This document shows, piece after piece, positions 1-41,501 of a stretch of 41,501 nucleotides of DNA (position 1 is the first letter of the stretch; every line of letters begins with the position of its first letter). Position numbers and translations under genes: made by a program. The notes under the pieces are model-generated. The model did not search any database, was not told the origin of the DNA, and saw only the letters and a list, made by a program, of their open reading frames with translations. This stretch comes from Propionibacteriaceae bacterium (GTDB lineage Bacteria; Actinomycetota; Actinomycetes; Propionibacteriales; Propionibacteriaceae): NCBI GenBank assembly GCA_031271975.1, contig JAISUR010000019.1, positions 1 through 41,501 on the forward strand, written 5' to 3'.

Positions 1-734
1 ATGCCGAAACCCAAGAAGCTCAACGACGCCTCGAAGATGATCGCCGACGGGATGAGTTGGGTGGAGTAGACGATGATGGGCTCGGTGAGATTGGGCAGGA
101 TGTCCTTGAAGATGATCGACGGCGTGGACGCGCCCAATGAGCGGGAGGCTTCCACAAATTCGCGCTGCTTCAAAGCCCGGACCTGGGCGCGGATGACACG
201 GCTCAGGACCGCCCACGAGAAGAAGATGACCACAAACAGGCACAGCCCGAAACTCGCGCCGAACACCGCGACCAACGCCAGCGCGCAGAGCAAGAACGGG
301 ATGCTCATCACGAAATCGGTCAGGCGGCTCAAGACGGCGTCGATCCAGCCTCCGAAATACCCGGCCAACAAGCCGACGATCACGCCGATGCAGGCTGCGA
401 CAAACGACGCCAGCACGCCCACCAGCAGCGACGCCCGGGCGCCGTAGGCCAGCCGGACGAGGATGTCCCTGCCCAGTTGGTCAGTGCCGAGCAAGAACTC
501 GGCGTTCGGGCCGACGGGCATGCCGTTGGGCTGCAGGCCGGTGTCGCGAAGCTGCTGGTCGTACAGGTGGCCGGTGATTTGCTCCAACAGCGGCGCGCAC
601 ACGGCGAACGCCACCAGCGCCACGATGAAACCGGCGGCGACCATGGCCGCCTTGTCGCGTTTCAGCCGCCGCCACAGGTGTTGCAGCGAACTGCGCTGGG
701 CAACTTCCGTGGCGGGTGCGGGTATCTCACTCAC
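1..734 (-). CDS. ABC transporter permease, DppC/OppC type (partial)
   Basis: Inner-membrane permease of a peptide/nickel-type ABC importer; the gene runs off the left edge, so only the first 244 codons are present. After a short cytoplasmic N-terminus comes the OppC N-terminal transmembrane helix, then the family hallmark LGTDQLGRDILVRL, several hydrophobic helices, and the EAA loop that contacts the ATPase (EASRSLGASTPSIIFKDILP), ending in SLSFLGFG at the edge. The GTG start is preceded by AAGGGG about nine bases upstream. It lies 70 bp downstream of the substrate-binding lipoprotein gene on the same strand, with a strong hairpin between them. The DppC-like subunit directly follows the binding protein; the DppB partner and ATPases, if clustered, must lie beyond the window. 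Substrate is not predictable, though di- or oligopeptides are typical. Confidence 0.9.
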   Translation of the reverse strand, partial: MSEIPAPATEVAQRSSLQHLWRRLKRDKAAMVAAGFIVALVAFAVCAPLLEQITGHLYDQQLRDTGLQPNGMPVGPNAEFLLGTDQLGRDILVRLAYGARASLLVGVLASFVAACIGVIVGLLAGYFGGWIDAVLSRLTDFVMSIPFLLCALALVAVFGASFGLCLFVVIFFSWAVLSRVIRAQVRALKQREFVEASRSLGASTPSIIFKDILPNLTEPIIVYSTQLIPSAIIFEASLSFLGFG

Positions 735-754
735 GCCGCTTCACCCCTTAGGAA

Positions 755-793
755 GGTTCCGGCCCGCCAGATGTGCAGCGCCGGGCCGGAACC
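755..793 (-). terminator. Intercistronic stem-loop between binding protein and permease
   Basis: Perfect 12-bp inverted repeat GGTTCCGGCCCG / CGGGCCGGAACC with a 15-base loop, positioned between the stop of the binding-protein gene (805) and the ribosome site of the permease gene. No T-run follows, so it is more likely an mRNA-stabilising or partial-termination element that raises the amount of binding protein relative to permease than a full terminator (inference). Confidence 0.6.
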
Positions 794-804
794 AAGTACT
801 CGGA

Positions 805-2562
805 CTAGGAAGCCAGGGCCATGTTAGTCCAGTCACCCTCTTGCGCCAGGACATACTCCAGATAGTTGGAGACCTCCGGCGAGTGATAGTGGATGTTCTT
901 GCGCGAATACAGCGGGATGACCGGCGGATCGTCCATGACCGCGTCCGAAACCTGCGCCCAGATGGCCGGGGCTTCGTCCATGGTCGCCGCCATGGCCTGC
1001 TTCATCAGTTCAACGGCCTTGTCGGAGTTGTAGTCGGTGTAGTTGTACGACGCCTCCGGCGGATACGTGAACTGCGGCTGGTAGACGGCGCGCGCCGCAC
1101 CACCGGCCCAGGTCGGGTTCCAACCGCAAAGGGCCAGATCCCATTCGCCGTTGCGGCCGTTCTCGTGGACCATCAGGAACTGGCCGTAGAAGTCGGAGCT
1201 GGGCTTGGGCACCAACTCGATCTCGACACCGGCGGCGGCGAAGCTCTGCTGGATGATCTGTGCGATGTCCGGCTCGGTGGCGTTGTCGGAGCGGTAGGCG
1301 AGCTTCAACTTCAGGTTGCTCACGCCGGCTTCGGTCAGCAGCGACTTGAGCTTCTCCGGGTCGCCCTTCGAATCCGTGGTCGCGTAGGCGTCATTGTTGG
1401 AATGGCCGACGACGGTGGAACCGAAGATGCCGGTGGCGGGCTCGGCGACATCCGGGCCGCCCAACTGCTGCACCATGGCCTGCTTGTCGACGCCGTACTG
1501 CAACGCCTGCCGGACCTTGGTTTCGGCGAGCGCCCCATTGTTGTTCGGCGAGACCGAGTTGATCCACAGGAAGAACGTGGCGCCGGACGGATAGATGACG
1601 ATGTTCTCATCGCCGGTCGTGCTCAACGTGGCGTACTGCGCCGGCGGCACCTGCATGCCGTAGAGGATGTTGGCGTCGCCGGACTGGACTTGCTGCATCG
1701 CCGCGTCCGCGGCCACACCGTACGTGATTTCGATGCGGTCCACGTTGGCCGCGCGGATCGGATCGGACTCGGCGTTCCAGCCCGCGCTGCGCTTGAGGTA
1801 GAGGTGCTTGTCGTTGACGTATTCGTCGACTGTGTACGGACCCGAAGAAATGTAGTTCTTGATGTAGTCCGGGCTGTTCGGCTCATAGTCGAGCGCCTCC
1901 ACCGGCACCGGCGACGAGTTCGGGAGCGACAAGACGTAGATGAAGTCGGAAGCCGGCGAGTTCAGCTTGATGACGACGGTGGTGTCGTCAGGCGTCTCGA
2001 TGCCGGCGACGGAGTCTTCCAGGATGTGCTTCTTGATGTCCGCCACATTGGGGTTGTCGGTGTCGTAGGCCTCGCAGAATTCCTGGAAGCCGACGATCGA
2101 ATAGAAGTACGTCACGGTATACGCGGGCTTGAGCGGGTTGCAGATCTTCTTGAGGCCGTTGGCGACGTCAGTCGAAGTGATCGCGCGCGGCGTGGGGGTG
2201 TCCCACATGGCATTCGACCGCAGCTTGAAGGTGTACGTCAGGCCGTCATCCGAGACGGTCGGCACGTCCTCGGCCAAGTCGCCCACGGGGACGGCGTTGG
2301 CCGACTGGTCATTCGAGGCCTGATAGCTGATCAACTGCCGAGTGATCGAACGTGCGATGGAGTTGGTTGCGACGAGGGCATAGGAGACTGGATCGATCTG
2401 GGAATGGTCATCTGTCCCAACCACCTTGAGCGTGCCACCGCTGGCGGCGGGCCCTTCGGCTGTGGGGTCGGCTCCAGACGTCGTGGCGGCGGGCTGGCCG
2501 CACGAGGCGAGGATCAGGCTTAGCGGGACTGCGAGAAGGGCAGCCAAGGGGCGTTTCAACAC
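805..2562 (-). CDS. ABC transporter substrate-binding lipoprotein, family 5
   Basis: Extracellular, lipid-anchored solute receptor for the adjacent peptide-type ABC importer. The 585-residue product starts with a lipoprotein signal peptide (KR, hydrophobic core, lipobox LASC with Cys21), followed by a Ser/Ala/Gly-rich linker and a full-length SBP family 5 (DppA/OppA) fold. Family landmarks are the ITSTDVANGLKKI stretch near residue 130, the VRQALQYGVDKQAMVQQL signature near residue 350, and the C-terminal PVIPLYSRKNIHYHSPEV. The GTG start has an AGGAG eight bases upstream. It is divergent from the MoxR-type ATPase gene, and the shared 135-bp promoter region carries duplicated motifs. The ligand cannot be read from sequence; dipeptides or oligopeptides are the usual ligands of this family. 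Confidence 0.93.
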   Translation of the reverse strand: MLKRPLAALLAVPLSLILASCGQPAATTSGADPTAEGPAASGGTLKVVGTDDHSQIDPVSYALVATNSIARSITRQLISYQASNDQSANAVPVGDLAEDVPTVSDDGLTYTFKLRSNAMWDTPTPRAITSTDVANGLKKICNPLKPAYTVTYFYSIVGFQEFCEAYDTDNPNVADIKKHILEDSVAGIETPDDTTVVIKLNSPASDFIYVLSLPNSSPVPVEALDYEPNSPDYIKNYISSGPYTVDEYVNDKHLYLKRSAGWNAESDPIRAANVDRIEITYGVAADAAMQQVQSGDANILYGMQVPPAQYATLSTTGDENIVIYPSGATFFLWINSVSPNNNGALAETKVRQALQYGVDKQAMVQQLGGPDVAEPATGIFGSTVVGHSNNDAYATTDSKGDPEKLKSLLTEAGVSNLKLKLAYRSDNATEPDIAQIIQQSFAAAGVEIELVPKPSSDFYGQFLMVHENGRNGEWDLALCGWNPTWAGGAARAVYQPQFTYPPEASYNYTDYNSDKAVELMKQAMAATMDEAPAIWAQVSDAVMDDPPVIPLYSRKNIHYHSPEVSNYLEYVLAQEGDWTNMALAS

Positions 2563-2697
2563 TGTAACTCCTACAAGGTGTTTCCCGGGGTGGTTCCCCC
2601 GGGGTTGGCCATTGCATTATGCCCAAACACTGTAACAAATGTGTTTCCCGGCGCCGGTAACTTAGTATTGGCACACTGCCCCGTCGAAAGGAGCATC
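2560..2697. promoter_or_regulatory. Divergent promoter region with duplicated motifs
   Basis: Shared upstream region of the binding-protein gene (minus) and the MoxR-type ATPase gene (plus). CACTGTAAC occurs at 2560-2568 and 2628-2636, and GTGTTTCCCGG at 2578-2588 and 2641-2651, so the pair of motifs is duplicated in the same order. CCCGGGG (2584-2590) and CCCCGGG (2597-2603) can form a hairpin in the binding-protein leader. Candidate -10 boxes are TAGTAT at 2663-2668 for the plus strand and CATAAT for the minus strand (2615-2620). The repeated motifs may be operator sites (inference). Confidence 0.45.
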
Positions 2698-3795
2698 ATG
2701 TCCGACCAGATCCTCCGGGTGCCCGCCGAAGAGCGGTACGCCGACGAGTTGGCGAAGCTCCAACAAGCCGACGCCGCCACCGGCGCGGCGTTGCCCCCAG
2801 GGTGGAAACTTTCCCCCAAAGCTGTCCGGGCATTCCTAATCGGGGATGAAAAACTGGGCGTGACCAGGAAGTTCTACGGTGACGACCCGCTGGTCGACCG
2901 GGCAATCGTCACGCTGCTGGGCCGCCAAGGCTTGATGTTGGTCGGCGAGCCGGGCACCGCCAAGTCCATGCTCTCCGAACTGCTGGCCGCCGCGATCTGC
3001 GGCAACTCCAATCTGACGGTCCAAGGCACTGCCGGGACGACCGAAGACCACATCCGCTATTCGTGGAATTACGCGCTGCTGCTGGCTGAAGGGCCCAGCG
3101 AGCGGTCGCTGGTGCCGTCGCCGATCTACCGCGCCATGCAGGCCGGGGCGATTGCCCGTTTCGAGGAAGTCACCCGCGCCGCGCCCGAAATCCAGGACAC
3201 GTTGGTGTCGATCATGAGCGAGAAGCAGCTCATGGTGCCGGAATTGGGCGCGGACGCGCGGGTATCCGCCCTGCCCGGCTTCAACATCATCGCCACAGCC
3301 AACCTGCGCGACCGCGGCGTGAACGAGATGTCGGCCGCTTTGAAACGCCGCTTCAACTTCGAGACTGTGCACCCGATCAAGGACCGGGCGTTCGAAATCG
3401 AGCTTGTCAGCAGGCAGTTGGACGAGGGTTTGGGCGCCGAGCGGGCGAATGTGAAGATCGACCGGAAGGTGGTGGAACTGCTGGTGACGGCTTTCCGCGA
3501 CTTGAGGTCTGGGACGACGGCCGAAGGCACCGCAATCAAACGCCCCGAGACGGTCATGTCCACCGCGGAGGCCGTCAACGTGGCGTTGGCCGCCGCGCTG
3601 GAATCCCGCTACCTGGGCGACGGCACGCTGACCGCCACCCAGGTCGCCCACCAGTTCGTCGGGGTCGCGTTGAAGGACAACGCCGAGGACGCCAAACGCC
3701 TGCGTTTCTATGTGGACACTGTCGTGCGCGAGCGGGCCCGCAGCGACCGCGATTGGAAAGTGTTTCAATCTGCGGCCACCGCGCTGTGGGGCTAG
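2698..3795 (+). CDS. MoxR-type AAA ATPase, YehL-like
   Basis: AAA+ ATPase of the MoxR branch, expected to act as a chaperone-like remodelling motor for the VWA protein encoded two genes downstream. The 365-residue product has Walker A GEPGTAKS (residues 83-90), a Walker B position reading ARFEEV (153-158), sensor-1 asparagine in IIATAN, and a candidate arginine finger in ALKRRF (around 217-218). Walker B shows FEE where most MoxR proteins have a DE pair. The start is ATG with AAAGGAG upstream; an earlier start at 2578 would run through the promoter region and is unlikely. It is the first gene of a four-gene operon matching the E. coli yehL-yehM-yehP-yehQ set in content and order (family knowledge from memory). 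The precise substrate of the motor is unknown. Confidence 0.85.
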   Translation: MSDQILRVPAEERYADELAKLQQADAATGAALPPGWKLSPKAVRAFLIGDEKLGVTRKFYGDDPLVDRAIVTLLGRQGLMLVGEPGTAKSMLSELLAAAICGNSNLTVQGTAGTTEDHIRYSWNYALLLAEGPSERSLVPSPIYRAMQAGAIARFEEVTRAAPEIQDTLVSIMSEKQLMVPELGADARVSALPGFNIIATANLRDRGVNEMSAALKRRFNFETVHPIKDRAFEIELVSRQLDEGLGAERANVKIDRKVVELLVTAFRDLRSGTTAEGTAIKRPETVMSTAEAVNVALAAALESRYLGDGTLTATQVAHQFVGVALKDNAEDAKRLRFYVDTVVRERARSDRDWKVFQSAATALWG

Positions 3796-3796
3796 T

Positions 3797-6166
3797 GTGC
3801 CCGCCGAGAACGACCGCGAGCAGCGGCTGTTTGCCGCAAAACGGTTGCGCGCCGACTTGGGCAAAACCGGCATTTACTTCGCCCCGATCCGGCACCACTC
3901 GGTTGCTTGCGCCCGGGCCGCGCAAGCGCTGATCGCCGACGTGCGCCCGGAAGCGGTCTTGATCGAGGGCGACAGCACCCTCGACACACTGCTGCCCGCG
4001 CTGATGGACCCCGCCGCCAAACCGCCGCTCGCCGTCCTCGTATTGCGCAAGGCGGACGGCGAAACGTTCAGCTCGCTGTATCCGATGGCGGATTTCTCGC
4101 CGGAATGGGTGAGCTTGCGGGCAGCGGTTGAGCTCGGCGCCCAGGTGGCCTTCATCGACCAGCCTTGGGCCGAGCGCAAGGCCGACAGCCAAACGCGGTC
4201 GCTGATGAACGAGCGCTACTACGCCGAAAGCCAAACCTTGGCCCGCCTCGCCGTCCAAGAACATTGCCGCGACCAGGACGAACTGTGGGAGCACCTTTTC
4301 GAACTGCGCGCCGACACCGGCTGGGAGGAGTTCTTCGACGAGGTCTTCACCTGGAGCGCGTTGGCCCGGCTGGACTACGAGCCCCAAGTCCTGGAAGCCG
4401 AAGGGTCGCTGGCCCGCGAAACAGTGATGACGGCCCACATCCAGGCCTGGAGAAACCGTGTCACTGGGCCGATCGCCGTAGTCACGGGTGCTTTCCACAC
4501 GTTGCAACTGATTGAGGCGTTGTCGGGACACGAGCCGCCAGCGGCCAGCCCTGCCCCCGCAGAGCTGCGCCGCGACAAGGGGCCCTGGCTCATCCGCTAC
4601 GACTTGACGCGCCTGGACGCCTATTCCGGCTACGGCGCGGGGATACGTTCACCCGGCTACTACCAGCGCGTGTGGGAAGCCAGCGACGCCTCCCCAACGG
4701 CGGCATGCCTGGTGGACATCGCGCGCGCTGCCAACGCCGCTGAAACCACCGACACCATTTCGGTGGCCGAAGTCATCGAGGCGACGCTGCAAGCTGAGCG
4801 GCTGGCGGACTTGCGCGGCCATCCGTGGCCGGGCCGCACCGACCTGCTCGACGCCTGCGCGAGTTGTTTCTCCAGCGGAGAGCAACTGCCCCCAGCCGTC
4901 CGGGACGCCATCGCGGAGGTCTTCGGCGGGGCGAAGCTCGGCGAACTGCCGCCGAACACCCCCACCCCGCCCATCGTGGCCGAAGCCCGGGCGTGGGCGC
5001 AGCGACTGCGGCTGGATGTCTCCGATTCGCTGCGCCGCCACACCGTCCTGGACGTGCGCCGCTCGGCCAGCGCCCGTGAACGGGCGCGCTTTCTAGCCCT
5101 CATGGCCTTCTTGAACGCCGGCTTTGCGGCGAAAACCGCCGGGCCGGACTACATCGCCGGACGCAACCTGGGCCGCGTGCGCGAAGAGTGGGACTACGCC
5201 TGGACGCCGATGGTGGAAGCAGCGTTGATCGGGCTTGTCGCCGATGGCGCGACGCTGCGGGAAGTCGCAGCAACCCGGTTGCGCCGCGCTGAACGCGAAC
5301 TGGACGGCTCTCCCAACCGGCGCTCGTCGAACGCGGTGGCGCAACTCATCGCGCAGGCGTTGCTGATCGGGTTGGGCGACGAAGCGGGGCGGCTACGCGA
5401 CAAGATCGACGCGATGGTAGAGCGCGACCCGGAACTGTCATCCGTTGTGGGGGCGTCCAACTACCTGCTCGGCCTGTGGCGGTCCGCGGACATGCTGTCC
5501 ATCGACTCGCCGCAAAGCTTGATCGGCGTCGTCGCCAAATCCTGCCCGCAGATCGCCTATCTCTTGGAGCAGGCCAGTCAGGTGAAAGAAGACGCTGAGC
5601 CCGCCGCTGTGACCGCCCTGCTGTCGGCCGCTGAACTGGCCCGTCAGTTGGCGGACCCGTTCCCGGACATGGCCGACGTGATCTACTCGGCGATCGCGCG
5701 GCTGCGGGACGCCCGCAAGACTTCTCCCGGCGTGCTCGGAGCGGCGCTCGCGGTGGCTGTCCCCGGCACCGACCCCGGCATTTCCGAGCGGGTGTTGGCC
5801 GCGTTCGCTCCGGGCGGCGATCCGGACCACGCGGTGCGGATGCTGGCCGGGTTGATGCAGGCCGCCCCCGACTTGATCCTGCACGTGCCGGAGATTCTGG
5901 ACGCGATCGACGCCGCCGTGGCACGCCTGGAAAACGAGGACTTCCTGCTGTTCCTGCCCGAGTTGCGCCGCTCGTTCACGTTCTTGAAGCCCTTTGAGAC
6001 CGCCAAGGTAGCCGAGCGAATCGCCCAGCGCACCGGCGTGGCCGCCGAGGAGTTGGCCGCCACTTTGGCGATCAGCGAGTCGGACATGCGCTTGGGCGCC
6101 GCCGTCGAGCAGGCGCTGCGCGCGTCGTTGGCCGCCGACGCCTTGTTGGAGTGGTGCGATGCCTGA
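3797..6166 (+). CDS. DUF5682 family protein, YehM-like
   Basis: Large cytoplasmic protein (789 residues) of the DUF5682/YehM type; function not established. The GTG start lies one base after the stop of the ATPase gene, and the 3' end overlaps the VWA gene by eight bases, implying translational coupling. The N-terminal third holds FAPIRHHS (28-35), VLIEGD (54-59), RETVM (R207-M211) and TGAFHT (G231, H234). This order of an acidic EG motif, an RE..M motif and a GxxH motif resembles the TraB/ChaN/Ere-type hydrolase superfamily, which is an inference from motif order, not a database result. The remaining ~500 residues are Ala/Leu/Glu-rich and helical, with no motif I recognise. No signal peptide or membrane segment is visible. 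It may be the effector or scaffold of the MoxR-VWA system. Confidence 0.8.
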   Translation: MPAENDREQRLFAAKRLRADLGKTGIYFAPIRHHSVACARAAQALIADVRPEAVLIEGDSTLDTLLPALMDPAAKPPLAVLVLRKADGETFSSLYPMADFSPEWVSLRAAVELGAQVAFIDQPWAERKADSQTRSLMNERYYAESQTLARLAVQEHCRDQDELWEHLFELRADTGWEEFFDEVFTWSALARLDYEPQVLEAEGSLARETVMTAHIQAWRNRVTGPIAVVTGAFHTLQLIEALSGHEPPAASPAPAELRRDKGPWLIRYDLTRLDAYSGYGAGIRSPGYYQRVWEASDASPTAACLVDIARAANAAETTDTISVAEVIEATLQAERLADLRGHPWPGRTDLLDACASCFSSGEQLPPAVRDAIAEVFGGAKLGELPPNTPTPPIVAEARAWAQRLRLDVSDSLRRHTVLDVRRSASARERARFLALMAFLNAGFAAKTAGPDYIAGRNLGRVREEWDYAWTPMVEAALIGLVADGATLREVAATRLRRAERELDGSPNRRSSNAVAQLIAQALLIGLGDEAGRLRDKIDAMVERDPELSSVVGASNYLLGLWRSADMLSIDSPQSLIGVVAKSCPQIAYLLEQASQVKEDAEPAAVTALLSAAELARQLADPFPDMADVIYSAIARLRDARKTSPGVLGAALAVAVPGTDPGISERVLAAFAPGGDPDHAVRMLAGLMQAAPDLILHVPEILDAIDAAVARLENEDFLLFLPELRRSFTFLKPFETAKVAERIAQRTGVAAEELAATLAISESDMRLGAAVEQALRASLAADALLEWCDA

Positions 6167-7286
6167 CGCCGAAAAAGCCCGCCGTTGGCGTTTGATACTG
6201 GGCCGCTACGCCGATCCCAGTTTGTCGGCGTCCAATTCCTTTGGCGCCGGGGACTCAGACCTCGACCGCGTGCTGGGTTTCCTGTACGACCGCGAATACA
6301 CCGGCCGCGGGCATCGTCTGCGCAGCCAGCCGGGCGGCTCCGAGGGGTCTGCCTTGCGCGCCGTCAATTGGCTGGAACGCACCCGCAAGCTGTTCCCGAA
6401 ATCCACCTTCGAACGCTTGCAAACCCAGGCCGTCGAACGTTACGGCATGACGGAGCTGCTGGCCGATCCGAAAGCCGCCGACGCGATGCAGCCCAGCCCG
6501 CAGCTTGGCGCGGCCCTGATCAACCTGCGCGGCAAGATGAACAAAGACCTGGAAGCGGGTCTTCGGACCGTCATCCGGAAAGTCGTGGAGGATATCGTCG
6601 CGCGCGTCAAAGCGTCATTCACCGCCACGCTGATCGGGCGGCGTGACCGTTTTCGGCGTTCGGTGCAGCCACAGTCGCAGAACTTCGATTGGCGCGGCAC
6701 CATCCGAGCCAACCTCGCACATTACGACACCGAATCCAAGCGGCTGTTGATCGACGAGGCCCGTTTCAACTCGCGCATGAAGCGGCACCTGCCGTGGGAT
6801 GTCGTCCTGCTCGTCGACCAGTCGGGATCGATGGCGGCGTCCGTGCTTTACTCGGCTGTCTGCGCGTCCATCATGGCTGGCCTGCCGGGCATCACCGTGC
6901 GCCTGCTGCTGTTCGACACCTCCGTAGTGGACCTGACGCACATGGCCGACGATCCGGTGGAAGTGCTGATGACCGCCCAGTTGGGCGGCGGCACGGACAT
7001 CGCCGCAGCGATGGGTTTCGCCGAAACACTGGTCACGACGCCGCGCCGCACTGTGCTGGTGCTGATCAGCGACTTCGAGGAAGGCGGCTCGATTCCGGCG
7101 CTGCTGGCATCGGTTTCTCGTTTGCGCGGAGCGGGTGTGACGCTGCTCGGCTTGGCGGCGCTGGACGAGGAGGCCAACCCGGTTTACGACCAGCGGGTGG
7201 GCGGGATGCTGGCCGACCGTGGCATGAGCATCGCCGCGTTGACGCCCGACATGCTGGCCGAGTGGCTCGCGGAGGTGATGCGATGA
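6159..7286 (+). CDS. VWA domain protein, YehP-like
   Basis: 375-residue protein with a C-terminal von Willebrand factor A domain, the typical partner of MoxR ATPases. A complete MIDAS metal site is visible: DQSGS (D220, S222, S224), GGGTD (T279, D280) and ISDFEEGG (D305). The N-terminal ~200 residues are charged and helical and include conserved-looking WLERTRKLFP and FDWRGTIRANL segments. The ATG start lies inside the end of the DUF5682 gene (eight-base overlap), and its stop overlaps the start of the next gene in ATGA, so the three genes are translationally coupled. The intact MIDAS predicts divalent-metal-dependent protein binding. No secretion signal or transmembrane helix is seen, so the complex should be cytoplasmic. 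Confidence 0.88.
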   Translation: MPDAEKARRWRLILGRYADPSLSASNSFGAGDSDLDRVLGFLYDREYTGRGHRLRSQPGGSEGSALRAVNWLERTRKLFPKSTFERLQTQAVERYGMTELLADPKAADAMQPSPQLGAALINLRGKMNKDLEAGLRTVIRKVVEDIVARVKASFTATLIGRRDRFRRSVQPQSQNFDWRGTIRANLAHYDTESKRLLIDEARFNSRMKRHLPWDVVLLVDQSGSMAASVLYSAVCASIMAGLPGITVRLLLFDTSVVDLTHMADDPVEVLMTAQLGGGTDIAAAMGFAETLVTTPRRTVLVLISDFEEGGSIPALLASVSRLRGAGVTLLGLAALDEEANPVYDQRVGGMLADRGMSIAALTPDMLAEWLAEVMR

Positions 7287-8983
7287 CCTGGCTGGCCGCA
7301 TATGCCCTGGATGACGAAGCACTGGCCTCCGCATCCAACCCGGGCCTGGTCCGGCGCGCGGCCAAGCTGCTCGCAGGAGAGTCGCCGACTTGGGTGTCGA
7401 AAGACGACAAAGCCGGCGTCGTGGCGCTTGCCGGATTCCAAGTGCGCCTGGACGCGGGCGGTATCCAGAAAGCCCGCTGCCCTTGCCCTGCGGCCGGGGT
7501 CTGCGTCCATGCCCTGGCCGCGGCGTTGTTCGCCCGCACGGAAGCGCCTGCCGCTACGCACCCTGCCCCCCGTGAACCTGAACAACCGCCCGCCATCCCG
7601 GACTCGCTGGGCGAGGCTCGGACCCCCGAAGCCCTCACCAAGAAGCAGCGGGCAGTCATCCAAGAAACCCGCGACGAGTTCGCCGCGGCCGTAACGGCGG
7701 GGCTGTCCCACATCCGCCCGGACGGCGCGGGACGCATCGTCGCCCTGGCCACCGACGCCCGCGTCGCTGGACTGCCGCTGCTGGCCCGGTTCTTGGCCAC
7801 CGCGGGCGAGCTGGCCGATTCGATAGCTTCGCGCTCCGACACAGTGTCCGAGCAGGAACTCACCGCCGCGATGTCCCAGGCGTGGGCGTTGACCAGGGCC
7901 CTCGAAGCCGCCGACGCAAAGACCTTGCCCAGCCTGCGCGGCGTCGCCCGCCGCTCGTACTCTGCCGACCGCGCCCCTGATTCGCTGGAGTTGTTCCCAC
8001 TTGGCGCGGCGTGGTGGGTGTCGGATTCGGGAGCTCGCGGCATCACCATGCTCACCTGGGACGAAACGGCTTCCGAGCCGCGTTCGGTGACGTCCGCCCG
8101 GCCAGCCGGCGCAGATCCCGGCTTCGTCCGCTCCGCCTCAACGATGGCGTTCTTCGACGCCCCGCTGACCACGCTGTTGACCGGCTCCTTCCAGGTGTTG
8201 CGGCCCCGCTTGAGTGAAGACGGCGTGCTGTCGACGACGGCAGGTGGCGTGCGCACCGGCGCCCCAGGGTTCCCGCGGGAAAAGCTCGCGAAGTGCTGCG
8301 CCGCGCTACCGTTGGAATCGATTACGCCGGTCGGTTTCCAAGCGGTGGAGCGGCCTTTCGCCCTGCTGGAAGTGAAAGGATTCGGCCAGTTGGGCATCGA
8401 CGAGTCGGCGCAACAACTCGTGTGGAAATTGGACGGCCCGAACGTCGCGTTGCGCCAGCAAGTCACTCCCGACACTGAGCACCGCGCCGAAACACTCCTG
8501 GCCCTGGAAGCGGCGGGGGCCCCGGTCGAATACGTCTTGGCTCAGCGGAACGTCGTCCGCTCAGTCGCGGTGTGGGAGCCGGTCTCGCTGTTCCTGCGCG
8601 GCAAGGACGGCTTGGACTTGTTCGCAATCGACTTTCACCGCCCGCGGCAATCTGGGATTCTCAGCAAACTCCAGCACCGCTGGCGGCTGTGGCTGACCCG
8701 TTTCAAGGAAACCCCGGCGCTGGCCCCACCCCGCCCGCCGATCGCGATTGCTGCCGACGAAGCCCAAGAGTTGGTCGTCGCCCTGACCGCGACCGGCCGC
8801 CCCGCTCTGAGTTCCGCTGGCAAGACAGCCTGTGAGCAGTTGGCCACCCGGTTGGACGACCTGGCCCTGCCTACCCTGGCCACGGCCGTGCGCCACCTGG
8901 CGGATGAACCCAATCCGGAAGTACTGTTGCGCACCCACTTCCTGGCCACCCGCGTGGCCGCGCTCGCCACTGTCGCCCAGTAG
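7283..8983 (+). CDS. SWIM zinc-finger protein, YehQ-like
   Basis: 566-residue protein whose N-terminus holds a SWIM zinc finger, CPCPAAGVCVH (C66, C68, C74, H76), matching the CxCxnCxH pattern. SWIM fingers bind DNA or proteins. The rest contains a predicted helical core and a WWVSDSGARGITMLTWDE-like region near residue 240, with no catalytic motif I recognise. The ATG overlaps the stop of the VWA gene (ATGA), and a potential longer frame extending to 6689 runs antiphase through the VWA gene and is a shadow. As the last gene of the MoxR/DUF5682/VWA operon it corresponds to YehQ, and could supply substrate or nucleic-acid targeting (inference). Its 3' end faces a convergent GNAT-like gene 11 bp away. 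Confidence 0.83.
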   Translation: MTWLAAYALDDEALASASNPGLVRRAAKLLAGESPTWVSKDDKAGVVALAGFQVRLDAGGIQKARCPCPAAGVCVHALAAALFARTEAPAATHPAPREPEQPPAIPDSLGEARTPEALTKKQRAVIQETRDEFAAAVTAGLSHIRPDGAGRIVALATDARVAGLPLLARFLATAGELADSIASRSDTVSEQELTAAMSQAWALTRALEAADAKTLPSLRGVARRSYSADRAPDSLELFPLGAAWWVSDSGARGITMLTWDETASEPRSVTSARPAGADPGFVRSASTMAFFDAPLTTLLTGSFQVLRPRLSEDGVLSTTAGGVRTGAPGFPREKLAKCCAALPLESITPVGFQAVERPFALLEVKGFGQLGIDESAQQLVWKLDGPNVALRQQVTPDTEHRAETLLALEAAGAPVEYVLAQRNVVRSVAVWEPVSLFLRGKDGLDLFAIDFHRPRQSGILSKLQHRWRLWLTRFKETPALAPPRPPIAIAADEAQELVVALTATGRPALSSAGKTACEQLATRLDDLALPTLATAVRHLADEPNPEVLLRTHFLATRVAALATVAQ

Positions 8984-8994
8984 CGCTGGCTGTG

Positions 8995-9492
8995 TTACCC
9001 CTCGACGCGGGTAGCGGCCTCCGGGACGTTGCCGAAGCTGGCCATCAGCCGTTCCATGAGCTGGCGCGCAGACGCCTTCTCGGTAATGACGGAGTCCAGT
9101 TGCAGCCGGTACAGCGGATCCCCGGAGAGGTGGGTGAATCCAACTCGTTTGAGGAAGGCGCGCGGCGGCAACTGGCAAGTCGGGTTGCCGACGGCCGCCG
9201 GTGAGACGATGTCGCGCACATCCCGGCAAGTCAGGCCAGCGATGGCAGATTGCACCAGGCGCTTACCGAGCCCCTCGCCGGGGCGGGCCACCCACAAGGT
9301 CTTGACCAGAGCGTCGCCATCGGCAGTTGGAGTGAGCAGCAGGACGCCAGCCACATCGCCGCCGTCCATGGCCTGCGCCCCGCACCAGCCCCAGCGGTTG
9401 CGCGCCGCCTGCATCCAATCGACTTCCGGCGAAACGCTGGCGCCGCAATGTGGGCAAACAAATGCCGCAGCCTGTGCGAACGACAACTCCAT
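8995..9492 (-). CDS. GNAT-like N-acetyltransferase with CxxC knuckle
   Basis: 165-residue protein. The N-terminus carries VCPHCG (C13, C16), which may form half of a small metal site, and the middle contains VKTLWVARPGEGLGKRLVQSAI, which fits the acetyl-CoA pyrophosphate-binding motif A of GNAT enzymes (R-x-x-G-x-G). The GFTHLSGDPLYRL segment matches the usual C-terminal GNAT strand. The acceptor substrate is unknown. The ATG is preceded by TAGAAT and only six bases, with no Shine-Dalgarno sequence, so the transcript is probably leaderless. It converges on the SWIM gene. Confidence 0.7.
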   Translation of the reverse strand: MELSFAQAAAFVCPHCGASVSPEVDWMQAARNRWGWCGAQAMDGGDVAGVLLLTPTADGDALVKTLWVARPGEGLGKRLVQSAIAGLTCRDVRDIVSPAAVGNPTCQLPPRAFLKRVGFTHLSGDPLYRLQLDSVITEKASARQLMERLMASFGNVPEAATRVEG

Positions 9493-9504
9493 GCTTCGAT
9501 TCTA
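9493..9504 (-). promoter_or_regulatory. Leaderless-type promoter of the GNAT gene
   Basis: TAGAAT (9504-9499 on the minus strand) followed by six bases and then the ATG. The expected transcription start falls on or next to the start codon, and no ribosome-binding site is present. Confidence 0.5.
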
Positions 9505-9527
9505 GGCTTAACCCCCACTCCCTACCC

Positions 9528-9563
9528 CGTCATCCGGGATCTCCGCACGCAGTGCGGTCCCGA
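9528..9563. repeat. Palindromic intergenic repeat, degenerate copy
   Basis: A shortened copy of the repeat family of this window: CGTCATCCGGGATC followed by a hairpin CCGCAC-GCA-GTGCGG (9543-9557). The three-base GCA loop recurs in other copies. Confidence 0.6.
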
Positions 9564-9583
9564 CACTTTGTTGGAAGAGCTTG

Positions 9584-9595
9584 TAGGCTTGCCCG
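9584..9595 (+). promoter_or_regulatory. Leaderless-type promoter of the aminotransferase gene
   Basis: TAGGCT (9584-9589) is followed by exactly six bases and the GTG start, with no Shine-Dalgarno sequence. The same TAGGCT-N6-GTG arrangement precedes the glpABC fusion gene. Confidence 0.55.
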
Positions 9596-10918
9596 GTGAC
9601 AACTCCGCAACCTGCACGACGCGACACCCGGCTCGACCCATACCTCGAGACTTACGCGGCCCGCACCAGCGGCCTGCAAGTCTCAGCGGTACGAGCTCTT
9701 TTCTCCGTCGCCAACAGGCCGGAAGTGGTCTCCTTGGCTGGCGGGATGCCAAATATCGCGGACCTCCCCCGCGAGGCCATCGGCGCGGCCATCTCCAAGC
9801 TGATCGCCGAAAACGGCGTGCAGGCGATGCAGTACGGATCCGGCCAGGGCGAGCCGTTCATGCGGGACAAAATCACCGAAGTGATGGCCGAAGAGCAGAT
9901 CGCCGCCCACGCCGATGACATCGTCATCACCTGCGGCTCACAGCAGGGCCTCGACCTGGTGACACGGGTCTTCTGCGACCCCGGCGACGTCATTCTCGCT
10001 GAGGCGCCCAGCTATGTGGGCGCGCTGGGCACTTTCCACGCCAACCAGTGCGAAGTGGTGCACGTCGCCATGGACGAGCACGGCATCGTTCCCCAGATGT
10101 TGCGGCACGCCGTGCACACCTTGCGGGCGGCGGGCCGGAAGGTGAAGTTCCTCTACACCATTCCGAACTTCCAGAATCCGACGGGTGTCTCCCAAACCCT
10201 GGAACGGCGCCGGGAACTCGTGGCGCTGGCCCATGAAGTGGACTTGCTCATCCTGGAGGACAATCCGTACGGCCTGTTGACGCTCGACGAGCAGCCGCTG
10301 CCGGCGCTGCGGGCCCTCGACGCCGAGAAGGTCGTCTACCTGGGTTCGTTCTCGAAGACATTCGCCCCCGGTTTCCGCGTCGGCTGGGTGCTCGCGCCGC
10401 ATGCCGTGCGGGAGAAGCTGGTGCTCACGCAGGAGTCGGCGACGCTCTGCCCGCCGGTGTTCTCCCAGTTCGCTATTGCGAAATATCTGGACGAGTTCGA
10501 CTGGCGCGGCCAGATCCTGGTGTTCCGAGACATGTACCGGGCCCGCCGCGACGCGATGCTGGAAGCGCTGCCCGAACACATGCCGGCGGGCTCGCAATGG
10601 ACGCATCCGCGCGGCGGCTTCTTCGTCTGGCTGACACTGCCCGAGGGGTTGGATTCGCAGGCCATGTTGCCGCGCGCGGTCACGGCCCGCGTGGCCTACA
10701 CGCCCGGCACTGCGTTCTACGCCGACGGCCTGGGCTCGCGCAACATGCGCCTCTCTTTCTGTTTCCCCACACCGGAGCGCATCATCGAAGGTGTGAAGCG
10801 CCTCGGCGAGGTGATCAAGGCCGAGTTGGTCACGCGGGCCACGTTCGGCATCGATGTCACCCCGGCACAACCCATCCGCCGCGATCTCACCGTGGGCCCG
10901 GCCCCGGACGTCAACTAG
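9596..10918 (+). CDS. PLP-dependent aminotransferase, class I/II
   Basis: 440-residue fold-type I aminotransferase, cytosolic. The PLP-binding lysine is K254 in GSFSKTFAPGFRVGW; the NPTGVSQTLERRR segment supplies the conserved asparagine, DNPYGLL the aspartate that contacts the pyridine nitrogen, and an arginine near RLSFCFP the substrate carboxylate. The overall pattern (SLAGGMPN start, YGSGQGEP) resembles the 2-aminoadipate/LysN-like and MocR-related aminotransferase group, but there is no N-terminal GntR DNA-binding domain. It is followed directly by a D-Ala-D-Ala ligase gene whose AGGAGG ribosome site overlaps its stop codon, so the two are co-transcribed. A role in supplying an amino acid for cell-wall synthesis is possible but not shown. 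Substrate specificity is not predictable from sequence. Confidence 0.88.
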   Translation: MTTPQPARRDTRLDPYLETYAARTSGLQVSAVRALFSVANRPEVVSLAGGMPNIADLPREAIGAAISKLIAENGVQAMQYGSGQGEPFMRDKITEVMAEEQIAAHADDIVITCGSQQGLDLVTRVFCDPGDVILAEAPSYVGALGTFHANQCEVVHVAMDEHGIVPQMLRHAVHTLRAAGRKVKFLYTIPNFQNPTGVSQTLERRRELVALAHEVDLLILEDNPYGLLTLDEQPLPALRALDAEKVVYLGSFSKTFAPGFRVGWVLAPHAVREKLVLTQESATLCPPVFSQFAIAKYLDEFDWRGQILVFRDMYRARRDAMLEALPEHMPAGSQWTHPRGGFFVWLTLPEGLDSQAMLPRAVTARVAYTPGTAFYADGLGSRNMRLSFCFPTPERIIEGVKRLGEVIKAELVTRATFGIDVTPAQPIRRDLTVGPAPDVN

Positions 10919-10926
10919 GAGGCAAC

Positions 10927-11868
10927 ATGGCACACACTGGCCCAATCGTCGTACTTGCCGGAGGTCTGTCCCACGAACGCGACGTATCGCTGCGCAGCGG
11001 CCGCCGCGTCGCGCAAGCTTTGCGCAGCCAAGGCGGCGAGGTAATCGAGGCAGACGTCAACGCCGACCTGGTCGAGTTGCTGAGCGGCCTTTCCAACCCG
11101 GTGGCGTTCCCCGTCCTGCACGGCGGCGTCGGCGAAGACGGCGGCCTGCAACAGGCCCTCGAACTGCTTGGCATCCCGTACGTCGGCTCGTCTCCGGAAG
11201 CCAGCCGCCGCTCGTTCAACAAAGACATCTCCAGCCCGCTGGTCGCCGCCCATTCGGTGACAGTGCCGCCGCGCGCCGTCCTGCCGCACGACATGTTCCG
11301 GGAGTTGGGCGCAAAGCACCTGATCAAGGCCCTGGGCCAGCGGTTCGGCTACCCGCTGATGGTCAAGCCAGCCCGATCTGGTTCAGCACTGGGCGCCACC
11401 AGGGTCAACGAACCAAGCGAAATGCCGCAGGCGATGGTCAGCGCGTTCTCGTATGGGGATGTGGCTATCGTCGAGGAATTCATTGTCGGCCGTGAAGTGG
11501 CGGTGTCCGTCGTCGAAACTGACGGCGCGCCGCAAGCCCTGCCCGTGGTCGAAATCCAACCGAACAGCGGCATTTACGACTACAACGCCCGCTACACCGC
11601 CGGCGAAACGCGTTTCATCGCCCCGGCCGAATTGTCCGACGAGGTTGCCGCCGCCTGCGCCGAAGTCGCGCTGACCGCCCACAGCGTGCTGGGCCTGCGC
11701 CACTTGTCGCGCGCCGACCTGATCATCCGCGATGATGTCCCGGTCTTCATCGAGACCAATTCGGCTCCCGGCATGACCGAGACGTCGCTGCTGCCGCTTG
11801 CCGTGGAAGCCGCCGGCCTTGACTTCGGAGCCCTGTGCCGCCAGCTAGTAGACGCAGCGGTCAAGTAA
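10927..11868 (+). CDS. ddl: D-alanine-D-alanine ligase
   Basis: ATP-grasp ligase of 313 residues that joins two D-alanines for peptidoglycan precursors in the cytoplasm. Landmarks are the N-terminal VLAGGLSHERDVSLRSG, FPVLHGGVGEDGGLQ, GIPYVGSS, the ATP-grasp MVKPARSGSALGATRV, and the C-terminal metal-binding FIETNSAPGMTETSLLPL. The ATG was chosen because a consensus AGGAGG sits five to six bases upstream, overlapping the stop of the aminotransferase gene; the open frame extends further back but only through that gene. At 313 residues it is of the shorter DdlB-like length. Specificity for D-Ala rather than D-Lac or D-Ser is assumed from the family and was not derived from residue analysis. Confidence 0.9.
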   Translation: MAHTGPIVVLAGGLSHERDVSLRSGRRVAQALRSQGGEVIEADVNADLVELLSGLSNPVAFPVLHGGVGEDGGLQQALELLGIPYVGSSPEASRRSFNKDISSPLVAAHSVTVPPRAVLPHDMFRELGAKHLIKALGQRFGYPLMVKPARSGSALGATRVNEPSEMPQAMVSAFSYGDVAIVEEFIVGREVAVSVVETDGAPQALPVVEIQPNSGIYDYNARYTAGETRFIAPAELSDEVAAACAEVALTAHSVLGLRHLSRADLIIRDDVPVFIETNSAPGMTETSLLPLAVEAAGLDFGALCRQLVDAAVK

Positions 11869-11869
11869 A

Positions 11870-11998
11870 CACCGTCATTCCGGACCCCAGACCGTCATCC
11901 CGGACTCGTTCCGGGATCTGAGCCCCACAAAGTGTCATCGCTTCGCCACCCCCAAACCGTCATCCCGGACTAGTTCCGGGATCTCGGACGAAGTCCGG
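11870..11998. repeat. Intergenic palindromic repeat cluster
   Basis: Two full GTCATCCCGGACT...CCGGGATC modules (11893-11918 and 11958-11983) plus a partial one at 11874, separated by a CCCCACAAAGTGTCATCGC segment that recurs after the FGGY kinase gene (23987). The second module is followed by the hairpin CGGAC-GAA-GTCCG (11985-11997). No gene is seen in this 211-bp gap between ddl and glpABC. Confidence 0.8.
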
Positions 11999-12067
11999 CT
12001 CTCACCGCCCTTCTTTGCACATCCGGGCAGATCGCGGGCAAGGCACGTCCAACAACCCGAGAACGCA

Positions 12068-12079
12068 TAGGCTGGTTGC
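12068..12079 (+). promoter_or_regulatory. Leaderless-type promoter of the glpABC fusion
   Basis: TAGGCT (12068-12073), six bases, then the GTG start; identical box and spacing to the aminotransferase gene. No Shine-Dalgarno sequence precedes the GTG. Confidence 0.55.
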
Positions 12080-15000
12080 GTGCGCAGTTTGCGGGCAGAA
12101 GTCGTCGTCATCGGCGGCGGGGCCACGGGGGCCGGAATCCTCCGCGACTTGGCGATGCGCGGATATGACGCGCTGCTGGTGGAACGCGCCGACTTGGCCC
12201 AGGGCACCACGGCGCGTTTTCACGGACTGCTGCATTCGGGCGCCCGTTACATCGTTTCCGACCCGGAATCGGCCCGGGAATGCGCGGTTGAGAACAAGAT
12301 CCTGCGGAACATCCACTTCGGCGACGTTGAAGATACCGGGGGCCTGTTTGTGGCCACTCCCGCAGACGACCCGGCATACGCGGCGCAGTTCGTCCAGCAC
12401 GCCGCCGCGGTTGGCGTGCGCGCCACCGAGATTTCCGTTTCCGAAGCCTTGCGCCGCGAGCCGCGTCTGAATCCGGGGATCACGCGCGCGTTCGAGGTGG
12501 CCGACGGCTCCATCGACGGTTGGGCGGTGGCCTGGGGCGCGGCACGCTCCGCGATGGAGTATTCCGGCCGCCTCATGACTTACACCGAGGTCACGGCAAT
12601 CCACACCTCGGGCGGACAGGTGACCTCGGTGAGCTGTGTCGACCGGCGAACCGGCGAAGATCTCCACATCGAAACCGGCTTCGTGATCAACGCCGGCGGT
12701 CCGTGGGCGGGCAGGATCGCCGCCTTGGCCGGGTGTTCGGATGTGGAGGTGGTGCCGGGTCGCGGCATCATGATCGCGATGGCGCACCGGCTGGTGAACA
12801 CGGTCGTGACCCGTTGCGGCTATCCCGGCGACGGCGACCTGGTCGTTCCGGCCCACACAGTGTGCATCATCGGGACCACCGACGTCCGGGCGGCCGATCC
12901 CGATAAACTGCCCATCCCGCCGGGCGAGGTGCAGCAGATGCTGGATGCCGGGGAAGCGCTCATCCCGGGTTTCCGCAAGGCCCGCGCGCTGCATGCCTGG
13001 GCGGGCGCGCGCCCATTGTTGCTGGACCGACGGGTCGCTGACCACGACACCCGGCATATGAGCCGCACCATGGCCATCATCGACCACGCCGCACGAGACG
13101 AACTCAAGGGCTTCTTGACGGTGACCGGCGGCAAACTGACCACCTACCGCCTGATGGCCGAAAAGACGGTGGACCTGTTTTGCGCCCAACGCGGCGAGCA
13201 CCGCGCCTGCCGGACGGCCCGGGAGCACGTTGGCTCCATACTGGCGCGGGGCGATAAACAGGACGCCCTGAGGTGGCTGCATACCCACTCACTGGGCACG
13301 GTCCCGTCCGGCGAAGACAGCATCGGCCCTGACGACCAGATCATCTGCGAATGCGAGTTGATGACCGTCCGCCACTTCATGTGGCCACTGGAGCAAGCCC
13401 CGCAGTCCAGCCTCGACGACCTGCGCCGCCAACTGCGGTTGGGGATGGGCCCTTGCCAGGGCGGTTTTTGCGCCGCCCGGGCCGCTGGCATTTGCGCATC
13501 CACCGGCAAACGCACCGCCGCCGAAGCCAACGCGATGCTGCGGGAGTTCGTCGAACACCGCTGGATCGGCCTGTGGCCCATCTTGTACCAAGACCAACTG
13601 CGCCAGTGGGTCTTGGACGCGTGGCTGCTGACCGGGCTTGGCATGTTCTGGCGGCCCTGGGCCCAAACCCGTCCAGCGGCGCTCGCGGCAGGCGACGCGA
13701 CCCGCGAAGCGCCACTCGAAAAGCGGTCCGGGCTGCGGCGGCTCGTCATCGGGGCGGGGTTGTCCGGCTTGTTCGCGGCGTTGTTGGCGGCACAGGCCGG
13801 AGAACAAGTGACACTGGTGTATCTCGGGGTGGGCGGCCTGCCGCTCTCACCGGGCACCATCGACGTCTTCGCCGGCGAAGACCTCCCCGACGAGCACCCG
13901 TATCGCTTGATCGGCGCCGGCCGCGTGGCTGCCGCCGTCCGCCATTTGGCCGAACTCGTACCCGAGCTACTGGCCGGCGATCCGGCGAGCAACGTCTCAC
14001 TCCCCACCGCGTTGGGCACGCTGCGTCCCACCTGCTTGGCTCCCCAGTCGATGCTGGCCGGGGCAGACCTGTCCACGCCGACGGTGATAGTGGGCTTCAC
14101 CCAGCTCAAGGACTTCAGTGCGGCGCGAACCGCCGGCGCTTTGCAAGCCGCGACCTCGGCCCCAGTGCGACACCTGGTCTTGGACCTGCCGCCACGCCAA
14201 GGTGAAATCGACGCCAATGCCGTCAAGTACGCCCGCGCGTTCGACAAGCCGGCCTTCCAGGAACTCTTCGCCGAAAAGCTGCGCCCGCTGTTGCGGCCCG
14301 GCGAGAAGGTGGGCTTACCCGCTGTCTTGGGACTACGGCCGGGCACCTGGAAAGATACGGCCGAGCGGCTCGGGGCGGCCGTCTTCGAGATTCCGCTCGC
14401 CCCGACGTCGGTCCCGGGACTGCGTCTCCACAACACGCTGCTGGCGATGGTCAAGCAAGTCGGCGTGCGGGTTATCTCTGGCTCGCGGGCCACCGGCCAC
14501 ACCGCGTCGCAAGGCCGCATCGACAGTGTGGACATCGCTGCGGCGGGCGCACCGATCCGGGTCTGGGCCGACGAGGTGATTCTGGCCACGGGCGGCTTTG
14601 AATCCCAGGGGTTGGAAGTGGATTCGTATGGCCGAATGCGCGAAACGAGCTTCGGCTTACCTGTCACCGGCAGCGCCGAAGTCCTGGAGGATTGCTGGGC
14701 AGATCATCCGCTGCTGCGGGCCGGGCTGCGGGTCGATGCCGCCATGCGGCCGGTGGACGGCGATGGGAATCCGGTCTTCGAGAATTTGCGGGCGGTGGGC
14801 GGCCTGTTGGCCGGCGCCAACCGGATCGCGGAGCTTTCCGGGGACGGCATCGCGCTGGCCTCGGCGTGGGCGGCGGTCCATGCCCAGCCCGCCGCGGCGC
14901 AATCCCAAACCGCCGGTGACCGGGCAGCCGTCGCCGACTCGGCTCTCGTCCCGCTCCGGACGGCGGTGGACCAGTGCCTGAAGTGCACGATCTGCGAAGC

Positions 15001-16135
15001 CCACTGCCCCGTTATGGCGGTGACCCCGCTGTTTCCCGGCCCGAAGTTCATCGGCCCGCAGGCGGAGCGGTTCCGGAATCCGGACGTGTGCGAGCCCGAG
15101 TCGGTCAGCTTCTGCTCCGGATGCGGCACGTGCACGCTGGTGTGCCCGCAGGGCGTGCCCGTGGCCGCGCTGAATTCCCGGGCCAAAGCCCGCTACAAGA
15201 CGTCAGGGGGCATGCCGCTGCGGGATCGGCTAATCGGCCGCACGACGCTGATGGGCCAGGTGATGACGCCCATCGCGCCGCTCGCCAACGCGGCTCTGGC
15301 CAACGGCCCGCTCCGCTCGCTCCTGGAGCGGGCCATTGGAGTCCACCGTGATGCCCCCATGCCGCCGGCCCAGTCCCGCACGTTCGGCAGTTGGTGGCAC
15401 AACCACAAGCCGCAAACGTCCGCCAGCCGCGGCCAAGTGGTGTTCTTCCACGGCTGCGCCGGGGGTTACTTCGAGGTGGAAACGTCCATCCGCACCGTAG
15501 AAGTGCTGGAACGCCTCGGCTACGAAGTTCTCGTCCCGAAACAGGGTTGCTGCGGCCTCGCGATGCAGTCGAACGGCCTTTTCGACCAGGCATCGCAGGC
15601 CGTGCGAACCTTGGCCGGACAGTTGACGGCGATTCCCGACGTACCGATCATCTCGGCCTCCGGTTCCTGCACGGGCATGCTCAAACACGAAGCCCGCGAG
15701 ATCATGGGAGTCACCGCCCCCGAAGTCACCGCCGTCGGCAACCGCGTGCGCGACGTCATGCAGTTCTTGCGCGACGTCCACGAAACTGGCGGCCTGCCAC
15801 GCTTATCCCGCATCGACTTGCGCGTTCTGTATCACGCCCCGTGCCAAGTCAAGAACCAAGGCATGGGCCTTCCTGCGCTCGACGTGCTCCGGCTGATCCC
15901 AGGCCTGGAGGTCGCCGAGTCGAACGCCACCTGCTGCGGGATCGCCGGAACGTACGGCATGAAGGCCGAGCTTTATGACATCGCCCAAGCCGTTGGCCAG
16001 CCCCTGTTCGACCAAGCCCAAGGATTCGACCTGGTGGCATGCGACACCGAAACCTGCCGCTGGCAGATTAGGAAGGCGGCGCGCAAGCCGGTCGAGCATC
16101 CGATTTCGCTCGTCCACCAAGCCCTGGGCGGCTAG
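12080..16135 (+). CDS. glpABC: Fused anaerobic glycerol-3-phosphate dehydrogenase GlpA-GlpB-GlpC
   Basis: One uninterrupted 1351-residue reading frame covering all three subunits of the anaerobic sn-glycerol-3-phosphate dehydrogenase, which oxidises glycerol 3-phosphate to dihydroxyacetone phosphate and passes electrons to the quinone pool. Residues 1-~545 are GlpA: FAD site VVVIGGGATGAGILRDLA, then a BFD-type [2Fe-2S] domain with CEC (C423, C425) and CQGGFC (C459, C464). Residues ~552-955 are GlpB: second nucleotide site RLVIGAGLSGLFAALLAAQ. Residues ~960-1351 are GlpC: two 4Fe-4S clusters (C966/C969/C972/C976 and C1012/C1015/C1018/C1022) and two cysteine-rich CCG domains (GCAGG...QGCCG; HAPC...TCCG at 1285-1286). 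In E. coli these are three genes totalling about the same length. No linker-length gap or internal stop is present. GTG start with a leaderless-type promoter. Confidence 0.92.
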   Translation: MRSLRAEVVVIGGGATGAGILRDLAMRGYDALLVERADLAQGTTARFHGLLHSGARYIVSDPESARECAVENKILRNIHFGDVEDTGGLFVATPADDPAYAAQFVQHAAAVGVRATEISVSEALRREPRLNPGITRAFEVADGSIDGWAVAWGAARSAMEYSGRLMTYTEVTAIHTSGGQVTSVSCVDRRTGEDLHIETGFVINAGGPWAGRIAALAGCSDVEVVPGRGIMIAMAHRLVNTVVTRCGYPGDGDLVVPAHTVCIIGTTDVRAADPDKLPIPPGEVQQMLDAGEALIPGFRKARALHAWAGARPLLLDRRVADHDTRHMSRTMAIIDHAARDELKGFLTVTGGKLTTYRLMAEKTVDLFCAQRGEHRACRTAREHVGSILARGDKQDALRWLHTHSLGTVPSGEDSIGPDDQIICECELMTVRHFMWPLEQAPQSSLDDLRRQLRLGMGPCQGGFCAARAAGICASTGKRTAAEANAMLREFVEHRWIGLWPILYQDQLRQWVLDAWLLTGLGMFWRPWAQTRPAALAAGDATREAPLEKRSGLRRLVIGAGLSGLFAALLAAQAGEQVTLVYLGVGGLPLSPGTIDVFAGEDLPDEHPYRLIGAGRVAAAVRHLAELVPELLAGDPASNVSLPTALGTLRPTCLAPQSMLAGADLSTPTVIVGFTQLKDFSAARTAGALQAATSAPVRHLVLDLPPRQGEIDANAVKYARAFDKPAFQELFAEKLRPLLRPGEKVGLPAVLGLRPGTWKDTAERLGAAVFEIPLAPTSVPGLRLHNTLLAMVKQVGVRVISGSRATGHTASQGRIDSVDIAAAGAPIRVWADEVILATGGFESQGLEVDSYGRMRETSFGLPVTGSAEVLEDCWADHPLLRAGLRVDAAMRPVDGDGNPVFENLRAVGGLLAGANRIAELSGDGIALASAWAAVHAQPAAAQSQTAGDRAAVADSALVPLRTAVDQCLKCTICEAHCPVMAVTPLFPGPKFIGPQAERFRNPDVCEPESVSFCSGCGTCTLVCPQGVPVAALNSRAKARYKTSGGMPLRDRLIGRTTLMGQVMTPIAPLANAALANGPLRSLLERAIGVHRDAPMPPAQSRTFGSWWHNHKPQTSASRGQVVFFHGCAGGYFEVETSIRTVEVLERLGYEVLVPKQGCCGLAMQSNGLFDQASQAVRTLAGQLTAIPDVPIISASGSCTGMLKHEAREIMGVTAPEVTAVGNRVRDVMQFLRDVHETGGLPRLSRIDLRVLYHAPCQVKNQGMGLPALDVLRLIPGLEVAESNATCCGIAGTYGMKAELYDIAQAVGQPLFDQAQGFDLVACDTETCRWQIRKAARKPVEHPISLVHQALGG

Positions 16136-16170
16136 GAAACTGCGGATTATTCAGCAGTTGTCCCAGAACG

Positions 16171-16950
16171 TCACACCGGCGCCAACGTGTCCGGCGTCTC
16201 GGCCGGTGCCACCGTCACGGTCACAGTCGGCTCAGGCGTCGGCGTGTCCGGAGTCGGTGTCGCCGACGTCGTCTGCGTCGCCTGCGTGGTCGGTGTCGGC
16301 GTCGTCAAGTCCGGCATCGCGAGCGGGAACTGCCCTTTCCAGAGCTTCTTCGCCCGAGAGAGCTTGGTCTTCGAGCAGCCGCCGCGCTGGTAGGACAGGT
16401 ACTTCTTGCCCGCTTTCACCTGCGCCATGCAATCGGCCTGCGCCTCGGACGGCGAAGTGGAAAGCCGCTTGGGCCGCCCGAAAGCCGCCAGCAGCGCGTC
16501 TTGGCGCACCGTGTAGGTGTAGTTCCGGTAGACGAAATTCGCCGTCGCGTGCGCGATCTCGTGGGCGAGCACCTTCTTCAGCTTGTTCTTCGACATACCG
16601 GACCTGATCTCAATGCGCGATGCCCCGTATCCCATCGCGTAGCACAGACCGGTGATGTTCTTGCCCAGAGACTTCTTCAACGTGACCGATGTGATGTGCG
16701 TGTACTTCGCCCAGCTTTTCAACCAGGCGCGCACCCGCTTACGTTCGGTCTTTGTGCCGCCCGTCACCAGAATCTGGGACGTCGGCAGCGCGTCCAAGGT
16801 CGGCACAGCCTGCGCAACTATTCGCTGTGCTACCACTTCAGTTGGAACCGCAGGCACCGCTTCGGCTGCCTGGATTGGCACTGTTCCCGCGATCGGGACA
16901 GACAATGCCACCCCCACCAAAACGGACACAAATGTTCTCTTGATCGCCAT
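16171..16950 (-). CDS. Secreted putative zinc metallopeptidase (HEIAH)
   Basis: 259-residue exported protein. The N-terminus is a signal peptide (KR, hydrophobic stretch to about residue 24, probable cleavage after AxA near 29). The central domain contains VLAHEIAHATANFVYRNY with the zinc-binding HExxH motif (H130, E131, H134) and a downstream SPSEAQADCMAQ in which E169 or D173 could be the third ligand. Two cysteines (C174, C192) may form a disulfide. The last ~50 residues are Thr/Pro-rich (PTPTT..., TPTPDTPTPEPTVTVTV), typical of a wall-spanning or glycosylated tail, with no LPxTG. Family not recognised beyond the motif; the substrate is unknown. ATG is preceded by GGGGG. It converges with glpABC and has an unusual repeat-rich upstream region. 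Confidence 0.75.
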   Translation of the reverse strand: MAIKRTFVSVLVGVALSVPIAGTVPIQAAEAVPAVPTEVVAQRIVAQAVPTLDALPTSQILVTGGTKTERKRVRAWLKSWAKYTHITSVTLKKSLGKNITGLCYAMGYGASRIEIRSGMSKNKLKKVLAHEIAHATANFVYRNYTYTVRQDALLAAFGRPKRLSTSPSEAQADCMAQVKAGKKYLSYQRGGCSKTKLSRAKKLWKGQFPLAMPDLTTPTPTTQATQTTSATPTPDTPTPEPTVTVTVAPAETPDTLAPV

Positions 16951-16980
16951 GGTGAATCCCCCCTTTATCAGCCATTGGCA

Positions 16981-17086
16981 CTACGTAGACTAGTCTCGCT
17001 AGCTACGTAGTTGCAGGGGAATTTCTACGTAAACCGTTTCAGAAAACAGGTTTTCTTTAGGTAAACGTTACGTAAACCGTTACAGA
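16981..17086. repeat. Clustered palindromes and direct repeats upstream of the metallopeptidase gene
   Basis: Two perfect CTACGTAG palindromes (16981-16988, 17003-17010), an 18-base direct repeat TACGTAAACCGTTTCAGA (17026-17043) and TACGTAAACCGTTACAGA (17069-17086; one mismatch), and an inverted repeat GAAAAC-AG-GTTTTC (17042-17055) between them. The second direct repeat overlaps the stop codon of the SorC-type gene. The layout suggests an operator array for the metallopeptidase promoter, possibly bound by the adjacent regulator (inference). Confidence 0.6.
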
Positions 17087-18033
17087 CCGGCCCTGTCGGC
17101 CACCGCGCGGGCGGTGCTCTCGTCGCAGATCAGATCGGTGGCGACCCGCGCCCGCAAGGCGCCCAATATCGCCGCGGCCCGGGCCGGATCCGACACCACG
17201 CACAGGCGGCGCGGGATGCGTTGCAGTTCGGCCGGCGTCAGCCCAGTGGACCGCTCGTTGTAGGGGATATCGGCGTAAGAGCCGTCCTCGCGCAACAGGA
17301 CTGTGCAGATGTCGCCCACCACACCATCGGCGGCGAGCGTGTCGATCTCCTCGGTCGTCAGATAGCCGGCCGAATAGACCCGCGAGGCGATGGACGCGTA
17401 GAAGCTGCCCACGCCGAAGACCGCCACATCGAGCTTGTCGCGCAGGTCGAGCACGTGGCGCACCGAGGTCTCGCGCCACATGGCTTCCCGAGTGGCCGCG
17501 TAATCGAAGAAGGCGGGCACCGGGAAGTGGACGATGGGGGAATCAAACGCGTCGGCGAGCGCCTGCAGCATTTCGCCGACATAGGGGATGCCGAACGATG
17601 TGGCGTTCGCCGAGCCGTTGATCTGCAGGATGGACGAACCCACCAATGGGCGGCGGCGGACGTGTTTGACCACTTGGGAAAGTGTCGCGCCCCACGCGAT
17701 GCCGATGAGTTGGTGGTCTCCCACGGCGTCGGTCAGCAGTTGCCCGCCGAGTTTGGCCACTTGTTCGAGCCGATACGTGTCCGATGTCGATTCCCGAGTG
17801 GACACGAGGTGGACGCGGATCCCGAACGCTTTGGCCAGCGCGGAAGCCAACGGAGATTGCGACCCGACGCGGTCGGCCAAGGAGATGCGGATCAGCCCCG
17901 TGTCCCGCGCCACCTTCAGCAGCCGGGACACCGAGGACCGCGACAGCCTCATGTGGTGGGCGATGGACTCCATCGTCTCGCCCTGGATGTAGTACCGAGT
18001 GGCGGCCTGATACATCTCCTCGTAGCGGTCCAA
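17080..18033 (-). CDS. SorC/DeoR-type sugar-responsive transcriptional regulator
   Basis: 317-residue DNA-binding regulator. Residues ~10-52 form an N-terminal helix-turn-helix (YYIQGETMESIAHHMRLSRSSVSRLLKVA), followed by the SorC sugar-phosphate-binding domain with IGIAWGATLSQVV, a VFGVGSF segment, GDICTVLL and the C-terminal ATDLICDESTARAV. Members of this family usually bind phosphorylated sugars and repress or activate neighbouring catabolic genes. The start is taken as TTG because AGGAG lies six bases upstream and no in-frame ATG or GTG fits. It is encoded between the metallopeptidase and a membrane-protein gene; nearby candidates for regulation are the repeat-rich metallopeptidase promoter and glpABC, but its target is not shown by sequence. 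Confidence 0.87.
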   Translation of the reverse strand: MDRYEEMYQAATRYYIQGETMESIAHHMRLSRSSVSRLLKVARDTGLIRISLADRVGSQSPLASALAKAFGIRVHLVSTRESTSDTYRLEQVAKLGGQLLTDAVGDHQLIGIAWGATLSQVVKHVRRRPLVGSSILQINGSANATSFGIPYVGEMLQALADAFDSPIVHFPVPAFFDYAATREAMWRETSVRHVLDLRDKLDVAVFGVGSFYASIASRVYSAGYLTTEEIDTLAADGVVGDICTVLLREDGSYADIPYNERSTGLTPAELQRIPRRLCVVSDPARAAAILGALRARVATDLICDESTARAVADRAGL

Positions 18034-18111
18034 CTCCAGCTCCTGAACATTCGTGCAACGCGCCGTCGCATCCGTTCAAGAACTTATCACCGACAGCCTG
18101 TCCCGTCACCC

Positions 18112-18207
18112 CCCAGCCTCGTCACCCCGCCCCCCAACCACGTCATCCCGGACTCGTTCCGGGGTCCCCGCAAAGTATCGAAGAACTTTGTGGGGTGGGG
18201 TCCGGGG
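18112..18207. repeat. Palindromic repeat with 43-bp unit
   Basis: A GTCATCCCGGACT...CCGGGG module at 18141-18164 joined to one copy of a 43-bp unit (18165-18207). The unit contains an 11-bp stem CCCCGCAAAGT / ACTTTGTGGGG (one G-T pair) with loop ATCGAAGA. The same unit occurs twice in tandem at 24081-24166. It lies between the SorC-type gene and the small membrane-protein gene. Confidence 0.8.
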
Positions 18208-18231
18208 ACCTCGGCTACTCTTAGAGGCGAA

Positions 18232-18741
18232 ATGACGACCAACAAGACAACCGAGCCGGTGCGCCCGTGGAGCCTGTGGGCGGTGCTGGCGTGCTCGTAC
18301 GCCGCAGTCGCGGCCCTCGGCGTCTCGATCTTCGGCGTCTTTTGGGTCATGGTTCACGACTTCAACGGCTCGTGCCAGCTAGCCGCGATCTTCGCCACCG
18401 AGGTTTACTCGCGCTGGCGGCTGCTGCTGGCTGTGGTCGCGACCCTCACCGCTCTGCTGCCGTCGATTGCCGCAGTCATCAGCGGATACTACGCCTGGGC
18501 CGGCTTTGGTTGGGCGCGCGTGGCCACCTTGATCAGCTTCGCCTTGTCCGGGCTGAGCCTGCTCCTCACCCCGATCGCCTGGGCCGCGTTGCCGCTGACT
18601 GCCGTGGCGGCCGCCCTCGCCTGGGTCCCGGCATCCAATTCGTTCTACCAGCGGTGCGCCGGCGCACGCCGACCTGAACGGGATTTCGGGACCGTGCCCA
18701 ACACCATCTGGTACGGCCCGCTCCCGAAATACAATGTCTGA
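18232..18741 (+). CDS. Small integral membrane protein, unknown
   Basis: 169-residue protein with four predicted membrane helices (about residues 14-41, 63-88, 95-113, 115-132), a short charged N-terminus and a ~35-residue C-terminal cytoplasmic tail ending PNTIWYGPLPKYNV. I do not recognise the family. A longer open frame extends back to 17221 but only as a shadow of the SorC-type gene; the ATG at 18232 has AGAGG just upstream and a TACTCT -10 candidate that would give a very short leader. Its 3' end overlaps the next gene by eight bases, so it is translationally coupled to the PemK/MazF-like protein. Confidence 0.7.
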   Translation: MTTNKTTEPVRPWSLWAVLACSYAAVAALGVSIFGVFWVMVHDFNGSCQLAAIFATEVYSRWRLLLAVVATLTALLPSIAAVISGYYAWAGFGWARVATLISFALSGLSLLLTPIAWAALPLTAVAAALAWVPASNSFYQRCAGARRPERDFGTVPNTIWYGPLPKYNV

Positions 18742-19330
18742 GCGCAACATCGCCTACGAGTTGGGCGAGGCAATCGGCGCCTTGTTCCGCAAGTACCTCG
18801 GGCCAGACGACGCGGAAGAACCTGCTTCCTCCGCCGAGCCCGAGAGTACTTCTCCCGTGCCGGAAGCCAAGGTCACCGCGAAACAGGCGCGAAAACCCAA
18901 GGGCAACGCCGCCCCCAAGAACTCAAACGCCTATCCGGGCGACTACGAGGGAGTGCCACCGCTCAGCTACGCCCCCATCGCGGACGACTTGCCCGATCCA
19001 GGCGAGGTGGTCTGGGCTTGGGTGCCCTTCGAGGAGGACTACACCCAAGGCAAGGACCGCCCGGCGCTCATCGTCGGAAGTGAAGGAGATTGGCTGCTGG
19101 GCTGCATGCTGACCAGCCAGGACCACGACATCGACCAAGCGCAGGAGAACGCCGAAGGCCGCTATTGGGTCGAAGTTGGCACCGGCGAGTGGGACAAGCA
19201 GGGCCGCGTCTCGGAGGTGCGGGTGGACCGCGTGCTGCGCTTCGACAACAGCCACATCCGGCGCATCGGCGGCCGCTTGAGCGAAGACAAGTTCAACCTC
19301 GTGGCCGAAGGCATCCGCCGTTACGCCTAG
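18734..19330 (+). CDS. PemK/MazF-like protein with disordered N-terminus
   Basis: 198-residue protein. Residues 1-~70 are a helix followed by a low-complexity Pro/Ala/Ser/Lys region; residues ~88-198 look like a PemK/MazF (SH3-like barrel) domain, starting PGEVVWAWVPFEEDY and continuing KDRPALIVGSEGDWLLGCMLTS. MazF-type proteins are mRNA interferases, but here no antitoxin gene is adjacent; the partner is instead the overlapping membrane-protein gene. The conserved RPALIV strand is kept, whereas catalytic competence cannot be judged by eye. It may be a non-toxic relative or an unusual toxin whose partner is membrane-bound (inference). The stop is followed by a terminator-like hairpin. Confidence 0.68.
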   Translation: MSERNIAYELGEAIGALFRKYLGPDDAEEPASSAEPESTSPVPEAKVTAKQARKPKGNAAPKNSNAYPGDYEGVPPLSYAPIADDLPDPGEVVWAWVPFEEDYTQGKDRPALIVGSEGDWLLGCMLTSQDHDIDQAQENAEGRYWVEVGTGEWDKQGRVSEVRVDRVLRFDNSHIRRIGGRLSEDKFNLVAEGIRRYA

Positions 19331-19331
19331 A

Positions 19332-19353
19332 CCCGGCGGCTTCCCGCCGGTTT
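19332..19353 (+). terminator. Probable intrinsic terminator
   Basis: CCGGCGG-CTTC-CCGCCGG (19333-19350 region) immediately followed by TTT, just after the stop of the PemK/MazF-like gene. The T-tract is short. Confidence 0.5.
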
Positions 19354-19404
19354 CACCCTCATGGGGCGGACACTGCTAGTACGCTGGTTCGCTCAGGGGG
19401 GAAC

Positions 19405-20451
19405 ATGCTTGAGAAATTCGGAGCGAGCACGATCTTGGCCGTGTTCATCGGCGCGTTGGCGGCGGTGGTCGCGTTCTTGCCGTTGGTCGCCATCCGTTAT
19501 CGCAAGGCTGGGCAGTTGCGGCCGCTGGAGTTGGTCCTACTGCTGGCGGGAGCGATGTACGCGATGGCGTTGTGGTGCTACACGTTGGTGCCCGTGCCGG
19601 AGTCCAACGATTTCAAGTGTTCCCGGTCCAACTTCATCCCGTTCGAGTTCGTCTCCGACATCCAAGAGATGGCAGCCGAGGGCGCCGCCTTGTGGAACAA
19701 CTGGGCGCTGTTCCAAGTCCTGTTCAACGTGGTGCTGTTCCTGCCGCTGGGCGCCTTCTTGCGTTTGGTCTGGCGCAAAGGCGTAATCGCGGCCACAGGG
19801 ATCGGCTTCGGGGTGTCGCTACTGATCGAGTTGACGCAATTCACGGGCGATTGGGGCCTGTTTCACTGTGCATACCGCATGTTCGACGTCGACGACCTGA
19901 TGGTCAACACCCTTGGCGCGCTGCTGGGTTCCCTGCTCGGATGGCCGTTCATGCGCGGCCTGCAGGCCCGGCTGGCTCCCGTCACCGTAACTGAAGTTTC
20001 GCTCGGCAGGCGCCTGGTGGGCATGTTGGCCGACGTCATGGTGATCGGCTTCTTGGCCGGGCCGACGGCGGTTGCGAACGTAGCCGTGCAGCTCTACCTG
20101 CTGCACATACCCGTCCACGAACAGAACGGCGTCACCGGCACGTTCCTTGCCTACGCGCCCGCCTTCCTCGTGGAGGCGTTCTGGGTGGCCATCGACGGCC
20201 GCACCTGCGGCGAAGCTATCGTCGACTTGCGCCCAATCGAGCAGGGCAAATGGCGGATGCTGCGCCGTTTCGTGAAGTTCGCCGTTGGCGTGGGCGCGTT
20301 CATCGCCTTGAACGCCGTGGTCTTCCCAGGTTCAGGCCCTCTGCTATTCGCCCTAGCCGTCGCCACTGGCGTCCTGGCGGTCACGACGAAGACGCACCGC
20401 GGTCTCACCGGACTGGCCACCAAGACCGAGATGGGAATAGACCCCGAGTAG
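19405..20451 (+). CDS. VanZ-family membrane protein with C-terminal RDD domain
   Basis: 348-residue polytopic membrane protein. Residues 1-~185 form a VanZ-like domain: two N-terminal helices, CYTLVPVP, NFIPFEFV, the NVVLFLPLGAFLRL motif (108-122), IELTQ (E142) and FDVDDLMVNTLGALLG. Residues ~198-340 form an RDD-type domain beginning GRRLVGMLADVMVIGF and including the membrane-embedded segments and DGRTCGEAIVDLRP. VanZ relatives are linked to resistance to glycopeptides or lipoglycopeptides, but the molecular role is unclear and VanZ homologues are common in sensitive bacteria. The ATG is preceded by a G-rich GGGGGGAA site. It is monocistronic and is followed by intergenic repeats. Confidence 0.85.
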   Translation: MLEKFGASTILAVFIGALAAVVAFLPLVAIRYRKAGQLRPLELVLLLAGAMYAMALWCYTLVPVPESNDFKCSRSNFIPFEFVSDIQEMAAEGAALWNNWALFQVLFNVVLFLPLGAFLRLVWRKGVIAATGIGFGVSLLIELTQFTGDWGLFHCAYRMFDVDDLMVNTLGALLGSLLGWPFMRGLQARLAPVTVTEVSLGRRLVGMLADVMVIGFLAGPTAVANVAVQLYLLHIPVHEQNGVTGTFLAYAPAFLVEAFWVAIDGRTCGEAIVDLRPIEQGKWRMLRRFVKFAVGVGAFIALNAVVFPGSGPLLFALAVATGVLAVTTKTHRGLTGLATKTEMGIDPE

Positions 20452-20497
20452 TGCCTGACCGTCACGCCTGGCCCCACCAGGTCATTCCTGGCACCAA

Positions 20498-20598
20498 GTC
20501 ATCCCGGACTTGTTCCGGGATCATGGGACGCAGTCCCATGCACTCCGCAGGGGTGCCCGTCGTGCACCCCCACCTGGTCATCCCGGACTTGTTCCGGT
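20498..20598. repeat. Palindromic repeat cluster upstream of the HNH gene
   Basis: A complete GTCATCCCGGACT...CCGGGATC module (20498-20522), hairpin CATGGGAC-GCA-GTCCCATG (20522-20540), hairpin GGGGTGC...GCACCCC (20550-20570), and a second module starting at 20577 that breaks off after GTTCCGG. The break is followed by the promoter and gene for the HNH endonuclease. Confidence 0.8.
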
Positions 20599-20605
20599 GG
20601 CGTGA

Positions 20606-20666
20606 CAATCTGGGTTCATTCGGTGCGTATCCGCCCAATTCTGGCCGGGTTCCGGCAGAATCTGGG
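20606..20666 (+). repeat. Short iterated motif before the HNH gene
   Basis: CAATCTGGG (20606-20614), CAATTCTGG (20636-20644) and GAATCTGGG (20658-20666) lie between the broken repeat and the HNH start. They could be binding sites, but three loose copies are weak evidence. Confidence 0.3.
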
Positions 20667-20685
20667 ACGTAAGGAGACTCCGACG

Positions 20686-21153
20686 ATGACCCAGGTCGCG
20701 ATCCTGAACGCGGGCGGGCAGCAAGTGCTCGGCTTCGTGACGCTGCGGCATGCGATCGGGATGCTCTATCGACAGGTCGCGCGCGTCCACGAGGCGGTGC
20801 CCGGCGAGACGTTTGGGCCGTATCCAGTGCCGCGTTCGGTGGAGTTGGTGCGCTACCTGTACACGAAGTGGATTTACGAGGCGACTGGCAAACTGCCGTA
20901 CTCCCGGGAGGGCGTGCTGCGCCGCGACCGGCGCCTGTGCGGCTACTGCGGGCGTTCCGCGGACACGGTCGATCACATCCTGCCGCGCTCCAAGGGCGGA
21001 AAGACGAGTTGGGTGAACTGCGTCGCCGCGTGTTGGCCGTGCAATAACCGCAAGGCCGACAACACGCCTACTCAGGCGGGCATGGTGCTCCTGGTCAAGC
21101 CTCGCGTTCCCACGTTGCAGGAGATCGGGCCGTCGTTGCGCCGACGGAAGTGA
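20686..21153 (+). CDS. HNH endonuclease
   Basis: 155-residue protein with a C-terminal HNH nuclease domain: zinc-ribbon CGYC (C85, C88), DHILPRSKGG (D96, H97), N111, and CWPCNNRKAD (C116, C119, N120). HNH proteins of this small stand-alone type are common in actinobacteria; their targets are mostly unknown, and some belong to mobile or repeat-associated elements. The N-terminal 80 residues (FVTLRHAIGMLYRQVARVHE...) have no recognised domain. The ATG has AAGGAG eight bases upstream; an earlier in-frame start at 20602 would lie in the repeat. The gene sits alone between two clusters of palindromic repeats, one of which is broken on the side facing the gene. Confidence 0.85.
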   Translation: MTQVAILNAGGQQVLGFVTLRHAIGMLYRQVARVHEAVPGETFGPYPVPRSVELVRYLYTKWIYEATGKLPYSREGVLRRDRRLCGYCGRSADTVDHILPRSKGGKTSWVNCVAACWPCNNRKADNTPTQAGMVLLVKPRVPTLQEIGPSLRRRK

Positions 21154-21164
21154 GTGCTCACTCA
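21151..21164. repeat. Small palindrome at the HNH stop
   Basis: TGAGTG-CT-CACTCA overlaps the HNH stop codon. It resembles the inverted repeat at 24258-24277. Confidence 0.45.
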
Positions 21165-21220
21165 TTTCGTCGAGTTATGGCGGCATCTCCGCTAGGTCTT
21201 TACGTTTCCATCCCTTTCCC

Positions 21221-21396
21221 GGGCACCCCACCAGGGTCGTCCTGGGCACCCCCACCAGGGGCGTCCTGGGCACCCCCACCACGTCATCCCGGACTTGTTC
21301 CGGGATCTCGGACGTAGTCCGTGTGCCCCATCAGGGGCACCCCTCCGGGGTGCATGGGACTGCGTCCCAAGATCCCGGATCAAAGTCCGGGATGAC
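21221..21396. repeat. Tandem and palindromic repeat cluster downstream of the HNH gene
   Basis: Begins with a 23/24-bp direct repeat (GGGCACCCCCACCAGGG plus CGTCCT) at 21221-21243 and 21244-21267 and a partial third copy. Next is a complete GTCATCCCGGACT...CCGGGATC module (21282-21307), hairpins CGGAC-GTA-GTCCG (21309-21321), GCACCCC-TCC-GGGGTGC (21337-21353) and GGGAC-TGC-GTCCC (21356-21368), and finally an inverted copy of the main module (21371-21396). No gene is visible in the 290-bp gap between the HNH gene and purC. Confidence 0.8.
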
Positions 21397-21443
21397 CGGC
21401 CCCGGGACGACCTGATGGGTGCACGACGGGCAGCCGCAGGTCG

Positions 21444-22301
21444 TCAAACAGCCAGTTCTTCCCCAGTCAACCGCTTGTAGGCCTCCAGATACCGCGCCTG
21501 TGTGGCGGCGACGACGTGGTCGGGCAGTGGCGGCGGAGGGGTGTCGCTGGCCTTGTCCCAGCCGGATTCCTTGGTGAGCCAGTCCCGCACGTACTGCTTG
21601 TCGAAGCTCGGCTGCGGGCCGCCCGGCTGCCACAGCTCGGCGTCCCAGAAACGCGACGAGTCCGGGGTGAGCACTTCGTCGGCCAGCACGAGCGTGCCGT
21701 CGGGACGCATGCCGAACTCGAACTTGGTGTCGGCCAAGATGATGCCGCGCTCACGGGCGATCTCTTCCGCGCGCGAATAGACCTTCAGCGAGGCGTCGCG
21801 CACGCGCTCGGCCACCTCAGGCCCGATGATGCCGGTGAGCTTCTCGTAGGAGATGTTCTCGTCGTGCTCCCCGATCTCGGCCTTGGTGGACGGCGTGAAG
21901 ATCGGTTCGGGCAGCGGGGATCCGTCCACGAGGCCGGGTGGCAGCGGGATCGATGTGACGGTCTGCGACTTGCGGTATTCCGCGAGGCCGGATCCGGTCA
22001 AGTACCCGCGCACGATGGCTTCCACGGAAACCATTTGCAGCTTCTCGACGATCACGCCCCGTCCCGCGAACTGCTCGGGCACGTCCGTGCTGACGACGTG
22101 GTTGGCGATTCCGAGGCCGGCCAACTGCGCGAACCACCACAGCGAAAGCTGCGTCAAGACCTTCCCCTTGCCCGGGATCGGCGTGCTCAGCACGTAGTCG
22201 AAGGCGGAGATGGAGTCGGTGGCGACCATCAGGATCTCAGTGTCGCTCCACCGGTAGAGCTGGCGCACTTTCCCGGTGTGGATCAGTTCAAGTTCACTCA
22301 C
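21444..22301 (-). CDS. purC: Phosphoribosylaminoimidazole-succinocarboxamide synthase
   Basis: SAICAR synthetase (285 residues), the purine-biosynthesis enzyme that ligates aspartate to CAIR with ATP. Landmarks are HTGKVRQLY (nucleotide-binding loop), DSISAFDYV, GKGKVLTQLSLWWF, EAIVRGYLTGSG, LADTKFEFG and LADEVLTPDSSRFW. Length fits the actinobacterial/yeast-type PurC. The GTG start gives MSELELIHTGKVRQLY, the normal N-terminus; the open frame extends upstream into the kinase gene and is not used. TAGACT lies seven bases before the GTG without a ribosome site, which indicates a leaderless transcript. It is the only purine gene in the window, divergent from the FGGY kinase gene. Confidence 0.95.
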   Translation of the reverse strand: MSELELIHTGKVRQLYRWSDTEILMVATDSISAFDYVLSTPIPGKGKVLTQLSLWWFAQLAGLGIANHVVSTDVPEQFAGRGVIVEKLQMVSVEAIVRGYLTGSGLAEYRKSQTVTSIPLPPGLVDGSPLPEPIFTPSTKAEIGEHDENISYEKLTGIIGPEVAERVRDASLKVYSRAEEIARERGIILADTKFEFGMRPDGTLVLADEVLTPDSSRFWDAELWQPGGPQPSFDKQYVRDWLTKESGWDKASDTPPPPLPDHVVAATQARYLEAYKRLTGEELAV

Positions 22302-22314
22302 CCCAGGGAGTCTA
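22302..22314 (-). promoter_or_regulatory. Leaderless-type promoter of purC
   Basis: TAGACT (22314-22309 on the minus strand), seven bases, then GTG. No Shine-Dalgarno sequence. Confidence 0.5.
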
Positions 22315-22331
22315 GTGGTTGGCAGTCGCCC

Positions 22332-22387
22332 TTGCGGGGGCGGGTCACAAAGGCTCATAATGAGAGCGTTCACATCGGCGTGAGGAG
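22332..22387 (+). promoter_or_regulatory. Promoter and ribosome site of the FGGY kinase gene
   Basis: TTGCGG (22332-22337), 18 bases, CATAAT (22356-22361), then a GAGGAG ribosome site (22382-22387) five bases before the ATG. Unlike purC on the other side, this gene has a conventional leader. Confidence 0.5.
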
Positions 22388-22392
22388 TCATC

Positions 22393-23979
22393 ATGGACGC
22401 AAGCCAAGCAATCATCTCCGGGCAGGCGGTGCTCGGCATCGAATTGGGTTCCACCAGGATCAAGGCCGTGCTTGTCGGGCCCGACCACGAGGTGTTGGCC
22501 ACAGGCGGGTCGGAGTGGGAGAACGAGTTCGTGGACCGGCTGTGGACTTATTCCCTGGACGCTGTCTGGGCCGGGCTGCGCGAAGCCTATGCGGAGGTCA
22601 CTGCCGACGTAGCCACCCGCTATGGAGTGGAGTTGGCCAGCGTGAAGGCGATGGGATTCTCCGCCATGATGCACGGCTACCTGGCGTTTGACGCCGCCGG
22701 CCAGCTACTCGTGCCCTTCCGCACCTGGCGCAACACGAACACCGGCGCCGCCAGCGCGGAACTGACCGCGGCGTTGGGCTACAACATCCCGCTGCGCTGG
22801 TCGGTGGCGCACCTGTACCAAGCGATCCTCGACAAGGAGGAGCACCTGCCGCGGCTCGATTTCTTCACGACATTGGCCGGCTATGTGCATTGGCAACTCA
22901 CCGGCGAGAAGGTACTGGGCGTGGGCGACGCCTCGGGCATGTTCCCCATCGATCCCGCCACTGGAGACTGGGACGCCGATCGTTTGGCGAAATTCCAACA
23001 ACTCGCCGCTGATAAGGGATTTTCGTGCGATGCTCGCGCGCTGCTGCCTCGCGTCGTGCCAGCCGGGGCCGCTGCCGGCACCCTCACCGAAGCAGGTGCG
23101 CGGCTGCTTGATCCCACCGGCAAACTGGTCGCCGGCATCCCGCTGGCCCCGCCCGAAGGCGACGCCGGAACGGGCATGGTGGCCACGAACTCCATCGCCC
23201 CGCGCACCGGAAACGTGAGCGCAGGCACGTCCATCTTCGCCATGGTCGTGCTGGAACGCCCGCTGCAGGCCGTGCACGAGGAACTGGACTTGGTCACCAC
23301 GCCGGTCGGCGATCTGGTGGCCATGGTGCACTGCAACAACGGTGCTTCCGAACTGGGCACATGGGCTGGTGTTTTCGGCGAGTTCGCCGCCGCGTTGGGC
23401 ACGCCCGCGGCGCCAGGCAAGGTGTTTGACGCGTTGTTCCTGGCCTCGCTGGACGGTGAGGCGGATTGCGGTGGTCTGCTGGCGTACAACTATCTGTCCG
23501 GCGAGCCGATTGCCCGGCTGCGGGAGGGCCGGCCGCTGTTCACCCGCACGCCGGATTCCGAGTTCAACCTGGCGAACTTCATGCGCGCCCAGCTTTTCGC
23601 CACCTTTGCCACGCTGCGGCTCGGCATGGACATTCTGCTGAAAGAAGAACATGCGGCCGTTGACGCCATGTTTGCCCACGGTGGCGTGTTCAAGACGAAG
23701 GGTGTCGCCCAGCGCTACCTCGCGGCCGCGTTCAATGCCCCGGTGACGGTCGGCGAGACCGCCGGCGAAGGCGGTGCTTGGGGCATGGCCGTCCTCAGCG
23801 CGTATCTGGCTTATGGGCAGGGAACGACCTTGGCCGACTACCTGAACCAGCGCGTGTTCGCCGCGGCGGAAACCGAGACGCTGGCGCCGGATCCAGCCGA
23901 TGTGGCTGGTTTCGACGCATACGTCGACAAGTATGTGGCCGGCCTTGCGATAGAAGCCGCCGCTGTGGAAGCACTCTAA
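22393..23979 (+). CDS. FGGY-family carbohydrate kinase (ribulokinase/xylulokinase-like)
   Basis: 528-residue sugar kinase of the FGGY family, which phosphorylates a pentulose or related sugar with ATP. The N-terminal ATPase motif is LGIELGSTRIKAVLVG, followed by MGFSAMMHGYLAFD, then GVGDASGMFPID and GTGMVATNSIAPRTGNVSAGTS in the first actin-like half, and a C-terminal half with NLANFMRAQLFATFATLR, FAHGGVFKTKGVAQRYLAAA and TAGEGGAWGMAVLSAY. The strings resemble the AraB-like/xylulokinase-like group found in Bacteroides and clostridial arabinose operons (from memory). Where most family members have a W-x-D-x-R motif, this protein has FRTWRNTNTG, which may be normal for its subgroup. No isomerase, epimerase or transporter gene lies next to it, so the sugar is uncertain. 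Confidence 0.85.
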   Translation: MDASQAIISGQAVLGIELGSTRIKAVLVGPDHEVLATGGSEWENEFVDRLWTYSLDAVWAGLREAYAEVTADVATRYGVELASVKAMGFSAMMHGYLAFDAAGQLLVPFRTWRNTNTGAASAELTAALGYNIPLRWSVAHLYQAILDKEEHLPRLDFFTTLAGYVHWQLTGEKVLGVGDASGMFPIDPATGDWDADRLAKFQQLAADKGFSCDARALLPRVVPAGAAAGTLTEAGARLLDPTGKLVAGIPLAPPEGDAGTGMVATNSIAPRTGNVSAGTSIFAMVVLERPLQAVHEELDLVTTPVGDLVAMVHCNNGASELGTWAGVFGEFAAALGTPAAPGKVFDALFLASLDGEADCGGLLAYNYLSGEPIARLREGRPLFTRTPDSEFNLANFMRAQLFATFATLRLGMDILLKEEHAAVDAMFAHGGVFKTKGVAQRYLAAAFNAPVTVGETAGEGGAWGMAVLSAYLAYGQGTTLADYLNQRVFAAAETETLAPDPADVAGFDAYVDKYVAGLAIEAAAVEAL

Positions 23980-24300
23980 GTCTTTACCCCACAAAGTGTC
24001 ATCGCTTCGCTGCGGTACTTTGCAGGGACCCCTCATTGCTACCAAAGCCCCAACACCGTCATCCCGGACTCGTTCCGGGGTCCCCGCAAAGTATCGAAGA
24101 ACTTTGTGGGGTGGGGTCCGGGGTCCCCGCAAAGTATCGAAGAACTTTGTGGGGTGGGGTCCGGGGTGCCCGCAAAGTATCGAAGGGCTTTTTGGGCCCT
24201 TTCAGCAGCGGCAGGCTTGGCCTGCGCGCCACCTTCGGCAGGATCGCCCCCTCATCGGAGTGAGCGTTCGCTCACTCGTCACAATTATCGACTTAGAGAT
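23980..24300. repeat. Repeat-filled gap with tandem 43-bp units
   Basis: The 321-bp gap between the kinase gene and parB has no gene. It holds a CCCCACAAAGTGTCATCGC segment (23987), a GTCATCCCGGACT...CCGGGG module (24057-24080), two identical 43-bp units in tandem (24081-24123 and 24124-24166) and a third partial unit (24167-24186). Each unit carries the CCCCGCAAAGT / ACTTTGTGGGG stem. AAGGGC...GCCCTT (24184-24203 region) and a perfect inverted repeat GAGTGAGCG-TT-CGCTCACTC (24258-24277) follow, the latter about 25 bp past the parB stop and possibly a terminator for parB. Confidence 0.8.
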
Positions 24301-25197
24301 TTACTTCTGAATCAGTATGTCGCTGAGTCGGCGCAGATCGTCTTCTCCTGCGTATTCAATGACAATGCGGCCGCGCTTCGGGCTGCCGGCGACGGTGACT
24401 CGGGTGTCCAAGCGCTCGCTGAGATCCGACTGCACCTGGGACATCAGATCGGATGCCGAACTGGCCGCCTGCTTGCGCTGAGTTGGCTGCTTCGGCTCGG
24501 CTTCGCCGACAGACACCAACTCCTCTACCGAGCGGACCGAAAGCCCTTCGGCAACGATGCGCGTTGCCAGGCGGTCCATCGCCGCGGCGTCGGGCAGGCC
24601 CAGCAGGGCTCGAGCGTGCCCGGCTGAAATCACACCGGCGGCAACTTTCCGCTGCACCGGCGCTGGAAGCTGCAGCAACCGGATCGTGTTGGAGACCTGC
24701 GGGCGGGATTTCTTGATGCGTTTGGCCAGTTCTTCTTGAGTGCACCCGAAATCTGAAAGCAACTGTTGGTAGGCGGCAGCCTCCTCCAGCGGATTGAGTT
24801 GCACACGGTGCAAGTTCTCCAGCAACGCGTCGCGCAGCAAGTCATGTTCGGCTGTCTCGCGCACGATGGCGGGAATACGCTCCAACCCAGCAAGCTTCGC
24901 GGCGCGCAGGCGGCGCTCACCCATCACCAGTTCATACTTGTCTGCCACCGGGCGCACCACGATCGGCTGCAGCAGACCAACCTCTCGAATGGACTCGGCC
25001 AGCTCATCCAACGGCTCCTCGTCGAAGACGGTGCGCGGCTGCTTTGGGTTGGGCTCAACGTCGGCGACTGCGATCTCTGCGAACCGGGCGCCGCTGGCCA
25101 ATCTGTTGGCGCGCGGCTCGAGTTCCGGATCGGTGCGCTGCAGAAGCTCTCCCAGGCCACGGCCCAGGCCTGGGCGGCCTTTCGGTGCTTGCGTCAT
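24301..25197 (-). CDS. parB: Chromosome partitioning protein ParB
   Basis: 298-residue CTP-dependent DNA clamp that loads at parS and spreads along the origin region for chromosome segregation. The N-terminus has the ParA-contact motif RPGLGRGLGELL; the CTPase motifs are GERRLRAAKL (G93-R96) and ENLHRVQLNPLEEA (127-140); the helix-turn-helix is around 152-172 (TQEELAKRIKKSRPQVSNTIRLL); the C-terminal ~45 residues form the dimerisation domain. ATG overlaps the parA stop (ATGA), so the two are translationally coupled. Length is typical of actinobacterial ParB. Two parS sites lie in and next to parA. Confidence 0.96.
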   Translation of the reverse strand: MTQAPKGRPGLGRGLGELLQRTDPELEPRANRLASGARFAEIAVADVEPNPKQPRTVFDEEPLDELAESIREVGLLQPIVVRPVADKYELVMGERRLRAAKLAGLERIPAIVRETAEHDLLRDALLENLHRVQLNPLEEAAAYQQLLSDFGCTQEELAKRIKKSRPQVSNTIRLLQLPAPVQRKVAAGVISAGHARALLGLPDAAAMDRLATRIVAEGLSVRSVEELVSVGEAEPKQPTQRKQAASSASDLMSQVQSDLSERLDTRVTVAGSPKRGRIVIEYAGEDDLRRLSDILIQK

Positions 25198-26081
25198 TGG
25201 CTGACTCCTCGGTTGGCGATTTCGGTGGCTGCCGCCAAGTACGCCTGAGCGCCAGCGGAAGCCAGGTGATAGGAGATCACGGTTTGGTCGTACGACGGGG
25301 CTTCGGCCACTCGGACCGAGCGCGGAATCACGGCGTTGAGAGTCTCGTCAGGAAATGCGCGCCGCACCTCTGCTGCGACGTCCGAGGATAGCCGGGTACG
25401 CGCATCGTACATGGTGAGAACGACTGTGCTGATGTAGAGGTCCTCGTTCATGGTCCCGGTGACCAACTGAACTGTCCTGCGGAGTTGCTTGACGCCTTCC
25501 AAGGCGTAGTACTCGCACTGGATTGGAATCAGGATTTCCTGAGCCGCCACGAACGCGTTCACCGTAAGCAAGCCGAGCGAAGGCGGGCAGTCGATAAACA
25601 CATAATCGAGTTGGTAGTCGGCCAGGAAACGCCGCAGCGCGCGTCGCAGGTGGCTCTCGCGAGCCATCTCGTTCACCAAACCCATCTCGGCGCCGGCCAA
25701 GTCCAGCGTCGCGGGGACCACCCACAGGGACTCCGCTTCCGGTGAGAGTTGCACCACCTCTGAAATCGGCGTCCCGCCAAGGACCTCATATGTGCCTAAG
25801 GTGCCCTCCGGATTTTCGATACCGAGAGCGGTGGTGGCGTTGCCCTGAGGATCCAGGTCGATGACGAGGACGCGCAGCCCCCCACGGGCCAAAGCCGCGG
25901 CGAGATTGACGGCGGTCGTCGTTTTCCCGACCCCGCCTTTCTGATTGGCGACGACGATCACCCGCGTCTTGTAAGGCCTGGGCAAGGCTCCTGTTTCACG
26001 TGGAACATTGGGCAGATCGTCCGGAGTGTCTGGCGCATGCTCGAATTCAGGCCCGTCATATGCCACGCGGCGAGGCTCCAT
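25194..26081 (-). CDS. parA: Chromosome partitioning ATPase ParA
   Basis: Deviant Walker-A ATPase (295 residues from the chosen ATG) that moves ParB-parS complexes. The deviant Walker A KGGVGKTTTAVN starts at K48, followed by VIDLDPQGNATTALG, DYVFIDCPPSLGLLTVNA and the C-terminal ARTRLSSDVAAEV. A ~38-residue acidic/proline-rich extension precedes the ATPase domain. Start: GGAGG on the minus strand supports either ATG at 26081 or the adjacent GTG at 26084; a TTG at 26117 lacks a site. A parS sequence lies within the extension-encoding part. The stop overlaps the start of parB. Confidence 0.95.
   Translation of the reverse strand: MEPRRVAYDGPEFEHAPDTPDDLPNVPRETGALPRPYKTRVIVVANQKGGVGKTTTAVNLAAALARGGLRVLVIDLDPQGNATTALGIENPEGTLGTYEVLGGTPISEVVQLSPEAESLWVVPATLDLAGAEMGLVNEMARESHLRRALRRFLADYQLDYVFIDCPPSLGLLTVNAFVAAQEILIPIQCEYYALEGVKQLRRTVQLVTGTMNEDLYISTVVLTMYDARTRLSSDVAAEVRRAFPDETLNAVIPRSVRVAEAPSYDQTVISYHLASAGAQAYLAAATEIANRGVSQ
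25992..26007. promoter_or_regulatory. parS site within parA
   Basis: TGTTTCACGTGGAACA, 15 of 16 bases identical to the bacterial parS consensus TGTTTCACGTGAAACA, located in the 5' part of the parA coding sequence. It is the expected ParB loading site. Confidence 0.85.
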
Positions 26082-26165
26082 CACCTCAGCACCTCCATCC
26101 AGCGTCCGCAGTTCCAACAGCGGGACTCATCTCGCGACCTCAGGGCCCGGACTGATCGACCCAAG

Positions 26166-26181
26166 TGTTTCACGTGGAACA
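26166..26181. promoter_or_regulatory. parS site upstream of parA
   Basis: A second TGTTTCACGTGGAACA, identical to the one in parA, in the gap between rsmG and parA, 174 bp away. CCGTGGAACACC at 26195 may be a degenerate half-site. Confidence 0.85.
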
Positions 26182-26207
26182 CATCCAAGACCACCCGTGG
26201 AACACCA

Positions 26208-26828
26208 CTACCGCCCCTTCGAAACGACCACAACCCACGTCCGCTCGCCCTCAGGGGCCGCCAACTGGCGCACCTCGGCACGCAGCCGTCGTTTCGCCAA
26301 CTCAGACCCGGCGAGTCGCAGCTCTCCAACCGCGGACTCACCCTTCAGTGCCAAGAGCACACCGCTCTCACCAAGCAATCCACAGCACCAACGCACCAGC
26401 CGCTCCAATGGCGCCACTGCCCGGCAGACCACCGCCTCGTATTGCCCCCGGTGTTCTTCCGCCCGTTCCCGCACGACGTGAACGCGCTCCCCCAATTCCA
26501 ATCGCTCCACGGCCATCGTCAGGAAATCGAAGCGACGTTGCAGCGAATCCAACAATGTCATATCGACGTCGCTCCGCACACTCGCTAGGGGGATCCCCGG
26601 CAACCCCGCGCCACTTCCCACGTCCACGACGCGCGCCCCCGGCGCCAATAACGGCTCCAGCGCCAGCGAGTTGAAGATGTGCCGCTGCCACAGCCGTTCC
26701 GCCGCGCCTTCGTTCGGCCCGAGCAGACCCCAGCTCACGCCGACATCTGCCAATAAATCGACATATCTCTTTAGCGTTTCATTCTCGCGAAACCCAGAGC
26801 CGACGGCGTCAGCCACAGCAACCCACAA
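26208..26828 (-). CDS. rsmG: 16S rRNA (guanine527-N7)-methyltransferase RsmG
   Basis: 206-residue SAM-dependent methyltransferase (also called GidB) that modifies G527 of 16S rRNA; loss in other bacteria gives low-level streptomycin resistance. Motifs: RHIFNSLALEPLL, SAM-binding VVDVGSGAGLPGIPLA, DSLQRRFDFL, and CRAVAPLERLVRW. The start is uncertain: the frame opens with TTG at 26828 (MWVAVADAV...), but a GTG at 26816 would begin at ADAVGSGF; neither has a strong ribosome site. It lies 23 bp downstream of jag and 126 bp before parA in the same direction. Confidence 0.92.
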   Translation of the reverse strand: MWVAVADAVGSGFRENETLKRYVDLLADVGVSWGLLGPNEGAAERLWQRHIFNSLALEPLLAPGARVVDVGSGAGLPGIPLASVRSDVDMTLLDSLQRRFDFLTMAVERLELGERVHVVRERAEEHRGQYEAVVCRAVAPLERLVRWCCGLLGESGVLLALKGESAVGELRLAGSELAKRRLRAEVRQLAAPEGERTWVVVVSKGR

Positions 26829-26851
26829 CTACACCCAGCGAGCCGAAGACC

Positions 26852-27355
26852 CTACTCAGCGACGCTGATCACGACGCGCCGGTTCGGCTCCTCGCCTTCC
26901 GATTCGCTGACCAACCCCGCAGCGGCGACCTCGTCGTGGACGATCTTGCGCTCGAACGGGTTCATGGGAGCCAAACGGGCTGGCTCGCCGCTCTGCTTCA
27001 CCTCAGCGATGGCTTCCTTGGCCAGCAACTGCAACTCGGCGCGGCGCTTTTCACGGTGCCCTCCGATGTCGAGCATCAGCCGACTGCGGTGCCCCGTCTC
27101 GGTCATCACCGCCAGGCGGCAAAGTTCCTGCAGGGCTTCGAGCGTGGCGCCGTCCTTGCCGATCAGCACATCGGTGTCGGTCAGGATCGAGACATGGGCG
27201 CGCCGACCTTCGACGAACGTGTCGATATCGCCATCGAGGTCGGCGATGTCGAGAAGCTCTTCGAGATAGTCGGCGGCGATTTCGCCCTCATTCACCAGCG
27301 TCTCTTCGCGCTTGGTGGACTTGGCTTCAGTCGCCTCGGTATCAATGTCAGTCAT
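26852..27355 (-). CDS. jag: Jag/KhpB RNA-binding protein (KH-R3H)
   Basis: 167-residue RNA-binding protein encoded with yidC. The acidic N-terminus (1-~25) is followed by a KH-like domain (VSILTDTDVLIGKDGATLEALQELCRLAV, GKDG loop) and a C-terminal R3H domain (PMNPFERKIVHDEVAAAGLVSESEGEEPNRRVVI). There is no N-terminal Jag_N domain, normal for the actinobacterial form. Function in post-transcriptional control and cell-wall synthesis is known from Gram-positive relatives. The ATG has a GAGGAGAAAAG site. It lies 24 bp after yidC. Confidence 0.92.
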   Translation of the reverse strand: MTDIDTEATEAKSTKREETLVNEGEIAADYLEELLDIADLDGDIDTFVEGRRAHVSILTDTDVLIGKDGATLEALQELCRLAVMTETGHRSRLMLDIGGHREKRRAELQLLAKEAIAEVKQSGEPARLAPMNPFERKIVHDEVAAAGLVSESEGEEPNRRVVISVAE

Positions 27356-27379
27356 CTTTTCTCCTCTGAGAAGGGCGGC

Positions 27380-28525
27380 CTACTGCTTCTTGCGCTTGGC
27401 CCGGGAACTCTTGGGGGGTTGACGGCGCTTGACCGTCTTTGCATCCGACTCGCCTTCCGCCGCCGGCTCCGGTGGCTGCACCACGCGCGGATCCTTCTTG
27501 GCAGGCTGCCGCTTTGGCTTGTCAGTGTCTGCGGGGGTCTGCTGCCGGGCCACCTTGTTGGGGTCGTACTTGGTCTGCTCGGACTTCTTCTTCTTGCCCT
27601 GCCGCTTGGCGATGATCTCCTCAGGATCCTTCCCCTTTGCGATCATCCGCTCCTCCCAGTCGATGTACGCGGGAGTGTTGGGCGCCGGATTGTTCCGGAT
27701 CAGCACGTATTGCTGGCCTGCGGTCCACAGGTTCGTCGTCAGCCAGTAGAGCAGCACGCCGATCGGGATGTTCACACCCATGAACGCGTACATGACGGGG
27801 AAGATGACCAGCATCATCTTCTGCTGCTGGGCCATCGGGCCTTGCAGGGCTTCCGGAGGCATGTTCTTCCGCATCAGCTGGAGCTGCGTGAAGAAGAGGG
27901 TGCAAACCATCCCCACGATCAAGATGATCGCCAGCGTCTGCGTCGCCGACCACCCGTCGTCCATGGGGAGGAACGTCGCGGAGATGCGCGCCCCGAACAG
28001 TTTTGCGCTGGTCAAGGAGCACAGTGTGTCCACGTTCGTCTCAAACGCACCCTTGGGCACCGCAAGGTTTTCCGGCGCCAACTTGCACGTGCCCTCGATG
28101 AAGATCGTGCTCGCGGCGTCGCGAAGCACCCAAAACAGCGAGACGAAGATTGGCATCTGAAACAGCAGCGGCCAGCACGACGCCATCGGGTTGACGCCCT
28201 CATCCTTGTAGAGCTTCATCGTCTCTTGTCCGAGGCGTTCGCGGTCGGCGCCGTACTTTTCTTGCAGCGCCTTGATCTTCGGTTGCAGCAACTGCATGTT
28301 GCGCGCCGAGTTGATCTGCTTGACGAAAAGCGGAATCAGAATCGTCCGGATCACCATCGTCAGCAAGATGATCGAGAGCGCCCACGTGACACCCGCGTCG
28401 CGATCCAGGAAGTAGCTGAAGAACTCGTGGAAGCCGACCAGCACCCACGACACAGCCCAATAGATCGGCGCAACCAGCGACGAAAAGAAGTTGCCGATGT
28501 CCACCCAAAGGTCCAGCGCGATCAC
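27380..28525 (-). CDS. yidC: Membrane protein insertase YidC
   Basis: 381-residue insertase of the YidC/Oxa1 family, acting with SecYEG or alone. It has an N-terminal helix, the conserved core beginning GVTWALSIILLTMVIRTILIPLF (groove arginine in VIRT), the cytoplasmic hairpin ARNMQLLQPKIKALQEKYG, then helices FQMPIFVSLFWVL, TLAIILIVGMVCTLFF and VMYAFMGVNIPIGVLLYWLTTNLW. The final ~80 residues are Lys/Pro-rich (KKKKSEQ, PKRQPAKKDP, RAKRKKQ) and should bind ribosomes. The GTG start overlaps the yidD stop (GTGA). It is of the Gram-positive kind without the large periplasmic domain. Confidence 0.96.
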   Translation of the reverse strand: MIALDLWVDIGNFFSSLVAPIYWAVSWVLVGFHEFFSYFLDRDAGVTWALSIILLTMVIRTILIPLFVKQINSARNMQLLQPKIKALQEKYGADRERLGQETMKLYKDEGVNPMASCWPLLFQMPIFVSLFWVLRDAASTIFIEGTCKLAPENLAVPKGAFETNVDTLCSLTSAKLFGARISATFLPMDDGWSATQTLAIILIVGMVCTLFFTQLQLMRKNMPPEALQGPMAQQQKMMLVIFPVMYAFMGVNIPIGVLLYWLTTNLWTAGQQYVLIRNNPAPNTPAYIDWEERMIAKGKDPEEIIAKRQGKKKKSEQTKYDPNKVARQQTPADTDKPKRQPAKKDPRVVQPPEPAAEGESDAKTVKRRQPPKSSRAKRKKQ

Positions 28526-28806
28526 TTGTTCCGCCTTCCTGCGACAGCCAACTCCTTGTCGGCCAACTCAGCCGCGTATTCGGCGGCGGCGGGAGTGCCG
28601 GGCACCGGGTCGTAGCCGCCCAGCGACCACGGATGGCAGCGCGCAAGCCGGCGAATGCCAAGCCAAACACCGCGCAGTGCGCCATGTACCTGCAGAGCCT
28701 GCAACGTGTAAGCCGAGCAGGACGGATAGAACTTGCATACCGGGGGGTGCAACGGCGAAACGAACCGCCGGTACGCGGTCACGAGCCCGATCAGGATAGT
28801 TTTCAC
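28522..28806 (-). CDS. yidD: Membrane protein insertion efficiency factor YidD
   Basis: 94-residue small membrane-associated protein that assists insertion by YidC. The family signature CKFYPSCSAYTLQALQVHG is present, followed by GIRRLARCHPWSLGGYDPVP. The GTG start overlaps the rnpA stop (GTGA), and the stop overlaps the yidC GTG, so rnpA-yidD-yidC are translationally coupled. The longer open frame upstream is antiphase to rnpA and not used. Confidence 0.95.
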   Translation of the reverse strand: MKTILIGLVTAYRRFVSPLHPPVCKFYPSCSAYTLQALQVHGALRGVWLGIRRLARCHPWSLGGYDPVPGTPAAAEYAAELADKELAVAGRRNK

Positions 28807-29144
28807 GCGGCCGCTCCCAACTTGCCCAGCGCCGTGGCGAATGCCGTTCGGACCGGTTCTCGCAGATTCTGCGAAGCCGCCTTCGGCAGCGCGCGCACCA
28901 CCACATCCACTTTCGCCGGGGCAACCGCGAACTCGCCGGCAATCAGGTGCCGCAATTGGCGCTTCACACGGTTGCGGACGACGGCGTTGCCGACGGCCTT
29001 GGAAACAATGAACCCGGCGCGGCACACAGCCTGGTCGTTCAGCCGGGCGTGCACCACCACTGGCGGGCACGCCACCTTGCAGCCGAGACGCATGGTCGAC
29101 TGGAATTCGGCAGCCGAACGCAGCCGGGACACGCGCGGTAACAC
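28803..29144 (-). CDS. rnpA: Ribonuclease P protein component
   Basis: 113-residue protein subunit of RNase P, which matures the 5' ends of tRNAs. Signature: AGFIVSKAVGNAVVRNRVKRQLRHL (the RNR motif) in the middle and a basic N-terminus LPRVSRLRSAAEF. GTG start. It lies 10 bp downstream of rpmH, the usual arrangement, and couples to yidD through a GTGA overlap. Confidence 0.96.
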   Translation of the reverse strand: MLPRVSRLRSAAEFQSTMRLGCKVACPPVVVHARLNDQAVCRAGFIVSKAVGNAVVRNRVKRQLRHLIAGEFAVAPAKVDVVVRALPKAASQNLREPVRTAFATALGKLGAAA

Positions 29145-29154
29145 CCGTGCGTGC

Positions 29155-29292
29155 CTAGCCGGCCAACCTGGCCCGGCCTCGACGGCGACGGGCCGAGATG
29201 ATGGCGCGCCCAGCTCGGGTGCGCATCCTCAGACGAAAGCCGTGGGTGCGGCTGCGGCGCCGATTACTCGGTTGGAAAGTGCGCTTGCTCAC
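29155..29292 (-). CDS. rpmH: 50S ribosomal protein L34
   Basis: 45-residue ribosomal protein, [18 protein letters not shown] followed by [20 protein letters not shown]: the near-invariant L34 sequence. The start is the GTG that gives VSKRTFQP; longer in-frame extension upstream is not part of L34. It heads the rpmH-rnpA-yidD-yidC-jag-rsmG-parA-parB cluster, divergent from dnaA. Confidence 0.97.
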
Positions 29293-29551
29293 GCGAGTGC
29301 TCCTGGTTGTGTTTCGGATCTGATGCGCCCACTTTGGACGCACGCGTACCTGCTAACGATACGGGAGTCCGCGCCGAGCGGCAAACTGACCGGCCTTTCT
29401 GGTGCTCGTCTTGGCACCGGGGACCGGATGACGGTAGGTTTTCTAAGTCGCAAGCCACTTTGCACAGCTTGTGGATAACGTGTGGACAACGGTCCCGGCA
29501 GGCCCCTCGCCGGTGCCGCGAGGGATGGAACCGAAGAGAGGCGCTGCGCAA
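29293..29551. promoter_or_regulatory. rpmH-dnaA divergent region with DnaA boxes
   Basis: 259-bp gap holding both promoters. TTGTGGATAA (29469-29478) is a perfect DnaA box and TGTGGACAA (29481-29489) a one-mismatch actinobacterial-type box, nearly abutting in the same orientation. They lie 63-83 bp before the chosen dnaA ATG and would allow autoregulation by DnaA. No gene is seen. Confidence 0.7.
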
Positions 29552-30922
29552 ATGTCCGGTGCAGATGACAGCCCGGCCCTGGAAGATGCTTGGGCACACA
29601 TATTCACTACCGCTGACGCCGCCACCCGGGCGTGGCTGCAAGACGCGCATCCCGTCGCCCTCCACGAAACGCTGCTCATCTTGGCTGTCCCCAACGACTT
29701 CACCCGGGACCGGGTCGAATCCCGGCTGCGCCCGGAGTTGGAAGAGCAGCTCTCCAGCTTCTTGGGAAGGCGCATTTCGCTGGCCATCACCATCGACCCG
29801 TCGCTGGAACCGGAGCCCATTATCGATGTGGTGGAACCCGAGCCCGAGCCCGCCCCGCCGCCCACCTTGGCCGTCAACCTCGGATCTGCCGACCGCCTGA
29901 ACCCGAAATACACCTTCGACGCGTTCGTCATCGGCGAATCCAACCGCTTCGCGCACGCTGCGGCCATCGCCGTCGCGGAGAACCCCGGCAAGTCGTATAA
30001 CCCGCTGATGATCTACGGCGACTCCGGCCTGGGCAAGACACATCTCTTACACGCCATCGGCCATTACATCCGCTCCTATTACCCAACGGTTCGCGTCAAG
30101 TATGTGTCCACGGAGGAGTTCCTCAACGACTTCATCAACGCGATTTCGGAGAACCGCACGGCGGAGTTCCGCCGCACCTACCGCGACAATGTCGATGTCC
30201 TCCTCATCGACGACGTCCAATTCCTCCAAGAGCGCATTCAGACCCAGGAGGAGTTCTTCCACACCTTCAACGCGCTGCACACCGCGCAGAAGCAAATCGT
30301 GCTCACCTCTGACCGCCCTCCACGTTCGTTGGAAGCCCTGGAACCGCGCTTGCGCTCACGTTTCGAATGGGGCCTGATGACCGACGTCACGCCCCCAAGC
30401 TTGGAGACCCGCATCGCTATTCTGCGCAAGAAGGCCATCGCCGAACACTTGCGCGCCAGCCCCGATGTGCTCGAATTCATCGCGTCGCGCATCCCCACGA
30501 ACATCCGCGAACTTGAAGGGGCGCTCATCCGCATCACCGCCTTTGCGACCCTCAACCGGCAAGAGGTCGACCTGCCACTGGCTGAGATCGTGTTGAAAGA
30601 CCTCATCCCCGATGGCGGTGAAATGCAAGTGTCCGCTTCTCAGATCATGGGGCAAGTGGCGGACTATTACGGTGTGAGCATCGACGACCTGTGTGGACAA
30701 TCGCGCGCCCACATGCTTGTCACGTCCCGCCAAATTGCGATGTACCTGTGCCGCGAACTCACTGATTTGTCGCTGCCCAAGATCGGCCAGCTTTTCGGCG
30801 GCCGCGACCACACCACCGTGCTGCACGCCACCCGCAAGATCTCCGAAATGCTCCGCGAGCGCCGCTCCGTATACAACCAAGTGACCGAAATCACCAACCG
30901 CATCAAGAAGGCCAGTGTCTAG
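29552..30922 (+). CDS. dnaA: Chromosomal replication initiator DnaA
   Basis: 456-residue initiator ATPase that binds DnaA boxes in oriC and opens the duplex. Domain I is ~1-85 (EDAWAHIFTTADAATRAWL), followed by a short Pro/Glu-rich domain II (~86-112), the AAA+ domain (Walker A GDSGLGKTHLLHA at 156-168, Walker B VDVLLIDDVQFL) and DNA-binding domain IV (SRQIAMYLCRELTDLSLPKIGQLFGGRDHTTVLHA). Domain II is much shorter than in Streptomyces or Mycobacterium DnaA. The ATG at 29552 was chosen because the frame's earlier starts lie in or near the DnaA boxes; an ATG at 29525 is a less likely alternative. Confidence 0.96.
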   Translation: MSGADDSPALEDAWAHIFTTADAATRAWLQDAHPVALHETLLILAVPNDFTRDRVESRLRPELEEQLSSFLGRRISLAITIDPSLEPEPIIDVVEPEPEPAPPPTLAVNLGSADRLNPKYTFDAFVIGESNRFAHAAAIAVAENPGKSYNPLMIYGDSGLGKTHLLHAIGHYIRSYYPTVRVKYVSTEEFLNDFINAISENRTAEFRRTYRDNVDVLLIDDVQFLQERIQTQEEFFHTFNALHTAQKQIVLTSDRPPRSLEALEPRLRSRFEWGLMTDVTPPSLETRIAILRKKAIAEHLRASPDVLEFIASRIPTNIRELEGALIRITAFATLNRQEVDLPLAEIVLKDLIPDGGEMQVSASQIMGQVADYYGVSIDDLCGQSRAHMLVTSRQIAMYLCRELTDLSLPKIGQLFGGRDHTTVLHATRKISEMLRERRSVYNQVTEITNRIKKASV

Positions 30923-31123
30923 GAATCTGCCGCTAATCACAGCCCTGTTGTCCACTTGTGGACAACCTTGTGGAAAAGCCCCCTGTCATGTGGATGGAGT
31001 AGCGCATGCTCGCGTCATCAACAAGTACTCCCCATGTAGTTTCCACTTTTCCACAACCGCCGTCCACAGCCGCATCGCCGTCTGACTAGGCACGATGCAC
31101 TACTTCCCCACAATTCACAGAGC

Positions 31124-31141
31124 CTACTACTACTACTCCTA
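31124..31141. repeat. DnaA-trio-like repeat
   Basis: Six consecutive trinucleotides CTA CTA CTA CTA CTC CTA; read on the complementary strand this is TAG repeats, the form reported for DnaA-trio elements that guide DnaA onto single strands. It is adjacent to a DnaA-box cluster at 31104-31120, as such elements normally are. Confidence 0.6.
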
Positions 31142-31229
31142 ATAACCATCCAAGAGTTCATCTAAGTAGCCGGTGTGCAAAACCTCGGGCCAACAGATGT
31201 GCGGCAGCCCAGCATCGGCGTGAAACCGA

Positions 31230-31261
31230 TATGATCGACTCCACTACCCTGCAGCTAGGAG
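31230..31261 (+). promoter_or_regulatory. dnaN promoter -10 and ribosome site
   Basis: TATGAT at 31230-31235 is the same hexamer as the gyrB candidate -10. AGGAG (31257-31261) lies five bases before the dnaN GTG. Confidence 0.5.
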
Positions 31262-31266
31262 TAACG

Positions 31267-32430
31267 GTGAAGATCCGGATTGAACGCGACGCTTTGGCCG
31301 AGGCTGTCCAATGGGCGGCGCGCAGCTTGCCCAACCGTCCCAGTGTCCCCATCCTGGCGGGACTCCTCGTGAAAGCCGCTGGCGACAAGGTGGCGCTGTC
31401 AAGTTTCGACTTCGAAACGTCGGCGCGGATCAGCTTGCCGGCGCAGGTGAGCGAAGACGGGACGGCGTTGGTTTCGGGGCGTTTGCTGGCGGAAATCTCA
31501 CGCTCCCTGCCTGCCCGGCCAGTAGATATTTCGACCGACGCGTCGGCCATGACGTTGGTTTGCGGCAGCGCTCGTTTTACGTTGCAGTTGCTGCCAGTCG
31601 AAGACTATCCGGAGTTGCCGCCAATGCCGCCTGCCGCTGGAGTGATCGACGCGGCGCAGTTCGCGTCCGCGGTGTCGCAGGTTGTGGTGGCCGCGGGCCG
31701 GGACGAGTTGCTGCCGGTGTTCACGGGTGTTCGGGTCGAGATCGCCGACGATCAGGTGTCGCTGCTGGCCACCGACCGGTACCGCATGGCCCTCAAGGAA
31801 GTTGGTTGGACGCCGAACGCGAAGGGCACCGCGGACGCGCTCGTACCGGCGCGGGTGCTCGCCGAGACAGCGAAGTCGCTGACAGGCGGCGACGAGATCA
31901 CAATCAGCCTGGCTCCGGCTGGCGCAGGCCAAGGCGATGGCTTGATCGGGTTCGAGGGCGGCGGAACTGCTGGCACGCGCCAAATCACGACCCGGCTGTT
32001 GGACGGAGAATTCCCCAAGTTGCGGCACATCATGGACATCAAGGCCACGGCGTCGGTGCGGGTGAACACGGCTGAACTGGTGGCGGCCGTCAAGCGCGTC
32101 GGATTGGTCGCCGAGCGGAACACGTCCTTGCGGATGACGATTGGGCAGGAGTCCATCACCTTGGAGGCGGCGACCGGTGACCAGGCGCAGGCCGTAGAGG
32201 CTGTGGAAGCGGTTGTGGAGGATGTCACCGGTGCCGGCCTTTCCATCACCGCCGCTGGATTCAATCCGCACTACTTGTCCGACGCGCTGAGCGTACTCGA
32301 CGCGCCATACGTCAGCTTCGCTTTCACCGCTCCTGGCAAACCCTGCCTGTTGACGGGGCTGGACGACATCGCGGGGGATCCCAAGCCGGACTACCGGCAC
32401 GTCATCATGCTGATGCGCCTGCCTGCCTAG
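31267..32430 (+). CDS. dnaN: DNA polymerase III sliding clamp
   Basis: 387-residue beta clamp that tethers the replicative polymerase to DNA. The N-terminus KIRIERDALAEAVQWAARSLPNRPSVPILAGLLV is typical, followed by VSGRLLAEISRSLP, LLPVEDYPELPPMP, ATDRYRMALKEV, LLDGEFPKLRHIM and the C-terminal DYRHVIMLMRLPA. GTG was chosen because AGGAG precedes it; an in-frame ATG 36 bases earlier sits in the promoter. It is followed by recF after 14 bp. Confidence 0.97.
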   Translation: MKIRIERDALAEAVQWAARSLPNRPSVPILAGLLVKAAGDKVALSSFDFETSARISLPAQVSEDGTALVSGRLLAEISRSLPARPVDISTDASAMTLVCGSARFTLQLLPVEDYPELPPMPPAAGVIDAAQFASAVSQVVVAAGRDELLPVFTGVRVEIADDQVSLLATDRYRMALKEVGWTPNAKGTADALVPARVLAETAKSLTGGDEITISLAPAGAGQGDGLIGFEGGGTAGTRQITTRLLDGEFPKLRHIMDIKATASVRVNTAELVAAVKRVGLVAERNTSLRMTIGQESITLEAATGDQAQAVEAVEAVVEDVTGAGLSITAAGFNPHYLSDALSVLDAPYVSFAFTAPGKPCLLTGLDDIAGDPKPDYRHVIMLMRLPA

Positions 32431-32444
32431 CCAGCCTGGCTGAC

Positions 32445-33578
32445 ATGTTCGTCACCCACCTCAGCCTGGTCGACTTCCGCAACTACGCCAGCGCTGATGT
32501 AGCGCTGGAGCCCGGCGTGACCGTCTTCGTAGGCGCAAACGGGCAAGGCAAGACCAATCTGCTCGAAGCGCTCGAATATCTGGCCACCCTCGGCTCACAC
32601 CGCGTGTCCGCGGAGGCGCCGCTGATCCGCGCCGGCGCCGAACGGGCCCTGGTGCGCGCTCGAATTCAGGCAGGGCTGGAGGACGAACGCCGCTTGTTGG
32701 CCGAAATAGAACTCATTCCCGGCAAGGCGAACAAAGCCGCGCTCAACCGTTCACCGCTGCGCCGGGCCCGCGACATACTCGGCTCGCTGCGAGTGGTGCT
32801 GTTCTCTCCAGAAGACCTCGCCTTGGTGAAGGGCGACCCGGCAGATAGGCGTCGCTTCGTGGATGAACTGGCGACGGCCCGTTGGCCGCGGCTGGCAGGG
32901 GTTCGCGCCGACTACGACAAAGTGCTGCGGCAAAGATCCGCGCTGCTGAAATCACTTGCCGGACGCTTCGCCATCCCCGCTGAAGCCGAATCCACCTTGA
33001 GTATTTGGGATGAACAGTTGGCCCGCTTCGGCGCGGAGATCATCGCCGCCCGCACCGCTACATTGAGCGACTTGGCGCCGTTCTTGGCGACCGCCTACGC
33101 GGATATCGCGCCCGCCCGCGATGCCGCCGCGGCCAGCTACAAGTCGGCGGGCGGGTTCGACGCGGCGTCAGGTGCGCTGGAAATCGCAGCCGCGCTCCAA
33201 GCCCGCATGTTGGAGCGCCGGCGCGACGAGTTGGCGCGCGGCGTCTCGCTCGTGGGCCCGCACCGCGACGACGTCACGTTGACTTTGGGGGAGTTTCCGG
33301 CAAAGGGGTATGCCTCACATGGGGAGAGCTGGTCGTTCGGCTGTGCTCTCAAACTTGCGTCGTTCATGCTCTTGCGCGAAGACGGCGTGGAACCGGTGCT
33401 CTTGCTCGACGACGTCTTCGCCGAATTGGATGCGGAGCGCCGAGAGCGCTTGGCGGCCACGGCCCTCACCGCCGAGCAAGTGCTCATCACAGCGGCGGTG
33501 GCGGCGGACGTTCCCGTAGCCTTGTCCGGACAGCGGTACAGCGTGCGCGATGGGAAGGTGACCCGTGACCCAGCATGA
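32445..33578 (+). CDS. recF: DNA replication and repair protein RecF
   Basis: 377-residue SMC-like ATPase for gap repair through the RecFOR pathway. Walker A GANGQGKTNLLEA near residue 31, the RRRFVDELATARWP segment, the ABC signature in SFGCALKLASFMLL, and Walker B VLLLDDVFAELDAERRERL. It starts 14 bp after dnaN (TAG), and its last 14 bases overlap the dciA GTG frame, indicating translational coupling. Confidence 0.96.
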   Translation: MFVTHLSLVDFRNYASADVALEPGVTVFVGANGQGKTNLLEALEYLATLGSHRVSAEAPLIRAGAERALVRARIQAGLEDERRLLAEIELIPGKANKAALNRSPLRRARDILGSLRVVLFSPEDLALVKGDPADRRRFVDELATARWPRLAGVRADYDKVLRQRSALLKSLAGRFAIPAEAESTLSIWDEQLARFGAEIIAARTATLSDLAPFLATAYADIAPARDAAAASYKSAGGFDAASGALEIAAALQARMLERRRDELARGVSLVGPHRDDVTLTLGEFPAKGYASHGESWSFGCALKLASFMLLREDGVEPVLLLDDVFAELDAERRERLAATALTAEQVLITAAVAADVPVALSGQRYSVRDGKVTRDPA

Positions 33579-34023
33579 CCCCGACGGCCTCGACCTGGCT
33601 CGGCAGATCGCCGCACGGGCGCGCGGAGCCAAGGCCACGCCCACCGCCAAGCCGAAACGGCGTAAGTCCGGAGACTTGGAGCCAGTGGGGGAGATCCTCG
33701 CCGATGTGGTGGAACAGCAGGGCTGGAACACCCACATTGGGCTGCATCAACTCCTGGCGCGCTGGCCGGATCTCGTGGGCCAGGTCAACGCGGAGCATTC
33801 CAAACCGGATTCGTACTTCGAACGGGTGTTGACGATCCGCGCCGAGTCGACGACTTGGGCCAGCTCTTTGCGCCAACTCGCGCCCCAGATCGTCGCCACC
33901 TTGAACGCCAAGTTGGGCCAAGGGGCCGTGGAGCGCATCGTGGTTATCGGCCCGACCGCCCCGTCTTGGAAGAAGGGGAAGCTGTCGGTGCCGGGCAGGG
34001 GCCCGCGCGACACTTACGGCTGA
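33565..34023 (+). CDS. DciA-type protein (DUF721)
   Basis: 152-residue protein with a C-terminal DUF721 domain, the family of DciA, which helps load or operate the replicative helicase. The domain spans about residues 40-140 (GEILADVVEQQGWNTHIGLHQLLARWPDLVGQVNAEHSKPDSYFERVLTIRAESTTWASSLRQ). The basic N-terminus (ARGAKATPTAKPKRRKSG) is typical of actinobacterial members. The GTG lies inside the recF end. recF-DUF721-gyrB is a standard actinobacterial order, interrupted here by a symporter gene. Confidence 0.88.
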   Translation: MTQHDPDGLDLARQIAARARGAKATPTAKPKRRKSGDLEPVGEILADVVEQQGWNTHIGLHQLLARWPDLVGQVNAEHSKPDSYFERVLTIRAESTTWASSLRQLAPQIVATLNAKLGQGAVERIVVIGPTAPSWKKGKLSVPGRGPRDTYG

Positions 34024-34035
34024 GGCGATTGGGTC

Positions 34036-34048
34036 TAGCATTGGCCGG
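34036..34048 (+). promoter_or_regulatory. Leaderless-type promoter of the symporter gene
   Basis: TAGCAT (34036-34041), seven bases, GTG start; no ribosome site. It indicates the inserted gene is transcribed independently of the replication operon. Confidence 0.45.
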
Positions 34049-35476
34049 GTGACTTGGCTGCACTATGTTGGCGCGCTGCTCGTTCTGGGAGCGATTATCG
34101 CTGTCGGTGTGAGCAGTGGCCGATCGGTCAAGTCGTCCGGAGATTTCACCGGCGGGTCTCAGAAGGCCGGCGTGGCCCTGGTGACCGGGGCGATGACGGG
34201 CACGATCATAGGCGGGGCATCCACGATCGGCACTGCCCAGCTTGCCTATACGAACGGCCTGTCGGCATGGTGGTTCACGATTGGCGCCGGATTGGGAGCG
34301 CTGCTGCTCACCGGGCTGGTGCCGCGCCTCTACACCTGCGGACGCAACACCTTGCCGGAAATCGTCGGCGCCGAGTTCGGGCAGCGTGCCAGCTCGCTGA
34401 TGGCCGTGCTCTCTTCGGCTGGCATCTTCGGCTCGGTCGTCTCGCAACTGCTTTCCGGTGTAGCCCTGGTCACGGCTGTCGCTGGGCTGATCTCTCCAGT
34501 ATTGGCGTTGGTGCTCGTATTCGGCCTCATCGTCACGTATGTGATCTTCGGCGGCCTGCTTTCCGCGGGGAGGGCCGGGGTGCTGAAAACCGCCCTCATC
34601 GTCGGCACGCTCGTCATTTGCGGGTCGCTGGTGATTTGGAGGATGGGCGGCCTGGCCATGTTCACCAACCCGCTGCTGACGGCACTGCCTGCCAACGTGT
34701 ACTTCGACTTCTTCGGCCGCGGCTATGGCGTCGAGATCGGGAATTGCATGTCCCTGCTGCTGGGCGTTTCCTCCGAACAGGCCTACTTCCTGGCCCTGCG
34801 GTCGGCGCGGAGTCTGCGCGTTTCCCGCGCCGGAGTGGGGTTGGCCGCCGGCCTCATGCCTGTCGTCGGCGGGCTGGGTGTGCTGATCGGGTTGGACATG
34901 AAAGCCAGCGGCCGCGAAATCCAACCGAGTCTGGCGCTGCCGATGTTCATTTTGGACCGGCTCCCCGCGCTGCCTGCCGGAATGATGCTCGCCGCGCTGC
35001 TGATCGTGGTGGTCGGCTCGGCCGCCGGTCTTTGTTTTGGCATCGCGACGGTGCTGGTGCGGGACTTGATCCTGCCCGTGCGCAAGAACCTGTTCAAGAA
35101 GACATCGCGCATTTCGCTCCCGGCATGGACGAGGGTGGTGTTGTTGGCCGTGCTCGGCGCCGCCGCGCTGGTTGCGTTCGCCGACCCGTCCGCGCTGATC
35201 ATGGACTGGAGCTTCTTGGCGCTGGGGTTGCGTGCCTGCGTCTCGTTCTTCCCGCTGATGGCGGCGCTGTTCTTCCCCGGCCGGGTGCACCGCGGCTTTG
35301 CACTGGCGGCGATGGTGGCCGGACCTGGATTCACGGGTTTGGGCGCCTGGCTGCTGCCAGCCACGATCGACCCGATTCTGCCCGGTATGGCGGCTGCGTT
35401 CGGGTGTGTTCTCGCGGGCTTCGTTTTCCAGAAGTGGATTTCGGCTCAGAAGCGATTACAGCCCCCTGTCGCGTGA
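34049..35476 (+). CDS. Sodium:solute symporter family protein
   Basis: 475-residue polytopic membrane protein of the SSS (SLC5-like) type with about 12-13 predicted helices. Typical features are the N-terminal periplasmic-facing helix (LHYVGALLVLGAIIAVGV), a GGSQKAGVALVTGAMTGTIIGGASTIGTAQLAYTNG segment like the SSS TM1-TM2 core, YTCGRNTLPEIVGAEFGQRA, and IFGGLLSAGRAGVLKT in the SSS signature position. Sodium coupling is inferred from the family; the solute (sugar, amino acid, organic acid or other) is unknown. The gene lies between dciA and gyrB where most actinobacteria have no gene or only a small one, and it has its own leaderless-type promoter. Confidence 0.8.
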   Translation: MTWLHYVGALLVLGAIIAVGVSSGRSVKSSGDFTGGSQKAGVALVTGAMTGTIIGGASTIGTAQLAYTNGLSAWWFTIGAGLGALLLTGLVPRLYTCGRNTLPEIVGAEFGQRASSLMAVLSSAGIFGSVVSQLLSGVALVTAVAGLISPVLALVLVFGLIVTYVIFGGLLSAGRAGVLKTALIVGTLVICGSLVIWRMGGLAMFTNPLLTALPANVYFDFFGRGYGVEIGNCMSLLLGVSSEQAYFLALRSARSLRVSRAGVGLAAGLMPVVGGLGVLIGLDMKASGREIQPSLALPMFILDRLPALPAGMMLAALLIVVVGSAAGLCFGIATVLVRDLILPVRKNLFKKTSRISLPAWTRVVLLAVLGAAALVAFADPSALIMDWSFLALGLRACVSFFPLMAALFFPGRVHRGFALAAMVAGPGFTGLGAWLLPATIDPILPGMAAAFGCVLAGFVFQKWISAQKRLQPPVA

Positions 35477-35666
35477 TTCCCCTTGGCCGGGCCCCTGCGA
35501 AGTGCTCCAAACGGCGGTTTTTCGCCAATAGCGGCCATTTCTGACGCGTCGATGCAACGGAATTGAGGGGTCCACGCTATGATTGTTGCCGTGCCGGGAA
35601 CACGCTGGCACGCAGCCGCCGACGTCGAAACGTCCGGCGGCGTTGTCGTGAAATCGGGGAGGTTCA
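35477..35666 (+). promoter_or_regulatory. gyrB promoter and leader
   Basis: 190-bp gap. TATGAT at 35578-35583 is the best -10 candidate, with no clear -35. A GGGGAGG ribosome site lies four bases before the gyrB GTG. The leader of about 75 bases shows no riboswitch-like structure that I recognise. Confidence 0.45.
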
Positions 35667-37676
35667 GTGGCAGAGAACCACGAATCCAGCGCGTCCGACA
35701 TCGTCGAGCAGGCAGCTCACGTCGAGGAGGGCGCGTACGGCGCTGAGGCGATCAAAGTACTCGAAGGTCTGGAACCGGTCCGGAAGCGTCCGGGCATGTA
35801 TATCGGTTCAACAGGCGAGCGGGGCTTGCACCACTTGGTCTATGAAGTGGTGGACAACTCCGTCGACGAGGCTCTGGCTGGTTATTGCGACGCGATCGAA
35901 ATCCGGCTGTTGGCCAACGACGGCGTGCAAGTTGTCGACGACGGCCGCGGCATTCCGGTGGCCATGCATCCGACAGAAGGCGTGTCGGCGCTGACAGTCG
36001 CCCTGACCAAGCTGCACGCCGGCGGAAAATTCGGCGATGGCGGCTACAAAGTCTCCGGCGGCCTGCACGGCGTGGGCGTCTCAGTGGTCAACGCCCTCTC
36101 CGACAAGCTGACCGCCGACGTCTACCGCGACGGATACCACTGGCAACAGTCGTTCACCCTCGGCGAGCCCGATTTTGAGTTGAAGCGGCTGGAGAAGACG
36201 GATCGGCGCGGCACGGTCATCACGTTCTACGCCAGCCCCACGGTTTTCGAGACCACGCGCTATTCGTTCGACACGCTGGCCACCAGGTTCCGCGAAATGG
36301 CATTCCTCAACAAGGGGCTGACGATCTCGCTGATCGACGAGCGCCCGCGCAGCGAGGAGGACGAAGAGGTCGAATCCACCCGATCCAAGACGTTCCGCTA
36401 TGACAACGGCCTGATCGACTATGTGAAATACCTCACCGGCAACAAGGACACCATCGGCTCGGTCATCGCCATCGAGGCGGCTTCGCAGGAGCAGCGAATG
36501 AGCTTGGAAGTGGCCATGCAGTGGAACATTTCGTTCACTGAATCGGTGCACACTTTCGCGAACACCATCAACACCCATGAGGGCGGCACGCACGAGGAGG
36601 GCTTCCGGGCCGCGCTCACAAACACCGTCAATAAATGGGGGGAGACCTGGGGCCTGATAAAGAAGCGCGACGACCGCGTCTCCGGCGACGACATCCGCGA
36701 AGGCCTCACCGCGATTGTTTCGGTGAAGCTGGCCGAACCGCAGTTCGAGGGCCAAACCAAGACGAAGCTGGGCAATACGGAAGCCCGCTCGTTCGTGCAG
36801 AAAGTCGTCAACGAACTTCTCGGTGACTGGTTCGAGCGCAATCCGGCTGACGGCAAGGACATCGTCCGCAAAGCCCAGGCGGCCGCGTCGGCCCGCATCG
36901 CCGCCCGCAAAGCCCGTGACCTGGCCCGCAGCCGCAAGGGACTGCTCAGTGGCGCCGGAGAGTATGGCAAGCTCTCGGACTGTTCGTCGACCGAGCCCAG
37001 CGAATGCGAGGTCTTCATCGTGGAGGGCGACTCGGCGTCCGGCTCGGCCAAAGGCGGCCGCGATCCGCGTATCCAAGCGATCCTGCCGATCCGCGGCAAG
37101 ATCCTCAACGTCGAAAAGGCCCGCATCGACCGCATCCTGCAAAACAAAGAGGTGGCTGCCATCTTCAACGTGTTGGGCACCGGGGTGCAAGACGATTTCG
37201 ACTTGGACCGGTTGCGCTATCACAAGATCGTGTTGATGGCCGACGCCGACGTCGACGGCGCCCACATCCGCACGCTGTTGCTGACGCTCTTGTTCCGTTT
37301 CATGAAGCCGCTGATCCAAGGCGGCTTCGTCTATCTGGCCCAACCGCCGTTGTTCCGGCTGCGCTGGTCGAACGCCCCGCACGAACTGGCCTATACCGAC
37401 GAAGAGCGCGACAAACTGCGCGACGCCGGCCTGGCCGCTGGCAAGAAGCTGCCCAACCAGAATCCGATCCAGCGCTACAAAGGCCTTGGCGAGATGAACC
37501 CGGAAGACCTGTGGGACACGACCATGGATCCAGCCAAACGCACCTTGCTGCAGGTCACCTTGGAGGATGCTGCCGCAGCCGACGAGATGTTCACAGTGTT
37601 GATGGGCGAAGACGTGGATCAGCGCAAGCAGTTCATCCAGCGCAACGCCAAAGACGTCAGATTCTTGGACATCTGA
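35667..37676 (+). CDS. gyrB: DNA gyrase subunit B
   Basis: 669-residue ATPase subunit of gyrase. The GHKL domain has [21 protein letters not shown] and [15 protein letters not shown]; the transducer ends near QTKTKLGN; the TOPRIM domain has [14 protein letters not shown] (E453 metal ligand) and DADVDG (D526, D528, D530). The C-terminal [20 protein letters not shown] is present. The motif reads EGDSASG with Ser458, where many GyrBs read EGDSAGG. The GTG start has GGGGAGG. gyrA follows after 39 bp. Confidence 0.97.
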
Positions 37677-37715
37677 GCGCCGCCAGATTCTTCGAAGCCT
37701 TAAGAGAGTTACCAA

Positions 37716-40347
<2,632 letters not shown>

Positions 40348-40355
<8 letters not shown>

Positions 40356-41244
40356 TACGGCCAACGTTCCGGACACCACGGCGAACGGCTCTCCGGAGTG
40401 GGCCGACAAGGTGGTCAAGCTCCCCAAGATTCCCGCCGAGGGGCCAGTACCCGGAGTGACAGAAAGCAAAGTAGCGTCCAAACCTGTGCTGCCGCCACCT
40501 CCGGCGGTGCGCAAGGCGAAGAGCCCGGCGACGCCGCAACGCGACGTGCCGCCCGCTGACAAGCAAACTCCGGCGCGGTCAGCGCCCGCAAAGTCCGAAC
40601 CTGTCAAGCCGCGGCCCGCCAACCGTCCGCCGAGCCAACAAGCCAGCGTTGCCGACACGACTCAGAGTGTGGACAAGGCGAAAGCCGCGGAGGAAACCAA
40701 GGCAGCCGAGCAGACCACGCCGCGGCAGCGGTTGTTGCCGCGGAAGGCGCCGAAACAGCCGACTGTGCCGATTCCCGCTGTTCCGGCGGGCCCGGACATG
40801 GCGCCTGCGCAGGTCCAGGATCCGGTGAAACCCGCTGTGACGGTCGCCCCGGTAAAGAAGAAGCGCGGCGGCATTCCCCGGCGGGCAAGCCTGCAGATCT
40901 CGCGCGTCGACCCGTGGTCAGCCATGAAGATCACCTTCATGTTCTCTGTGGCCCTCGGCATCATGTTCTTCGTCGCCGTCTACGCTTCGTGGACGGTCAT
41001 CGAATCCGGTGGCGCTTTCGACAAGGTCAACGACGTCCTCGACGACATCCTCAACGCTGACACTGGCGGCGCCGGCTGGCACGTCCAGGATTATGTCAGC
41101 GGCTCCCGAGTCCTGGGTTTCGCGGCCCTGATCGCAGCGGTCAACGTCCTGATCATGACTGCGCTCGGCACCCTCGCGGCGTTCCTTTACAACCTCGCCG
41201 CAACCGTCATCGGAGGCATCGAAGTCACTCTCAAGGAGGACTGA
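40348..41244 (+). CDS. DUF3566 membrane protein
   Basis: 298-residue protein typical of the gene after gyrA in actinobacteria. Residues 1-~185 are Pro/Ala/Lys-rich and disordered; the C-terminal DUF3566 domain has two membrane helices (about 195-217 and 255-287) separated by an extracytoplasmic loop with [15 protein letters not shown]. Function unknown. The GTG (preceded by GGGAGG) overlaps the gyrA stop (GTGACTGA), so it is coupled to gyrA. Confidence 0.9.
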
Positions 41245-41258
41245 GCCAATCCCAGGAT

Positions 41259-41295
41259 TTGAGTCAACGATTCCAACTCGGGTACCGTAGTCCTT
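41259..41295 (+). promoter_or_regulatory. Possible tRNA-Ile promoter
   Basis: TTGAGT (41259-41264), 18 bases, TACCGT (41283-41288), in the 67-bp gap before the tRNA. Moderate match only. Confidence 0.35.
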
Positions 41296-41311
41296 CGGTG
41301 TAACCATCACC

Positions 41312-41388
41312 GGGCCACTAGCTCAGACGGTTAGAGCGCTGCCCTGATAAGGCAGAGGTCACTGGTTCAAGTCCAGTGTGGCCCACCA
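41312..41388 (+). tRNA. tRNA-Ile (GAT anticodon)
   Basis: Complete 77-base cloverleaf: acceptor GGGCCAC pairs with GTGGCCC, the D-stem loop follows, the anticodon stem is CTGCC / GGCAG with loop CTGATAA (anticodon GAT at 41346-41348), the T-arm is CTGG-TTCAAGT-CCAG, the discriminator is A and CCA is encoded. It is the usual tRNA after gyrA in actinobacteria, where tRNA-Ala often follows outside this window. Confidence 0.97.
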
Positions 41389-41501
41389 AAGTTCGCTTAT
41401 CCGAACCACTGACCCGCGCATCGTCTCCGGGTCGGGCGAGTCCTCCTCCAAGATGGCCGGGTGCAGTTGTCGTGTGCGTTGCCAGTAGTCGGCGTGGAGG
41501 C
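41389..41501. other. Window tail without a confirmed gene
   Basis: 113 bp after the tRNA. On the minus strand one frame reads ADYWQRTRQLHPAILEEDSP without a stop to the edge, which could be the end of a gene, but its frame would run into the tRNA before stopping. A plus-strand frame is also open. Not called. Confidence 0.3.

Follow-up and report, generated by a model that had tools for sequence, protein, structure and literature searches.

The locus described here raises the question of whether GlpABC, a complex of three separate polypeptides, can be encoded by a single gene. It lies in a stretch of 41,501 nt (hereafter the window; contig JAISUR010000019.1, positions 1-41,501, assembly GCA_031271975.1) from the draft genome of a Propionibacteriaceae bacterium, which comprises 49 contigs. 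Instead of three polypeptides, one frame was found, known here from its DNA, which runs through 1351 codons with no internal stop or frameshift (Table 1). NCBIfam models identify GlpA at residues 7-519 (TIGR03377, 620.6 bits, cut-off 552.8, model positions 1-520 of 530), GlpB at residues 555-940 and GlpC at residues 961-1350 (NF008369, 454.3 bits against 278; TIGR03379, 293.7 against 279.9). GlpB passes narrowly with NF003724 (331.1 bits, cut-off 327), and the remaining GlpB models listed all stay below their cut-offs, for example TIGR03378 with 136.5 against 174.15. The gene is the only GlpABC-like match in its own genome, in which a search at E 0.001 returned one additional match, a GlpC-like stretch, and no second GlpA/GlpD-like match. 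Taken together with the evidence below, it is very probably a real, intact and lineage-specific glpA-glpB-glpC fusion with rebuilt junctions, a lost glpA leader and SD sequence, and the function of the known enzyme.

Table 1. Features of the fused glpABC locus and its surroundings (positions in the window).
Feature	Position	Strand	Evidence
Two REP-like repeats shortly before the gene start	11894..11984	+	repeat search
TAGGCT, -10-like (TANNNT) box, 6 nt before GTG	12068..12073	+	shared with G023 and G029
Fused glpABC gene (GTG to TAG, 1351 aa)	12080..16135	+	open frame, NCBIfam
GlpA module, aa 1-520, FAD/DAO and BFD-type CxC...CxxxxC site	12080..13639	+	TIGR03377, PF01266, cysteines
A-B linker, aa 521-552, where kin have the GlpA tail, stop, glpB SD and start	13640..13735	+	comparison with kin
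GlpB module, aa 553-940, flavin-binding fold	13736..14899	+	NF003724, PF00890
B-C linker, aa 941-960, where kin have the glpB stop, glpC SD and start	14900..14959	+	comparison with kin
GlpC module, aa 961-1351, two 4Fe-4S sites and two CCG domains	14960..16132	+	NF008369, TIGR03379, PF13183, PF02754 (twice), cysteines
Regulator with PF04198 (sugar-binding), past the 3' end of the fused gene	17080..18033	-	Pfam

The initial annotation had read the locus as a three-way fusion in one frame with its cysteine motifs retained, and the NCBIfam modules and the cysteine alignment agree in bearing this out. The BFD-type site of the GlpA part keeps C423, C425, C459 and C464, each a cysteine in 107/107 aligned relatives. 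Its identification rests on these cysteines and on TIGR03377, since Fer2_BFD was not reported in the fused chain by Pfam at E 0.001. Likewise retained in the GlpC part are the cysteines of the 4Fe-4S sites (966, 969, 972 and 976; 1012, 1015, 1018 and 1022) and of the CCG domains (1126, 1157, 1158 and 1197; 1255, 1285, 1286, 1321 and 1326). All retained positions are cysteine in 107/107 or 106/106 aligned relatives except 1321 (105/106), and they are the presumed cofactor ligands of these sites. Residues other than cysteine occupy three majority-cysteine columns, namely 199 (81/107), 205 (67/107) and 1179 (57/107).

A search of related genomes for the phylogenetic range of the fusion, as had been proposed, confined it to a single genome of those searched. 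Among 108 loci with A, B and C, the window included, the genes are separate in 105, A-B fused in one (G215), B-C fused in one (G020) and A-B-C fused in the window; no further A-B-C match was found in 198 genomes of the family, 396 of the phylum and 394 of the class. The A-B-C fusion is thus rare among the genomes searched. In 17 genomes, A-C frames of about 1400 aa with nested GlpB were reported, but the DNA shows separate frames in L052, L053, L054, L059, L061, L062 and eleven more, so that these cases are a reporting artefact. Five archaeal loci matched, one of which (G616) has a GlpB-like match in a 433-aa frame. On plasmids, 911 of the 72,556 records searched matched, and a single place covers at least 80% in 23. 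Among the matches listed (25 plasmid records), the match is in two to five pieces, which at about 35% identity would by itself still be compatible with a fusion; most of the annotated records there name separate genes.

The fusion is probably young, because the closest kin of the window, G029 and G023, have separate glpA, glpB and glpC genes. The distance between glp and gyrB is about 20 kb in the window and 19-49 kb in all nine other same-genus genomes examined that have both on one contig, and therefore the glp locus of the window is the inherited copy. In both partial fusions, G020 and G215, the linker is a repeat dispersed in the respective genome; the linker region of G020 yielded no inverted repeat. 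A repeat origin of the window's own linkers was supported neither by a self-search of the genome with 13560-15010 (40 of 105 candidates scored), which gave one weak non-self match of 37 bases inside the GlpB part (E 0.006), nor by shuffling, in which 284/500 and 272/500 codon-shuffled copies reached the score of the linkers against the upstream repeats. It is possible, and we put it forward tentatively, that fusion keeps recurring in the glpABC operons of this branch of the family, twice with dispersed repeats as in-frame linkers, and that the window represents the endpoint, where all three SD sites have been lost and one leaderless start serves what was a coupled three-gene operon.

A stepwise origin, in which the window and G020 descend from one ancestor that already had B fused to C, and A was added later in the window, is compatible with a genuine fusion but rather unlikely. 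G020 falls within the four-row clade of the window in the 108-row Glp tree, a quick GyrB tree of 28 genomes pairs the two, and a 17-genome GyrB tree does not reject this pairing (p-AU 0.608). The Glp tree compared with the 17-genome GyrB tree, however, groups G020 with G029 and G023 (95/96) and narrowly rejects the pairing (p-AU 0.046), and the B-C linkers of the window and G020 are unlike in both length and sequence.

The kin carry three genes, mostly with short overlaps and with an SD-like word ahead of each downstream start. In the window, no ATG, GTG or TTG occurs at residues 523-560 or 920-962, where the kin start glpB and glpC, SD-like words are absent from 13560-13800 and 14850-15010, and neither the tail nor the overlap of the kin was found in the alternative two frames at both junctions. 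Because stop, start and SD word typical of the kin are missing at both, a single-base sequencing error is an unlikely origin of the joined frame; in this lineage, both junctions would have been rebuilt into in-frame linkers. The absence of internal starts and SD words at these sites also means that the proposed 1:1:1 ratio of the modules follows, provided the chain is uncleaved. A GTG at residue 963, just ahead of the first GlpC cysteine, would suit the view that the one frame yields several proteins, either released by a protease cutting at the linkers or made by initiation within the frame, as would a pLDDT below 50 in both linkers, a weak argument as other stretches score likewise; given the lack of starts and SD-like words at the positions used by the kin, we regard this view as improbable.

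The start of the gene differs as well. An SD-like word lies within 20 nt of the glpA start in 87 of the 95 non-window starts, and none was found upstream of the start in the window. The CATAGGCTG block at the TAGGCT box of the window recurs in G023 and G029, where it is located 28-31 nt ahead of the GTG with an SD-like word between them. Among the 96 glpA starts examined (from 119 loci with A), only that of the window has TANNNT 5-8 nt upstream. The same simple script, with starts set mechanically, finds an SD-like word in just 6/18 window genes, so a missing SD is not unusual for this genome. A sigma-70 scan listed no promoter upstream of the fused gene. Leaderless mRNAs are described as prevalent in Propionibacterium acnes, 29% having GUG starts, and the -10 consensus there is TANNNT (PMC3848588). 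The missing SD and the TAGGCT box 6 nt before the GTG suggest that the fused gene is a single cistron on a leaderless mRNA: loss of the glpA leader and its SD would have left one cistron with one start.

The three fused rows fall within the four longest tips of the 108-row Glp tree (L045 0.57, window 0.50, the separate L170 0.45, L027 0.44; median 0.094). In the trees used for comparison with GyrB, the tip branch of the window is 0.58 for Glp vs 0.036 for GyrB, and that of G029 0.112 vs 0.022; the ratio is 16 in the window, 5.2 in G029, 5.1 in G020 and 2.6 in G023. Since its Glp tip is long relative to GyrB, the constraint on the enzyme in the window may have changed. These rates, together with departures of the fused rows at 16, 13 and 13 of 299 near-invariant columns, vs 1-10 in unfused rows of the clade where comparable, would fit a relaxed or decaying enzyme whose fusion is tolerated since its function matters less. 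Against this stand the uninterrupted frame, the conserved cysteines and the 283/299 near-invariant columns retained in the window (departures: A 9/147, B 4/47, C 3/105), and we give decay little credence.

That an assembly or sequencing artefact joined three genes is highly improbable: the genome is a draft, the nearby REP-like repeats could mislead assemblers and the gain or loss of 1 nt in a 4-nt overlap could be enough to merge two frames, but failure would be needed at two junctions, the tail, stop, start and SD of the kin are missing from every frame at both, and the linkers are unrepeated in the genome and continue the GC3 of the modules (0.79 in both vs 0.82-0.84).

As a genuine fusion, the product most likely works like the known GlpABC enzyme, carrying electrons from glycerol-3-phosphate to quinone, as judged from homology. 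Glycerol kinase, found in the genome with TIGR01311 (728.9 bits vs cut-off 590.35), would supply glycerol-3-phosphate, the GlpA part would oxidise it with FAD, and electrons would pass through GlpB, a putative FMN protein, and the iron-sulfur centres of GlpC, possibly along a single chain as the initial annotation proposed, to menaquinone, which GlpABC is described to reduce (PMC11962113). We infer expression as an active single chain linked to membrane and quinone; the highest 19-residue hydropathy of the chain is 1.88, at residue 555, the flavin-binding start of GlpB. In 8 of 12 same-genus genomes examined, a homologue of the neighbouring PF04198 regulator (64-69% identity) precedes glpA by at most 0.6 kb on the glpA strand, and in G011 it is 3.4 kb upstream; the contigs of G020, G023 and G029 yielded no such homologue.

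AlphaFold models of A+B and B+C, built from 12 and 13 alignment rows after the misaligned larger alignments A1 and A2 had been excluded, are weak (mean pLDDT 61.4 and 69.5, pTM 0.48 and 0.45). Foldseek with the weak B+C model gave a LutA-LutB model, EtfD and flavoprotein dehydrogenases as top matches, and a PDB sequence search with the whole chain as a single query returned no GlpB or GlpC structure. A natural single chain with fixed stoichiometry could ease expression and structure solution of the complex. Separate, half-fused and fully fused forms coexist among relatives, and therefore the transition from operon to gene and its effect on evolutionary rate are testable.

Among known systems, the palindromic elements of Rickettsia (PMC10969869) are dispersed repeats read in frame, as are the linkers in G020 and G215, but sit inside genes, whereas these repeats join two genes and the linkers of the window show none. 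The GlpTk-NOX-MOX complex of Thermococcus (PMC11962113) is also a three-part glycerol-3-phosphate dehydrogenase, said to be fused in protists, but with partner proteins other than GlpB and GlpC. In Giardia, Entamoeba, Spironucleus and Eggerthella, a GlpA-like protein is fused to a domain of the pyridine nucleotide-disulfide oxidoreductase type (PMC4450592, PMC10480196), that is, GlpA and a second redox module share one chain as in the window, where the partners are GlpB and GlpC instead. The C-terminal module of the Giardia/Eggerthella type is absent here: the second module matches GlpB and FAD_binding_2, and Pyr_redox_2 only at 549-581. The initial annotation knew of no characterised three-way fusion; this holds in so far as the portions of the literature searched yielded no GlpA-GlpB-GlpC fusion, and needs qualifying in that the fusions with other partners just cited were already in print. 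The closest system is GlpABC itself, as described for E. coli and Haloferax (PMC11962113) and, as three genes, for Propionibacterium freudenreichii (PMC4437456). The fused chain resembles GlpABC in module set, order and cysteine motifs, and differs from it in that a single chain replaces three, with newly formed linkers, no starts at the internal positions used by the kin and neither glpA leader nor SD; it appears to be a known enzyme in a rare one-chain rearrangement.

The glpABC gene is a single frame of 1351 codons with a GTG start and a TAG stop, in which the GlpA, GlpB and GlpC modules follow each other in this order, each above the cut-off of at least one curated model. Within the limits of a single assembly, the fusion of three subunits in one open frame claimed by the initial annotation is real. 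Base composition and gene order suggest an actinobacterium, probably a member of the Propionibacteriaceae. In the 2.70 Mb genome, glpABC is the sole match of its kind; the only further match at a threshold of E 0.001, a GlpC-like stretch, is located on another contig, and a glycerol kinase above cut-off is likewise encoded on a contig other than that of glpABC.

The fusion is rare. In 198 genomes of the family, with three candidates scored per genome and fused matches ranked first, the window was the only A-B-C match among the matches listed. The phylum sample gave matches in 30 of 396 genomes (E 1e-60, own genome counted), none of which, other than the window, covered all three modules. Three of 394 genomes matched in the class sample, with no other A-B-C match, and 10 of 17 in another family of the phylum, none of these with a module-spanning match. 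DNA was inspected at 121 loci (120 fetched and the window), of which 13 are incomplete and 108 contain glpA, glpB and glpC, with glpC cut short in two (L148, L162). The genes are separate at 105 of these loci, glpA and glpB are fused at one (L027, genome G215), glpB and glpC at another (L045, genome G020), and the search of relatives that had been proposed recovered all three fused in the window only. Three of the separate loci come from outside the family, where gene borders were read on DNA at three loci only (L186-L188), and G016 is counted twice; the census leaves out second copies in some genomes as well as genomes with GlpA fragmentary or unlisted (e.g. G001, G003, G062, G099, G132, G185). 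Other phyla were covered by plasmids, five archaeal loci and five genome handles only, so that fusions may occur there.

In related genomes, the spacing between the glp genes is small or nil. Separate glpA-glpB pairs overlap by 4 nt in 87 of 114 cases and glpB-glpC pairs in 60 of 108, and Shine-Dalgarno (SD)-like words, counted by a loose criterion, precede the nearby start in 105 and 97 of these pairs, respectively. Since genes with a 4-nt overlap lie in different frames, a simple stop-codon change could not fuse them. Both window junctions consist of new sequence: the usual GlpA tail is absent beyond the conserved DAW, as is the usual FAGHE-type GlpC leader ahead of DQC. Neither junction carries an SD-like word, no ATG, GTG or TTG occurs at the glpB and glpC start positions of the relatives, and the remaining frames contain neither their tail nor their overlap. 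Third-position GC carries on through both linkers. The frameshift or assembly error initially considered possible at the domain junctions is therefore unlikely; rebuilt junctions, missing SD and start signals and the continuity of third-position GC show that a single-base error does not explain the fused frame.

The linkers of the two partial fusions are dispersed repeats read in frame, as known in Rickettsia (PMC10969869). The glpB-glpC linker of G020 (L045, 4190-4380) has 20 other matches in its own genome and the glpA-glpB linker of G215 (L027, 2480-2630) at least 62 at E 0.1 (40 of 98 candidates scored). The latter includes two copies of a 29-nt direct repeat; a search of the linker region in G020 yielded no inverted repeat. 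As both are fragmented draft genomes, mis-joining at repeats is possible. No sign of a dispersed-repeat origin was found for the window linkers. Among unfused relatives, the glpB-glpC junction of L061 contains a repeat that appears palindromic on visual inspection, and that of L185 a gap of about 1.3 kb ahead of glpC.

The window fusion is probably young. In the Glp tree the window clusters with G020, G029 and G023 (support 100), of which G029 and G023 are the closest unfused relatives of the window. Separate glpB and glpC genes occur both in G029, where glpA has its own stop, and in G023, where the final glpA codons lie in a different frame from glpB. The branching order within this clade is unsure: the Glp tree places G020 with G029 and G023 (95/96), the Glp data narrowly reject a grouping of the window with G020 (p-AU 0.046) and do not reject one with G029 and G023 (p-AU 0.053), and GyrB discriminates none of these orders. 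Tip lengths for Glp and GyrB in careful trees of 17 genomes were 0.58 and 0.036 for the window, 0.66 and 0.128 for G020, 0.112 and 0.022 for G029, and 0.122 and 0.047 for G023. Comparison of the two window values indicates that its Glp sequence evolved unusually fast; the ratio in G020 is not above that in G029.

Judged by sequence, the chemistry of glpABC appears ordinary. Alignment with the family upholds the claimed motif retention for the nearly invariant cysteines. Among 299 near-invariant columns (one residue in at least 98% of 105 unfused rows), departures number 16 in the window and 13 each in G215 and G020; over nearly the same columns, unfused rows of the wider clade depart at 10 (L185), 7 (L144), 5 (L113), 4 (L054), 3 (L061) and 1 (L109), with G029 and G023 left out as not comparable, being partly cut by contig ends.

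At the gene start, a TANNNT motif 5-8 nt upstream occurs in the window alone among 96 glpA starts examined (of 119 loci with glpA). The block CATAGGCTG, common to the window, G029 and G023, lies 6, 31 and 28 nt upstream of the GTG, respectively, and in the latter two an SD-like word sits between block and GTG. In the simplest reading, about two dozen leader bases would have been lost ahead of the window glpA, and the glpABC mRNA may be leaderless. A sigma-70 scan listed no promoter at this start. SD-like words were detected at 6 of 18 window genes by script, the majority being without one by this measure, and at ddl by eye, so SD signals have not been lost from the genome.

The origin region, with parB, parA, dnaA, dnaN, a gene for a RecF-type protein, gyrB and gyrA, occupies the right part of the window. 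A PF04198 regulator is located at most 0.6 kb upstream of glpA on the same strand in 8 of 12 same-genus genomes inspected, and 3.4 kb upstream in G011. The window homologue lies beyond the 3′ end of glpABC on the opposite strand. The regulator was not found on the contigs of G020, G023 and G029, so that its link to glp may already have been lost in close relatives. In G023 glpC and ddl are head-on, whereas glpABC and ddl share one direction in the window, which implies inversion of the glp block in one of the two. Further features are listed in the table; the REP-like element had no match in 100 shuffles.

Coordinates of glpABC and further features in the window
Feature	Position	Strand	Remarks
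REP-like element GTCATNCCGGACTNGTTCCGGGATCT	11894-11919	+	at most 3 mismatches
REP-like element	11959-11984	+	at most 3 mismatches
glpABC	12080-16135	+	
259-aa ORF	16171-16950	-	between glpABC and PF04198 regulator; without Pfam match
REP-like element	18142-18167	+	at most 3 mismatches
198-aa ORF	18734-19330		PemK/MazF-like domain (PF02452) at 89-196
REP-like element	20498-20523	+	at most 3 mismatches
REP-like element	21283-21308	+	at most 3 mismatches
FGGY-family kinase	22393-23979		close to PF04198 regulator
REP-like element	24058-24083	+	at most 3 mismatches

Two aspects make glpABC interesting: it would form a natural one-chain complex, and it exemplifies an operon turning into one gene. 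The literature searched, with most subscription journals outside its scope, contained no recognisable report of a GlpA-GlpB-GlpC fusion; related fusions with partners other than GlpB and GlpC are on record (PMC4450592, PMC10480196, PMC11962113).
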